In this document: in pieces, positions 1 to 64,000 of the stretch | Position numbering within the stretch: position 1 is the first letter of the stretch | Layout: every line of letters begins with the position of its first letter | Assembly: GCA_014281115.1 (NCBI GenBank) | Contig: JACONQ010000004.1 | Location: 806,001 to 870,000 of the forward strand | Direction of reading: 5' to 3' | DNA length: 64,000 nt | Source of the DNA: Laburnicola sp. R22_1 | Taxonomy: Eukaryota; Ascomycota; Dothideomycetes; Pleosporales; Didymosphaeriaceae | Notes under the pieces: generated by a model | Seen by the model: only the letters and a program-made list of their open reading frames with translations | The model's database searches: none | Told to the model about the DNA's origin: nothing | Position numbers and translations under genes: made by a program

Positions 1-37
1 ATTTAATTTAAAAATACTATATTTATTATATGTGTAG

Positions 38-160
38 CGTTATATTAACTACCTAGGGTAGCATAATAAAGGCTTTTATCTTGAATATAAAAAAGTAAAG
101 CCCTCTACTTAGTAATTAAAAAGAGCATAAAAAAGTAGTAATCATAAAAAAGCGTATTTA
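38..160 (+). repeat. Dispersed ~125-bp repeat, copy a
   Basis: This is one of four copies of a short repeat. The shared order is a CTACCTAGGGGTAG-like head, then AAAGGCTTTTATCTT, then CTACTTAGTAATTAAAAAGAG, then a tail near GTAATTATAAAAAAG. The other copies are near 1682, near 1833, and inverted near 11425-11555. Its class is unknown. Confidence 0.6.
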
Positions 161-344
161 AACTACTAAGCAAGCTTAGCGATCTTAGCGCACACAGCTC
201 CTATATATAAAGTTAATTTATAAAAAGGCTATAGTTAAAAGTTTAAAAAGAAATATAACTTTAGTATAGTAATACTGCAAACTATCCTTTCTCTACCATT
301 CTAATTATTATAAACCTACTATTTAGATCATTATAATTAATATA

Positions 345-1420
345 AGTTGATATATTAATAAGTATATACTATTTCTTATAAGTAGTATAAGGGTAATATA
401 TACTAGATATACTATTACTCTATTACTATATTAAGGTTATTCTTAATAAAACCCCTATTATTACTCTATACTTTACTATCTACTTAAGCATTAACTCTTA
501 ATTGTCTAATACTAATATACTTACTCACACTAAAAAGTATATGCTAAAAATTTATACTACTATCCTTAATATAACTACGCTAAAGTTCTATTTTATTTAT
601 TAAATACTTATCTAGCGCAAGAGATAGGTATACTTAAATATTTATAAGATAGTTCTAGTGTACTAGCTAGATTAGCAATTTATCTAGTTTATAAAAAACT
701 ATAAAATTAAATTTCTACTCTAGTAGACGCAATTACCTTTTATTAGTAATAGAATCCTCTAGTAGGAGATATAAAAAAGTAGAATAATAAGGTTTTTATT
801 AATACGCTCTAGTGTAGTAAGAGTATTATATAAATCTATAAGATTCTTCTAGCTATTATAGTAGTATTAGCTTATCTAAGTAAGTACACTGCGTAATTAG
901 CATGTAAGCGCGAATAGTTAATAATACTAATAGTGTCTGTATACTATACAGGCAAGGGCACCTAAGAGTATTAAGATTTTAATATTGCCGCATAATAGTA
1001 TTATATAGGGATTATATAATATCTATGCGCTGCGGCCTATATACTACAAGATCTTCTCCTTTCTATCTGTACTCTCTTTAGAGATAAGCAATTAATACTA
1101 AGTTAGTTCTATTATATTATTTCCTTTCCTTATATAATTATCCTATACACCCTCCACACTTACTAATATAGAGTATTAGATATTAATGTCTGTATAGCTA
1201 GCTATAGAGCCTATTTAATAAATAGTAATAATCTAGATAGATTGTGTATAGCGTAAGTAAATTTTATATAGGTAAAGTGCAAGTAAGTTTAAGACTTAAA
1301 CTATTATTGCATTATTAAGTAATATTTATGGTTAGTTTTTAATTAGAATTTGGTGCTATATATAGTATATATAATCTTCTATCTTAATCTACTTTAACCT
1401 TAAACTAAAAAAAGGTACAA
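345..1420 (+). repeat. Dispersed ~0.8-kb repeat, copy 1
   Basis: The segment matches 45715-46770 over most of its length, for example in the stretch with TATACTATTTCTTATAAGTA and in the stretch with AATCCTCTAGTAGGAGA. Each copy is interrupted by a different solo LTR (934-1220 here, 46265-46556 in the other). I see no coding capacity and cannot class it. Confidence 0.65.
934..1220 (-). mobile_element. Solo LTR, same family as the 5598-8063 element
   Basis: This 287-bp segment is the reverse complement of the 288-bp LTRs at 5598-5885 and 7776-8063, with many transition differences. It is flanked by the perfect 5-bp duplication AATAG (929-933 and 1221-1225). That is what remains after LTR-LTR recombination. 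The terminal CA has decayed to TA at 1219-1220. Confidence 0.85.
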
Positions 1421-1440
1421 AAGGTGTTTAGTAAGCCGAC
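1285..1440 (+). repeat. Local direct repeat, first copy
   Basis: The segment with TTAATTAGAATT and then CTTAAACTAAAAAAAGGTAC recurs about 690 bp downstream (about 1980-2130). A shorter form is at about 46680-46770. It overlaps the end of the dispersed repeat. Its nature is unknown. Confidence 0.55.
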
Positions 1441-1681
1441 CCTATTTATTATATAATTAGTTAGTAATTAAAAAAACTCTTTATTTTACTAGTTATTATA
1501 TATATTATATAGTATTATTATATAAAAATATATTACTAATATAATATTATATAACTTGTTAAAAAGGTTTTAATAAAAATAAAGTAGTTAAAAAGTTACT
1601 AAAGTTTATACTTTTACAATAGTATTCTTTACTAAGCTACTAATTTTTATCCAATCTAATTCTTTTAAAAAATTATATATA

Positions 1682-1785
1682 GCGTTAATTTATCTATCTA
1701 GAGGTAGTATAGTAAAGACTTTAATCTTAAATAATATAGTAAAATAAGCAAAGCCACCTACTTAGTAATTAAAAAGAGCGTTAAA
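1682..1785 (+). repeat. Dispersed ~125-bp repeat, copy b
   Basis: The most decayed of the four copies: GCGTTAATTTATCTATCTAG, then a degenerate middle, then CTACTTAGTAATTAAAAAGAG (1759-1779 region). It stops at that point and lacks the tail of the other copies. Confidence 0.5.
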
Positions 1786-1832
1786 TTTAAAAATTTAAAA
1801 ATTTAAATTATTTATATTTTTCAACCTATGTG

Positions 1833-1965
1833 GCGTTAATTTACCTACCTAGGGGTAGGACAACAAAGGCTTTTATCTTAAATAATATAATAAAAAAGCA
1901 GTGCCCCCTACTTAGTAATTAAAAAGAGAGTAAAAAGATAGTAATTATAAAAAAGTGCGTTTAAA
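1833..1965 (+). repeat. Dispersed ~125-bp repeat, copy c
   Basis: A full-length copy in the same orientation as copies a and b, starting about 50 bp after copy b ends. It keeps TACCTAGGGGTAGGACAACA and the CTACTTAGTAATTAAAAAGAG block. Confidence 0.6.
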
Positions 1966-1979
1966 GGGTGTAGAGTATA

Positions 1980-2130
1980 GGTTAGTTTAAACTATTATTA
2001 TGTTAGCGTGTTTAAGATTAGTCTTTAATTAGAATTAGGTACCGTATATAGTAGTACATAATAACCTTCTATCTTAATCTACTTTAATCTTAAACTAAAA
2101 AAAAGGTACAAAAGGTGTTTGGCAAGCTAA
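1980..2130 (+). repeat. Local direct repeat, second copy
   Basis: This is the second copy of the 1285-1440 repeat, ending in AAAAAGGTACAAAAGGTGTT. The two copies differ mainly by C/T and G/A transitions. Confidence 0.55.
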
Positions 2131-5100
2131 CTATTTTTAAACCTATAAAATTTAGAATTTAGGATTAAGAAAAAGTTCCCTATAAGCTTAAGCTAAAGCT
2201 AATAATTAAGGCTAAATTAATAGCTATAACTAAAATAGTAGAGCACAGCTATTTAAAAGTTAACTCTAAAGATAGTAAAAAAGGCCCTATATTAAGAATA
2301 ATTTTATAATACTAAATTTAAATATAATACTACCTACTCTATATAAAGCTTTAGAGGCTTTTTCTTTAGTAGGCTATAGTAATACTTACTTACTAGTTAT
2401 TAAAAGCTAATAAAACTTAACTAGTATAAAACTAGTAAATATATTTGCTTAGTTCTATAGCGCATCTAAATTAGAAAGCCTAAAGCATAATTAGTTTAGT
2501 AGAAATATTTTAATAAAAAAGAGGATAACTATTCTATATATATCATAGAAAAAGAACTAGCTATAATTAAGTTACTTAGTAGAATTAGTTAAGGTAAGTA
2601 TATAAGTAAATAAAAGTACTAATATTACTAATTAGTAGTAGAATTTCTTTTATTATAGAGGGTAATACTACTAACTATAGTGATATAGACGTTAAGCCTA
2701 GTAATATAGTGTCTAATTATACTAAGGGTATTTACTACATCTTTACTAGTAATAAAAAATATATTACTATATAGTATAGCAATTTTAATATAGGTAACGT
2801 ATACACTATATTTATAGAAAAGATAGAAAATATTTAGCCTAATAGATAGTTCTAGTAAAGTTTAAGGAGAGCTATATTAGCACTTTTAAAATAGCCTACT
2901 AGAGTAAAATAGACTACTTTTTAGTAATATTAATATTATAAATAGGCTATTAGTAATATATAAATAAATACACCTAGTAGTGCTAGATATTATACTAAAG
3001 CTAAAGCTAGAAGACTTATATTTAATAAAGTAGTAAAAGCTAGCTAAGTAACTAGTAGAGAACTTTATATATAATCTAGCGCCTACAGCTAAGTTAACAC
3101 TCCTACTAACTTCTAGTAGTAGTACTTTCTATTTAAAAGCTATTACTAAGTCTAGTCTTTAATTTCTTAAAAGTAATAGTAAATATAATAATACTAAAAC
3201 TCTATAGTTATCTTTAAGTAGCCTTTATACTAAGAGTAAATATAGTAATAGTATATATAGTTATAAAATAAGTATAGCGCTACTCTATTTTATAGAAGTA
3301 TCTATTTCGTCTTTAGAGAGTATAGAAGGGACAATATATATTACTCTAAACTTAGAAAGGTATAAGAAGTATAGAGAAGATAGTAATAAAGATACTTTAG
3401 AAAGCTATAAGGACCTATGTAATTAGGATAATAATATTTTCTATAGACTTTTAGCGAAAATTCCTTAATAATGTTTATGCAGCGGTTACCTACTATAAAA
3501 GAAGAGGTATAGCTTATTAAGAACTACTCTTAAGTAATAGGACTTAAGAATAATATAGATAAGATTATTATAGTAAGTAGCATTATTCTATCTATAGTAA
3601 CTATATTAGCCCCTAATTAATAACTAGCCTTAGTACTACTCCTTAAAAAATTTTTTTCTAGAAATAAAAACTATAGACTAGAGTAATATAAATTATAGTT
3701 ATAGCCTTAATATATCTTATTAAATAACTAATCTTATACTCTATACTATTCTAAATAGCTTTTTTATTCTAATAGAAATTATATATTTATACAACTTAGA
3801 ATAGTCTCTTAACCCTACTATCTTAGAGTATAGATTCTTTAGTAGAGAAGGTAAAGTTATTTATATAATCTAACTATTACTAGATTTATAGATACTAGTA
3901 AAATACTAGTATAAAGATAGTATATTAAACCTTTATAGTTATAAAAGCTTAAACATAGAATAGATAGGTATTTCCTATAATAATACTACTAATAGTAAAA
4001 TGAACTATTTAGATAATAGCAAAATTAACTAGAATAAAAATAGTAAGAAGAAAAAAGGCATAGAAGCGTAAAGTAAATATAAGCGTAGGGTATAGCTAAA
4101 GTTAAATGAAGTGCGTTTACTTATATTAAAGAAAAAGTAAGGTATAAAGTAAAAGAAGATATACAAACGCTTCCTAAATTAAATAGAGGGTATAGTTAAA
4201 ATACGCTACTATAGATTATAGAAAAAGCAAAAATCTAAAGAAACCTCTATTAGGATATAAAGTAGAAAATCTACTTTGTAGTAAAGTATTAAGAATTATT
4301 ATATTAGTATAAAGTTAGGTTATTTTTTTAATAGATAAATCTTAATATTCTCTTTTCTATTATTCTAGTCAGTGCTTCTATCTATATTAGCCTAGTAGAA
4401 GCTCCTACTACTAAAAATAAAGATTAAAGTAATTTTCTTACTAGTATTAAGTAAACTTATCTATTATAATAGTCATATACTATACAATAAATAAACTTAC
4501 CCTATTAATATAGGAAATTTAAAAAAATTAAGTTACTAATATATAATAAAGCTTTATAATACTATCCTAATATAGCTAGATTTAGAACTAACCTTATGTT
4601 TTAGCAGCCCTATATTCTAGAGAATAAAATACCTAGATTAATTACGCTCTTCTCTAACTACTATCTTAATAAACTAGAGTAGGAAAACCTCCTCTAACTA
4701 TATAAAAACGAAGTACTATATCGCCGCTAATAATTAATAATACCTAGTTACTATTATAGTATTGCTAATAGACTTAAGATGCTTAATAAAATATACTATC
4801 TCTATAGTATCTACTACCTACTATAGTTTCTATGTATAACCATAAATAATAATACCTAGTAATAGTATATACGCTATATCTTGCCTAATAAACTACTTAT
4901 ATAATATTATTTCTTATTAATATATATAACTACACCTAAGTATAATATAAGTATTTATATTTTTACTATACTAAAAGCTTAGTATAAAAAGTACTAAACA
5001 ATATAAAAATATACTAGCTAAATATAGTTGCTATATAAGAAAAGTAGAAATTCTATTTAGTATAATACTAATTAGTTATATAGAGAATATTTACTTAATA

Positions 5101-5597
5101 AGAATTATAGTTTATTCTATTATTCTTACTTTTAGCTTCTTTTTCTAATTAGAGATATGTTAAGGTATTTATAAAGGTTCTAGGCGGACGTAGGATATTA
5201 AAAAGTATAAAAAGTAATAGAAAATAGAAAAAGTAATAGCTCTAAGCTAGGAGAGTATTATAGGCTGTCTATAAAAAAAGAATATATATATCTTCCTATT
5301 ATATAGAAAATAAGCTTATAATAAATAATAGCGTCCCCTTAACTATATATTTCTAGTTAGTACCTTTATATATTTTAATTACACAGCCTAAGATTTAAGT
5401 TGCATTGCAAGTTTAACTAGGTTATTAGGCACTACCTACTTAGCAAAAGGCCTACCTAGGCAACTTAAAGGTTTACTACTAGTATATATTCTTATTATTA
5501 GTATTAGCCTTAAAAGATAGTATATTTAAGATTATAAATTTGCTGCTAGTAGAGTTTAATTAGGTAGAGCTTAGTATTTAAATAGTTAGATTATAGC

Positions 5598-5885
5598 TGT
5601 TAAATAGACTCTATAGCTAGCTATATAGACATCGAATTCTAATAGTATATACTAGCAAGTGTAGAAGGTATATAGAGTAATTATATAAGAAAAGGAAATA
5701 GTATAATAGAACTAACTTTAGTAATAATTGCTTATATCTAGAAGAAGTACAGATAGAAGGAAGAAGATCCTACAGCGTATAGACTATAGCGCATAGGCAC
5801 TATATAATTTCTATATAATATTATTATATAATAATATTAAAACCTTAACACTTTTAGATGTCCTTACCTATATAGTATATAGACA
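5598..5885. repeat. Left LTR (288 bp)
   Basis: It begins TGTTAAATAG and ends TATAGACA, the usual TG...CA form. It is the same length as the right LTR, and differences between the two are mostly transitions. Confidence 0.85.
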
Positions 5886-6004
5886 CTAGCAACTTTTTAT
5901 TTTCAAGGTTGCTATTAGTGGTTCTCCCTTCCTCTATATAAACTATCTACTTACTAGTATTTACCTATCTATATATTATTTCTCTATCCTTTTCTCTCTT
6001 ATCC

Positions 6005-6115
6005 TCTACTTTAAATATCTCTCTATATGTGTTCCTTCTTCCTTTCCTTCTTCTATCCTTCTTTCTTTTATTATCTACTTTAAATATCTCTCTATATGTG
6101 TTCCTTCTCCCTAGC
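6005..6115 (+). repeat. ~61-bp tandem duplication
   Basis: CTACTTTAAATATCTCTCTA followed by TATGTGTTCCTTCT occurs twice with starts about 61 bp apart, in a pyrimidine-rich stretch inside the LTR element. Confidence 0.6.
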
Positions 6116-7373
6116 TCTTTTCTCTTTTTATTAAGCTAATTTTCTATTTTATATAGTACTAAACTATATCCCTTATTATATAATATCTTATTTACTAAAA
6201 TATTATATAGAGCTTATATAGAGTTGTGCTTCTTATTCTATGCCTTATAGAATTAAATTATCTTATTAGCTAGAAGTTTCTAAGGAGGTATAGTATGCTT
6301 AGGCGGAAGCTTATATAGGTTAGATTATAGTATAGGCTTAGATAGTATAGATTAGTATAGTGCCTATAATTTGCGTTTAACTAGTAGTAGCTCTATTTTA
6401 TATAATATTTAATAGTTGAAAATAAGTAGGCAAAATAGTAGTTAGGTACTATATGCAAAGAGTAGTAGTTTATTTAGTTATTTATATAAATACAATTATC
6501 CTTAGTACTTATATAAAGATTCTTTTAAGATATCTATAGGGACCTATATCTATATAGATACCTATAGTAGTAGTAGCTTACTCTATTTAAATTTGTGTAA
6601 TAGCTTAGTTAGCTCTAGTATTTTTAAAATTAGCCTTAGTATTTATAAATGGAGTATTAAGCAAGCTAGTAAAAGTAGTATTATATAAGTAGTATTTGCA
6701 TTACCTTAGGCTACTTTATATAGTTTACTAGCCCTTATAGCTCTGGTATCTATCTTTAGCTTAATACTCTTTTCTTCTAAAACTACTATTAGAAAGAGAA
6801 ACATCGCAGATCTTTGGTATATAGTATAACGCTGTAAGAGAAAGCTATGGGTGTGCTAAAAACGCATTAAAAAAGCTAAAACTACTATAAGCTCCTTCTT
6901 ATACGCATAGCCTAAATCTAAAAAATAGTGTTCTTCCTATTCTTTAAAGTCTTCCTAGAATAACTCTAAGAAAGCTGTCCCTTTTAGTATAACATATAAT
7001 ACTTAATAATAGTATATACTATATATAATTGTATTTCTAACTAAGAAGAATTATTTGCTATATTAATCTTATCCTTTTAATATATAGGTCTTATTCCCTT
7101 GCGTCGTATTTCCTCTAATATTCCTATTCCTTTAACATACTAATTATATAGTCTAGTACACTTAGATATATTAGTATTATCTTATAAAGTAGTAGAAACT
7201 TTATATAAGGTAGTAGGGACTTCTTATAAAATAGTAGAGGTAGCTATTACGTAACTAGTTTGTTTAATAGATTAGTTATATAAAGAATTGTACTTTATTA
7301 GAGTTTATTATTATCTAACTATATACTTATATAGTTACTAGTAGTGTGCTTAGTGCACTATTATCTCTTAAAT

Positions 7374-7735
7374 CTTATATAGTAGTAATATCTACTATAA
7401 ACTTAATAAAAGAGTTAATCTACTATTTCTATAAATAAGGATAGATTTTATACGTCTTATATAATTGCTTCCTTTGTTTTATATAGTAGTAATATCTACT
7501 ACTAACTCTATAAAGGTTTAATTTGCTATTCTTTTGCCTATAAAGAATAGGGTATAATAAAATAAATTATATAGCTAATAACACCTTATATAATTACTTC
7601 CTTTATTTTATATAGTAGTAATATTTACTTACTAACTCTATAAAGGTTTAGTCTACTATCCTCTTATATATAGAGAATAAGGTATATGAAATAAATTATA
7701 TAGCTAATAATAACTTATATAATCTATCTTTACTC
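7374..7735 (+). repeat. Three-copy tandem repeat inside the LTR element
   Basis: Units begin with TATATAGTAGTAATAT at about 7374, 7480 and 7609, giving spacings near 105 and 129 bp. Each continues with a variant of CTATAAAGGTTTA and TAAATTATATAGCTAATAA. Confidence 0.6.
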
Positions 7736-7775
7736 TTACTAATTTATAGTTAAATATTAGTTAATTACTAATTAG

Positions 7776-8063
7776 TATTAAATAGGCTCTATAGCTAGCT
7801 GTATAGATATTAAATTCTAATAATATATACTAGCAAGTGTAGAGAGTATATAAGGTAATTGTAAAAGAAAAAGAAATAATATAATAGAACTAACTTTAGT
7901 AATAATTACTTATATCTAGAAGGGGTGTAGATAGAAAGGAGAAAAATCTATAGCGCATAGACTATAGTGCACAGACACTATATAATTCCTACATAATGCT
8001 ATTATGCGACAATATTAAAACCTTAATACCCTTAGATACCCTTGCCTGTACGGTGTATAGATA
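7776..8063. repeat. Right LTR (288 bp)
   Basis: It begins TATTAAATAG (the initial TG has decayed to TA) and ends TATAGATA. The target duplication ATAGC follows directly. Confidence 0.85.
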
Positions 8064-8122
8064 ATAGCTAAGTATAGTATTTATAAGTATATTTTTTAGT
8101 TTTCTTTAGTTTCTATTTGATA

Positions 8123-8285
8123 TTAGAACTAGGCTATAAATAAAGGCTATATTAATATCTAGTAGCTAGTAATACTTCTTCTATATATTTAAAAATTTAT
8201 AATAGTTTGCTAATTTAAACTCTATACTATATTTATATAAAACGCACTATATATTTATACTAATTAGAAAAACTTCTAAAATTAG
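8123..8285 (+). repeat. Direct repeat flanking P1, left copy
   Basis: This AT-rich segment, with TACTTCTTCTATATATTTAA and TATAAAACGCACTATA, recurs at about 10783-10962. The pair brackets pogo P1 and could be decayed LTRs of an element that P1 entered. I found no target duplication to confirm that. Confidence 0.5.
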
Positions 8286-8521
8286 AGCATAAGGAGTATT
8301 GTAGGTGCAAAGATTCACGCCTTCTAATCTAGCTAACTCTTCTAGCTAATAACGTAAAAGGTCCCTAGCTAGCTAAGTATTAACTTTTAGGATACTAAAG
8401 GCTTTAGTATTAGGAGATATTAAGGTTACATACTCTTAATAACATATTCTATCAGTAGCCCGGACAGATCAGTCCGCCGGACAGTTTTTGCCAAGACCAC
8501 AACACTTCACTATGAATCATA

Positions 8522-10216
8522 ATGTCTCAACAACACGACGCGTTATCATCTAATTAAGAAGGCAGAATTGAGCTTGCCCTTCACGCCTATTAGAATAAGC
8601 AAATTTCAAGCCTGCGACGCGCTGCTGCAGTATATAATATCCCAAAGTCTACACTAAGCAATTAAATTAACGAAATCACCGCCTAAGCAGATACACAATT
8701 AGGCATGGCAAAGCTTACCGCAACTAAAGAGCAGACGCTCATACAGTATATCCTTGACCTAGATTCGCGAGGATTTGCACCCTGGCTAGGTAAGGTGGAA
8801 GATATGGCCAACAAACTGCTAGCTGCGCAGCACAGAGACCCTATAGGATAATGCTAGGCTTAGCGCTTTGTAAAGCGCGTACCTAAGCTTAAAATAGCTT
8901 TTAATTAAGCGAAGGACCGATAGAGGATATAATAGGAAGACCTAGAGGTTATAAACGCGTAGTTTCAGCTAGTGGAGGACATAAAAGCTAAGTATAGAGT
9001 GCAGGATAAAGATATCTATAACTTTAATAAGACAGGCTTCTAGATAGGAGTTATTAGCTTAATAAAGGTTGTGACTGGTTTAGAAAGACGTTCTTAACCT
9101 ACGCTTGTTTAGCTAGGCAACCGCAAGTGGGTTATAGTAATTCAGAGTATTTGCGCTGCTAAGTATGCTGCCCCGCCCTTTATTATCTACAAAGGGCGAG
9201 TCCACATCTTAGCGTAGTATGAGGAGACCAGTATCCCCCGCGATTAAAAGCTCTTAGTCTCTAAGACTAGCTAGACTAACAGCAAGCTTAGAGTCGCGTG
9301 GTTAAAGCACTTTAACGCGTATACAAGGCCGCGCATAGTGGGGTTATAGAGGTTACTTATTCTAGACGGCTATAAGAGCCACCACTCCTAGGATTTCAAG
9401 GATTATTGCCTGGAACAGAAGATCCTAACACTCTGTATGCCAGCGCACTCATCTCATATCCTCCAGCCGCTTAATGTGGTCTGTTTCGCGCCACTAAAGC
9501 TGAAGTACTCCCAGCGCGTGCGGGACTTGGCGCGCCAATGCGTCTTTTATATTAACAAAAAGGGCTTCCTACTGGCCTTTTGCGACGCGTTTTTTAATGT
9601 GTTTACACTAGAAAACTGCAAGAAAGCCTTTAAGGCCTCTGGGCTTGTTCCTTTAGATGCGTTAGTAGTAGTAGATCGCCTTAATGTGCGTATTCACACT
9701 CCACCTCAGGGTACCCCACCAGATACACCATAGCAAGCCAGGACCCCAAGCAATACCCTTGAGTTTGGATCCCAGTCAAAGCTCGTACGCGACTCTTTTA
9801 TTCGGTCTCCACCCAATACTAAATCGAGCTACTCACAGCTTATAAAAGGTGCTGAACTCATGCTCTACTATAGTGTACTTCAAGAGACCTGTATTAAGGA
9901 ACTTAAGGAGCAAATTAAGGTTCTAACAAAGCGAAAAACGCGTAAAAGAAAGCGCATTCAGAAAGGTGGGACGCTAGGCTTTGCTCAGGGAGCAGATTTG
10001 GGAGTAGAAAGCCCTTCTATTGGGGTAAAGTTGTCGAAAAGGGCGCGAGGTAGTGGTGAGGGAGAGGCAGGTCCCTCAACACAACGCCGCTGTGGGAGGT
10101 GCGGAGAGCTTGGGCACAACTCAAGGACCTGTCAGATAGATAAAGAGATAGAGAAGGAGTCAGATGTTACCCTTAGCGGCTTATTTTTAGATAGTGTTGA
10201 TAGTAAATTAGAGTGA
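8522..10216 (+). pseudogene. Fot1/pogo transposase, RIP-inactivated (P1)
   Basis: A 565-codon frame runs from the ATG at 8522 to the stop at 10216 with many internal TAA and TAG codons, nearly all in the first 300 codons. A CENP-B-like helix-turn-helix region comes first, with RRAAAVYNIPKSTLS. The DDE core follows. The first catalytic Asp reads Asn (NFNKTGF), the second site is DGYKSH, and the third Asp reads Asn (QPLNVVCF). From 9437 onward the frame is almost clean and ends in a basic stretch (KRKTRKRKR) and a CCHC zinc knuckle, CGRCGELGHNSRTC. The enzyme is dead in this copy. The contrast between a ruined first half and a clean second half is striking. Confidence 0.9.
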
Positions 10217-10444
10217 TTTTATTATAGGTTACTATAAGGCCAAAAATGACGGGTTAACTTCATCTTGCAATAGTACGCACTCAGTGACTAAAAATCAGAT
10301 AAAGTACTACTTAAGATATAGTATGCTTCACTGCGAATCACAATAAGTATACTATATATTGCCTACGTATAGTATGGTAGATAATATATCGTATATTATA
10401 GGGAGTCTTGTTGTAAGTTCGTATTGCCAAGAAAGACTCCTTAG

Positions 10445-10473
10445 CTTTGCGCGGCTGCTGCAGCCGCGCAAAG
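10445..10473. repeat. Perfect 29-nt palindrome in the P1 3' region
   Basis: CTTTGCGCGGCTGC is followed by a single T and then its exact complement, giving 14-bp arms. It lies between the transposase stop and the right terminal repeat and is GC-rich in an otherwise AT-rich tract. It could be a hairpin in the transcript or a protein site. The function is unknown. Confidence 0.7.
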
Positions 10474-10782
10474 AGGCTGCACGACGTAAAAAGTAGATTA
10501 AATAGTAACTTGGTATATTGTAAGTTATAGTAGGTTATTATGAGTCACTATGAAGTAACGTTGGTGGTGTTCTATAATGAGTTATGAGGGACCTCGAAGT
10601 TGCCAAGAAAAACTGTCCGGGCTACTGATCTGTCCGGGCTACTAATAGAATATGTTATATATAGTAATAGAAAAGATTAATATAAGCCTAAAGAGATAGC
10701 ACTATATACTAATATATATAGGTAGTTAAAGTATAATAGTTTTAGTGTATTACCTATAAAGCTATATATAAGACTATTTACA

Positions 10783-10962
10783 GCCCTTATAAATAGTAAC
10801 TAGTATATAAATAAAGAATATATTTATACTTAGCAGCTAGTATTACTTCTTCTATATATTTAAATATTTATAATAGTTTACTAACTTAAGCTTTATACTA
10901 TAATTATATAAAACGCGCTATACGTTTGTACTAATTAGAAAAAGTTCTAAAATTAGTATACG
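10783..10962 (+). repeat. Direct repeat flanking P1, right copy
   Basis: Matches 8123-8285 (TACTTCTTCTATATATTTAA block and the TATAAAACGCGCTATA block), in the same orientation. Confidence 0.5.
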
Positions 10963-11424
10963 TTATAAATTTGCGTTACTTAATAAATACGTATATAGAT
11001 TATAGTAGAAGAAGTTAGCTAGGTTTATTTAGTAGTATATAGGACCTTTACTATATAGTATTTATATTATAAGCAAGCTTATATACATTATTTAGCTAAA
11101 TTATAAAGGGATAATAGTTTTATAGCGTATTACAATCCTACGCGTATTACATCTATAGGCGCCTAGTTAGGATATAATAATAATATAACTACCTTAGTAA
11201 AGAAGATAGTAAGTAGGATAAAAGGTACTAAAAAGTAGTTAATTTAGTAGGTTTAAAAAACTAGTATAAAGTTTAAGCATTCTAGCAAATACACAATTCT
11301 TCTAGCACTTATTACTTTTATTCTTAAACTCTTTCTAATAGTTATAAGCTACTTTATATATAGTCTAAACCTCTAATTTATATGTATATTATAATTCTTA
11401 AACTCCTTTATAACTATACGCCTT

Positions 11425-11555
11425 CGCATTTTTATAACCACCTTTTTACGCTTTTCTTAATTACTAAGCAGGGGGCTCTGCTTTTTTTGTCATGTTATTT
11501 GAGATGAAAGCCTTTGTCGTGCTACCCCTAGGTAGTTAATTTTACCACATACTCC
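11425..11555 (-). repeat. Dispersed ~125-bp repeat, copy d (least decayed)
   Basis: The reverse complement of copies a-c. It keeps CpA and CpG dinucleotides that the other copies have lost, for example AGCACGACAAAGGCTTTCAT, so it is the best guide to the original sequence. Confidence 0.6.
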
Positions 11556-14500
11556 TTACTTAAATAAATTCTTATATATTAATTAGTTTTATGCTTAGCT
11601 ATAGTAGATAGTATAAGGTATTTATTATAAACTACCCTTTTAGTTTATAAAGCATATATAACCTAATAAGGACCTTATAAAACTTATCCTTAAGTTTAAT
11701 AATACTTAAAATATTAGAATTCTTATTATTTTCTAGAGAACTTCTACTAAATAGAACTCTATAGAAAGCGAACTTCTATATTAAAAGTTAATACCTATAT
11801 GTCTAGCTAATTATACAGTTATCTATAGTATACTAGTTTCTTTACTATAGCTATTCCTTACAGGTTAATAATTAGTATAGAGAATATACTATTTAAGTAC
11901 TAAGTTATCTAGACTCTAGCACTAATTTTCTTTATAATATTCTTTTACTATCTAGTAGTACCCTATATAGTTTCTTATATAATAAAAAGATTCCTTAACC
12001 TTATTCTTAAAAGTATGTACGTTCTTATTATTTATCTATTCTATAATAGGTAGAACGTCTTGCTACTTCTATATAATAGCTGCTTTCTAAACTAAATATT
12101 TATATTTAACTAATACCTAATACTACTAGCCTAACTCTACTCTCTATATATTTACCTAATAACCTTTTACTTTTATACTTGTCTACTAGTTATTATATTT
12201 TATAATATTCTTATATATATGCTTTTATATCTTAGTAAGTTTAGCTACTTATTTTATATTATTTCCGCTTAATTATTTATAAACGTCTTACTTAGAGATC
12301 TTTCTCTTATTATAAATATTAGAGAGAGAGCTGCCTACAAAGACTTAGATACAAACCTAATAAAAGATTTAGTTAAATATTATCCTCTACTATGCTATTA
12401 GCGCACTTATTTATGCTAAAACTAATATTAAATTCTATAATTTTAGTAATCCCGATTAGATTCTATAATTATAGATCTAGTACGTAGTAGAAAAGAAGCT
12501 AGAATTATATTATATAGTAGCTATCTAGAATATAAGTAGGTAATAAAAATATATATAAAGATAACTAAGAACTATGCTAGGTAGTTTATAGCCTTATAAG
12601 GTTAATATATAAGATATAACATAAGAACTAGATAGTATATTTAATTAGGCTACTTTTTTATTAGCGCACTTCTAATATAATTAGCTTTGCACTACTATAA
12701 TACTAACTAGGTGCTTTAGTATTCCTACCTAGCTTAATATTATAATTTATAGACTACTTCTAAAATAATAATCTACTAAGAAAGTAATAGTATTAAGTAG
12801 CTTTTAGTTATAATTTTATATTACTTATTAGACGCGAATGTGGATACGCTATTAAGTGTAATTAAGGATAGTTACACTAAGAACGTGTATAATTAGATAC
12901 TTTTCTATTAGATACTAAGATATTATATACGCCTAGTATAATTAATTAATATATTAAAATATAGTTTATATAATACTACTACGCGTTCTATTAAACTTTT
13001 TTATCTCCAGTCTATATCTTAACTTTACAAAGAAATATAGCACCTTAAAGGTTTATCTTAAGTATATATTAGTTTAGTTATATGCTAATTTTATAGGGTT
13101 AGATTACTTATAAAGTAATAAAAAGGCTACTAATAGAAGCTATAGTTAAGAAGCTTAGCTAGAAATATTACTTCTTTTTACTGTCCTTAATAGAGCCACA
13201 CTATAAAAAAGGAATAGCACTTTTCCTATCTAATAAGTAGGCCTATAGTAGTCTAGACTACTTAATATATTTATCTTACTAAATAGCTATATATCTAAAT
13301 ACTACTAGTAATAGATTTAGTATAATAGCTATTAGTTTATCTAAATAGTTTCGCTAATAGAAAGTAGTTAGAACTATCTCTAATTAGCGTTCTCTAAGAT
13401 TATTTAAATGATAAAAAATATATACTATTAGTAATAATAAATAGGAAAGCTTCTGCATAGTTTATCTAGTCCTTATGCTAAAGGCTAAAAATAGAAATCC
13501 TACGTATAAGTACTTCGCTTGTATAGATAATATATAGTTTAAAATAATTTACTACAAATTTAGAATTAAAAGTACTATTTTCATATCTTATTAATATACT
13601 ATATATAAAAGGTTATTATAGAATTCTAAGTATATAATTTACTAAGGCTATTATAATTTATTTAGGTACGCGTATAATAACTATATACAAATCTAATATA
13701 GACTATACTAAAACAAAAAAATTATATAGGTATTTTATATTAGTACCTAATCTTAAAAAGCACTAATTTCTATAGTTATAGTAGAGAATATTATCTAATA
13801 TTTAGTAGTAAATAATATAGAAATATAATAAATAAGTATAAGTAAGAGTAGCTACTTTAATAAATAAAGGAAAATATATATTAAAGATGTATAGAAGGTT
13901 CTATTATAAAAATAAAGTCTGTACCTATCTATAGTTAAACTTTATTAAGCTTTAAGCTAGTAAAAATAGCTATCTTATTCTTTAAGCTTGCCTATAAGTA
14001 TAAAAAAAGTAGGCGTAGTAGTTAGGGCAAAATTTTTATATTCTGCGATGCCTATTAGCGTACAAAGTAAGAAAAATAGTCTAGTACTTATAGCTTACTA
14101 TAATTTTTAAAAGTCTTCTTAGTACTAAGATACTGTAAGTAGCTACCTTATATAAAGTAATATCTACTAAAGAAATCCCTAACTACTCTTTATATAGTTA
14201 AAAGAAGTAGTAGTAGAATACACTTTTATAGCACCTAGAATAAACCTTAGTAATATAGACTTTTAGAAATATTTAATAATAAATTTATTACACTATATAT
14301 ACTCTACTTTATTCTATATAGTCTTAACTATAGTATAAAGTCCCTTAGATATTTTCTTAAGTTTGTTAATAGCCTTATAAAGCTACTAAAAGTCTAGCTA
14401 TACTAGCTTTTAAATAAAGTAGGTATATTACTAAGGAGTGCTAGACTTATTTTAAACCTATAACTTAATATGTATTTTTAGTCCCTACTATTAAATATAT

Positions 14501-15458
14501 ACAATATAGCTTATTGTTTAGAAAAATAGTTAGAGTTAGAAAGCTATATTTTTAGGACTGCATACTATACTAATAGAACTTTAGTAATTCTACTCTATAT
14601 TAAGGGTAGACACTCGTATTCTAGAGGCTAGGTAATAGAAAAAAGCTAATAAGAACTAGATAGATATAAGGCTAGTTATATAGAAAGATAACTAGTAAAG
14701 AACTAAAGAATATTTTACTCTTATAAAGAAGGACGTGCATAATATATCTTAGAAATTATTAGCTAAGAAAAGTTAATTTAGTATAAGCACGTTACTTTTA
14801 AAATAGCTTTACTTCTAGCTAATAGATAAAAAAATTAGAATAGTTACTAAGTAGGGATTAAGAGCAGTAGTATAAATAGTGCAAATAATTAGCAAATTAG
14901 ATATTATTAGCGCTATTTCTAATTTATAAATAATTAGTTATTAAGGCTATACAAAGTACACTAGCGCTATATTTATAGGTGCCTTAAATTATAATACAGT
15001 TAGGTATAGGCTAGTAAATAGGTTCGAGATACCCAGGTTAGGTATAGGATTAGGTTAGAGTCGCATAGACTATGGGTATAGGTTAGGTTAGGTCGCACAG
15101 ACCTTAGGTTAGGTTGGGTTAATTACGTAAGACCCTAAACTCAACCCAACCTATACTTAACCTAATTACGTAAGACCTAACCTAATTACGTAAGACCCTA
15201 GCTTAATTTAACTTAGTTTAATATTATTTAAAATATATTTTTAATTAATTATAACAGCTATTTATTACAGACTAAATGGGTACCCTAGGGTTAGGTTAGG
15301 GTTGGGTCTTACGTAAGTAGGGTTGGGTTAACGTGTTCGATCACTCATCCGCGCAGATCACTCATCCGCGCACCCCACCAAAATCGCGACGCGTCTTCCT
15401 ACAATTGCTCTTCAACAACGCAATAAAATAGGTAGTAAATAAATTTATTAAGTGCGCG

Positions 15459-15809
15459 CTATCTAGTAGTACAATGAGTCCTTGTATAACCTTGTTCGTG
15501 GCACTTGCTGCAGGTTGGCGGTGCTCAAGGCCTACTTAGCTGCCCCGCCTGCTCTACCTGCTAGAGCACCCTTTCGGCCTCTGCAGCAAGCAATTAACCT
15601 TCCTCTACCCGCATAGCTCCTCCACAGGCTATATACTGTCGGCGCTGCTGCTCTTTACGCTGCCGCCGCTAAATAGCCTATTAGAGCTTCCTATTCTCCT
15701 CTGCAAGGATTGTTGCTGAATTCATCGCAAGTTAACACCCTTTAACAAGCTGGCGAATAGCCTAGGTAGTAGGGCTCTGCGAAGGCCGACTAAGGCGGTC
15801 CTAGATAAA
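15459..15809 (-). pseudogene. Lost C-terminal tail of the P2 transposase
   Basis: This stretch is in the same frame as the 422-codon ORF, and 17078 to 15459 is exactly 540 codons. It is broken by about ten TAA and TAG codons, nearly all explained as CAA or CAG hit by C-to-T change. The readable remains include a Gln/Arg-rich helix and the zinc knuckle CSKCHEQGYTRTHC just before the natural stop at 15459. The knuckle matches the one at the C terminus of P1. Confidence 0.8.
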
Positions 15810-17078
15810 TTAAGCCTGCTGCTCTAGCTGAGCAGTAGTATGCGGCGTCTCTAACGTCCATGCGACCTCAGCGTTGGCCGCTGCCCCTGGCGGAGACGGC
15901 GTCCTAACCACTGTCAGCGACAAGACGCGTTCTGGACAGGCTGGGACTAGCCCTGTCGCCCGAAAGCCAGCCTGGATATTCTGCTCTAACAAGACTGTCT
16001 CTCTGATGCCTGGGTATATCTGTAAGAAGTCCTGCTTGTCCATGTGGAAGACGTGTTGTCGCGCAAGCTCAGACACTTGGTGGCCGTACGCAACCTTAAG
16101 AGGCGAGAAGCAGCCAACATCGAGCGGCTGGAGCAGGTGCGACGTATGAGAGGGCATACAGAGCGTAATAATCTTGTTCTCTGCGCAGTACTTATCGAAC
16201 TCAGCCGTTGCGTGGCTGCCGTGGCCGTCAAGGATGAGTAGTCGGTAGGCCCCTATCGTACGGGCTTCAGTATGTCGGTGGAAGTGCTTTACCCACTCGA
16301 AGCCTAGGTTGTCCGTAGTCCAGCCGTTGTCGCTAACAGCGATAGTCCAATCAGGTGGTAGGCCTTGATACCAGCTAGCTTGGTGGAGCTTCCCTCGCAG
16401 GATCACGAAGGGTGGGATAGACCAGCCAGACGCGTTGATACACTCAATCGTCGTTACCCACTCGCGATCACCTGGCTGTATAGTCGCCGCACGGCCGACT
16501 GTCTCAGAGCTTGTAACGACTTTTGACGTCGCAGCGATACCCATCAAGAAGCCAGTCTCGTCAAAGTTGTAGATATCTGTATCGAGGATGCCGTATGACT
16601 GGCGCGTCTCCGCTACGAGCTTGAACCACGCACGGATCGCGACAGGGTCTTCAGATCTTGCGCGCTGTTGGTGGAACTTGCGATTCCACTTAGTCTGGAG
16701 CTCTGCCTGGTGCTTGACAAAGCGCGACACCCACTTCTCGCCGACTGATTGTGGAGGTGGCTCTTGGCCCCGCGCGGCGAGCAGATTGTCTGCCATTCGT
16801 CGTACGTTGATAATATGGGGCGGAAATCCGCGTCGGTCGAGGTCTAGGATCCACTCTACTAGGGATTGCTCCTCAGTAGGGTGTAGCTTTCGTTTCTGAA
16901 CGTTGGCGATAGCTTGAGGGCGAGCACCTCTGGTACGGTCGCGGATAGTCGTTTCAGGGACATTATATAGTCGCGCAGCCTGGCGGCGACTCTTAACCTG
17001 CTTATTCTGAATCGCCTGCATTGAGAGACTAAGTCTCCCTTCTTTTTGAGCCTGCTGGACGTGCTGGGGGAGCGGCAT
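15810..17078 (-). CDS. Fot1/pogo transposase, open through the whole DDE core (P2)
   Basis: This 422-codon open frame starts at the ATG at 17078, 82 bp inside the element. The N-terminal region has the CENP-B/psq helix-turn-helix (RRQAARLYNVPETTIRD, about residues 33-49), then the second DNA-binding domain (GEKWVSRFVKHQ). The DDE core keeps all three acids: NFDETGF, DGHGSH and QPLDVGCF. The frame stops at 15810, where CAA appears to have become TAA. The same frame continues to a natural stop at 15459 (see the tail entry). The catalytic core may still fold, but the C-terminal coil and zinc knuckle are cut off. Many CpA sites remain here, so RIP largely spared this part. Confidence 0.88.
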   Translation of the reverse strand: MPLPQHVQQAQKEGRLSLSMQAIQNKQVKSRRQAARLYNVPETTIRDRTRGARPQAIANVQKRKLHPTEEQSLVEWILDLDRRGFPPHIINVRRMADNLLAARGQEPPPQSVGEKWVSRFVKHQAELQTKWNRKFHQQRARSEDPVAIRAWFKLVAETRQSYGILDTDIYNFDETGFLMGIAATSKVVTSSETVGRAATIQPGDREWVTTIECINASGWSIPPFVILRGKLHQASWYQGLPPDWTIAVSDNGWTTDNLGFEWVKHFHRHTEARTIGAYRLLILDGHGSHATAEFDKYCAENKIITLCMPSHTSHLLQPLDVGCFSPLKVAYGHQVSELARQHVFHMDKQDFLQIYPGIRETVLLEQNIQAGFRATGLVPACPERVLSLTVVRTPSPPGAAANAEVAWTLETPHTTAQLEQQA

Positions 17079-17299
17079 TGCGAGAGTTGTGAGAGGACGC
17101 GTCGCGATTTTGGTGGAGTGCGCGGATGAGTGATCTGCGCGGATGAGTGATCGAACACGTTAGGGTTAGGGTCTTACTTAAGTAGAGTTAGGTTAGGGTT
17201 AGGGTCTTACGTAATCTAACCCAACCCAACCTAACCCAACCTAACCCTACTTACGTAAGACCCTAACCCCAACCTAACCTATACCTATTTGCCAGCCTA

Positions 17300-18816
17300 G
17301 TTAGGTAGAAGAAAAGGTAGCATAATACTAAACACTTTAGCTAAAAAAAACTCTTTTAACTAAAATAGTTAGTATACCTTTTAAAGGCTACTATATATAG
17401 GAATACTAAGCCTTCTCTATTATAGCTACTCTATATTATAGAAGTTGTCTTCTAGTTTAGTTTTTTTACTACTTAACTTACTAGTATTAATTAATAGAAT
17501 ATAGCTGCTTTAGATAATATTAGTTAACTAAAAGCTATTATTAAGGTTTATAAATATTATTATATAGAGTACTATATAAATTTTAACTACGTTACGCAAA
17601 TTAGCTACTTAAGAGCTACTCTTTCTTACCTATAAACTATCTGCACTAAGCTAGCCTTAAAAATAAGCTTTTTAGCACTAGATAGCTTTTAGACTATTTT
17701 ATTTAATCTATTAAGTAGTAATAAAATAAAAAGGCGCTTTATTAACTGCAGTTTATTAAAGAAGAAATAGAGTTCTAACTAAAAAGCTACTACTAACTTA
17801 TTTTTATTAAAGGCTCTTCTTATATAAGACTAGAATAATAAAGTAAGCAAATTAAGTATTAAAAGCCTAACGCTGTCTAGATTTACCTATAAGCGAATTA
17901 AGCAACTTATTTAACTAAGGTAAGATAATATAGTAATTATTAGTAGAGTAAAACACTATACTAAATAAGCTGCAGATCTCCTTTAGTAGATTTCTATTTT
18001 ACTAGCAAACACTTAGATATACTTACTCTATATTCTTTTATATTTCTATATACTAAATAGTATAGACTTTATTAACTAGGAAATTATTATTAAAATAATA
18101 AAGGAAATAATAGGAGTTACTAGCGACGATATGTACATAAAGCGTATCTAGGACAGCGTAGTATAGGTAAATAAGAACTTAATAAAGGGTCTTGTTAGGA
18201 CCGGTTGGACCTAGACTTAAGCAACAACGTTGTGCTATTTCTGTACGTGCCTTCCTCAATTACATCTAATTATAGCTTACTTACTTTAATAGCGTTATTT
18301 AGTAGTATTAAATAAGCGCCATAATAGATACCTTATTAGGTATTATTAGTAATAGTAGAGGGACTATAAAGCGTTATTCTAGTATAATAACTATGCCTCT
18401 ATTAGCAACAGCTAGTATAATATAGACTATTAGATCTAGTAGGTTCACACCAGGCAAGTGGAAGTCATGGCAGCAATGTATCATCGTTTTATACCGAACA
18501 TGCGCCCATAGATACAATGCCATGTCATGAGTCACCTTGAACACAGTATCAGTACTTAACACAGTGTTTGCAGATTAACATGCATCAGACATTCTAGAGC
18601 GGTATCATTCCACATCTGCTACCTTTTAGACCACAAGTCATGATGCAAAGTGCAGCGAATCTTCCCCCACATAATCAGACGACCATGCCTAAGTCCTTCC
18701 GTGCATTTGCAGATTAGGGCGACGTCCCTCGTACTACCCTCTAGTTCACTATCAATCGCAAACGAATTCCCCGAGGTAGGCTAATTGTATCCTATCTAAG
18801 TTTCAGGACACGGTTT
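17300..18816. other. AT-rich tract passing into the gene island; no gene called
   Basis: 17300-18180 is TA-dense with stops in all frames. From about 18200 base composition rises and CpG and CpA reappear, which marks the edge of the non-repetitive island. The 62-codon minus frame at 18374-18562 has no recognisable feature. The remainder is probably downstream sequence of the mutase gene. Confidence 0.5.
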
Positions 18817-19834
18817 TTATAAAGCCGCGCTGCTAGTTCTCTCTGCCTTGACCAGCAGCGCCACGCTGCTACCTTCGCGAACACGAAATCCTGCCATATC
18901 AACGGCTTCCAGAATCGCTGAAATTGCATACGAGTGCGTTGTCAGCTCGATAAAGACGTTCCTGTCGTTCTCAAATATATCTTCGAGGAGCCGTTGTATC
19001 CTGGCAACGTGCTCTTCAGTAGTTTCCTCGCGGTTGCTACTCCAAAGCTCATCGTTTTCCGAGAACCCTGGTTTAATAATGTAGTCGGGATAATGCTCCT
19101 TAATCCAGCTCGAGGTACTCCTCCGGTCGCATGTGTGATCTGTCAGTCGTTCTCTAAGCAGCTCCTTCACGATGGGTTGGAATTGCGCTCCGTGGTCTTC
19201 TAAGACGTTGGCGAAAACGAGTCGAGTCGTCTCGAGAGCACGGGCCAACGGGCTCGTGTAGATGGTTCCGGGAAGAGGAATCATGTCATTTTCGACAGCA
19301 TCCGACCAGAACCGTCCCAAGCTCTTCACCTGCTCAATGCCTTTGTTGTTGAGATGTGCATCAGCCCAGGTGATGTGCCCATCTCCATCCAAGTGCGCCC
19401 AGTGATTCTAGCAACAATTATTGGCGGCAGATACAGTAGTGAAGCAGAAAACTCACGTTCCATGCGTCTCGGTCGACTTGAGCCATGAAGGCATTATGGT
19501 AGCCAAAGCCATGTCGCGTAATATATAAGACCTTGTAAGCCCCAGACGGATCTTGCGCATTTAGCGATTCGACATGGCTCTTAAAGCGCTGCCAGGGCTT
19601 TGAATTCTTGCCTTGAGGTAAAGACAAGCCAACCAAATGATCGGTATCGTATGGCTTGTCGACAAGACCTAAACCGGGCAAAGTAGTTGCGGGGGTAATG
19701 GGATTCTGCTGAGCCTGCACTTCTGTGTAGTTGAAGAAGAAGCCGGAAAGGCCTTGGAATTGGAAGCAGCATTTTGCATTGTTAGCCGCCATTACTGCCC
19801 AAATGATCGAGCACGCACTCTTTTGAAACAGCAT
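18817..19834 (-). CDS. Phosphoglycerate mutase family protein (two exons)
   Basis: Exon 1 is 19834-19457 (126 codons). A 49-bp intron follows (19456-19408, donor GTGAGT, acceptor CTAG). Exon 2 is 19407-18817. The join is in frame and gives 322 residues. The histidine-phosphatase signature is LYITRHGFGYHN (about residues 103-114, catalytic His in RHG). Later come the fungal-type LLRERLTDHTCDRRS and the second His in TTHSYAIS. The family removes or transfers phosphate on small metabolites or proteins; the substrate cannot be told. A start at the second Met (MAANNAKC) is also possible. It is divergent from the HET gene, shows no RIP damage and is probably a live gene. Confidence 0.85.
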
Positions 19835-20177
19835 TCAAATGCCTGTGTGCTAATCAGCACAGAAAAAGGAAAGAGACGTGGTGGCCCGGTGTAATAACCT
19901 TGCCTATATAGGCTAGCTCAGGACAAAATTCTCGCGATCTAGAACTTCGAACCCCTCATGCAAGGTGCGCCACAAGATCTATTTTAAAAACAACTGCGAA
20001 AGCAAAATCCCTCAGTGGTAGAGCTTATCTCGTCCTTTACGTCTCGTCTGTATCTACGAATATTCAACTCGGAAGCATTTAAACGCCCGCAAGGCGGCTG
20101 TTCTGCGAATCGCTAGGCGCAAAGTCGTTTCACGACCGTTGGGAATTTCATCAGTTTTGTAAATATCAACCTCGTCA
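19835..20177. promoter_or_regulatory. Shared divergent promoter region
   Basis: 343 bp separate the start codons of the mutase-family gene and the HET gene, which point away from each other. A TATA-like CCTATATAGG lies near 19912-19921. No other element is clear enough to name. Confidence 0.5.
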
Positions 20178-22058
20178 ATGGCGGCCATTACTGGTCTCTA
20201 CACTCAACTAGAACTCAGAAACGAGGGCGAGATTCGCCTTGTCAAGATTGCAAAGTCCAAAGATGGCGACATATGTTGTAAGCTGGAGACAGTCAGCATT
20301 CACAAGAAGCCCCAATACGACGCGATTTCGTACACCTGGGGCCCGTCTACCAACGAAGAAGCGGCAAGAGGTATGACCAATACTCCAACCCACAGGATAC
20401 TGTGCAACGACCATCACTTACTGGTGCCGGAGAACCTCCATGCCTTCCTCACTAAAGCTGCGGAGAACACTAGGCTTGCCTCGAAATATATGTGGATTGA
20501 TAGCATCTGCATCGATCAAAGTGCGCCGCTCGAGCGGACGTCACAGGTTAAGATGATGTCGAATATCTACCAATCTGCAGCCACTGTCGTTGTGTGGCTT
20601 GGCGAAGAGGACAAGCATACCAGGGGTGCCTTTGAGTTGATACACGTTCTGGGGAGATATTCCGAGAATCAACTTCAGGAAATCACGCCGAGAAATCTCA
20701 ACAGCACGCGAACACTCCAGATGCTCGCTCCGTGCGGTGACATTAGTTTCTGGAGGTCCCTTCAGCGGCTGTTCCAACGGAGATACTTCACCCGCGTCTG
20801 GATCATCCAAGAGATCACGCTTGCGAGGGAGAGGTTGACAGTCTGTGGTCAGCACATGGTCAACTGGGATCATGTCGTTAAAGTATCCAAGTTCCTCACG
20901 GTCACCTCGTGGACGCGATGGATTTGCTCGAGCGGCATGTTCTCCGCGGTTGACTCGCAACAATCGAACCACGCGATTCCAAATCTTATAGACGCCAGTA
21001 AGAAAACCAGAGAGGTGGACGAAAGAAAGATCATGTTATATTCACTCATCCGGTCCCGTCGCTTCGAAGCATCGGATCCCCGAGACAAAGTCTACGCTCT
21101 CCTTGGCATCGCTGGTAATGTGGTCATGGGCAAAGCCAGATACCAACCTGTGTATGGGGTGAGGTCTACGGCTGACACGTACAAAATGGTGGCCATACAA
21201 ATTCTCCTTGACTCGGATGACCTACTACTGCTGGCACATGCAGAAGGAGAGGTGTTTCAAACGATTCCTTATCTCCCTTCCTGGGTTCCCGATTGGAGTT
21301 CAACCCGTGTAGTCGGGCTCGGCGTGACTGGCTACGAAAGGTTTTCGGCGGCAGGTACTCTTCGCAGAGTCCTACAAGTTGACGAGAAGAGTCACACTTT
21401 GCTTCTAAGCGGGAAGAGGATCGACATCGTTACCTCGACGGCCGAGAGCAAAAAGGAGATCCTCAATGGTAAACCCTTTCCCCGGCTGCTCTCCATCCTG
21501 TGTGCCTTGCCACGGTCGTGCCAGACGAGACAGCCTTCCTCGGAGGTGTTTTGGCGAACACTCTTAACGGACACGGCAGGCCTACATCCAGTGCATCCAG
21601 CTCCGAAGGAATACGCGGGGGCTTTTATGCCGTGGTTCAGGGCGAGGCTAGACGAGACGGCAAGCCATATCGACGACGCCCTGTTAACCGAGGTGCTCGA
21701 ATGCTTAGAAGCTGACGGGCTGCATGACTCGACCACTGAAGTTGTCGCTGCTCCGAACGAAGACGATCAATCAAAAGGCCCACGGGCCGCCCTGGACGCG
21801 AGCCAATACGAAGCTACTTTCTCGCATTCACCGCACTTACGGGCATTCTTGACCAGGCAAAAGTACTTTGGAGTTGGTTCCGAATCTCTCTGTGAGAACG
21901 ACGAAATCTGGATAATTACAGGTTCTCGCGTGCCGCTCGCACTCCGACAAGCTAGGCAAGGTGCCTTTAGACTTGTAGGAGGCACATATGTTCATGGGTT
22001 GATGCACGGGGAGGCGCTGGAATTGGGAGAGCCATTTAGGGAGATTACCTTGGTCTGA
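20178..22058 (+). CDS. HET-domain (heterokaryon incompatibility) protein
   Basis: A single uninterrupted 626-codon frame. The HET domain occupies about residues 46-215, with its three usual blocks: AISYTWGP (49-56), WIDSICIDQ (106-114) with VVVWLGE (137-143), and RRYFTRVWIIQE (201-212). The C-terminal third ends with NDEIWIITGSRVPLALR and FRLVGGTYVHGLMHGEAL, typical of this fungal family. HET proteins trigger cell death or growth arrest when incompatible nuclei share a cytoplasm; which partner this one senses is unknown. No NACHT, STAND or signal sequence was seen. The coding sequence has normal codon use and no RIP damage. The ATG lies in a TCAATGG context. Confidence 0.93.
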   Translation: MAAITGLYTQLELRNEGEIRLVKIAKSKDGDICCKLETVSIHKKPQYDAISYTWGPSTNEEAARGMTNTPTHRILCNDHHLLVPENLHAFLTKAAENTRLASKYMWIDSICIDQSAPLERTSQVKMMSNIYQSAATVVVWLGEEDKHTRGAFELIHVLGRYSENQLQEITPRNLNSTRTLQMLAPCGDISFWRSLQRLFQRRYFTRVWIIQEITLARERLTVCGQHMVNWDHVVKVSKFLTVTSWTRWICSSGMFSAVDSQQSNHAIPNLIDASKKTREVDERKIMLYSLIRSRRFEASDPRDKVYALLGIAGNVVMGKARYQPVYGVRSTADTYKMVAIQILLDSDDLLLLAHAEGEVFQTIPYLPSWVPDWSSTRVVGLGVTGYERFSAAGTLRRVLQVDEKSHTLLLSGKRIDIVTSTAESKKEILNGKPFPRLLSILCALPRSCQTRQPSSEVFWRTLLTDTAGLHPVHPAPKEYAGAFMPWFRARLDETASHIDDALLTEVLECLEADGLHDSTTEVVAAPNEDDQSKGPRAALDASQYEATFSHSPHLRAFLTRQKYFGVGSESLCENDEIWIITGSRVPLALRQARQGAFRLVGGTYVHGLMHGEALELGEPFREITLV

Positions 22059-24275
22059 AACGACGCTGAAAAGCGAATGAAAACTGCTTCACGTGACTTC
22101 GCTCGAGATCCTTCAGGTATTTAGCAGGGGCGGAGGCAATGCCAATTGATTTTTGATCACTTGCCCCTTGAAAACAGTTCCTAGGTAGAGGTCGAGAAGC
22201 GGACGAACACCTTAGTGACGCTAGCAGGGAAGACGGCCAACCCGCACCTGCCATAGGGTTGCGCGAGAGGCGTTAGACATGCCAAAGGATGTTCATACAG
22301 TGTACATGTATGTGTGTAGTTACTGCTAACAGCTCCTAGGCGGTGGCATACTCCTAAGGCTTAAAACCTAGCCGTACTATGCTATAATAGGTTAGATCCT
22401 AAAAGAGACAGCGATCTAGAGCGGGCCCTACCGCGAGTACTATCCTTACCTTATCAGCCATATCGCTACGCACATATTAATTACTCTAATAGCTTAGCTT
22501 ACATACTTAGCGTATTAAAAAGATAGAAATATATACTACCTAGTAATACGGTTTATATTATATATTTAGTTCTAGAAGTTATAGTATATTAGAAGCCTAC
22601 TATTTAGTAAGTAACTAAAATACTAATAATATTCTTTACTAAATTATCTATAGTCTACTTTTAGTATATAAAATTTTAGAATATAATAAAGTAAAAACGA
22701 AGTAATTATAGAAGAAATAAAAATAAATAATCGCCTAACTAGGTCTTTAATAAATACAAAATCTACTCTTACTATAATAAAGAATATATTATAGTAAGAT
22801 AAAAATATCTATATAAGTATTAATTTAAACTAAAGTAAAGATATTATAAGATTAGATTCTTAAGAGAAGCGCGCTGCTAGGAATATATAGTAAAATACTT
22901 TTAAATTAGAAAAACTTATATATAATCTATTATTTTCTAAATGCTAGTAGTGTTAAAGGGTAAGATAATACTATATAGGGCTTAGAAGAGGTAGTAGTAA
23001 TATATAAAAGTATTCTTCAACTAGCTATATTTTCTAACGCTAATATATTTTAAATAAGTATTAAGGCAAATTCTTAGGTCTAGCAGCTACTAACTTTACC
23101 CTCTTAAAAACTTATCTAAACTAGATAGTAGGTACCTTTTATAATAGGCAAGTTTAGAATAAACTAGAAATAGTACTAAATAGTAGAATTAGCCCTAAAT
23201 AGTCTATTTAGAGTAAGTATTAACTTAGCTAAGAGTTATAATAGTATCTATACTAAACTCTATAGCTATTTTAACTACTATAATAAACTAAAAAAACTTT
23301 TTACTAAGTTTATAATAAGCCTACCTACTTAAGTAACTATCTATAGAAACACTTAGCTACTACTTAGAATATAGGTATCTATCTAAGTAGCTATCTAAGT
23401 ATATTAAAAAACTTTAATTTGAATACACTAAACTTTAAGGCGTAATTTAGTCTAGAACTCTAAGGTTATTTTTATTTTTTACTTCTTTCTAGCTGCCTAG
23501 TTTTACTTAGCAATAACAGCTTATAATATATATAGAGAAGATTAATATTATTAAGTATTTTATAGCTATTATTAGAAAAGATTATTATTATACCTAGTAC
23601 TAGATTTATTTCTTTTTCCTATACTTTATACTTCTTTAAGTTTATAATTTTGCCTTCTTAAGCGCTTTAAGTAACATAATTAGTATAAGAATAATAATTT
23701 TATCTTCTTTAGTAAAGATGTAGCTAGATATATAGTAAAATACTATTAGCTATTTCTTTAGACCCTTTATAGTTGCCTCTACCCCTATAGCCTTAATTAT
23801 AGCTATAATTTCCTTTTCTTAGATATCTATTAGAAATATATTTATAAGAATAAAGTCCTCTAGTATATACTTTACTTAAAACCTCTTTTACTATTTAAAA
23901 GCACTCTACTAACTAGTTATATAAAAATAATATTATTTTCTTTTCTTTTACTAGAAATAGAGGAAATAAAAACGTACCCTTTAGTACTATAGTATCTAAA
24001 TATAGCGTTAAAGATATAAAGGCATAATAGGATATTAGAGGCAAGTAGGTAAAAGATAGTTCTAGACTAAAAAAAGAAATTATATAGCTAGTTATATAGA
24101 AATAAAATATTATAAAAGAGAAGAAAACTAGTAAAAAGATAAAAATATTATAGTGTATAGAGAAAGTGTTTAGGTAAATAGTAATAATAAGTTTTATTAT
24201 TGCGCTAAGCCTAAAGAACACCTAGGCGCTATATTATATAACCTTATTTCTCTAATAATAATAACCTAGATTATA
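22059..24275. other. 3' flank of the HET gene, then AT-rich desert
   Basis: 22059-22330 has ordinary composition and is probably the 3' untranslated region and flank. From about 22330 the sequence becomes TA-dense and stop-rich. The 102-codon minus frame at 23913-24221 is low-complexity Ile/Phe/Leu/Tyr in AT-rich sequence and is not called. No repeat family was identified. Confidence 0.5.
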
Positions 24276-24344
24276 AGCGAGTCGCCCTTACAAGCGAGTC
24301 GCCCACCTTGTTAACTTTCTACGACGCGTCACCTACAAACTACA

Positions 24345-26062
24345 ATGGCTCAACCAACTTCTACTCAATTGCCCTGCAACGAAGCAGATATCTACCTTGC
24401 TATCCTAGCTATTAATTAGAACCAAATTCAGACTGTACGAGAGGCTGTATGGGCTTATAATGTCCCCCAATCAACGCTGCGCGACCGACGCGCCGGGAAG
24501 CCTGCGCAACGCGATTGCCAGCCCAACTCAAGAAAGCTTACCAAGCTAGAAGAGGAGGTGATTATCGAGTATATACTTGATCTAGATTCGCGAGGGTTTG
24601 CGCCTACTCTAGAAGCTGTGCGGAATATGGCGGATAAGTTGCTCGCTGAGCGCGGCAGTGGCCAGGTCGGTCAACAGTGGCCTAGAAACTTTGTCAAGCG
24701 AACAGACAGCCTTACTACGCGGTTTAATCGACCGTACGACCAGCAGAGAGCGCTCTGCGAGGATCCAGAAGCTATACAACGCTGGTTTAACCTCGTAGCG
24801 CGTACGAAGGCCACCTACGGTATCCACAACAAGGACACCTTCAACTTCAACGAGACTGGCTTTCTAATGGGCAAGATATCCTCCCAGCTAGTTGTCACGG
24901 GATTAGAGAGACGTAGCCGGCCAAAAGCAATCCAGCTAGGCAATCGCGAATGGGTCACAGTAATCTATAGAATTAACGCTGCTGGGTGGGCAATCCCGCC
25001 CTTCGTTATTTTCGCTGGCCAGTATCACCTCTCTGCCTGGTATAAGGGCGAGGATATACCAGGCGACTGGACTATCGGGCTCAGCGACAACAGTTAGACT
25101 ACCAACAAGCTTAGTATTGCCTGGCTACAGCACTTTATTAAGCATATACTGTGTCCGTGCACTCAACGCCCGGATTCAGTCAACGCCCGCCTTTTACTAG
25201 GAAAATCAAAGAAAATAAGCAACTTCACAGCTATATAACTCTTTAGCTACTTTTTCTTTTTAAAAGCTTTCTTAATTAAAGTTATAGAGAAAGACTATCT
25301 CTATAACTCTAGAATTTTGGTTTTCTAATAATAATTAATTTTAAGAAAAAGTATAAAAGTACTAAAACTTAAGTCTCTAAATTTAAAAATAAATTTTTTT
25401 AGAAGTAAAGTATGCTGTTTAGAATATAGTTTATATTAAGTTCTTTCTAATAAAACTATTAACTAGAAAGTTATATTATCTTTTTATTTTTTTAAATAAA
25501 AAAATTAGGAAAGATAATCTATCTTCTTAAGTAGTCCTTTATAAAAAAAAGTCTTAATATAAACTATATTCTAAACAGCATACTTTACTTCTAAAAAAAT
25601 TTATTTTTAAATTTAGAGACTTAAGTTTTAGTACTTTTATACTTTTTTCTTAAAATTAATTATTATTAGAAAACCAAAATTCTAGAGTTATAGAGATAGT
25701 CTTTCTCTATAACTTTAATTAAGAAAGCTTTTAAAAAGAAAAAGTAGCTAAAGAGTTATATAGCTGTGAAGTTGCTTATTTTCTTTGATTTTCCTAGTAA
25801 AAGGCGGGCGTTGACTGAATCCGGGCGTTGAGTGCACGGACACAGTAGTAGCGCGTAGGGTAGGCGCGCGCCAGCTGCTTATACTTAACAGCCATAAGAG
25901 CCACAAGTCGCTTAAATTCCAAGAAATCTGCAAGGATAACAATATCTATACTCTCTGTATGCCGCCACATTCGTCGCACCTCCTGCAGCCGCTAGACGTT
26001 GGCTGTTTCTCGCCATTAAAGCGGGCGTATGGGTGCCAAGTGTCGAGCCTAATACGCGACCA
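24345..26062 (+). pseudogene. Fot1/pogo transposase, interrupted and mutated (A)
   Basis: The start ATG is at 24345. A Gln/Trp-type TAG or TAA breaks the frame early and at 25096; the longest clean run is 24558-25097. The helix-turn-helix region is VWAYNVPQSTLRDRR. The first catalytic Asp has become Asn (NFNETGF). After element B (25149-25845) the frame continues with LLILNSHKSHKSLKF, where the second Asp has also become Asn. It then reads MPPHSSHLLQPLDVGCF, with the third Asp intact. It ends at element C. It is closest in style to P1 and P2. Confidence 0.85.
25149..25845. mobile_element. Foldback MITE B with ~290-bp arms
   Basis: The element is a near-perfect palindrome. The left arm (25149 to about 25440) is the complement of the right arm (about 25555-25845), apart from a one-base length difference in an A/T run. 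The loop is about 115 bp. TA flanks both sides (25147-25148, 25846-25847). The first 40 bp or so match the terminal repeat of pogo F (CTGTGTCCGTGCACTC, then TCAACGCCC at 25163 and 25180), so it was probably moved by an F-type transposase. It has no coding capacity. Confidence 0.93.
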
Positions 26063-26064
26063 TA

Positions 26065-28176
26065 ACGTGTCTGTGCGCGTGCCGAGCCACTTCGCGTGCC
26101 GAGCCACCCAACACTAAAACGCTAAATAATCGCCTGAATTTGACGCGTCATAACTCCACTAATATGGGGGCAATCGAGGATGCGATTGCAGCTATTAAAT
26201 CTTTAAATCTAGGGGAATCATTTTCGTACAGAAATATTGCTGCCACCTACGGTGTAGATCGAACTACGTTATCCTAAAGACACAAGCGCGTTCAGGCACT
26301 AAATGAAGCCAAGAACATCAACTAGCAGAAACTCAACCTATAGTAAGAGCAGGAGCTTGTAAAATATATTAAAGGACTTATAGAGAGACATATACCACCT
26401 ACTAGGGAGATGGTACGAAATTTCGCCTCTATAGTAGCCAAGGAGGCAGTTAGCGAGAGCTGGGTTACCCGCTTTATTAACTAACACAGCATTTATCTTA
26501 TCTCGCAATAGACAGTTGGCATAGACAGCAATCGCCACAAAGCTAATTTAGGGGATAAATATCGCCTCTACTTTTAGCTCCTATATAACAAGATTAATTA
26601 ATATCAAATAGATCCTTGTCATACCTACAATATAGATAAGAAAGGCTTTATAATTGGTGTTGTTGGCAGATTAAAGAGAATATTTAGCTGACGAATGTGG
26701 GAGAAGAAGGAGGTTAGGGCATTACTCCAGGATGGAAACTACGCGTGGATCACGCTCCTAGCATGTATATGCGCTGATGAATCTGCTCTGCCTCCTAGCC
26801 TAATCTATGAGGCTGCCAACAAAGGCATCTAATTAGCCTAGGTAGACGACATTAAGGCAGGAGAATATGAAGTCTTTATTACCTTATCACCCTCTGGCTG
26901 GACGAATAACGATATTGGTCTTGCCTGGCTTGAACAGGTATTCGATCGCTGTACAAAAGAGAAGACTTAACGAGCATATTAGCTCCTAATCCTAGACGGC
27001 TATGGATCCCACATTATGATGGATTTCATTGACTACTGTGATAAGCATAGGATCCTGCTTGCTATCCTGCCTCCTTATTTAACTTATACGCTTCAGCTAC
27101 TTAATGTTGCAATGTTCAAGCCTCTATTAACTGCCTACTCAGCTAAGCTCTTGAAATACCTCAACGCAGGCCAAGGCCTAGTTTCTATTAAGAAGGGCAA
27201 TTTCTTCCCACTATTCTAGAAGGCATGGCAGGCCTCCTTTAAGGAATTAATAATCCTTAGCTCTTTTAGAGCAACAGGCATATCACCACCTAATCCTGAT
27301 CCAATCCTCGATAGATTCACTAGATCTCAAGAATTAAGAAAAAGCTCCTCATCCCTACTAAGCGATCATGATTAGAGAAAGGTGGATAGGCTCGTACGCT
27401 CTGCAGTTAAGGATCAGAGTAGTAAGGATACGCAGAAGCTTCGTCAATCGCTCCACCATCTATCTGTTTAAAATAAGCTACTCCACCACAATATTAATAG
27501 GCTTAGGGAGGCACTATCTACAAAGCAGAAGCGTAAGAAGAAGGGCAAAGCTCTAGATCTCCAACAGCGCAAGGAGTATCACAGTGGGTCAGTGTTCTGG
27601 TTACCTAGGAAGGTGAGAGAGGCATGTGTCCGTTAATCTATCAAGGAGCAAGAGGATAAGGAGCAGCAGCTTTAAAAAGCAGAGACAGCAGAGCTAAAGA
27701 AGGCAGCTAGACTATATAAGGAGAAAATCTAGCAGGAAAAGCGTGCTGCGCGAGAGGCAGCGAAGGAGGCAAGAGAGAAGGAGAGAGCTAAAAAGGCAGC
27801 TTAGCGTGCTGCCTAGAAGTCTGCCCGCGACGCAAAAAAAGCTCTACAGTTATCTAAAAAGGGTAAGAGGAAGGCCTTTTAGCCATCTCTATAGAGCAGA
27901 AAACGTTAGAAACGTGTTGTTAATGCTTCAGATGTTAAGGAGTCCTTAGATGGCGCATCTGCTGCCCCAACCGTCTCTACACGTCGCGGCCGCAACGTTA
28001 AGCTTCCAGACAGATATAAATAGTGCAAATTAATCGCAAGGATCTATTTAGTGCCCCTCTAGAAAATCCTGTAATAATATTAATTGTGGGTGGCTCTATA
28101 GCTTCATTTTTGCATAAGCTGTTATGGTGTTGGGTGGCTCGTCACGCGAAGTGGCTCGGCACGCGCACAGACACGT
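26065..28176 (+). mobile_element. pogo element C
   Basis: The terminal repeats begin ACGTGTCTGT, with GCGTGCCGAGCCAC at 26077 and again at 26094. TA lies at 26063-26064 and 28177-28178. The element is 2112 bp, with one transposase on the plus strand, and is inserted in A. Confidence 0.93.
26161..28023 (+). pseudogene. pogo transposase, RIP-inactivated (C)
   Basis: One 621-codon frame runs from the ATG at 26161 to the TAG at 28021-28023 with about thirty internal stops. The order is helix-turn-helix (YGVDRTTLS), second DNA-binding domain (SESWVTRFIN), DDE core, and a long Lys/Glu/Ala coil. The C-terminal tail reads TRRGRNVKLPDRYK. The first catalytic site reads NIDKKGF, the second DGYGSH, and the third Asp has become Asn (LQLLNVAMF). 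It is the same sub-family as D, F and I. Confidence 0.88.
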
Positions 28177-28408
28177 TATCAACCAATACCATGGGTGCGG
28201 GGTCAATGCGCGCCGAGCCTCAATGCGCGCTCAACACCAAACCAGCTCAGCTAAACTTAAAGCTGCAGAGCTCCCTACAATTGCTATTATTATAAGAATT
28301 TCTGGTGATAAGGTCTATAAATCTTAATAATTAATTATAGCTATAAAAAACTACTCAGAGTTCTAATATTCCGGCCCTGGCGCGACTGAGGCTGTAAAGG
28401 CTGTGATG

Positions 28409-28635
28409 TGTCAGATATAAGGGTATTCTTAATAAATAAGATGAAAGGTGGTTTAATTTTAATAAGTGTTAAGATCGGCTCATTCTGTTGATTGTGTGTC
28501 TCCTCTCTCGAGGTTTGCTTGTGCGCTGTTTTGGTTCTTAGCTAATCCTCCATACTATCCCTATTTAGGTAGGGGCTGTTTCATCTCTCTCCTGCCACCC
28601 ACAATAGTTGTTCGGATCACCTATCCAATCTGACA
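28409..28635 (-). repeat. 3' LTR of Copia E (227 bp)
   Basis: It differs from the other LTR at five transition positions seen by eye, for example CTCTCGAGG against CTCTCAAGG. Some changes are in each copy, so both LTRs have mutated since insertion. Confidence 0.92.
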
Positions 28636-28683
28636 CACCCCCTCAGCTCAGCGACCTCGCCTTAAGCTGTTCACCATTCATTC

Positions 28684-31600
28684 TTAGGTGATCCGGGATG
28701 TCTCAGCATCTACCATTCTCCCTAAAGCTTCAATCTTTCGTGTTATCGCATCTATCTCTCCTTGCTCTACAATCATGCGGTCCTTCACGTTTGCCAGTCC
28801 TACTTAGCTTAGGAACTAGGGCCAGGTCCCAACAGGAAGGGTCTTAGTGAATCCATCAGCAATTATATCGCTCGAGGGGACATATGTCACTCTAATTAAC
28901 TTCCTCTTTGCCTCCTATCGTAGCCAGTGATTGTGGATATCCACATGTCGGAGCTTAGTCGTCAGCTAAGAGATCTCCTCGTTAATCAGCCAAATTGTCT
29001 GCTTGTTGTCGCACTAAATAGTAATCACTAGGTCTTCCAGTGTTACTTGAAGTTCGTTAAGCAGCATCCGTGTAAACATAGCTTCCTTAGCTACTTGGGA
29101 TAGTGCTAGGAGCTCTGCCTCAGTTGTCAAAGTGGTAACCGTGTCCTGCTTATTAGCTCGCCAGGCGATAAAGCCGCCAAATAGTTTAATTGCGTACCCT
29201 TAGGAACTCTTCCTATCCATTGTGTTGTCTGCAAACAATGCGTCGCTAGCTACGATAAGACTATCGTCTCCTCCAAACTCTAGGGCGTATATTCGTGTAG
29301 AGTGTAGGTACAAGAGGACGCAGTCAGTCGCTTATTAATATGTTAGGCTTAGATTAGTAAGGAAGCGGGCGAGTCGCAAGACAGCGAATGCAACGTCAGG
29401 GCGTGTATTCACCGCTACAAAGAGTAGGGAGCCAATTTTGCGTTGGTACAGGTTGATCTCTCCATGTGTTGCGAGGTCTGTGCGGCCAGTAAGCTCTATT
29501 CGAGCCATCGGGGTATCGTGGCGAAGGTCATGATCAGTTGCGAGTTGGACGATTTTGTCGATATACGCGGCTTGCGATAGCCATATCTTCTGCTGGGTTC
29601 GGTCTCTCATCACCTCTATTCCAAGGAACCATCTCAAATCCCCTCCTCCTGTTAGGCTGTATTTCTTCTGGAGATCCTTCACGACCTGGTCTGCTAGTGT
29701 ACGGTTTCGTGGGTGATACGCAAGAATGATATCATCAACGTAGAAGAAGATAAACACCCCTTTTCGTACCATGCAACATGGTTCGTGTGGAACTACAGAG
29801 AAACCAAGCTCTGTGAGGTAGGTGGTGAAGTCCCTTTGCCATAGTAAGGGTGAGATCCGCAGGCCATACAGCGCCTTTTGAAGCTGAAGTATCGTGCCTG
29901 GACGTGCATACCCGCGTGGCATTCGCATGTAGATAACACGATCAATCAATGCATGTACGAAAGCGTTGGTCACGTCGTACTGCTTTAGCTCTAGGTTAAA
30001 CCAAGCAGCAATAGCCATCAGCATCCTAAACGATCTTCCTGCAAGTGTGGCGGCATAGGTCTCTTAGGCGGTAACATTGTTCTATTAATCGCCTCAGACA
30101 ACTAGCCTTGCCTTACACTTCTGGAAGTAGTAGTGCTGATCAAGCTTGTAGGTGTATACCCACATTAAATCCAGTATCTAGATTCCTTCTCATCTTGCCT
30201 GAATAGTGGGCACCTCAGTCCATAACTTCGTTTGTTTGTGGCTATCAAGGTGTTCTTCCTCAGCTTTCTTAAAGAGCATGTAGAGTGGGTGCGTAGGCTT
30301 GAGCCCGTTCAGAGGAGGTGCTGGTGACAGTTCGCTGTAATAAGGCTGATAGCCCTTCATTATCATGCGTTCAATGCTTGCGTCATCCAGTTTCTTCCCC
30401 TCTACTTCACGAACGTGACCTGCTTTGGTACCGGCCATGAAGGCTGCGGTCCATAGTGCAGTGGCTTTCGCTTCACTAGGTAAGGAACTGAGTGGAGATC
30501 GGAGTCTGTCCAGGTCGTAAGAGAGGGGCAACTAGGAATCAACCAGCTTTCCTTCCTCTTCACGTAGAAGGGCTCTCTCAACAGGCTGTATTCCTCCAGG
30601 GCGAGGCAGGGCTAGATCTAGCTCCTAATCATCTCTAGCGCTGGGCAGCGAGTTGGGGCACTGCTCGTATCCATCTGAGCTCATTAGTTGCGCTAATAAG
30701 GCTGCTGGTGGTGGTGTACTTGGCGGCGTCGGGTAGGGTATGACCTTCTTCCCGCGCTCGTCGTACTGGGGTGTCCCCACTTGCTCAGAAGGAGAGTCGT
30801 CCGTCGCTTCATCCTCATAGAACCTGCTTGTAGCATCGTTCTGTTGTGATGGTGAAGGCGGTAGCTCTATCGTCCTAATCCAAGTTGCAATTTCTTCAAG
30901 GGTACTGTGCATAAGATTGTCCATAATGTGTTTTATGTCTCCATCAAAGATGCTATCTTCGTCGAACACTACGTCGCGGGTGCTGATGACCTTGCCCATC
31001 AACAGTATCCATATCCTGAAGATGTTTGAGGAAACGTAACCCACTAAGTATCCAATCCATGCCTTTGGGTCAAGTCTTTGTAGACGTCCTTTGCCACGCT
31101 TCGTATCATCCGTCATGGCAAAGGCCTTGCAGCCATATGCTCGTAGATGGGATTGGTTTGGTTTGCGTGGGGACGTAACTATCCCATTTTGAAAGGCGAC
31201 AGCGGTAAAGAACGCTTCATAGGGCGTCTTCCAGCGATTCGAATACTTGGGTGTTCGATTGTATAGGTATACGGCGGTTCAAGTCACTTCAGGCCATACT
31301 TCCCATAGTAGATTCGCGTCAAGGCGCATTGCACGAGCTTTCTCCTTTACCACACCCCCTGAGCGTTCAGCTCCGCCGTTTTGGGCTTGGGTATCAGGTG
31401 CTGAGGGCTCCACTGCTATACCTTGCTCGTCCCTCCACCTCTAGGCTTCGGCTGAGCGAAACGTCTCATTATCAGTCTCAATGACTTTAACCGCAATCCC
31501 AAATTGATTCTTCATAAATGTGATAAATATTTGGAGGGTTTTAATAATTGATCTGGCAGGTCGGTTGTCTTTGAAATAGAAATCCCATAGCATACCAGTA

Positions 31601-32323
31601 ACTCTGCACATGATTAGCATTTGGCTCTTCTCCTTTGTGTTACTCCCTTCTTCGTAATCATGAAAGTCTAGGGCTATTCGCTCTCCTGGACCTTCTAGGA
31701 TTGTTCGGGGGGTTCTTCTTATCTGTCGCTTAGACTTTGATCTTCCACATGCGTCGCACTTGACGGTAGGAATGCCAACAATCTTCACCCTCAGAGTGAT
31801 GCACGAGGTGCTCAAGTGCCTGAGGTCCTGGGTGTCCCAGTCGTTTGTGCCACATCTCACCGCTCGCTCGTTGTCGCGGCTTGATTGTGCGTGCTTTGGT
31901 TGTTGCAAAGGTTGATTTTGGCTCAGAGACATTGTTGTACTCAACAACCCATTGTCCGTATCGTTCTTCAAGGAGCGCAACAGCGCTATCGTCGTATCGG
32001 CGTAGTACAGTAGGGTTTGACTTGGTATCCCACCATAGGCCTTGTTGTCGGAGTACTCTAAATAAGACAAGGTTACAGTGTAGGTCTGGGCAGAAGGCCA
32101 CATCTCTAAGGTGAAGGCGGCGTGTTGAGCCTGCAGTCTTCACTCTCACATATAGTGAGCCATATGCCATAATCCATACGCGTGAGTTCCCTGCCCATAA
32201 GAAATCTCCTAGTGTGGGTGGCCAAGTGTTCGTGAATCGTCTGATATTATTTGCTACATAGCACGTTGTCCCTAAGTCGAGGATAAAGGATTGTTCAAGT
32301 GGGTACCTTGACTGTTTCGTCAT
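28684..32323 (-). pseudogene. Copia E pol polyprotein, broken
   Basis: The reading on the minus strand is as follows. Aspartic protease region FILDLGTTCYVANN. Integrase zinc region MWHKRLGHPGP with CDACGRSKSKRQ, and integrase core IALDFHDYE and IETDNETF. A Pro/Ser-rich linker. Reverse transcriptase with AFVHALIDRVIYMRMPRG and the intact catalytic FFYVDDIILA. RNase H with TTEAELLALSQ, ending near 28684. There is at least one frameshift near 31800, between protease and integrase, and about fifteen RIP-type stops, with the most damage after 29335. The longest clean run (29335-30024) covers the RT core. Confidence 0.88.
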
Positions 32324-32530
32324 AAAAGAGGCGGCAGCTATCGCAATATTAACCTCTCCAATTTGCCTTCTATGTAGTCACTCCTCTGTAGAAGCTTCTA
32401 TTGTTGGAGTCGCTGAGTGCAACTTCTTGAGAGCTGGGGTCTTTAATCGTGGCCTTTTCGCTAAGCGTATTTCCTCCTAAAGTTCAGCATTGTTGCTAAT
32501 CCTTTCTTAAGCCATTCTCTTGACGCCGTC

Positions 32531-33601
32531 TCAGGCTCTCCAATTTAGAGGCGCTGTCTCTAGCATTGCATACCAACACTTGTTGAGATCATATGGTCCA
32601 TCACAAGCCTTACACTTCTGCGTTGTATGGTCGATCGTATCACTATCGCAATAACTGCGCTTTTGACGTTGGTTACAACCTCTTCCGCGAGTTAGTTTAG
32701 TATCAGCATTATCATCAGCTTCTTCTCCAGCGAGGGTTGGTCCTCCAGCTAAGAAGGCTGCTCTGGACGATTTGCTCTTGGCTAGGTATAGTAGGTTGGC
32801 TTGTTTTCTAAATCGTAGGAACATGTCGGTGGCCGTCACCGTAGGATCTGGGAGGCCGTTTTCCATAAATGAGATTGTCCATCCTTGGAAATTCTTTGCT
32901 GTAGCTTTCACGAAGTCGTTCTTAATGAATTGATCGTTCAGGCAGTCGGGTACACCAGTCGCTTTGGCTTCTGTAACCACGTGGTCCACTTTAGTAAGCC
33001 AGGTGTCCCAATAGGCTGTTGTCCTCATTGGTTTAAAGGCTGCTTGGTATCGTTCCCTTGCTTTGTTGAGCTCGTCCTCTGATCTCACGCCTACAGTAGC
33101 GGCGAGTTTGATTATCCAGCTTCGATATGGTTGGGACGGCTTGCAGCAGTTGGTGAATAGGTGTGAGGATACTGTCGTCCGAATGAAGTCGGTGACCTGA
33201 GAGAAGTGGGTTTGTTCTCGTTGATGTTTCTGATCGAGGACCTTGTATTCTTCAAAAATGGACTTGAAGTCGTCTACGTCTTCTTTGTATGAGGTCTTGC
33301 CGGCGTTCGAGAGGTCGGACGGTCGAGCCGGTACAAACGGGGGTATCACTGCGTGCTGCCCGTGATTCGCTCGGTATTGGGTTTGATGTTGGTTTATCGC
33401 CGCTGTAGCTGGTTGATAGTCGGCTATCAAGGGCCTGATTGGGGCGATAGGTTCGGCGAGTGGCTGGGCCATCTATTTGGGGTCGATCTTCGACCAGACG
33501 TTCAACGACACACACTTCGACTCCAGTTGTGCGATCCACTTGATCCACTGGGTATGGTCCATAAGGATTACTGTGGGGTCGCGATTCGGGGTAGTTAACA
33601 T
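32531..33601 (-). pseudogene. Copia E gag
   Basis: The ATG at 33601 opens a 356-codon frame with one TAG at 33473-33475 (probably CAG or CAA originally). After that stop, 313 codons are open to 32531. The start is supported by alignment with the Copia at 60355: RDPTV near the N terminus, WSKIDPK against WPKVDPI, then PIAPIRPLI against PIAPRAPLI. The zinc-binding C terminus reads CKACDGPYDLNKCWY. Gag forms the particle that packages the element RNA. The termination at 32531 is itself RIP-like, since the same frame stays homologous beyond it. Confidence 0.85.
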
Positions 33602-33691
33602 CTTGATGGATTTTTATCGTTCTGTGCGACGTCGCGTCGTTTCGGCTCAAGTTGTATCGGCGTTCTGGTTGTTCCGGTGTTCAAGGTAGAG

Positions 33692-33708
33692 GCACTGAGA
33701 CTCTTAAT
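33692..33708 (-). other. Primer binding site of Copia E (half tRNA-Lys type)
   Basis: Directly inside the 5' LTR, the minus strand reads ATTAAGAGTCTCAGTGC. Its complement GCACTGAGACTCTTAAT looks like the 5' half of a tRNA with anticodon CUU, ending three bases after the anticodon (position 39). Half-tRNA priming is established for Drosophila copia, which uses initiator Met tRNA. Confidence 0.7.
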
Positions 33709-33935
33709 TGTCAGATATAAGGGTATTCTTAATAAATAAGATGAAAGGTGGTTTAATTTTAATAAGTGTTAAGATCGGCTCATTCTGTTGATTGTGTGTC
33801 TCCTCTCTCAAGGTTTGCTTATGCGCTGTTTTGGTTCTTGGCTAATCCTCCATACTATCCCTATTTGGGTAGGGGCTGTTTCATCTCTCTCCTGCCACCC
33901 ACGATAGTTGTTCGGATCACCTATCCAATCTGACA
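33709..33935 (-). repeat. 5' LTR of Copia E (227 bp)
   Basis: The promoter-bearing LTR for the minus-strand transcript. It has the same length and ends as the partner and is followed by TGATG. Confidence 0.92.
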
Positions 33936-36900
33936 TGATGCAGCACCTGAGGCCTTAGCAGCATCTATAGCCTTATTAATAAGCTTTTTTTCCCTTATGC
34001 CCTGCTTAGGTAGCCTTAATGCCTTTTTGCTACCTTTCTTAGCTATTTTTATACAATTCTTATAGTGTTGCTAAGCCCTGCAAGCCTGCTGCTTCTAGGC
34101 TCGCTTAGCTGCCTAATCCGCCTTTGCCTTTGCTTGAGCTGCCTAAGCCTTAGCCCTCGCAACGCGCTTCTCTTAGAGTAGTCTAGCCTTTAGCTGCTAG
34201 CTAGCCCTGTAAGCCTTAGCTGCCTTAGTTTTTTAGAGTACTAGCTGCTCTGCCTTGGCCTCTTTTTGCTGTAGACGATCACGTGCCTCCTACACCTTCC
34301 TTAGGGACCAGAAAACAGCACCCCCTAAGTACTTAGTAGGCTGGTTATCCAGCAAAGGCTTGCCACGCTTTCTACGCCTCTTCTTATTGCCTAGTGCTAC
34401 TCTTAGTCCCTTATTTTCATGCTGTAGTAGCTGTTTTTGTACGGCAATTGAGTGCACTGTTTGGCTCAGCTTCTTTGCCTTATTACTATTTCCTATATCT
34501 ACTACAGCCTTTAGGAGCCGGTCGATTTTCCTCCAGTTAGACGCGCTAAGTACTGAGGTTGAGCTTTCTCTTAATTCCCGCTCGGGTAGGCTGGTCTTAG
34601 TGAATCTCTTAAGTATAACCTCTAGGTTGAGTGGTGATATGCTAGTAGCCTCAAAGGCCTTAATAATTAATGGCTTCCTAAACAAGCTACCCTAAGCCCT
34701 CTAGAATAGGCTAAAGAAGTCTCTTTTTGCGATTGACAATAGTCCCTAGCACCTATGTAGGAAGGCTAAGAGCTTAGCTAAGTAGGCAGTGGAGAGAGGC
34801 TTAAACATAACAACGTTAAGCGGCTGTAGCGTATGCGTTAAATAAGGCAGAAATATAGCTAGGAGTATCCTATTCCAGTCACAGTAATTAATAAAATCCA
34901 TAGTAAGGTGGGATCTATAGCCGTTAAGGATAAGTAGTTAGTAGGAGCGTCTAGCTTTCTCCTTAGTACAGCGATCGAACACCTGCTTAAGCCACGCGAG
35001 GCCTATCTTGTTATTTGTCTAGCTAGAAGGCGATGAGGTGATAAAGGCTAAGTGTTCCTAAGGGTTAATTTCTTCAACCCAGCTTGATTGTAGGCTACCT
35101 AAGGCAGCCTGATAGATAAGGGCTGGATCTAGAGCCGATCCGTTGGCGCATATGCAGGCTAGGAGCGAAATCCACTCACAGCTACCATCCTAAATAGCCT
35201 GCCTCACCTCCTTGCTCTCGTACAGCTGCCTACTAAAGATCCGCTTTGAGCGAGTAGTAATGCCTAGTAGGATGCCTTTTTCGTCCATATTGTACGTGTG
35301 CTGAGGCTCGATATCGTATTGGCTAATTTTCTGCTGTAGTAGGTCGAAATATAGGCTGTACTTTGTCTCTAAGTTGGCTTTGTGGCGATTGCTGTCCATT
35401 CCAGCTATCCATCTTGAAACTAGATCAATACTGTGTCCGTGCACTCAACGCCCGGATTCAGTCAACGCCCCGCTGAACACCATAGCAGCTTAACTAAAAT
35501 AAGGCTGCAGAGCCACACAAAATCGCTATTATTACGAGATTTTGTAGTAGAGTACTATTTTAATGCTTGCGATTCACCTGTGCTACTTATATTTACTTGG
35601 AAGCTTAACGTTGCGGCCGTGCCGCGTGGTCTTAGGTGGAGCTGCTGATGCAGCACCTAAAGCCTCCTAAGTAGTTATAGTATTAACTACGCGTTTCTAA
35701 CGCTTGTTGCTCTGTATAGATGGCTGCGAGGCCTTTCTCTTACCCTTTTGGGTAGATTATAGAGCTTTTGCATCATCGCGAGCTTCTCTCTAGCGAGCAC
35801 GCTCTGCTGCCTTCTTAGCCTTCTCCTTCTCCTTAGCTACCTTAGCTGCCTCCCTCGCCACACGCTTCTCCTCTGCAATTTTCTCCTTGCATAGCTTAGC
35901 TGCCTTCTTCAACTCAGCCTTCTTAGCTTTTTAAAGCTTCTGCTCCTTTCTCCTCTTGTTCCTTTACAGACTGACGTACGCGAGCCTCCCTAACTATCCT
36001 TAGTGACCAGAAAACCGCCCCCCCATAGTACTCTTGACGTTGTTGCAGATCTAGAGGTTTTCCCTTCTTCTTGTGCTTCTTTTTTGTAGTAAGAGCCTCT
36101 CTTAACCCAGCAATCTTATAGTGAAGTAACTCATTTTGAACTAAGATATAGTGGAGTGAGCGGCTAAGCTTCTGCGCGTCCTTACTACTCTGATCTTCTA
36201 CTGCGGATCGTACAAGGCGGTCTAGTTTACGCCAGTTAGATCCGCTAAGTACTAACGTAGAGCTCTCTTGCGATTCTTGCTCATCTAGGGTAGTATTAGT
36301 GAACCTTTTAAGTATAACCTCTAGGTTGAATAGTGATATGCCTGTTGCTTTAAAAGACATAAGTATCGTCTCCTCCTTAAAAGAGCTCGTCTAGGCCTCC
36401 CAGAATAGAGGGAAGAAGTCCCCTTTCTTAATAGGGAGGAGTCCCTAGCTCTGGTGGAGGTGATCTGATAGCTCCTTTGAGTACGCAGTTAATAGAGGCT
36501 TAAATAGAACCACATCAAGTGGCTAAAGCGTGTGGGTTAAATAAGGGGGGAAGATGGCTAGGAGTATCCTGTTACGGTCGCAATAGTCGATAAAATCCAT
36601 AGTAACGTAAGATCCATAGCCATCAAGGATAAGTAACTGGTAAGACCGTCGAGCTTTTGCCTTAGTGTAGCGATCAAACACCTGTTTAAGCCAGGCAAGG
36701 CCAATATCATTGTTTGTCCAGCCTAAAGGCAACAAGGAAATGTGTACTAAGTGCTCTCCTGCCTTAATATCCTCTACCCAGCTTAATTGTATAGCCTTAT
36801 TAGTAGCCTAATAGATAAGGCTTAGCGGCAAGGCTGATCCATCAGCGCAAACACACGCTAGGAGGGTAATCCATTTACAAGAGCCATCTTGGAGAGATGC

Positions 36901-37001
36901 TATAACCTCCTTATTCTCCCACATTCGTCTGCTGAACACTCGTTTTGATCGGCTAGTGATACCAATTAAGAAGCCTTTTTCATCCATATTATACGTGTGA
37001 C

Positions 37002-40000
37002 CAGACTTGTCAATAAACAAAACAAACAAAATTTGTGGCTCTGAATTTGTTTGTTTGACGACTTTCTTGGTGTTGTAGTTTGTTTGTTTGATTTGATGGA
37101 GCTATAGAGGCGCTTTTTATTTGATTGTTTGTTTGATTTTAAGTACTTTAAGAGGACTGTGAAAGAGACTCTAGTGGTGTTATAGGCGGCGGCTCCTCCC
37201 ACTCATGTATGCTAAACTGTTCGTTGAGCTTATTGTCATCGTACGTTGCCACCACCTTTGCGCTTGGAGGTTTAAAACCTGCTCGAATCCATCGTTGAGT
37301 ACAAATTAAAGCAGCCAATAGTTAGCTGCCCATTTTGCGTCTCTGTGGCTCAAGTACGTCGCCAGTACCCAAGAAGACTCGCTCACAGTCAGCGCTGGAG
37401 GCAGGGATAGTTAACACGTCCAGCGCCAATCGTGACAAATTGGGATACCTCGGCTTGAGCTGGTACCAGTATTGGACAGCTGTACAGCCAGTTTTGTACT
37501 GTTCTGATGTCCATGTTGGCTCTCTAAGCCAGCTCTCGTACTCATCCGCCACCCCTATTATCTCGTCGCTGTTGTCAAGTACCGAATCGATCGCGTCGTC
37601 AAAGCTGCTCATCGCGTGTTTAGGCGCAGTTGTTATTGTTGTTGCTGTCGCTAGGGCGGGCTTGTAACGAGCCCAAAGCTGCTCGAAGCTCGCGTGCGTA
37701 GCTTGTAACTGTGCGGGCTTCTCACGCCAGAAGCGTTTAAAGTAGTTCTTGAAGCGTAGGTGGAGTGCCGTGGCAGTGTAGTAGACGGGGATTTTGAGGA
37801 GTTTATTAAGGTACTTGCTCGCCTTCTTGAGCGCAGCACGTACGTTGATAGCGACGTGATCTTCTAGCGCCTCGTCTGGCAGGTAATTGACGCTTTCAAA
37901 CAGTCTAAGGCGGGCATCTAGGTCAGCAATAAGAGACTCAAACACAGGGATAACCTCGTATAACGCGCCGTGAGTGCCAGCTTTGCCGCGACCTTGCAAG
38001 CGATTAGTTGCGGACTTCAGCGGCTCAAGCACCTCAATGTACTCGGTAATCACCGCCCAGTCTGCAGCTGCAAGCCCGCCTGATCGCATCCACTGCGGCA
38101 CAATAGGCGGCTTAGTGTTGTTGCTTTTGGCAAGCTCGTCAGCGTGCTCAGTCTCTTATATGTGGTAGGAGGAGTAGCTGTTGATGGCGTGTTGTAGCTC
38201 AACACCGCGCTTAAAGCAGTCATAATAGCTGTTCCAACGCGTAACTCCAGGCTTAAAAGGCTCACGGCGTCTTGCTGTAGCGCCAGCAGGCATCTCAACT
38301 GCTTCGCTGTTCTGACAATCCTCAAATATACCCCATTGTTTTGGCGTGTTAATATAGTTAACAATATCAAGAAACACGCCAAGCGGACCATCTTTCCGCC
38401 ATTGCTTCATATAAAACTCCTCTTCGTTGTAGTGTTCAGGCTCGTTATCAAAGGCGTCGGAGTCAGTGCCAAACATAATAGTTTGCCCAACAAGGTTGAG
38501 TATGTGGCAAGCGCAGCGGAGGCGTCAATCGTTGGCGATAAAGCCGTACATTGTGCCGAGTTTATTAACTGCAGTATCGTTGTTGTAGGCGTTGTCAAGC
38601 ACGAAATAGCCCAAATTGCTGCTAGAAATCTCAAAGTAGCGTAGGATTCGTACGACAGCTTCCGCGATCGCTGAGCCTGTGTGCGCACCAACCAGCTGCG
38701 GCAAGGCGATGGGAAGGTCAACTATATTGCCTTGAGAGTCAGCGTAGTGCGCACAAATTGCAAAGAAGCCGCGCTTCCCCCTTAGTAGTCCAGCCGTCAA
38801 AGCTTATGTGTATTTTGCTAGAGGCCTCAGACAAGGCGCGCTTGACTTGAGGTTGTAGCCAGCTGTAAAGCCTCATCACGAACCTCGAAACGCTGTTGTG
38901 AGACCTCCATAGCGCCGCCTCTGCCTCTGGGTTGGCGAACCTGATCATCGCGCGGAAGGACTCAGTCTCAAACTCGCGTAATGGCCTGTTGTTGTTGACG
39001 AGCCATAACACTGCAGCTTGCCTGAAGCCTTGTACGTCGAAGTTACCCAGCTCCTGCGTTGCATCTTGGCTTAATGTGACCCCGTTTTCTTCCGCCCATC
39101 GCAGCGACTTCTGGCCAGGTTCGAGCGGCCTCTTGTGTACGATAGTGCCTTGTTTGGTGAGCCGATGGCCGGGAAGGTCTTGCTTCAAATGGTTGTTGGC
39201 GGCTGTAGTTGACAGAGTGGTCTGGTGTAGGCCGCCCTTCTTTCTGTTGATGTGACAGTGCTTGCATTGGAAGTAGATCTTCTCAGGGTTAGTACCAAGC
39301 TTTCGAAGGCGATAGCCGTGCCTAAAGACCCAGCTAATGTTGCCTATAGGTGTGGATAGAGGCACATTGAAGCCCAGCAGGCGCTTCAAGTCAAGGCCTT
39401 CGTAGTTGGTGAAGTCAACACTAGGCGCAGCGTCCTCCTCCACTAAAGCCTCTGTGGCAGCATTACTAAACGCGCGCGGCGGCTTAGTAGCTATAGGCGG
39501 CTTATTAGCCACTAACAGCAACTCCCAAGCTGGCTCATCGGCCTGTAAGGCTTGTAGTATAGGCCGTGGTGATGGCCTCCGGGCGCGCTCCTCTAGCTCG
39601 GTTGGTGGCTCTATTGAGCGCGGCTCTAGAGTACTTTCAAGCACCTCAATAGGCGGCTCCAGCTCGTCAACTACCTCAATAGACAGCTGGGTTAGCGGAG
39701 GAGTAAGCGGCCGCTGGCTATCCATAAGGCGCTGGCTAGGTTTCGGCGCACGTTAGGAACGTTTGGGCATAGGTTCGGATGCCTCAGCAGGCTCGCGGCT
39801 TCGTTTTAGGGGCATAGTAAGCGTGAAGGTAAGCAAAGGCGCGAAAAAGTAAGCTGTAGGCGCAGGCAAGTAAGCCAAAGTATAGTGGGTGTGTAAGCGT
39901 TGACGCGCAAGGTACGCGGAAAGTACGCGGTCGGCTAGCCAACATTACCACTTCATGCCAAGGCGTACTGCGCGACGCTCTGCAGCCCGCAACAATAGAG

Positions 40001-40670
40001 ATATAGTAAAACAGGCGACAGGAATTAATTTAGCAACATTGATTTAATAGTTTAACTTATAGAAGACAAGATTTATTGCGTGGTTATAGCAAACGATTTT
40101 TTAAGAGTAGTAACTAGGTTCAGAATATATAAACATAACTTAGGCTTCGCTGCAACAGCGCAAACTCACTTTGCTACAATACCTCAACACTATAATATTA
40201 GCTTATTTAGATTATTATATATATATTTATTGTTTTAACAGCTTATTACCTACGTAAAGAAAGAGGAGGAACAGAGGATAGGAGGTGCTAAAGCCGAATA
40301 GCAATTCATGTATATCAGTTGCTGGCGGCCAGTGGAAGCACACATCCGTTATGCGGGCTTTTTTACGCAGGTACAATCCACTTAAGAAGCTCCGTTTTTG
40401 CTCTGTTTACTATAGGAATACCTATATAATTGCAGCGTTGGGAAAGTTATTGTTACATCAACACTAAGAATATATCACTAACTCTAGGGTACCTTATCAT
40501 TACAGTATGCTAAGCGATTCAAACAAACTTCAAATTTTTTGACTGCAATTGCCTCTTTTGTTTGTTTGACCTATCAAAATTGCAGCAGCAGCTTTTTGTT
40601 TGGTTGACGTTGTCAATTCAAACAAAATTCAAACAAAATATTGAGGCATGTTTGGTTGTTGACAACCCTG
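37002..40670 (-). mobile_element. hAT element G (3669 bp)
   Basis: The ends are CAGACTTGTCAA on the left and the complement of CAGGGTTGTCAA on the right. The 8-bp duplication CGTGTGAC lies at 36994-37001 and 40671-40678, which is diagnostic of hAT. TTTGTTTGTTTGA-type motifs cluster within about 150 bp of both ends, in both orientations, as expected for transposase sites. One transposase gene is present on the minus strand. It is inserted in pogo F. Confidence 0.95.
37322..39815 (-). pseudogene. hAT transposase with BED finger
   Basis: The likely original start is the ATG at 39815 (MPLKRSREPAE). An early RIP-type TAA follows, and 39725 is a downstream ATG. A Pro/Glu-rich leader is followed by a BED zinc finger (CKHCHINRKKGG...NNHLK). 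Then come the first catalytic Asp in ISFDGWTT, the second in FVLDNAYNND, the CHILNLVGQ block, and WNSYYDCFKRG. The C-terminal dimerisation domain has IPASSADCERVF with the catalytic Glu region. The damage is one frameshift near 38790, a TGA near 38525 and a TAA near 38155. All hallmark residues survive. Confidence 0.88.
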
Positions 40671-42021
40671 CGTGTGACGAGGCTCGATGTCATATTCCTT
40701 GATTTTAGCACCCAGGAGATCAAAATACAGGCTGTATTTATCCCCTAAGTCGGCTTGGTGGCGATTGCTGTCCATACTAGCTGCCTATTGAGAGATCAGA
40801 TGGATGTTGTATCGGTTGATGAAGCGAGTAACCCAGCTCTCGCTCACTAGCTCCTTGGCTATTGTTAACGCGAAATTTCGTATCATCTCTCTTGTGGGTG
40901 GCAAGTGACGCGCTGTAAGCCCTTCAATGTATTGTACAAGCTCCTGCTCTTGTTGGGGACTGAGTTTCCATCGGTTAAACCCCGCAGTTGCACGCGTTGT
41001 TTGAATCGCTTGGTGCCTTCGCGACAGCGTACTTCGATCAACGCCATGCTTGCTAGCGATCTTAGTATAAGAGAAAGATTCTTCTGACCTTAGCGATCCT
41101 ATTTCTTTAATTGCAGCCTCAATTGAGCTCATATTGGTGGCGTTATGGCGTGTTGAAATTTGGGGTGGTTTGCGTTCAGCGGGGCGTTGACTGAATCCGG
41201 GCGTTGAGTGCACGGACACAGTACTGTGTCGCTTAACAAACTAATCAACCTAGTACATGCTAACACTTGTTTTGGCTATACAGGCTGCAAAGTTCTGGAT
41301 TATTTGCCGTGTAGGTAGTAGGCCTCGCTAAGTGAGTTTTTTAATATAGCGTATAAGCTCCTGCTCCTATTGAGGGCGAAGTTTTCGTTGGTTGATTCCC
41401 TCAGCTGTACGCGACTGCGTTACAGCCTGGTGTCTCCGGGTGAGCGTAGAGCGTACAACGCTATGCTCCTTCGCGATTTTTGTATAGTTGATAGAGTCTC
41501 CAGGTTCTTGCGATTGTATCGCTTCAAGCGCAGCCTCAATTGACCCCATATTGGTAGCGATAGGTGGTGTTGAAGCTTGAGGTGTTTTCGTGTTGAGCGC
41601 GCATTGAGGCTCGGCGCGCATTGACCCCGCACCCATGGTATAGCTATTGATCACATAGGGTTCCTGATCACCCCACCGAAACGCGCACCCTGAATAAAAC
41701 ACGCGATATCTCTCAACAACGCTCTTATAATTGCCATTGAGTATATATAGATTTAAGCGCTACAGCTGCTGTAGCTACTGCAGCCCTTTCTAAAGCGCTT
41801 AATATAGTATATTTACGTTGCTGAGCTGCTAAAGCCTTAGCTGCGCGTATACCCTCCATAATAGTCTCTACCTCTGCAAAGCGTTGATTTGGGTCTATCT
41901 GAACGCGCTTTTGTGGCTAGTGAGAGCTAGTAGTCTGTAGATAATACTTAAGGCGTCTTTTCTCTAATTCTAGCCCTGCAGCTCTAGCATTCGCAGCTGC
42001 TAGCGCCTTACCTACTTTTTA

Positions 42022-44121
42022 CCATGTTTCATCACCCGACGATCGGCCCCACCTGACGATCGATTTGGCAGGGCCCGTGCGTACAACTTTTGAAGCTGTA
42101 CAACGCAATACAAATTGTATACAGGCTAGATTTTTTGGTGGAGAGCTTTTGAGGGGCATAGGAGACAATCGCGATACTTTATTAGGTGCGATAACGCTCA
42201 GGGAGCCGTAAAGAGCGACCCCGGCGTGTACGCGCTGGCGTAGGCGCCACATCTACAACAGATGAAAAGTTGTACTCTACATCCTCCTCATCAATTAAAG
42301 GAGGTGTAATAGCCTTCTCCTTGCCCTTACGCGTCACCTTGGAGGTGTTTTGGAGTAGGAGAGGAGCTTCTTGGATGCCTTTGGGGGCCTTGCTTTTGGT
42401 GCCCGAAGCGCCTGGGTTGACGCCAGGCCCCTGGGCGCGCTCCTCCTTTTGTATAGCCTTTGTACGCCTCCGCTCCTCCTGGATAGCCTTCCTCTGCTCC
42501 TTCTCTTGCTCCTTAGCCTTTGCCTCCTGATCTTTTTGTGCCTGGCGTTGGCGAGCTTCCTTGACCTTTGTGGGGGACCAAAATATGGCGCCACCAGCGT
42601 AATTTGTAGGTGGTTCAAGCAGTAGAGGCTTTCCTTGCGTAGGGCGCTTCTTCTGGGCTAGCGCTTCTCGTAAACGCTTATTTTCATAGTTCAGGAGGGC
42701 GTTGCGCACTGAAATTGAGTGCATAGTGCGGGAGAGCTGCCGGGACCCCTCAGCGTAAGTATCAGCGACAACCTGGCGCAAGAGTCTCTCAATTTTACGC
42801 CAATCTGAAGCGCTAAGTACAGAAGAGCTGCTATCGCTTGAGGATGGCCGCTCTGGGTCCATATTATTAAAGCGCTGAAGGATTACTTAGGGGTTGAAAG
42901 GCACTAGGCCAGTGGCCTTAAAGGCGCTGCAGATCGTATTTTCTTGAAAGGAGCACTGCCAGGCCCTCTCAAACATAGCGAAGAAGTCGCGCTTTGTGAC
43001 TCTTGAGAGGCCCTGGCACTTATCCAAATACTCAGTAAGTTCAGCAGAGTAGGCAGTGCTGAGAGGCTTGAATAGCGCGACGTCAAGCGGCTGGAGCGTA
43101 TGGGTTGAATGAGGTGGATAGATGGCCAGGAGGATCTTATTTTGATCGCAGTAGTTAATAAACTCCATTGTAACATGCGATCCATGGCCGTCAAGGAGTA
43201 GTAGACGATAATCGCGGCGCGCCTTTGCCTTAGTCTCCCTGTCAAACACCTGTTTGACCCATGCTAGGCCTAAATCGTTGTTCGTCCATCCACTTGGTGA
43301 TACTGCAAAGAGAGCTTTGTGTGAGGAGTCGTTAAAATCTTGTAACCAGGTGTCTTGTATATTGTTTGACTGCGCTTGATAAATCAAGCAAGGCGTAAGA
43401 GAGCTTCCATCAGCGCAAATACATGCCAGCGTCGTAATCCACTCGCGATTGCCGTCCTGGAGCATTTGTTTAATGCCGCCGCTCTCATAGCGCTGTCGGG
43501 AGAAGACACGCTTCATTTTTGACAGCACCCCAATCAGGAAACCCTTCTCATCCATATTGTACATGTGGCGCTTGTCGACGTTATACTGCTCAATCTTTTT
43601 ACGTAGGAGCTCGAAATATAGGGCGTACTTGAAGGCAGAGTCGGCGCGTTTACGTGAGGCGTCTATACCAGAGGTCCAGTGCGAAAGTAGGTCGACTTTG
43701 TGGCGTCGTATAAATCGGTCAACCCAGTTTTTGCCAGCAGGCTTCCCAGCTATTTCTGATGCGAAATTTCGTATCATCTCCTTTGTAGGGGGTAATCCTC
43801 GTTCGCAAAGGCCATCAATATATTGTAGAAGCTCAGTTTCCTGTTAGGAGTTGAGGAGGCGCTGGCTGTCGGCCAGCGCGTCGCGCGTGCCCTGCACCCT
43901 GCGATGCCGGCGCGACAACGTATTGCGATCGCAGCCATATTTTTGAGCGACTTTGGTGTAATTAGGCTTCTCAGAGATGCTCAGCGAGCTCAAATAGTCA
44001 AGAGCAGCACTTAATTCGGCCATATTCGTTGTATAGAGCGTTGCAAAAGGTGCCGAAGTTGGGCTGTTGAGGCGGAAAATCGATCGTCCGGTGGGGCCGA
44101 TCGTCAGGTGATGAAACACGG
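42022..44121 (-). mobile_element. pogo element I (best preserved)
   Basis: The terminal repeats begin CCATGTTTCATCACC, with GACGATCG at 42038 and 42055. TA lies at 42020-42021 and 44122-44123. The element is 2100 bp and is inserted in H. It keeps normal base composition, in contrast to its host. Confidence 0.94.
42182..44023 (-). pseudogene. pogo transposase, full frame with two TAA codons (I)
   Basis: One frame of 613 codons runs from the ATG at 44023 (MAELSAALDYL) to 42182. Only two internal stops interrupt it, both TAA, near 43841 (LLNS-stop-QETEL) and near 42884 (PFNP-stop-VILQRF). Both fit CAA changed to TAA. Helix-turn-helix: YGCDRNTLSRRH. Second DNA-binding domain: GKNWVDRFIRRH. The DDE core has all three acids: NMDEKGF, DGHGSH and QPLDVALF. 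The C-terminal part is a long Arg/Lys/Glu/Gln coil and the tail RTRRGRSLRLPERY. It is the least damaged transposase of the nest and probably the most recent arrival. Confidence 0.92.
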
Positions 44122-45714
44122 TATAGAAGGAGCCGGGTCCTATAACCTAGGTTTTTAAGGCTCTAGACGTCGCGCTGCGCCAAGTAGAGATCCTGAGGGC
44201 CTTAAGGGGTAGAGAGGAAGCTCTAAGGCTGCTACTAAGGTTGCTGCTAAGGCATAGGCGTTGTAGGCCTCTAAGAGACCTGCAACGAGCTAAGCATGTG
44301 ATTAATATTAAATGGGCAGATACTAGCAGCCTACTAACTAGCTCAAATCACACGCTCTGTAAAGCCTTCCTCCCTAGCTTAATAGTAGTAGGCAATAAAG
44401 CGCTCCTTCTTAATAGGCGCGGCGTTGTCGAGCGATGCAAGCTCCTAGATCTGGCGTCGGTAACTAGACTTAATTACTAAGAAAGGAGCGAGATCTAGAG
44501 GCTATAGGACGTGAGAGGAGTGCGCAGGTAGGTATAGGAGCTTAATTCGATGCTGTTTACAGAGCCAGAGGAACTTAATATTAATATAGCTGCTATAGCC
44601 ATTAAGAATAAGCAGGCGGTACTGGCTATTAGCTAGCGCCATTTTAGGGATAAATATGCGCTGCAGCCACTTAACACCTATCGCATTTAACATCCATCCA
44701 TTCTTAGAGGTTGTATAGAGCCAGTTGGGTATTAATTTGGCTAGGAACTAGGTAGTCTGCAGGCTCTAGCCCTTGAAGATAACTACGCAGCGCAGCTTTC
44801 GCCCTGTTACCAATACGCACTTAATTATTAAGACCTACTCGCAATTCTCTAGCAACTTAACGTAAGCCTTCTTCTTTAATACCCTAGCAAGGACTTTAGT
44901 GTTAGTATATACACCTAGCGCAATGCTAGTCTTATCTATATTGTATGTATTCTCTGTCTGTATATTGAGTCGCTGTCAAGTCTGCTTATAGAGCTCTAGG
45001 AACGCGCGGAGCTGTTCTGGCGTAGCTGCCTTAGCTCTCTGGGCGTTAAGCTTCCGGCCTACTACTAAGGCGACGCGTGGCTGGCGCTTAATGAAGTGTA
45101 AGAGCTAGAGCTTACTAATAGGCTGATTGTCGCTATTTATACGCAGAATTTAATTCGCTATCTCTTGCGCGCAAGCGTGTGGAGGAGGATAGCTGCGTGC
45201 GTCTTCTTTAAGGATCCATTCAACAAGGAAATCCTCTTGTAGAGGAGTTAATCGCTGCTAGTGTTAATGGCTAAGCGCGCTTATTGTTGCGCCACAGAGT
45301 CGCGTTGATAGCGTAGATTGAGGGATATTATACGCCTTTGCAGCTGCGCGTTGGCTAGAATAAAGACCTGCGTTGAAATTGCTAATAGCTGATTGTATAG
45401 CTAGCTTATGGGCGTCTATTTTAATAAGCGTTGTTAAGAGATATCGCGTGTTTTGTTCAGGGTGCGCGTTTCGGTAGGGTAATTAGGAACCCTATGTGAT
45501 CAATAACTATATAGCCGAGCTTACGGGGAACAGACTTTTGGCTTAGTACTGTACTAGTTACTTAGCTTGCTATCTTAGAGCCTTAGAGTTTTAAGTTTAT
45601 ACTTCTACTAAGCTAGGAGTATATAAGTCTATAGCTAGAGTTCCCCTTAAACTTTATTAAATTTATAAGTTTACTAAGGCAACTCTAACCTCTTAGTCTA
45701 AAGCCCTTTATATA

Positions 45715-46770
45715 AGTTATATTAATAGGTATATACTATTTCTTATAAGTAGGATAAGAGTAATATATACTAGATACACTATTACTCTATTACTATATTA
45801 AGGTTATATTTAATAAAATCTCTACTATCTCTCTACGCCCTGCTATCTATCTAAGCATTAATATTATTTCTAAAGAAGTACTTGCTATTGCTAAAAAAGT
45901 ATATATTAAAGATTTGCGCCGCTACTACTAAGATAATACTAACACTAGAGTTTTGTTCTATCTATAAGATAATTATCTATAGGAGACTAGTATACCTAAC
46001 TATCTAAGAGGCGATCCTTATGTACTAGCTAGGTTAGCAGCTTATCTAGTTCTTAAAAACTAAGAAGACTATATTTCCGCTCTAGTAGATATAATTGCTC
46101 CTTATTAGTACTAGAATCCTCTAGTAGGAGACGTAAAAAGAGGACAATAAGGTCTTTACTAATAAGCTTTAGTGTGGCAAAAGCATTGCATAAATCTATA
46201 AAATTCTCCTAGCTATTATTGCTATTATTGCTATTAAGTTAGCTTATTTAAGTAAGTATACTATTGTCAAATATACGGGTATTCTTGATGAGTTGAGATG
46301 GAAAAGTGGTGGGTTGATTGATTGATTGTGTGTGTTCTGTCGGAGAAGCTCGGCTACCGCGAGAAGTAACTATCTAGTACTAAGCCGCACTAGTACTATT
46401 TAGAATAGTACAGGGGCAGTGTAAAACAGTAGTGCGCCAGCCTCCTTAGTGTATTTCACAGTGAAATCACAGTGATTTACACTGATTACCACTGTAAGGG
46501 GCCATATAATCGTACACACCTACCCACTGGATTTCACAGTGACTATCTATCTAATAACTATATAGTAGCACAAGCGTGGATAACTAATAATAATAGTAGT
46601 AATAAGCTAGATGTTCTATATATAGCATAAGTAAATCTTATATTAGGACTAAAAGCTTATAGGTATTAGGGGGTATAAGTAAGTTTAAACTATTATTGCA
46701 TTATTAGGTAGTATTTAAGGTTAGTCTTTAATTAGAATTAGGTGCTGTACATAGTACTAAATATCTTTGT
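45715..46770 (+). repeat. Dispersed ~0.8-kb repeat, copy 2
   Basis: Matches 345-1420, with the same order of blocks, and is less decayed (it keeps AATCCTCTAGTAGGAGACGT). The solo LTR 46265-46556 interrupts it. Confidence 0.65.
46265..46556. mobile_element. Solo LTR related to Copia E
   Basis: A 292-bp insert in the dispersed repeat, flanked by ACTAT at 46260-46264 and 46557-46561. It begins TGTCAAATATACGGG, close to the Copia E LTR start TGTCAGATATAAGGG, and shares ATTGTGTGT. Its end has decayed to TAATA. It contains several CACAGTG motifs in both orientations. Confidence 0.75.
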
Positions 46771-47054
46771 TATATAGAAATTCTAACTAAGGTTAAGTCC
46801 GTACTATATATAGAGAGAAGTAAAATAGAAGGCACTAAAACCTAGTACCTAGCATATAGTAGTAGTAATAAAATATATATAAAATAATAATAATTTTATT
46901 ATTAACTTTCTTTATAGCAGCACTATTAATAGTAGTTAATAGATAGTCTACTATCTAGCATAACTAAGTTATATATTATCTCTTAACTAATAAACTATTA
47001 GAAAGCTATAGTAGACTATAGAGTTGCAACTATAAAAGTAGTGTAGGTAATAGG

Positions 47055-47234
47055 TGTAAGATCGTGGGTACAATGCTTAATCTATCAATTCACTATTAAG
47101 GCGATCCCTTAAAAAAGGAAAGTAGGTCTAAAGGCTACAAGGCCTAAGAAGAAAACTCTGCCCTAGCCAAGGCTAATCTAGGCCAGTCTAGGGAAACTAG
47201 GGGGTTACGCTGCCACAGGGGACGCGTTGTGACA
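47055..47234 (-). repeat. 3' LTR of the chromovirus (180 bp)
   Basis: It begins TGTAAGATCG and ends GTTGTGACA on the plus strand. It differs from its partner at about four places. Three of these are CpA/TpG in this copy and TpA in the other, the RIP pattern. Confidence 0.92.
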
Positions 47235-47335
47235 AAGCTCCCTTTCTTTAAAGGACCTCGACCCCAAGGTCGCCAGAGAAATTTTCCTAAATAGGCTAGC
47301 TAAGCTCGCTTAACTAGCCTATTTTGGACTAGCGT

Positions 47336-47414
47336 ACCTTTATAAGTTTACCCCCAGCCCTGCCGCTCCATCACCTCTTCTCCCCACTCTCCCCACGTCG
47401 CCACTTATTCTAGC
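47336..47414 (+). promoter_or_regulatory. Candidate promoter and leader exon of the antisense gene
   Basis: A TATA-like CTTTATAAG near 47338-47346 is followed by a pyrimidine-rich leader without ATG, then a consensus donor GTAAGT at 47415. A matching branch site (GCTAAC) and acceptor (TTAACAG) lie at 52925-52942, just beyond the inserted Copia. This looks like a 5' untranslated exon whose intron was about 165 bp before the insertion. It is an inference from splice signals only. Confidence 0.45.
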
Positions 47415-47568
47415 GTAAGTACCCCCCGGGATAGGCGCTCCTAGCAGGCTCCAACAAGGGTAATCTAGGGTGATCTAGGCCCCTTCTAGGCCAAAACACC
47501 CCCAATCTGGGGTTTTCTCGGGCCTGTGGGGGGTCCCCCCATGCCCATCTAGGCTTGTCTAGAGCTAA

Positions 47569-47761
47569 TGTGGGCGGGCAGGCATATGAGGCATATGAGG
47601 ACAACAAGCTGTATTGCTATCTGCAGAAAAGAGTGTGTGGAGTGAGGAGTCTACCGAGGAAGAAAGGAGAGGGCGAGAGCTTTATCTTGAGGGTAAGTGG
47701 TCTGTGCACCTGGATGGAACCTTCTACACACACCACCTCTGACGTAAGTCACGTGGCTACA
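47569..47761 (-). repeat. 3' LTR of Copia 2 (193 bp)
   Basis: It starts TGTGGGCGGGCAGG and ends CACGTGGCTACA on the plus strand. I saw no difference from 52732-52924. Confidence 0.95.
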
Positions 47762-47866
47762 CACCCCCCCAGCTGCGGTGTACCCACACCAAAGCTGATG
47801 CTCTGTACTATACTAGAATAGGTAGTAAACGATAGAATCTGAAGTAGAGTCCTCCTTAAGCTTCTT

Positions 47867-50800
47867 CTATAGATATCCTTTGACGTCTTGCATGCCAAGT
47901 TGCCTCATAAAGTCGGTGTGCTTTTGACGTACAAGGCTCTTGGTAAGTCCGTCGGCTGGCATCTGATTAGTAGGCTTCCACTGGACTGATACGCGTCCTT
48001 CTGCCTGCTCTTGTCTCAGCCAGTGCTGGTGAGTGTCGACGTGGCGTAGTTTTGTGAACAGCTTGTCCTTGTCCTTAGTGATGATACCTACTGTCTGTAG
48101 GTTATCGCAGTAAATAGTTGGCGTAATGTCTAGGTCGAATTTAATGTGTTTGAATAGTCGATTCCACGCTTGAAGCTCGCTAGCAGCTGTTGACAGAGCT
48201 AGAAGCTCTGCCTCAGTGGTCGACTTGGTGACCGAGCGCTGTCGTGTCGCTTTCCAGTCGATAGGCATGCTGTAGAGCATGAAAAGGTATCCTTGTGAGC
48301 TCCGCCTGGTCTCTAGGTCGTCTGCGAAAGCTGCATCTGATGCTCCGTAGAACAGTGGTTCTGCACCCCCCAAGCTTGAACTCAGGTAGATGGTTTGACT
48401 GCCACCAGACTCACTATTCGCACAGTCTGTATAAGCTCCTATAGCGAGTCTCTTCGTGCCAATTAGGTACTTCCATACGTGGTATACCGCACTGATATGT
48501 TTCTGGCCTGGGTTCTGTAGGTAACGAGATAGCTCTGAGTGAGCTTGGGCGACATCTGGTCGTGTGTACGTCGCTATGTAGGCTAGCGATCCGACAAGCT
48601 CTTGATAGAGTTTCGTGCGTTGATCGTCTGGCTCCTCTCTACTCAGGCCTAGATGTCCGTCTGCCAGCGGCACTGCTGGGTATTTTGTGCTTCCTTGAGC
48701 AATGTTGTACTTCTTTGCCACCTTGTCAATGAAGCTGTCTTAGAGTAGCCAGATCTTCTTCTGCTTTCTGTCTCGAATGACGCGTATGCCCAGGAACCAC
48801 TTTAACTCTCCCAGATATCGCACGTCGTAGGTTGTTCTCAGCTGTCTGTCGAATAGACGGTATGCGTCTTGATTGCTGCGGGATACAGCTACCACTATAT
48901 CATCAACAAAGAAGAAGACGATAAGCTGGTTACTGCTGTATAGACAGGGCACTCCAGGCACCTGTCTCAGTCCCATCTTCTCAAGCGTTGCAGTGAGATG
49001 CTTGTACCATAGTCGCGGCGCGTCACGGAGTCCGTATAGAGCGCGCTTGAGCTCTAGCAGTTTTCCAAGTTCTTTATCGTATCCTTCTGGACAGCGTACG
49101 TAGGTAAGTCGATCGAGCTCCGCGTTGAGAAAGGCATTGAGTACATCGTACTGGTATAGATCTAGGTCGAAGGCTGCTGCCAGGGCGATAAGGCATCGGA
49201 AGATCTTCGCAGCCAGTGTAGCTGCGTATGTGTCGCCCCAGTCTTGCTGCAGATCTCCTCGGACAACCAGTCGAGCTTTGAATTTGTAGAGGTATCCATC
49301 TTCGTCGAACTTGTACGAGAATACCCACATAAGTGGTAGCACCTCAGCATCTGCTTGCTCAGCGAGCTCTATGGCTCTTCCAAAGCATCTACGGTTGATA
49401 ACACTGTCGATCTCAACTCTGCTTGCCTTCTTGAACTCAGCACCAAATGGATGACGATCCAGATCCTTCCACCTCTTTGGCTCTAGTGGCAGCTGATCAC
49501 GATGTAGTTGAGTCTTCGGCGCCTCGCCAAGTAGCTTTGCTGGTGCTGTGGGGTTGATACAGGCAGCGAATGTTGCCAGATACATGCCAAAGCTCTTTGG
49601 CTTCCAACTTCGCTTACCCTCTATTACGTTCTCCTGTGATAGTTGACTAGCAATCTCCTCTCGTCGCTTTGCGTTGTTTGTTGTTCGATTTAGCTCTTCT
49701 CCCTTTGGAGCTAGAGCGTAGCCTTTCCCCCAGCCTGTGTCGTCTAGTGACTGGCGCAGTCCGTGCTTCTCTAGCGTCTCTTCTGGAGTCATAAGAGCTA
49801 GTTGAGTATCCTCAATCTCAGCCTCGGATTCAGAGTCAAACTCAAGCTCTAGCTCAGGCTTAGGCCTATAGGAATAGTCTTCTGGTGTGGACAGCTGATC
49901 GATCAATATGTCGCTGTGATCAGGCGTCTCCTCGATGTCGAGCACCTCTGCTGCCTCACGAATATAACTCTTCTCTGCGTACTTTTCTTGCTCATCGTAG
50001 AGCTTGCCTCGCAGGAAGACAACGTCTCGAGTTCGTATGACTCGTCCGATTGTCGGTAACCATACTCGAAATATGTTGGTTGAATCGAAGCCTACTAGGT
50101 GGCCGATCAGAGCTCGAGATTTGAGCTTGTCTCCCCTAGGTAGCTTCTCGTTGAGCACATACGCTCTCGCTCCGATCACCTCAAGGTGAGCGACTGATGG
50201 CTTCACTCCCTTGACTTTGGTGTACGGGCATTCCCATCGTATCGCTTCGGTTGGTGTACAATTGAGTAGATATATAGCTGACATAACGCACTCGTTGGCG
50301 TACGCCTTCGGTAAACCTGCGTGTAGGCGTATAGCTCTGCCTCGAATTATAATAGATTTGCCTGCGCGTTTGATGGCTCCGCTCTGAGCTTCTGTAGCTC
50401 TAGCCTCAATAGCAATTCCGAGATCTCTATAGAGCTCTAGCAGCTCGACATATCCAGTCTCCATGTCCAGCCTCACAATAATGACTTGACTCTAGAATTG
50501 CCGCTTTATCTTAGCCAGTAATCGCTTAAAGACCTTTGTTAAAGTAGCCTTTGTCTTATCTGGTATACAGCATCCTTCGTGCCACTTCGTGTATTGATCG
50601 AAAGCATGAAATAGATATCAATCGCCATTGTAGCAGCGCTCTCCTCGCTCTAGGAGCTGTATCAGATCTATGCTAATACGCTCGAACGGTCGAGTCGCTG
50701 GTTCTTAAGGTGGCCTTCAACTGACAATCTTTGTCAGCTTTAACTGTATACACGTCTCACAGTCCTTCCACTTCAGTGCTTGGCCATCCATGATGTGTAG

Positions 50801-52518
50801 GCCTTCAACGTTCTTAGGCAGGTGCTTGATCGCCTCTCTGCCAGCGTGACCCCACATAATATGTGCTTCCTCTGCAGTCAACTGCAGTAGCTTCTTGGGC
50901 TCGTATGAAGGCTTCTTGCGGGCGTATATTAAGGCTGCAAGTAGAGAGCTAGCATCTGGTCTCTCCATGCCTTCAGCATCTATCAACTAGTGTCCGCCGG
51001 TATAGTTGAGCTTGCAAATAACGTTCTTCCAGCTCTTCTGGTATAAGCAGTCTCGTCCTGAGTCGAAATGAATGCCTATTGATCGACAGCGTGACAGGCC
51101 AACGACGTTGGTAAGAAATCCTGGGACATAGGCGACGTATGTGAGCTCTATCTGCTCCGTGCCTCTAGGCGTGTTGATAAGTAGGATAACATCTCCCCAC
51201 TCGTGTATCAATAGCTCTTGATCTCCAGCCTTAATAACTTCACCTGTCCCGTCAGCTCGCTTCTTCCAACTATAGGCTCTGCTGTTGGTGACGTGTGTGT
51301 TTGATCCTGGATCCAGAATCCATCAATTAATCAGACTCGGCTTAACTGTCTGCTTGCTTGCGCAGTCTGAGCTTATTGTGAGCTGCAATACATGACTGTT
51401 TAATACGTCATGCGTAGGTCTGTGATTATCAAACTGTCGAGGTGCTGTCGAGACTGCAGACGCTGCCGGTTCTGCCTAGTCTCTAGTATTTGTCGCGCTC
51501 CCATTCGCTTTGAGTGCTGCCTTTATAGCTCCTCTAAATGATAATCGGCTTGCTATAGCCTTATCAAATCGTTCTTGTATCTTAGGTTTAGGTATCCATC
51601 CTTGAGGCTTGCCCTTCGCTCCTAGATACCAGCAGTCCTTAAATTGATGATTGAGACCATATATACACTTAGGCTTCTTATCTTGAGTCTTTTCTTTCTT
51701 CTCTGTTGCCTGTGGCTCGTCGGTGCTGATGCCTAGTGTGGCAAAGGTGCCGAGCGATGACGCTACTGGTCTCGTCGAACGCCAGTACATGGTGAATTGA
51801 GCGATAAGGTTGTGTATGCTCTTGACAGCCTGTCCCTGGATCTGTGCTTCAAATAGATTGGCTTGCTGAGTAGTTGCCTATGTGTTGTCAAGTCCTTTAA
51901 CTGCGAGTAGAAAATCGCGCTGTGCTCGCGGCGATGTCACGTCGGGTAGGTTCGCTGCCTCGCACAGACGTACAACATGTAGCCACTCATCTAGCCAGGT
52001 ATCAATATTGTTGCGGGGTCGGCTCTGCAGTTGCCGATACTTTGCTAGAAGCTGCAGCTCCTCTCAGCCGTTGATGGGCAGAGGTGCTTCTTGAGCCTCT
52101 TTAGTCGAGCGTACGCTGTATCGTCGCTCTGGATCAGGTGTATGTGGCGGCGGCTGATCGTTCGGCCGATCTCCTGGGTAAAGTCGTCCAACGCTTTCCT
52201 CTTGATCGTATATCTAGCCAAGGCTCGATCGTAGCCTCTCTCCGCCTGCTGGTATCGCTGGAACTCCTCGGTCGTCATGTCTTTCAGCACGACTCCGGTA
52301 TCCTGCTCTGTCCCCTCATAGTAGTGCTCTGGTATCACGGGCACTGGCTCCTCAAGCTATTCGAGTGCCGCCTCGTCAAGATCCGGGTTAACCATAGGCC
52401 AGAGGTGATTTCGATTCGCGCTATCCTTACGTAGGAAGATCCATTCTTCCCAATCTGCCGGCTTCTCAAGTATAACCGTCGTCCTCGTAACCAGTCCATC
52501 TAGCTCAGTCGTAGGCAT
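47867..52518 (-). pseudogene. Copia 2 gag-pol polyprotein, lightly damaged
   Basis: The ATG at 52518 starts MPTTELDGLVTR. Gag has one TAG and a frameshift near 52085, and the rest is one frame to the stop at 47867. Recognisable parts in order: zinc-like CIYGLNHQFKDC (one Cys replaced); protease WILDPGSNTHVTN; integrase zinc region IMWGHAGREAIKHL with CETC; a 578-codon open stretch (48740-50476) holding the integrase C terminus, linker and reverse transcriptase with FFFVDDIVVAV; then, after one TAA (CAA originally), 284 open codons with RNase H (STTEAELLALS). About ten changes would account for all damage, mostly CAA or CAG to stop. Confidence 0.9.
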
Positions 52519-52717
52519 CTTGCTCTATCAGCTCCTAGAAGGGCTCTCTTCAGTAATGGAACGCGTGCTCGAGGCTCGGTAAGGTAGCTTGGTGACGTAG
52601 CTCTGTTGACAGCTTGTCAACAGCTCCTCAGCAGCTCGTCAGTACGCGTGCAGTAGCTAATACAGCGTTTGAAGTCGATAGCCAGGTGCTCAGCAGCTGC
52701 AGTGGTCAAAGTCGACA

Positions 52718-52731
52718 GCCGGGCTCATAAC
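52718..52731 (-). other. Primer binding site of Copia 2 (half initiator tRNA-Met)
   Basis: Directly inside the 5' LTR the minus strand reads GTTATGAGCCCGGC. Its complement GCCGGGCTCATAAC matches the anticodon arm of fungal initiator tRNA-Met (GGGCTCATAACCC), ending three bases after the CAU anticodon. The Copia at 61994 has the same site. Confidence 0.8.
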
Positions 52732-52924
52732 TGTGGGCGGGCAGGCATATGAGGCATATGAGGACAACAAGCTGTATTGCTATCTGCAGAAAAGAGTGTG
52801 TGGAGTGAGGAGTCTACCGAGGAAGAAAGGAGAGGGCGAGAGCTTTATCTTGAGGGTAAGTGGTCTGTGCACCTGGATGGAACCTTCTACACACACCACC
52901 TCTGACGTAAGTCACGTGGCTACA
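52732..52924 (-). repeat. 5' LTR of Copia 2 (193 bp)
   Basis: The partner of 47569-47761, with the same length and sequence as far as I can see. Confidence 0.95.
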
Positions 52925-53056
52925 GCTAACGACGCTTAACAGTCCGCTTCGACGTCGCCCAATCCTTTTTTTCGACCCATTTAACCTCCTCAGAACAGCC
53001 TCGGCCCCAGTCAAGCCCGATCTAGGCCCATCTAGCCCTATCTCACCCTCATCAAG

Positions 53057-54079
53057 ATGTCCGGTACTTTGCAGAGGTTGAAGAAAACGGCCTAGGACAA
53101 TGCACTTATTACAACAAACCCCTACATAACCTGCCTCCAGAGTCTGGTGGACGAGCTCCATAATAACAAAGTTAAGGAAGTTCATCCTTGCCGGTTCTTC
53201 CAAGAGGACCACAGAGCTCTACAGGACCGCAAGACCTACATCTCGGATGGCGTCATCGACCCTAGCCAGGACAATCTCATACTTAAGTGCGTCAAGTGCG
53301 CTAACGCCGGTCAGGATTGTTTCCAGGTAAGTAGGGCCAACCTAGGCATATCTAGGCCTCTCTAGGGTTCTCAAGGGCCCCCTAACATGTTTAGGTTCCC
53401 CAGCGTCTTGTCTCCAAGCTCCAGGCCGCCATGAAGCTCATCCTCCCGGATCCCAGCAGCCTTCATCTCACTGAGGCCGAATTGGACGTGAGGGCGTTAA
53501 AGGAGATTCCTGAGGTCCCCGAGGGTTCCAAGGCCCCCCAGCCTATCTTGCCTCCCCTTAAGGAGGCTTCCATCCAGTTGCGGAAGGTCTTTGAGGATAT
53601 CCAAATATAAGTTTCTCCTATCTAGGCCTATCAAGGCCTCCTAAGGCTAATTTTGGGGTAGCCGTACCAAGGGCAAGTACGCTGGCAACGAGGACACTCC
53701 GCTGCACTCCGGCCGGGCCAACTTTCCCACTGACGGCTTCCTTCCCCTTGGGCTCACCGAGAAGGAGAAGGCTGAGGCCAAGAAGAATTGGAAGCGTTCG
53801 GCGGATGATGACGCGGGCGGTCTCGCGGGTACCCCGCGTAAGCGGGCTAGAGGTGGAGGTAAGGCGGTGGGCAATGCTGATCTCTCTGCTGTTAAGGTAA
53901 TCTAAACTTCCCAAGCCCTATCTAGGGTAATCTAGGCTAACCAATGTCAGGCTCGCTTGAGTGCGCTCGAGGACGCGTTGGACTTCCTAGTTGAGAGGGT
54001 GCGGCCGGGTTCCAAGGCTTCGGAGCGTGCGAAGAGGGATTTCGAGTCGTTGTGGCAGCAGGTGCGCACCTGGGATTAG
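53057..54079 (+). pseudogene. Antisense four-exon gene carried by the chromovirus
   Basis: The exons are 53057-53326, 53404-53606, 53662-53896 and 53951-54079; the introns are 77, 55 and 54 bp. Phases 0, 2 and 0 join into 279 codons including the TAG stop at 54077-54079. Introns 1 and 3 have GTAAGT or GTAATC donors, branch sites (CTAAC) and CAG acceptors. Intron 2's donor reads ATAAGT, a TpG-to-TpA change of GTAAGT. One in-frame TAG (codon 13, probably CAG) breaks exon 1. The protein has a Cys cluster (HPCRFF, then LKCVKCANAGQDCFQ at about residues 76-90) suggesting metal binding. It also has a basic nuclear-signal-like TPRKRARGGGK and a C-terminal helix (ARLSALEDALDFLVERV). I do not recognise the family. 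Confidence 0.75.
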
Positions 54080-54466
54080 GATCCTTGGGCTTTCTAGGCC
54101 TGTTTGGCCCTTTCTGGCGTTTTCCTAGTCTGAGATACCCCCCTTTTAGCGTTTGCTGCCTCCCTTTGGCTTTCGGGAGGGGCTAAGGGCCTTGTTTGGC
54201 CTTGTTTATGGGTCTAGAGACGTAGCTTCGGCCTAGTTTTGCCTTGATTGGGCTTGTTCGTGCTCGGCTCCCTGGTTCATGGATCTTGGACGCCAATTAG
54301 TTTAGGTTCTTAGTAGAGAAGCTTTTCTGTGCTTTGCTCTCATAATCCTTTATATTGCATGTTTGTGACGGTATTTTTGCCTGTTTCACAACACTATTAC
54401 TTCTCAGAGTCCGCGATTGCGTACTATTGCTTGCCTGTCTACCTGCTAGGGCTAGTCTAGGCCAAT
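54080..54466. other. Tail-to-tail spacer between the antisense gene and the chromodomain
   Basis: T- and G-rich on the plus strand, with no frame worth calling. It would hold the 3' ends of two convergent transcripts, the antisense gene and the gag-pol coding part. The TCTAGG-type repeats seen in the introns also occur at its right end (TCTAGGCCAATCTAGGCC). Confidence 0.5.
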
Positions 54467-57400
54467 CTAGGCCTTTCTGGGGTTATCTCTACCCCTCCTT
54501 GTTTTGGAGGGCGACCCCGGCCTCTGCATGGCCTGTGGGCCTCGTTTAGGGCCTGTCTTTACCTCTAACGGGTTTGCGTCCTCCGTGAAGCCTGTGCGCT
54601 TGGAGAAAGCCTTCATCGCCGTCTTGGAAATGTCTTCTGCTGGCAACCATTGGTTTTCTTCGTCACCGTACCCTTTCCACTTCACTTCGTACAGCCACCT
54701 GCCGTTCTCTCTTGTCCTACCCTTGATCCGTTCAACTGGGTATATGTCTGGACCTGTTTGTGGTACCACGACCTTGGGGGACTTTGCTCCCGCTGCATGA
54801 GTCCCTCTGGGGCCGATCGCTCCAGTAGGCACACGTGGAACACTGGGTGGATCTGGAAGTCCTTGGGCAGGCTTAGTTCGTACGCCTGATCCCCTACTCG
54901 GCGTAGAACTTTGTAGGGACCCCAGTACTTGTAGTCCAGCTTCTTTTTCGGCCTTGACGAGGCCAGGTTCCGTGCATTAAGGTAGACCATGTCTCGCACA
55001 GCAAACTCTACCGGTTTGTGCTTGGAGTTGTATGCCTTCGCCTGGTAAGCCTGGGCTTTTGTTATAGTTTCTCGCATGACAGCCCTTATCTGGGCCATTC
55101 TAGTCACGTCAGCGATAGCCTGAGGTGCGTTACCCCTCAATTGGAGTTCTTCAGCCACGCCAGTGGTTGGCAGGTCGTATCCGTACACGGCCTGGAAAGG
55201 CGACTTCCCCGTAGAGCTGTGTACGCTGTTGTTGTACGAGTACTCTGCCTCTGATAGCAACGAGGCCCAATTGTCCTGCTCGTAATTGCAGAAGACTCGT
55301 AGGTACTGCTCTAGCGTCTAGTTCTGCCTCTCAGTCTGCCCATCCGTCTGCGGGTGAAAGGCGGTCGAAAGCAGCCGTTTTGACCCTAAGCACTGCGCAA
55401 AGGTGCTCTAGTATCCTGATGTGAATAGGCTACCCCTGTCCATCACTATCGACCTTAGGGGACTATGGAGCCGTATGACCTCCCGCTAAAAGATCTTAGC
55501 CAGCTCTGCTGCGGTCATGTCCTTGCGAACAGCCATATAGTGGGCTATCTTACTAAAGCGATCTACGATCACTAGTATACTATCATACTTGTGGTTACGC
55601 ACCCTGCTCTTAGGGAGGTCTGTGATCATGTCTATTGTTATATCTTGCCAGGGACCTGTCGGGATCGGTAAGCTGTTGAGTTGGCCATACCGTGCGTGTC
55701 TGGTGGGTTTAACCCTTGCACAGGCCTTGCAAGTCAGGACGTAATCCTTAACGAACTAATAGGCCCCGGGCCACCAGAACTCCCTCTGGACGATATCGAG
55801 TGTCCTTGCGAAACCAAAATGACCTGCTAGCGGATCATCATGACAGCGTCTCAAGGTCTCGATCCTGACGCCGGCCGGCACGTACAGGCGACCGTTGAAC
55901 TGGAGTAGATGACCCTTAATTGGGCTCCACCGCTCTATCCACGGTGGGCGATCCTCTGTGGGGTGCGAGAGACTCGCCCTCACCCTAACCGCTGTTGGGT
56001 CGCTTGTTATCTCTTTGGAGATGGCTTGAAGCAAAGGGTTCTTGAATTCCCCTTGTTGCGCATCCTCTAGGGTAGGTCTTTCCCTAGGTCGCGCAATCCG
56101 CGCGGTGGCTGCCAGCCTAGGCTCTTCCAACCTCTCCTGGGGTGTTTTAGCTCCCCTAAGCTTTAGCTTACTTCGAAGCTCTCTAAGCAGCCTTCCTTAG
56201 GAACTATCCGTCCTATTAGGCCTTTCCGCTCCTTTTGACTTGTAGTTGGGCCTCCTTGAGGGTCCGTCCGCTGGGTTTGTCTTCCCTGGGCGGTGTCTGA
56301 TCCCAAAATTGAATGAGGCGAGCCATTCAGCCCATCGGGCCTGGCGTTGGGTCAGGACTTTAGTTGTCATGAACCCCTGTAGGTTGGCATGATCTGTTAG
56401 GAGCTCTACCTGCTCTACAGTGCCTCTAGTGTTTAAAGGCTTCTACTATTGCAAGCAGCTCTCCGTCGTGCGTGTCGTAATTACGCTCAGCCTGGCTTAT
56501 CTTGCGCGAGTAGAAGGCAACTGGGTGCTATTGTTCCTTTCCTTGGGGCCCTGGGTGTGGTTGACTTAAGATGCCAGATATCGCGTATCTAGAGGCGTCG
56601 GTCTCCACCCTTAAGGGCAATTCAGGGTTGAAATGGGCTAGTAAGGGCCTACTGGCAAAGCTTTGCTTTAGTTGCTTAAACGCAGCCTAAGCCTCGCTTG
56701 ATAGGGTAATAGGTACTGATTCCTCCTTACGTTGTCGGTGACCACCACGGGCTGACCCTTCTGGTCGCTGGGTGAGTACGTGCAGGGGGCTTGCGACCCT
56801 TGAAAACCCTTTAATAAATCTTCAGTAGTAATTGGCAAAGCCTAGGAAAATTCTTACATCCCGTACCAACTTAGGCTCTGGCCACTCCTGTATGCTCTTG
56901 ACTCTGTCCCCTTCCATATGCACGCCCTCCGGGCTTACTACAAACCCTAGGTAGCCTACCTCTTAGGTGTGGAACTCACACTTGGAGAGTTTGGCGTACA
57001 GCTTGTGCTGGATAAGCCGATCTAGCACTGTCTTCACGTGTTCAACGTGTTCCTCCTCACTCTGGGAATATATAAGGATGTTGTCCAAGTATATAATGCA
57101 ATAGACGTCGAGTAAGTCCGACAGCGCACTATTAATATAGCTCTGAAAGACCGCGGGGGTGTTAGTTAACCTAAAGGGCATTACTGTGTATTCGTAGTGG
57201 CCATATCTAGTCCGGAATGCTGTCTTCCATTTGTCGCCTGCCTTGATTCGTATACAGTGATAGGCGTCCCTTAGGTCCAATTTAGTGTATATGACAGCGG
57301 ATCCCAACTGGTCCAGTGACTCTTGGATTAGTGGGAGTGGGTAACGGTTTTTCACGGTCACCGCGTTTAGTTCACGGTAATCTACGCATAATCGCAATCC

Positions 57401-58250
57401 CCCGTCCTTCTTCTTTGCGAAAAGGATCAGTGCTCCTACTTCTAATTTTGAGTGGCGTATCCAGCCTCTTTTGAGGTTCCTCTTGATGTACTCCTTTAAG
57501 ACCTGTGCCTCCGGCGCTAATAGGCTATAGAGCGGTCTAAAGGGTACCTTCTTGTCTGCCTTAATGTTAATAGACATCTTGTGAGGCCTGTGGTCCGCTA
57601 GTAGGGCGGCGTCCGCTTCTGAGAAGGCTTCTTCGAACCTCCCTTGGTAACCCTTGGGTAGAACGGTCTTGTTCGGACCGGATTGGCCTAGGCTGACTGC
57701 ATACATGACAAAACAGTCATTGTCAGCGTCCTTAGTGGTATTCGCGAATTGTTGTGGCCCCTCTATGGCAACCTTCTGGAATTTGCGCTTGCCGTTGTTA
57801 AATCGCAATGTACGAGCGGTGAAGTTGGGTAGTGGGTTCTATTTGGTCAACCAGGGCATCCCCAGCACTATGTCGAACCCTTCGATGTCCCCTACGACGA
57901 ATTCGTCCGACCCAGCCCAGGTTTGCCCACGGCTGTCCGTTATCGCGTAGGCTAGCTTGGTCTGGCCTTAAACCTTTAATTTAACTCTGTTTAGGGCCTT
58001 GTAAGTCTGGTTTGTATTCGCTTTTAGTTAGACTGCGACCCTCTCTACCATCCTGGTACTGACGAAGTTGGCCTCCGCGCCGCAGTCTACTAGGGCCCTC
58101 ACTTTAAAGGAGCCCGCTGCTGTTTGGATAACCCCTTCTAGGGCGATCAGGGACCCTCCAGCCTTGCGGGGGCCTCTTGCCTCTAAGGTGGCTGCGGCGA
58201 GCAATCTTTGTCCCTCCGTGTATATGACAGAGCCTGTTGGTCTGAGGGAT
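54467..58250 (-). pseudogene. Chromovirus pol polyprotein, RIP-inactivated
   Basis: Reading on the minus strand: protease VRALVDCGAEANFVS; reverse transcriptase (open from 57808 to 56963) with DLRDAYHCIRIK; and the catalytic box YLDNILIYS, where the second Asp has become Asn. RNase H has VETDASRYAISG. Integrase has HDDPLAGHFG with CKAC, then DITIDMITDLPKS, MDRGSLFTSG and TDGQTERQN. The integrase C terminus is open from 55260 to 54682. A one-base shift near 54820 separates it from the chromodomain (YPVERIKGRTRENGRW, WKGYGDEENQWLPAEDI), which would direct integration to marked chromatin. Many Gln or Trp stops lie between. Confidence 0.88.
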
Positions 58251-58279
58251 GGATGACCTAGGGCTTGTTTTTTCCCGCC

Positions 58280-59637
58280 TCTGTCTTTTGCTTTGGGTAG
58301 TTGTCTTTGTAGTGCCCTTGCTTGTGACAGTAGAAATAGTTGTTCTTTTCCTAGTCTAGCAGTAATTGTGCCTTGCGACGCTCATCCTGTTCCTTACGTT
58401 GCGGGTTATGGCGCCTCTGGCCTAGTCTAGTGTTGTTTGACCTAGATTGTTTCTGGCTGGTTGTGCCTCGCCCGTTGTCCTCTTGGGCCTCCTTATCGTC
58501 ATCCTTTTGCTTTCGCTTGCCTAGCTTCGGCCCTTGGATAACCCGCTAGTGTTGGTTGGCCGTCTCCTCTAGTTAGATGAGGCTGGTCTACCACTGTGGT
58601 TGCTATTAGAGCCTCTCCACTACTTAACTATCTAGAGCGGAGAAGAAATCGCTAATATGCTGATTGTCATGATCATTTAAGGCATAATTAGGGTTAGTCT
58701 CTTCCCACTAATCCTTGAGATAGTTTAGGAGTTTAGTTGGGGTCTAATGACCCTGCTTTGCGTTCTTAATACACTAACAAGCCTCTTGTTCTCTTTCCCA
58801 GCTCAATTCTAGGGTGTCCACCATAGTCTGCTTCATTAGCTTCCACGTTACCTTACGCTCGCGTTTGCGCTTAGGGATCTCCTAGACTACTCTGTCCTAG
58901 AAGTTGCGTTGCGTGTCCCTAAGATAGCGGTGTGCGAACCTTGTCTGGGCTAGATTAGTGCTGAGGGCTGGTGCGTATTGAATGTAATCTTCGCAGCCTC
59001 TTGCCTAGGCGTTTAGTTTCTTCTGGCCTCTTCCTTTGAATTGGGGAGGCTCTGGCGGTTTTGGTAGTTGTAGGTCTAAGCTGGCTGTTGTCGTTTGGGG
59101 TGGGACGATAGGCGCGATGCTAGTCCTTAGGGGCTTCCTCCTGTCCTTTTTGCTTGGTTGCTTGCTCTTTTATCCGCCCTTCTTACGCGGAGGGGAGTCC
59201 TCTTTAGGGCTGCTAGGCTCCTCTGACGAGTTGCTGCTATTATTAGGGTCGCTTGTATCCTCTTTAATAGTTTCGGGTGTTAGTTGCCTGCCTTTGCCCT
59301 TGTCCTTCTTCGTCGCGGCTTTGGTGTTGGTCGCAAGGGTTAAGGTTCTTTGTTCGTTATTGTCGGGTCCTATTTCGACCTACAGGATCTTGAGTTGGTC
59401 CTGTAAGGCTTTAATAGCCTTGCGCTTCTTCGCGATCTCAATTTCTTGCTTGAGTTCCTCTTCCTGACGTTGTATCTGAGCTTCTTTAGCGCTTAAGGCT
59501 GTTTGTCCTTTGTCCGTGCCAGTTTGGCCTGGTCCAGGGTCCTCGATGCTGGCGTGAGGTTGCCCCTCGCTGGTTACTGTTGCTCCGCTTGGGCTGGCTA
59601 CAGAGGCCAGGCGTTGGCTTCGACGGATGTCGCTTAT
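58280..59637 (-). pseudogene. Chromovirus gag
   Basis: The likely start is 59637-59635, where ATG has become ATA, followed by SDIRRSQRLASVAS. A Glu/Lys-rich coiled region follows (KEAQIQRQEEELKQEIEIAKK), then a Ser/Lys linker and the capsid region with several RIP-type stops. Near 58300-58340 the zinc knuckle reads YFYCHKQGHYKDNY. The first and last Cys of a CCHC box appear to be Tyr, which fits G-to-A change. Gag cannot be made from this copy. Confidence 0.75.
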
Positions 59638-59662
59638 GTTGGAATGATAAGATATAAGGTGG

Positions 59663-59672
59663 TAAGGGATCG
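59663..59672 (-). other. Candidate self-priming site of the chromovirus
   Basis: Three bases inside the 5' LTR, the minus strand reads CGATCCCTTA. Its exact complement TAAGGGATCG occurs inside both LTRs on the minus strand (59723-59732 in the 5' LTR). No TGG-type tRNA site is present. In Tf1/sushi elements the first bases of the RNA pair with such a site and prime synthesis. The match is 10 bases. Confidence 0.5.
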
Positions 59673-59675
59673 TAT

Positions 59676-59855
59676 TATAAGATCGTGGGTATAATGCTTA
59701 ATCTATTAATTCACTATTAAGGCGATCCCTTAAAAAAGGAAAGTAGGTCTAAAGGCTACAAGGCCTAAGAAGAAACCTCTGCCCTAGCCAAGGCTAATCT
59801 AGGCCAGTCTAGGGAAACTAGGGGGTTACGCTGCCACAGGGGACGCGTTGTGACA
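59676..59855 (-). repeat. 5' LTR of the chromovirus (180 bp)
   Basis: It begins TATAAGATCG on the plus strand (TG decayed to TA) and ends GTTGTGACA, followed by the ATAGG duplication. It carries the RIP changes relative to the left copy. Confidence 0.92.
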
Positions 59856-59860
59856 ATAGG

Positions 59861-60135
59861 ACGCTTAACTATAGTTTAGTTATTGCGTTCGCAATCTAGT
59901 AATAGCGTAACTATAGTTTACTCTACACATAGTATATAAAGTTTGCCTCTTATAATATTAGTAACGCCTAGTATACTAAATCTTTATCTTTATTATATAA
60001 CTACTACTACTATTTTTAAATCTAGCTCTTTATTTATTATATTTAGTAACGCAATAATATTCTAGTAGTTTAATTACACTACTTCTTCTATATAAGGTAG
60101 TATAGCTATAGTAGAGTTCTAAAAGTATATAAAGG
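59861..60135. other. AT-rich spacer
   Basis: Decayed TA-dense sequence that was the target for the chromovirus. AACTATAGTTTA occurs twice near its left end. No gene was seen. Confidence 0.5.
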
Positions 60136-60321
60136 TGTTAGATATGCAGCTATTAGATAGAACAAGCGCGTTGAGGTTGGATCTGTACAATAAAGCAGGG
60201 ACCACCTAGCTTGGCACACTAGCGAAGTAGTCAGAACTAGCTAAACACAGTGGACACAAACACAATATAATTATTATTATTTATTAAGGCGCATTATCGC
60301 ATTCAACCATTAAATCTAACA
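60136..60321 (+). repeat. 5' LTR of Copia 3 (186 bp)
   Basis: It begins TGTTAGAT and ends ATCTAACA, an inverted pair. A primer site follows at 60322: ATTAAGAGTCTCACTA, which shares 13 bases with the Copia E site. The right LTR is not in the window, so the left boundary rests on the TG...CA form and the primer site. Confidence 0.7.
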
Positions 60322-60354
60322 ATTAAGAGTCTCACTACCTTAATTAATACCAAA

Positions 60355-61980
60355 ATGGCTGCACTACCCTAGCGTGACCCGACAGTGACCCTTCGAGACC
60401 ACACTAACTACAGGGCATAGATAATGCAGCTCTAGTCTAGATGCGTTGTATATTGCATCTGGCCAAAAGTCGATCCTATATTGAATATCCTAATAAAACC
60501 TAAACCTATAGCCCCAAGGGCGCCGCTAATTAATAGGTATACTCCAGCAGCGAACGTTAGCATCCTAATAAGGCAGTCCAAACTATTAGCAGCAGGACTT
60601 AAGGCGTTTAAAGAAGATCTTAAGTATTACAAGATTCTTGCCAAGCAGTATAAGAACAATTAACATAATTTTAAAAAGGAGCAAACAAGCCTCTAGCAAA
60701 TTATTGTTTATATTCAGGCTACTGTTAGCCCACATCTTTAGCGCACTTGCTGCCTCCCAGATTAACCACTAAGACAGTGGATTACGAACCTCAAAGCCAT
60801 GGTTGGCGTTAACGAACAATTTAAGAGAGAACGAGCCCGCGACTAATACCTTACATCCCTTAGACCGATAAGAAACGCGTTAAATTAGGACACATAGCTT
60901 ACTGAATATAATTAAGCAGCTATAGAAGTGGAGACAAGTAATGTCCCTAAGATAACACAGATTAATGTAATTACAAAGGACTTTCTAACTGCCGTAAATA
61001 AAGTTGCGCCCAATTGGTCTACAACCTTTTAGGATAGCGGACGGTTCACACCTGGCATGAATTAGAAAGAAATAATAAAGCGCTTCCAAGAGCATATAAT
61101 ATTGAATTATCCAACCTCTTAAATAGGAAAGCACAAGGCCGCATTTGTGGCAGATAACTTGTTATACCTCGCTAAAAGTAGGAAAACCACCTAGGGCATT
61201 GATGCTGAAGCAGCACTATCTAGAAAATGGGGCAGACCCCAATATTAATATAATAACTAAAAAGATAATAAGAACTTATCCTTAGTCTAAAAACCTGTAA
61301 AAACAGGAGGCGCTAAATGTCCTATATGTAGACATCGCCATAGACTCTAGGATTGCTTCTATATTAATGCAGACAAAGCTCCTAAGTAGTAGAAACTAAA
61401 TAAGAAGATCGAAGAACTCGTTGCATTAAAGCGCGAGCACAATCCCAAATTTTAAGAACTATTAAGAGGACAAAGCAGACTAAGATCAAAAACACCAAAC
61501 ATTAAACAATCGCACACGCCCACACCTAAGATCCTCGAGTCCCCTAAGGACTGACTAGAGGGATAGAGAATATTAAACGTTAACGCTGCGTTTACATTAG
61601 CGCTAATAGAAATAGAAGTGTCTAATTACCTGCTAAAGCGCTTGTTTATTCTTAATTTAGGATTAACTTGCCACATTATAAATAACCCTGACCGTATCTA
61701 CAACTTCTATCTACCTACGTTTAGAGATTATATATAGGCTGGCAATACAAAGATATAGATAAAAGGCTATAGCTCTATTAACTTAACACTAAGAGGCTAA
61801 TATAGAACAACTACGTTAGTTCTATATAATATGGCTATCTGTCTAGACCTTCTATGCAACCTAGTCTCCTTTTAACTACTGAGGCATAGAGGAATCTAGT
61901 GGGATACGCAAACGGACCCAACTACGCTAAAAGGACCAGATAACAAGATTATTAGAAAACTATCTAAGATATATGGTTAA
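60355..61980 (+). pseudogene. Copia 3 gag and protease remains
   Basis: It starts at the ATG at 60355 (MAALP). The frame has more than twenty stops. Alignable to Copia E gag: RDPTVTL, WPKVDPI, PIAPRAPLI, and LLYLAKSRK near 61150. A zinc box CPICRHRHR precedes the protease region with FILNLGLTCHIINN (Asp to Asn at the active site). The end is set by the next insertion. Confidence 0.75.
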
Positions 61981-61993
61981 TAGGTACTTAAGT

Positions 61994-62156
61994 TGTAATG
62001 GTATTCGGACTGTTTATTGTTGCCTATGCTAGCTTATTGCTGCCTACACTCATTTACTGCTGCCTATCCTACCTAGCAGTATATATCTTAGCTACTATAT
62101 ACATATAATCAAATTAGTGTTTTCCTAACTTTCGCTTTGTAGCAACAACCACTACA
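61994..62156 (+). repeat. 5' LTR of Copia 4 (163 bp) with internal repeats
   Basis: It begins TGTAATGGTATTC and ends CAACCACTACA, followed by GTTATGAGCCCA (primer site). Inside it, three ~21-bp units of the form TTATTGYTGCCTAY lie in tandem at about 62020-62085. The boundary is provisional because the partner LTR is outside. Confidence 0.65.
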
Positions 62157-62175
62157 GTTATGAGCCCAGATTGTG

Positions 62176-64000
62176 ATGGGATCTTACTCACCTGAATTAC
62201 CTGCCTACTTACACATAGAGTAGAGAAACCCAGCGAGCACAATAACTACTAAGGACCCAGCTGTCACTCGAGTAACAGTTGTACTTAGTCGATTAGAGGA
62301 TTGGCATAAGTGGCTGTTTATCCGCAAGGATACAGCACAAAAGAATCAACTCTGGAAATACGTTAACCCAGACGTTGCAGCAGACTAGCTACCCTAGCTA
62401 GAGGAGCCAATTGAACCTCAGCTTAGCGACTATGACTAACGAGCTATGACGTACGCTGGCCTAAACACTGAGCAGCGAGCTGATTACTGTTGGGCATATA
62501 AGAGATGGGAGAAGAAGGATCTAGAGTATAAGCGTCAGCTAAAGGCGCTGGCAGACTTTAACTTTGAGATTAGTAAGACGATAGCAGCGCATCACATTTA
62601 CCTAATTGAGGACAAGGATACGCCGCACTAACGCCTTATAACCCTTAAGAAACATCTCGCACTGTTAGATGCGACGCAACGCCGCGATCTAATAGCGGTA
62701 TATAAGGATCTTCAGACGCCGCCAAAGGGTAGGAAGGTTGAAGAATGGCTTTAAAGGTGGATCGAGGTCACTAACTAGTGCAAGGCCATTAGGCTGGTAG
62801 AGACTGAAGACACCTGAGCGCAGGAAGACTTCCTAGTCGCCTGTAAGACAATTGACCCTGAATACAGAACAGCAGGTCTACAAGACCTAATTTAGAAGGA
62901 GAGGCTTAGTAAGACAGTCCCCTTAGTGGAGAACTATGTTGCTAAGTTCTTAGCATACCTAAAGCGTACACGCCTAATTAGTATAGGCTTTAGCGCACAC
63001 GCGGCAGAGCTAGAGATAGCAAAGCCAACAACACTGCAAGATAATAAACCTATATAGAGCGGTGTATGCCTCTGTGGCAAAAGACACTCATGGTCGAGAT
63101 GCTAGGTGATGAACCCAGATGCGCCTTACAGACCCTAAGGATTCGACAATAAGGAGGGTAGTAAGAAAGTGGCAGCGGCCTTTGCTAAGGATCCGAGCTT
63201 GAAAGCGAGGGTGGAGAAAGCTATATAGGACTGGAAGGCAACTTAGTTGAACTCTAAGCCTGCAGTCACTATTGACGATGGTAAGCCTCCTTCCAATCCA
63301 TTAACCTACACCGCACAATATATGGTATCTGATGCTGTTACGGTTGACGAGCGCGACGAGCGCGACGAGGATCTAATGCTTGACGACGGTGTTAAACCTA
63401 CTAAGGAGTTGGTGGCTCTATTGACGCTTAACAATGTTAGCAGCTATAACTTATTGAGCAACTAATTCATACTTAATCCTGGTTCGAACACTCATATTGT
63501 TAACACTAAGTCCTGGCCTGGATAGACGAGAGAGTATAAGGCCAGTGCTAACGATTTTGTAGGAGTAGGAATAGGCTGTATTAAGATAACTGTATGGGGC
63601 AGCATAAAGCTGACTGTGAAAACACTGAGAGGACTATTACCTATTGTCCTAACACACGTTGCCTTAGTCGAAGGCTTCTTGACGAGCCTTATGGGCTTAG
63701 CACGCTATTGCTTAAGTCAGATCTACTTTAACTTAGGACAAGATTTGCTGTATAAAGTTAGCAAGAAAACTGTTATTGCTTAACTAGAGTATGACAATGG
63801 TTACTGGCTAGTTGACGCTGATGCCAGCCGCCGCCCAGACATACGCCTATTATCATCCTTTAGCACTACCTACTAACTTTTAAAGGACCCTCGACGCGAT
63901 CTTATAGTCGACTACAGGATAGCTCACAGCACCTGGGGCCATTTAGGCAAGAAGGCAATTAAGAAGCTGGCTGACTATGTGGAAGGCTTGCAAGTAGAAG
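62176..64000 (+). pseudogene. Copia 4 gag-pol, 5' part, many stops
   Basis: A single frame from the ATG at 62176 stays in register to the window edge, with about twenty TAG, TAA and TGA codons. Gag: VTRVTVVLSRLEDWHKW, similar to Copia 2 VTRTTVILEKPADWEEW, then HHIYLIEDKDT. Zinc box: CLCGKRHSWSRC. Protease region: FILNPGSNTHIVN (Asp to Asn). Integrase zinc region begins with HSTWGHLGKKAIKKLADYVE at the edge. The order matches Copia 2 throughout. Confidence 0.8.

Follow-up and report, generated by a model that had tools for sequence, protein, structure and literature searches.

A stretch of 64,000 nucleotides from Laburnicola sp. R22_1 (the window, to which all coordinates refer) contains a chromovirus that carries an intron-containing gene on the strand opposite to gag-pol, and the locus raises the question of whether this gene is a chance passenger or a part of the element, and of what its product or its transcript might do there. 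The multi-exon antisense gene had been proposed in an earlier note on this DNA, and both its exon structure and the domains of the surrounding element agree with that proposal. The host element occupies the minus strand: a Pfam scan identifies RVT_1, Tf2-1-like SH3 and Chromo domains, and, judged by domains and sequence, it combines the Ty3-type RT/integrase region, C-terminal chromodomain, LTRs and 5-bp duplication of a chromovirus. Its parts are:

47050..47054, no strand: target-site duplication ATAGG, left
47055..47234, minus: 3' LTR, 180 bp, identical to the 5' LTR at 176 of 179 positions
47238..47253, minus: polypurine tract adjoining the 3' LTR, assigned from position and composition
54470..59490, minus: gag-pol, split by stops and frame changes, 5' limit approximate
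54470-54832, minus: chromodomain within gag-pol
54685-55317, minus: integrase C-terminus/SH3 within gag-pol
56963-57808, minus: RT within gag-pol
59663..59672, minus: primer-binding site CGATCCCTTA, complementary to TAAGGGATCG within the LTR, putatively of self-priming type
59676..59855, minus: 5' LTR
59856..59860, no strand: target-site duplication ATAGG, right

In self-priming (Tf1-type) retrotransposons, the primer-binding site pairs with the beginning of the element's own RNA; here, CGATCCCTTA and the LTR are complementary over 10 nt in all three of the other copies examined, and the element may be of this type. Exact 5-bp duplications flank five of seven elements examined (the window copy, L009, L015, L017 and L018); the duplication matches at four of five bases in L014 and was left uncalled in L011. 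The 3' LTR lies where expected in 38 of the 39 copies other than that in the window.

The antisense gene converges with pol, and its parts, together with a putative promoter and leader, are as follows:

47289..47324, no strand: near-perfect palindrome, 36 bp, upstream of the TATA-like box
47339..47346, plus: TATA-like box of the antisense gene, TTTATAAG, unchanged in 9/9 displayed copies
47370..47414, plus: putative leader exon, non-coding, with an approximate 5' limit, its start placed from the TATA position
47415..52942, plus: putative leader intron, assigned from sequence, with a CAG acceptor ending at 52942 and a branch-like CTAAC
52943..53056, plus: remainder of the 5' untranslated leader
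53057..53326, plus: exon 1, 90 codons, Cys cluster, with an in-frame TAG at codon 13 in the window copy
53404..53606, plus: exon 2, whose donor (intron 2) reads ATAAGT in the window copy
53662..53896, plus: exon 3, basic nuclear-signal-like stretch
53951..54079, plus: exon 4 and stop, predicted helical hairpin

The positions, phase and lengths given previously for the exons and introns proved exact: in the window copy, the four exons (270 + 203 + 235 + 129 = 837 nt) are separated by introns of 77, 55 and 54 bp. The further statement that they join in perfect phase into 278 codons holds for phase and lengths, but the window copy itself is interrupted by the TAG at codon 13 and has lost a canonical donor to ATAAGT. 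The gene probably has its own TATA box and leader exon; the leader donor postulated earlier (GTAAGT at 47415, within GCGTAAGT) is unchanged in 9/9 displayed copies, and the branch-like CTAAC is present in eight of the nine. The palindrome shows one or two changes in three of the nine, and its 16-bp core occurs 32 times genome-wide. The putative leader intron of the window copy also contains a nested element that is absent from the earlier note:

47569..52924, minus: nested copia element
47569-47761 and 52732-52924, minus: copia LTRs, 193 bp, identical
47564-47568 and 52925-52929: copia target duplication GCTAA

The nested copia carries an RVT_2 domain (Pfam scan), and copies L009 and L017 have an empty site at this position.

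Forty copies found with the antisense gene itself as query were aligned. The intron lengths of 77, 55 and 54 bp are preserved in all 40 and the exon lengths are unaltered in 32, but only in two, L009 and L017, does the frame run open through all 278 codons and does each of the three introns have GT-AG ends. Copies with an open spliced frame, whose absence formed part of a refuting condition in the earlier note, are thus present, albeit as two of 40. The LTRs of L017 are identical and those of L009 differ by one indel; codon-position GC in L009 is 0.61/0.42/0.68, and the pol region retrieved from each of the two comprises several separate ORFs. As these open copies have target-site duplications and near-identical LTRs, the introns evidently survive transposition, in keeping with the earlier argument that they would do so in a gene antisense to the element RNA. 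The four near-identical copies L010-L013, at different sites, all lack one and the same base of an exon-2 C run; this 1-bp deletion reflects either the spread of copies bearing a frameshifted gene or a homopolymer assembly error.

Two surveys independent of the gene query, each confined to the best 40 matches, addressed whether the gene occupies the same place in other copies. It adjoins 40/40 scored chromodomain matches, at 390-393 bp in 37 and at 568, 568 and 969 bp in the remaining three, for which the gene end came from partial protein matches; it also adjoins 40/40 scored LTR-leader matches, at 277-285 bp in 39, whereas in the window the distance is 5643 bp because the nested copia sits between. 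No copy in either survey lacks the gene. A search with exon 1 returned 46 matches at 52-100% identity, 43 of which adjoin a scored chromodomain or leader match; the other three, at C24:224934, C24:1879992 and C5:1794048, lie outside the best-40 lists. At two further loci there are three weaker matches, whose alignment with the element extends past the limits of the gene. A second gene-bearing family was considered for these two loci and rejected, as each is an old and AT-rich relative of this element. Against the label of passenger, the gene is, across the copies surveyed, a fixed resident rather than a one-off capture. Judged from sequence, we regard it as very probable that it is a resident of a chromodomain-bearing Ty3-type retrotransposon, where it lies antisense to gag-pol in the interval separating pol from the 3' LTR, in convergent orientation to pol, and that it has three coding introns and moves with them.

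Substitutions between copies were also proposed as a check on coding constraint. In 19 young copies, non-RIP substitutions in the antisense gene numbered 37 S and 58 N, with 36.6 and 58.4 expected; relative to expectation, N/S is 0.98, against 0.95 for pol pieces from the same copies (one of the pooled pol pieces, from RT and 11 codons long, has 8 N and 0 S). Purifying selection is thus not seen in these copies on the gene, nor on the pol pieces, and internal and terminal branches are alike (63 N, 32 S versus 243 N, 141 S). Since the pol control is equally unconstrained, the within-family test is without power and cannot decide the matter. Stops in the gene copies accompany RIP-type decay. In the open copies L009 and L017, TpA/ApT is 2.3-2.4 in the introns and 0.91-0.93 in the exons, with (CpA+TpG)/(ApC+GpT) at 0.60-0.69 and 1.13-1.25, respectively. 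C before A is depleted in non-coding DNA (odds ratio 0.45, p 3e-5), and third-position G after T in the gene leans the RIP way (odds ratios 0.51 and 0.40; p 0.32 and 0.11). For third-position C before A, however, odds ratios of 1.25 and 1.32 show no depletion in the antisense gene, and none of those for the pol ORFs (0.33 to 1.30) is significant (lowest p 0.057), so that a general RIP scar is not demonstrated.

According to conceptual translation and prediction, the 278-residue product is basic and has clustered Cys residues, a basic stretch resembling a nuclear signal, and a helical hairpin at its C-terminus; modelled alone, exon 4 yields a helical hairpin with a pLDDT of 88, and exon 1 a poor model with a pLDDT of 53. 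No Pfam family matches the product of L009 or L017 up to E 10, and there is no match in NCBIfam or the PDB. Neither the full product nor exon 1, used as a query, retrieved a homologue from a protein database, although this database may under-represent spliced fungal genes: a control search with an RT fragment gave 7531 relatives, of which three of the 120 listed have fungal names.

The non-coding parts of the element, by contrast with the exons of the antisense gene, are studded with the hexamer TCTAGG, an array that is a new observation here. In the window it occurs at:

47177..47192, plus: pair, 10-bp spacing, 3' LTR
47464..47490, plus: triplet, spacing 10 and 11, leader intron
47548..47553, plus: single, leader intron
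53021..53026, plus: single, 5' untranslated leader
53351..53366, plus: pair, 10-bp spacing, intron 1
53621..53626, plus: single, intron 2
53921..53936, plus: pair, 10-bp spacing, intron 3
54093..54098, plus: single, spacer between the two converging genes
54456..54471, plus: pair, 10-bp spacing, spacer end/pol end
59798..59813, plus: pair, 5' LTR

In the recent copy L017, 15 forward and no reverse TCTAGG lie in 1237 non-coding bp (LTR, leader, every intron and spacer), often 10 bp apart, and none in the antisense-gene exons; the commonest 6-mer in 1000 dinucleotide shuffles reached at most 12 (mean 5.3). The number per copy is 11 to 19, with one to three reversed motifs in some decayed copies. 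Pooled non-coding self-similarity peaks at lags 10 and 20, but the lag-10 signal is impure: taken singly, the LTR places lag 10 at rank 10 of 38, and exon 2, a coding part, also places it first. The pattern TCTAGGNNNNTCTAGG occurs 273 times genome-wide, against four for its reversed form. Among 100 places listed, 81 fall within element spans and 19 outside; five of the latter are LTR-type and 14 are neither, and five of these 14 (three loci) appear by eye to be short isolated repeats. The 10-bp pairs thus lie mostly within the chromovirus family. One non-family locus with the pattern bears ORFs over 120 aa.

What might the gene do? The explanation that we favour, though tentatively, is that the product is a nuclear accessory regulator of the element, with the TCTAGG repeats as its candidate DNA targets. 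The antisense RNA would be spliced and translated into the 278-residue basic protein, which would act in the nucleus as an accessory regulator; its best candidate targets would be the repeats scattered through LTRs, leader, introns and spacer, by way of which the protein would adjust how strongly its own family is transcribed or silenced. Given that no domain or homologue was matched, DNA binding is suggested by charge and Cys residues; the repeated non-coding motif lends the regulatory or DNA-binding role surmised previously some indirect support.

It is possible, if somewhat doubtful, that the resident gene encodes an accessory protein with a target other than TCTAGG, acting, for instance, in nuclear import of the pre-integration complex or as a partner of Gag or integrase, and that the repeats serve host transcription or splicing factors. 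A role in RNA processing would suit their presence in the leader and all three coding introns, and the common orientation of all 15 in L017 is that expected of an RNA signal; moreover, published antisense-gene products include, in the available text of PMC7264820, a nuclear one with no known role. TCTAGG is, however, also found in the LTR and in the gene-pol spacer, and as the 10-bp pairs are mostly confined to the family, it is no general splicing signal of the genome. That the transcript rather than the protein matters, by pairing with genomic RNA and feeding RNA silencing or limiting copy number as the frame decays, we judge improbable. Such a role has been proposed in what is accessible of PMC7264820, and would fit the scarcity of open copies, the apparent spread of the frameshifted L010-L013 and the lack of a constraint signal in the substitutions; yet the pol pieces of the same copies are equally unconstrained, the stops accompany RIP-type decay, and an antisense RNA has no need of a 278-codon spliced frame, let alone of exon lengths kept exactly in 32 of 40 copies.

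A captured host gene, carried without function for the element, would account for the lack of any known relative and for dispensability in cis, if the L010-L013 deletion is real. We consider it very improbable: the best-40 surveys place the gene beside every scored element match, no separate host copy is seen among the exon-1 matches (43 of 46 adjoining a scored chromodomain or leader match), and the additional three weaker matches align with the element beyond the gene. It is also quite improbable that the repeats arose as a side effect of RIP, or of its avoidance, and are sites for nothing. The TCTAGG unit is poor in CpA or TpG, and the intron-exon difference in TpA/ApT, the depletion of non-coding C before A and the lean of third-position G after T are all as such a process would have it; against this stand the behaviour of third-position C before A in the gene and pol, and the 10-bp repetition, which is no expected product of RIP.

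By description, the closest known antisense gene would appear to be brtn of the Botrytis element Boty, which Zhao et al. reportedly found in 2011 in Boty-like retrotransposons of Botrytis cinerea. The Boty-like element is described, in the portion of PMC4227169 available, as a fungal gypsy-type element with gag-pol and a CHROMO domain, and a review places brtn between pol and the 3' LTR (PMC7264820, in part); the chromovirus gene resembles it in orientation, position and type of host element, as far as these partial descriptions go. An antisense gene of this kind is also reported in Sclerotinia, and a BRTN-like transcript in Monilinia (PMC5987419); splicing or motif arrays are not mentioned for brtn in the available parts of four papers (PMC8365987, PMC7264820, PMC4227169, PMC5987419). 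In plants, the aORF-3R genes of Grande (gene23), RIRE2, Retand (ORF4) and PvRetro13 are cited, with an upstream promoter of its own and a nuclear product for the Grande gene (PMC7264820, available text). The chromovirus gene shares their position, antisense between pol and the 3' LTR, and their prevalence, being at 40/40 scored chromodomain matches (best 40). Unlike them, as partially described, it has three coding introns, a likely leader intron and a fungal host, and its product matches neither Transposase_28, SMC nor any other Pfam family.

A further parallel lies in VANC, the anti-silencing proteins of Arabidopsis VANDAL DNA transposons, whose short motif YAGTATTAY is often tandem and lies in introns, intergenic and terminal non-coding parts (PMC5735166, PMC10398659, as far as available). 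The TCTAGG layout appears similar to that account: a short motif of one family, repeated in its non-coding parts, together with an element-encoded candidate protein. The differences from it are that the chromovirus is an LTR retrotransposon and no DNA transposon, that TCTAGG at 10 bp takes the place of YAGTATTAY, that the product is without Pfam match and that motif number varies only from 11 to 19 per copy. HBZ of HTLV-1 has spliced forms and acts in the nucleus. Like the chromovirus gene, it is encoded antisense, close to the 3' LTR, in an element that replicates by reverse transcription; in the chromovirus, the antisense TATA box lies outside the LTR, and Pfam gives no bZIP match in either open copy. 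Among the publications listed in the literature search, none was seen to report a fungal LTR element in which such motif arrays accompany an antisense gene.

The element might even possess a two-part, sequence-specific self-regulation of the VANC kind, in which a nuclear protein encoded by the antisense, intron-bearing gene would counter host silencing, or set expression, at its own family only, through arrays of its 10-bp target in both LTRs, the leader, every intron and the spacer; we hold this to be unlikely. If it were true, the system would have arisen convergently with VANC, but in a different kingdom and a different class of transposon. The retention of the introns in 40/40 aligned copies is in any case a clear natural instance of spliceosomal introns persisting antisense to a retroelement RNA. 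The function of antisense additional genes in LTR retrotransposons is stated to be unknown in the accessible part of PMC7264820, and this chromovirus family links one such gene to a concrete candidate target motif. Should the protein bind TCTAGG, the role of these genes would become testable, and sequence-specific self-regulation, so far described for DNA transposons of plants, would extend to retroelements of a genome subject to RIP-type decay.

The antisense gene lies between pol and the 3′ LTR of a chromovirus that also carries a nested element of the copia type; the features of this region are as follows.

47055-47234 and 59676-59855, minus-strand element: LTRs of the chromovirus, 176/179 identical
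ATAGG, 5 bp: target-site duplication of the chromovirus, flanking both LTRs
59663-59672, after the 5′ LTR: site complementary to the element's own LTR
47569-52924, inside the putative leader intron of this gene: nested copia (RVT_2), with identical 193-bp LTRs and the duplication GCTAA

The ORF pieces of the chromovirus match RVT_1, Tf2-1-like SH3 and Chromo domains; the ORFs of the copia are also in pieces. In self-priming elements of the Tf1 type, a site after the 5′ LTR complements the element's own LTR. Such complementarity was computed in three other copies examined, and the window copy has the same site; the arrangement would fit self-priming of the Tf1 type. The sequence at the copia site, which coincides with a branch-like site of the antisense leader, is uninterrupted in copies without the copia; thus, the usual distance from the 3′ LTR to the start of the antisense gene is ∼460 bp, and the gene ends ∼390 bp from the end of pol, the two genes converging. 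The DNA at 41008-45511, beside the element, contains a direct repeat of 164 nt (71%) and two pairs of inverted repeats (93-94%).

The four exons proposed in the earlier note do join in phase (837 nt; introns of 77, 55 and 54 bp), but the window copy itself is damaged, with a TAG stop at codon 13 and ATAAGT at the donor of intron 2. The separate leader exon that the note considered likely gains support from nine displayed copies: the donor GCGTAAGT and, between the 3′ LTR and the ATG, a TATA-like TTTATAAG are unchanged in all of them, a branch-like CTAAC is present in eight and an AG acceptor in nine. The transcript start and the splicing of the leader are predicted from these signals. Directly upstream of the TATA box is a 36-bp near-palindrome (47289-47324), which has one or two changes in three of the nine copies and whose core, TAAGCTCGCTTAACTA, has 32 occurrences in the genome.

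When this genome (63.9 Mb in 26 contigs) was searched at the DNA level with the antisense gene, 40 of 48 candidates were scored; a protein search with exon 1 gave 49 matches, 46 of them at 52-100% identity and three weaker ones at two further loci. The ATG and the three intron lengths are retained in 40/40 aligned copies and the exon lengths are unaltered in 32, indicating, as anticipated, that the introns have been kept through transposition; the frame is open with GT-AG introns in two copies (L009 and L017), both recent as judged by their LTRs (no difference in one, one indel in the other). Decay in older copies is mostly of RIP type. As these copies had been retrieved with the gene itself, chromodomain and LTR-leader matches were used as an independent test. 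The gene stands beside all 40 best chromodomain matches, 37 of them at 390-393 bp and the others at 568, 568 and 969 bp (distances for which the gene end was taken from partial protein matches), and beside all 40 best LTR-leader matches, 39 at 277-285 bp and the window at 5643. A 3′ LTR was located in 38 of the 39 other copies, and the 5′ side of six copies showed exact duplications in four, 4/5 bases in one and no LTR where expected in one. L011/L050 lacks a 5′ LTR where its spacing would place one; a TCTAGG pair of LTR type (C4:2104684), ∼11 kb away from the gene, suggests another nested insertion. An old, AT-rich relative (L055, C11:232900-236900; GC 0.21) still aligns over the LTR/leader, gene and pol region.

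In favour of coding, we count the spliced frame of 278 codons that is open in two recent copies, the codon-position GC (0.61/0.42/0.68) and the fixed exon-intron geometry. Non-RIP changes in the antisense gene of 19 young copies (37 synonymous, with 36.6 expected, and 58 non-synonymous, with 58.4 expected) carry no signal of constraint, and branch-wise counts agree. However, by the same test the pol pieces (457 codons; 51 synonymous, with 49.3 expected, and 91 non-synonymous, with 92.7 expected) look equally unconstrained, so the test is powerless here. The pol portion retrieved from both open-gene copies is itself split into several ORFs. In four near-identical copies at unrelated sites (L010-L013), a C run in exon 2 is shorter by 1 bp: either copies with the frameshift have truly spread, or the homopolymer was misassembled. 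If the deletion is real, the protein would be dispensable in cis.

The computed product is ∼31 kDa with a pI of 9.0. The Cys cluster, basic motif and C-terminal helix described from the window correspond, respectively, to six Cys in L017 (23, 26, 45, 78, 81 and 88; the first is missing from L009), a basic stretch encoded by exon 3, and exon 4, which alone models from a single sequence as a helical hairpin (pLDDT 88). Searches of Pfam, NCBIfam, PDB and the protein database yielded no relative; for the part of the window product that follows the stop, Pfam gave no match at E values up to 1.

TCTAGG is the commonest non-coding 6-mer of L017: it occurs 15 times in 1237 bp, always forward, with none in exons and one in 2610 bp of pol. 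The motif was picked after inspection, so the fair control is the commonest 6-mer of any kind, which averaged 5.3 (maximum 12) in 1000 dinucleotide shuffles. The LTR, the leader, introns 1 and 3 and the spacer each hold pairs 10 bp apart, and self-repetition of the pooled non-coding DNA is highest at lags 10 and 20, although for the LTR by itself lag 10 comes no higher than 10th of 38, and exon 2 by itself also puts it first. Counted over the stretch between the LTR and the end of pol, with the exons, each of the 39 other copies carries 11 to 19 forward motifs and at most 3 reversed ones (range 0 to 3), the latter confined to decayed copies. Genome-wide, TCTAGGNNNNTCTAGG occurs 273 times against four for the reversed pattern, a figure inflated by element copy number; 81 of the 100 places listed are inside element spans, and the other 19 comprise five of LTR type and 14 that are not, of which five were inspected. 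The nested copia has single sites only. Outside the family, L056, L057 and L058 carry TCTAGG decamer repeats with other spacers, one locus being GC-rich (C1:899436).

This layout, a short single-family tandem motif in introns, between genes and in the non-coding ends, beside an element-encoded basic protein, resembles that of VANC proteins and their targets in VANDAL transposons; there, VANC21 is reported to bind a motif of nine bases, with loss of methylation (PMC5735166, PMC10398659). By analogy, the antisense product may bind the TCTAGG arrays and, so bound, might regulate or protect its own element family. That the motif faces one way only would be compatible with an RNA signal as well.

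Antisense additional genes are described for Botrytis Boty (brtn) and several plant families (PMC8365987, PMC7264820, PMC4227169, PMC5987419), and their role is there stated to be unknown (PMC7264820). We file the present gene among these, as a chromovirus variant with several introns and an adjoining motif array, and assign it neither to VANC nor to HBZ, the antisense product of HTLV-1. Overall, we conclude that the antisense gene is genuine, that it is a resident of the element and belongs to a known kind, and that the unexpected motif array now makes its function testable.
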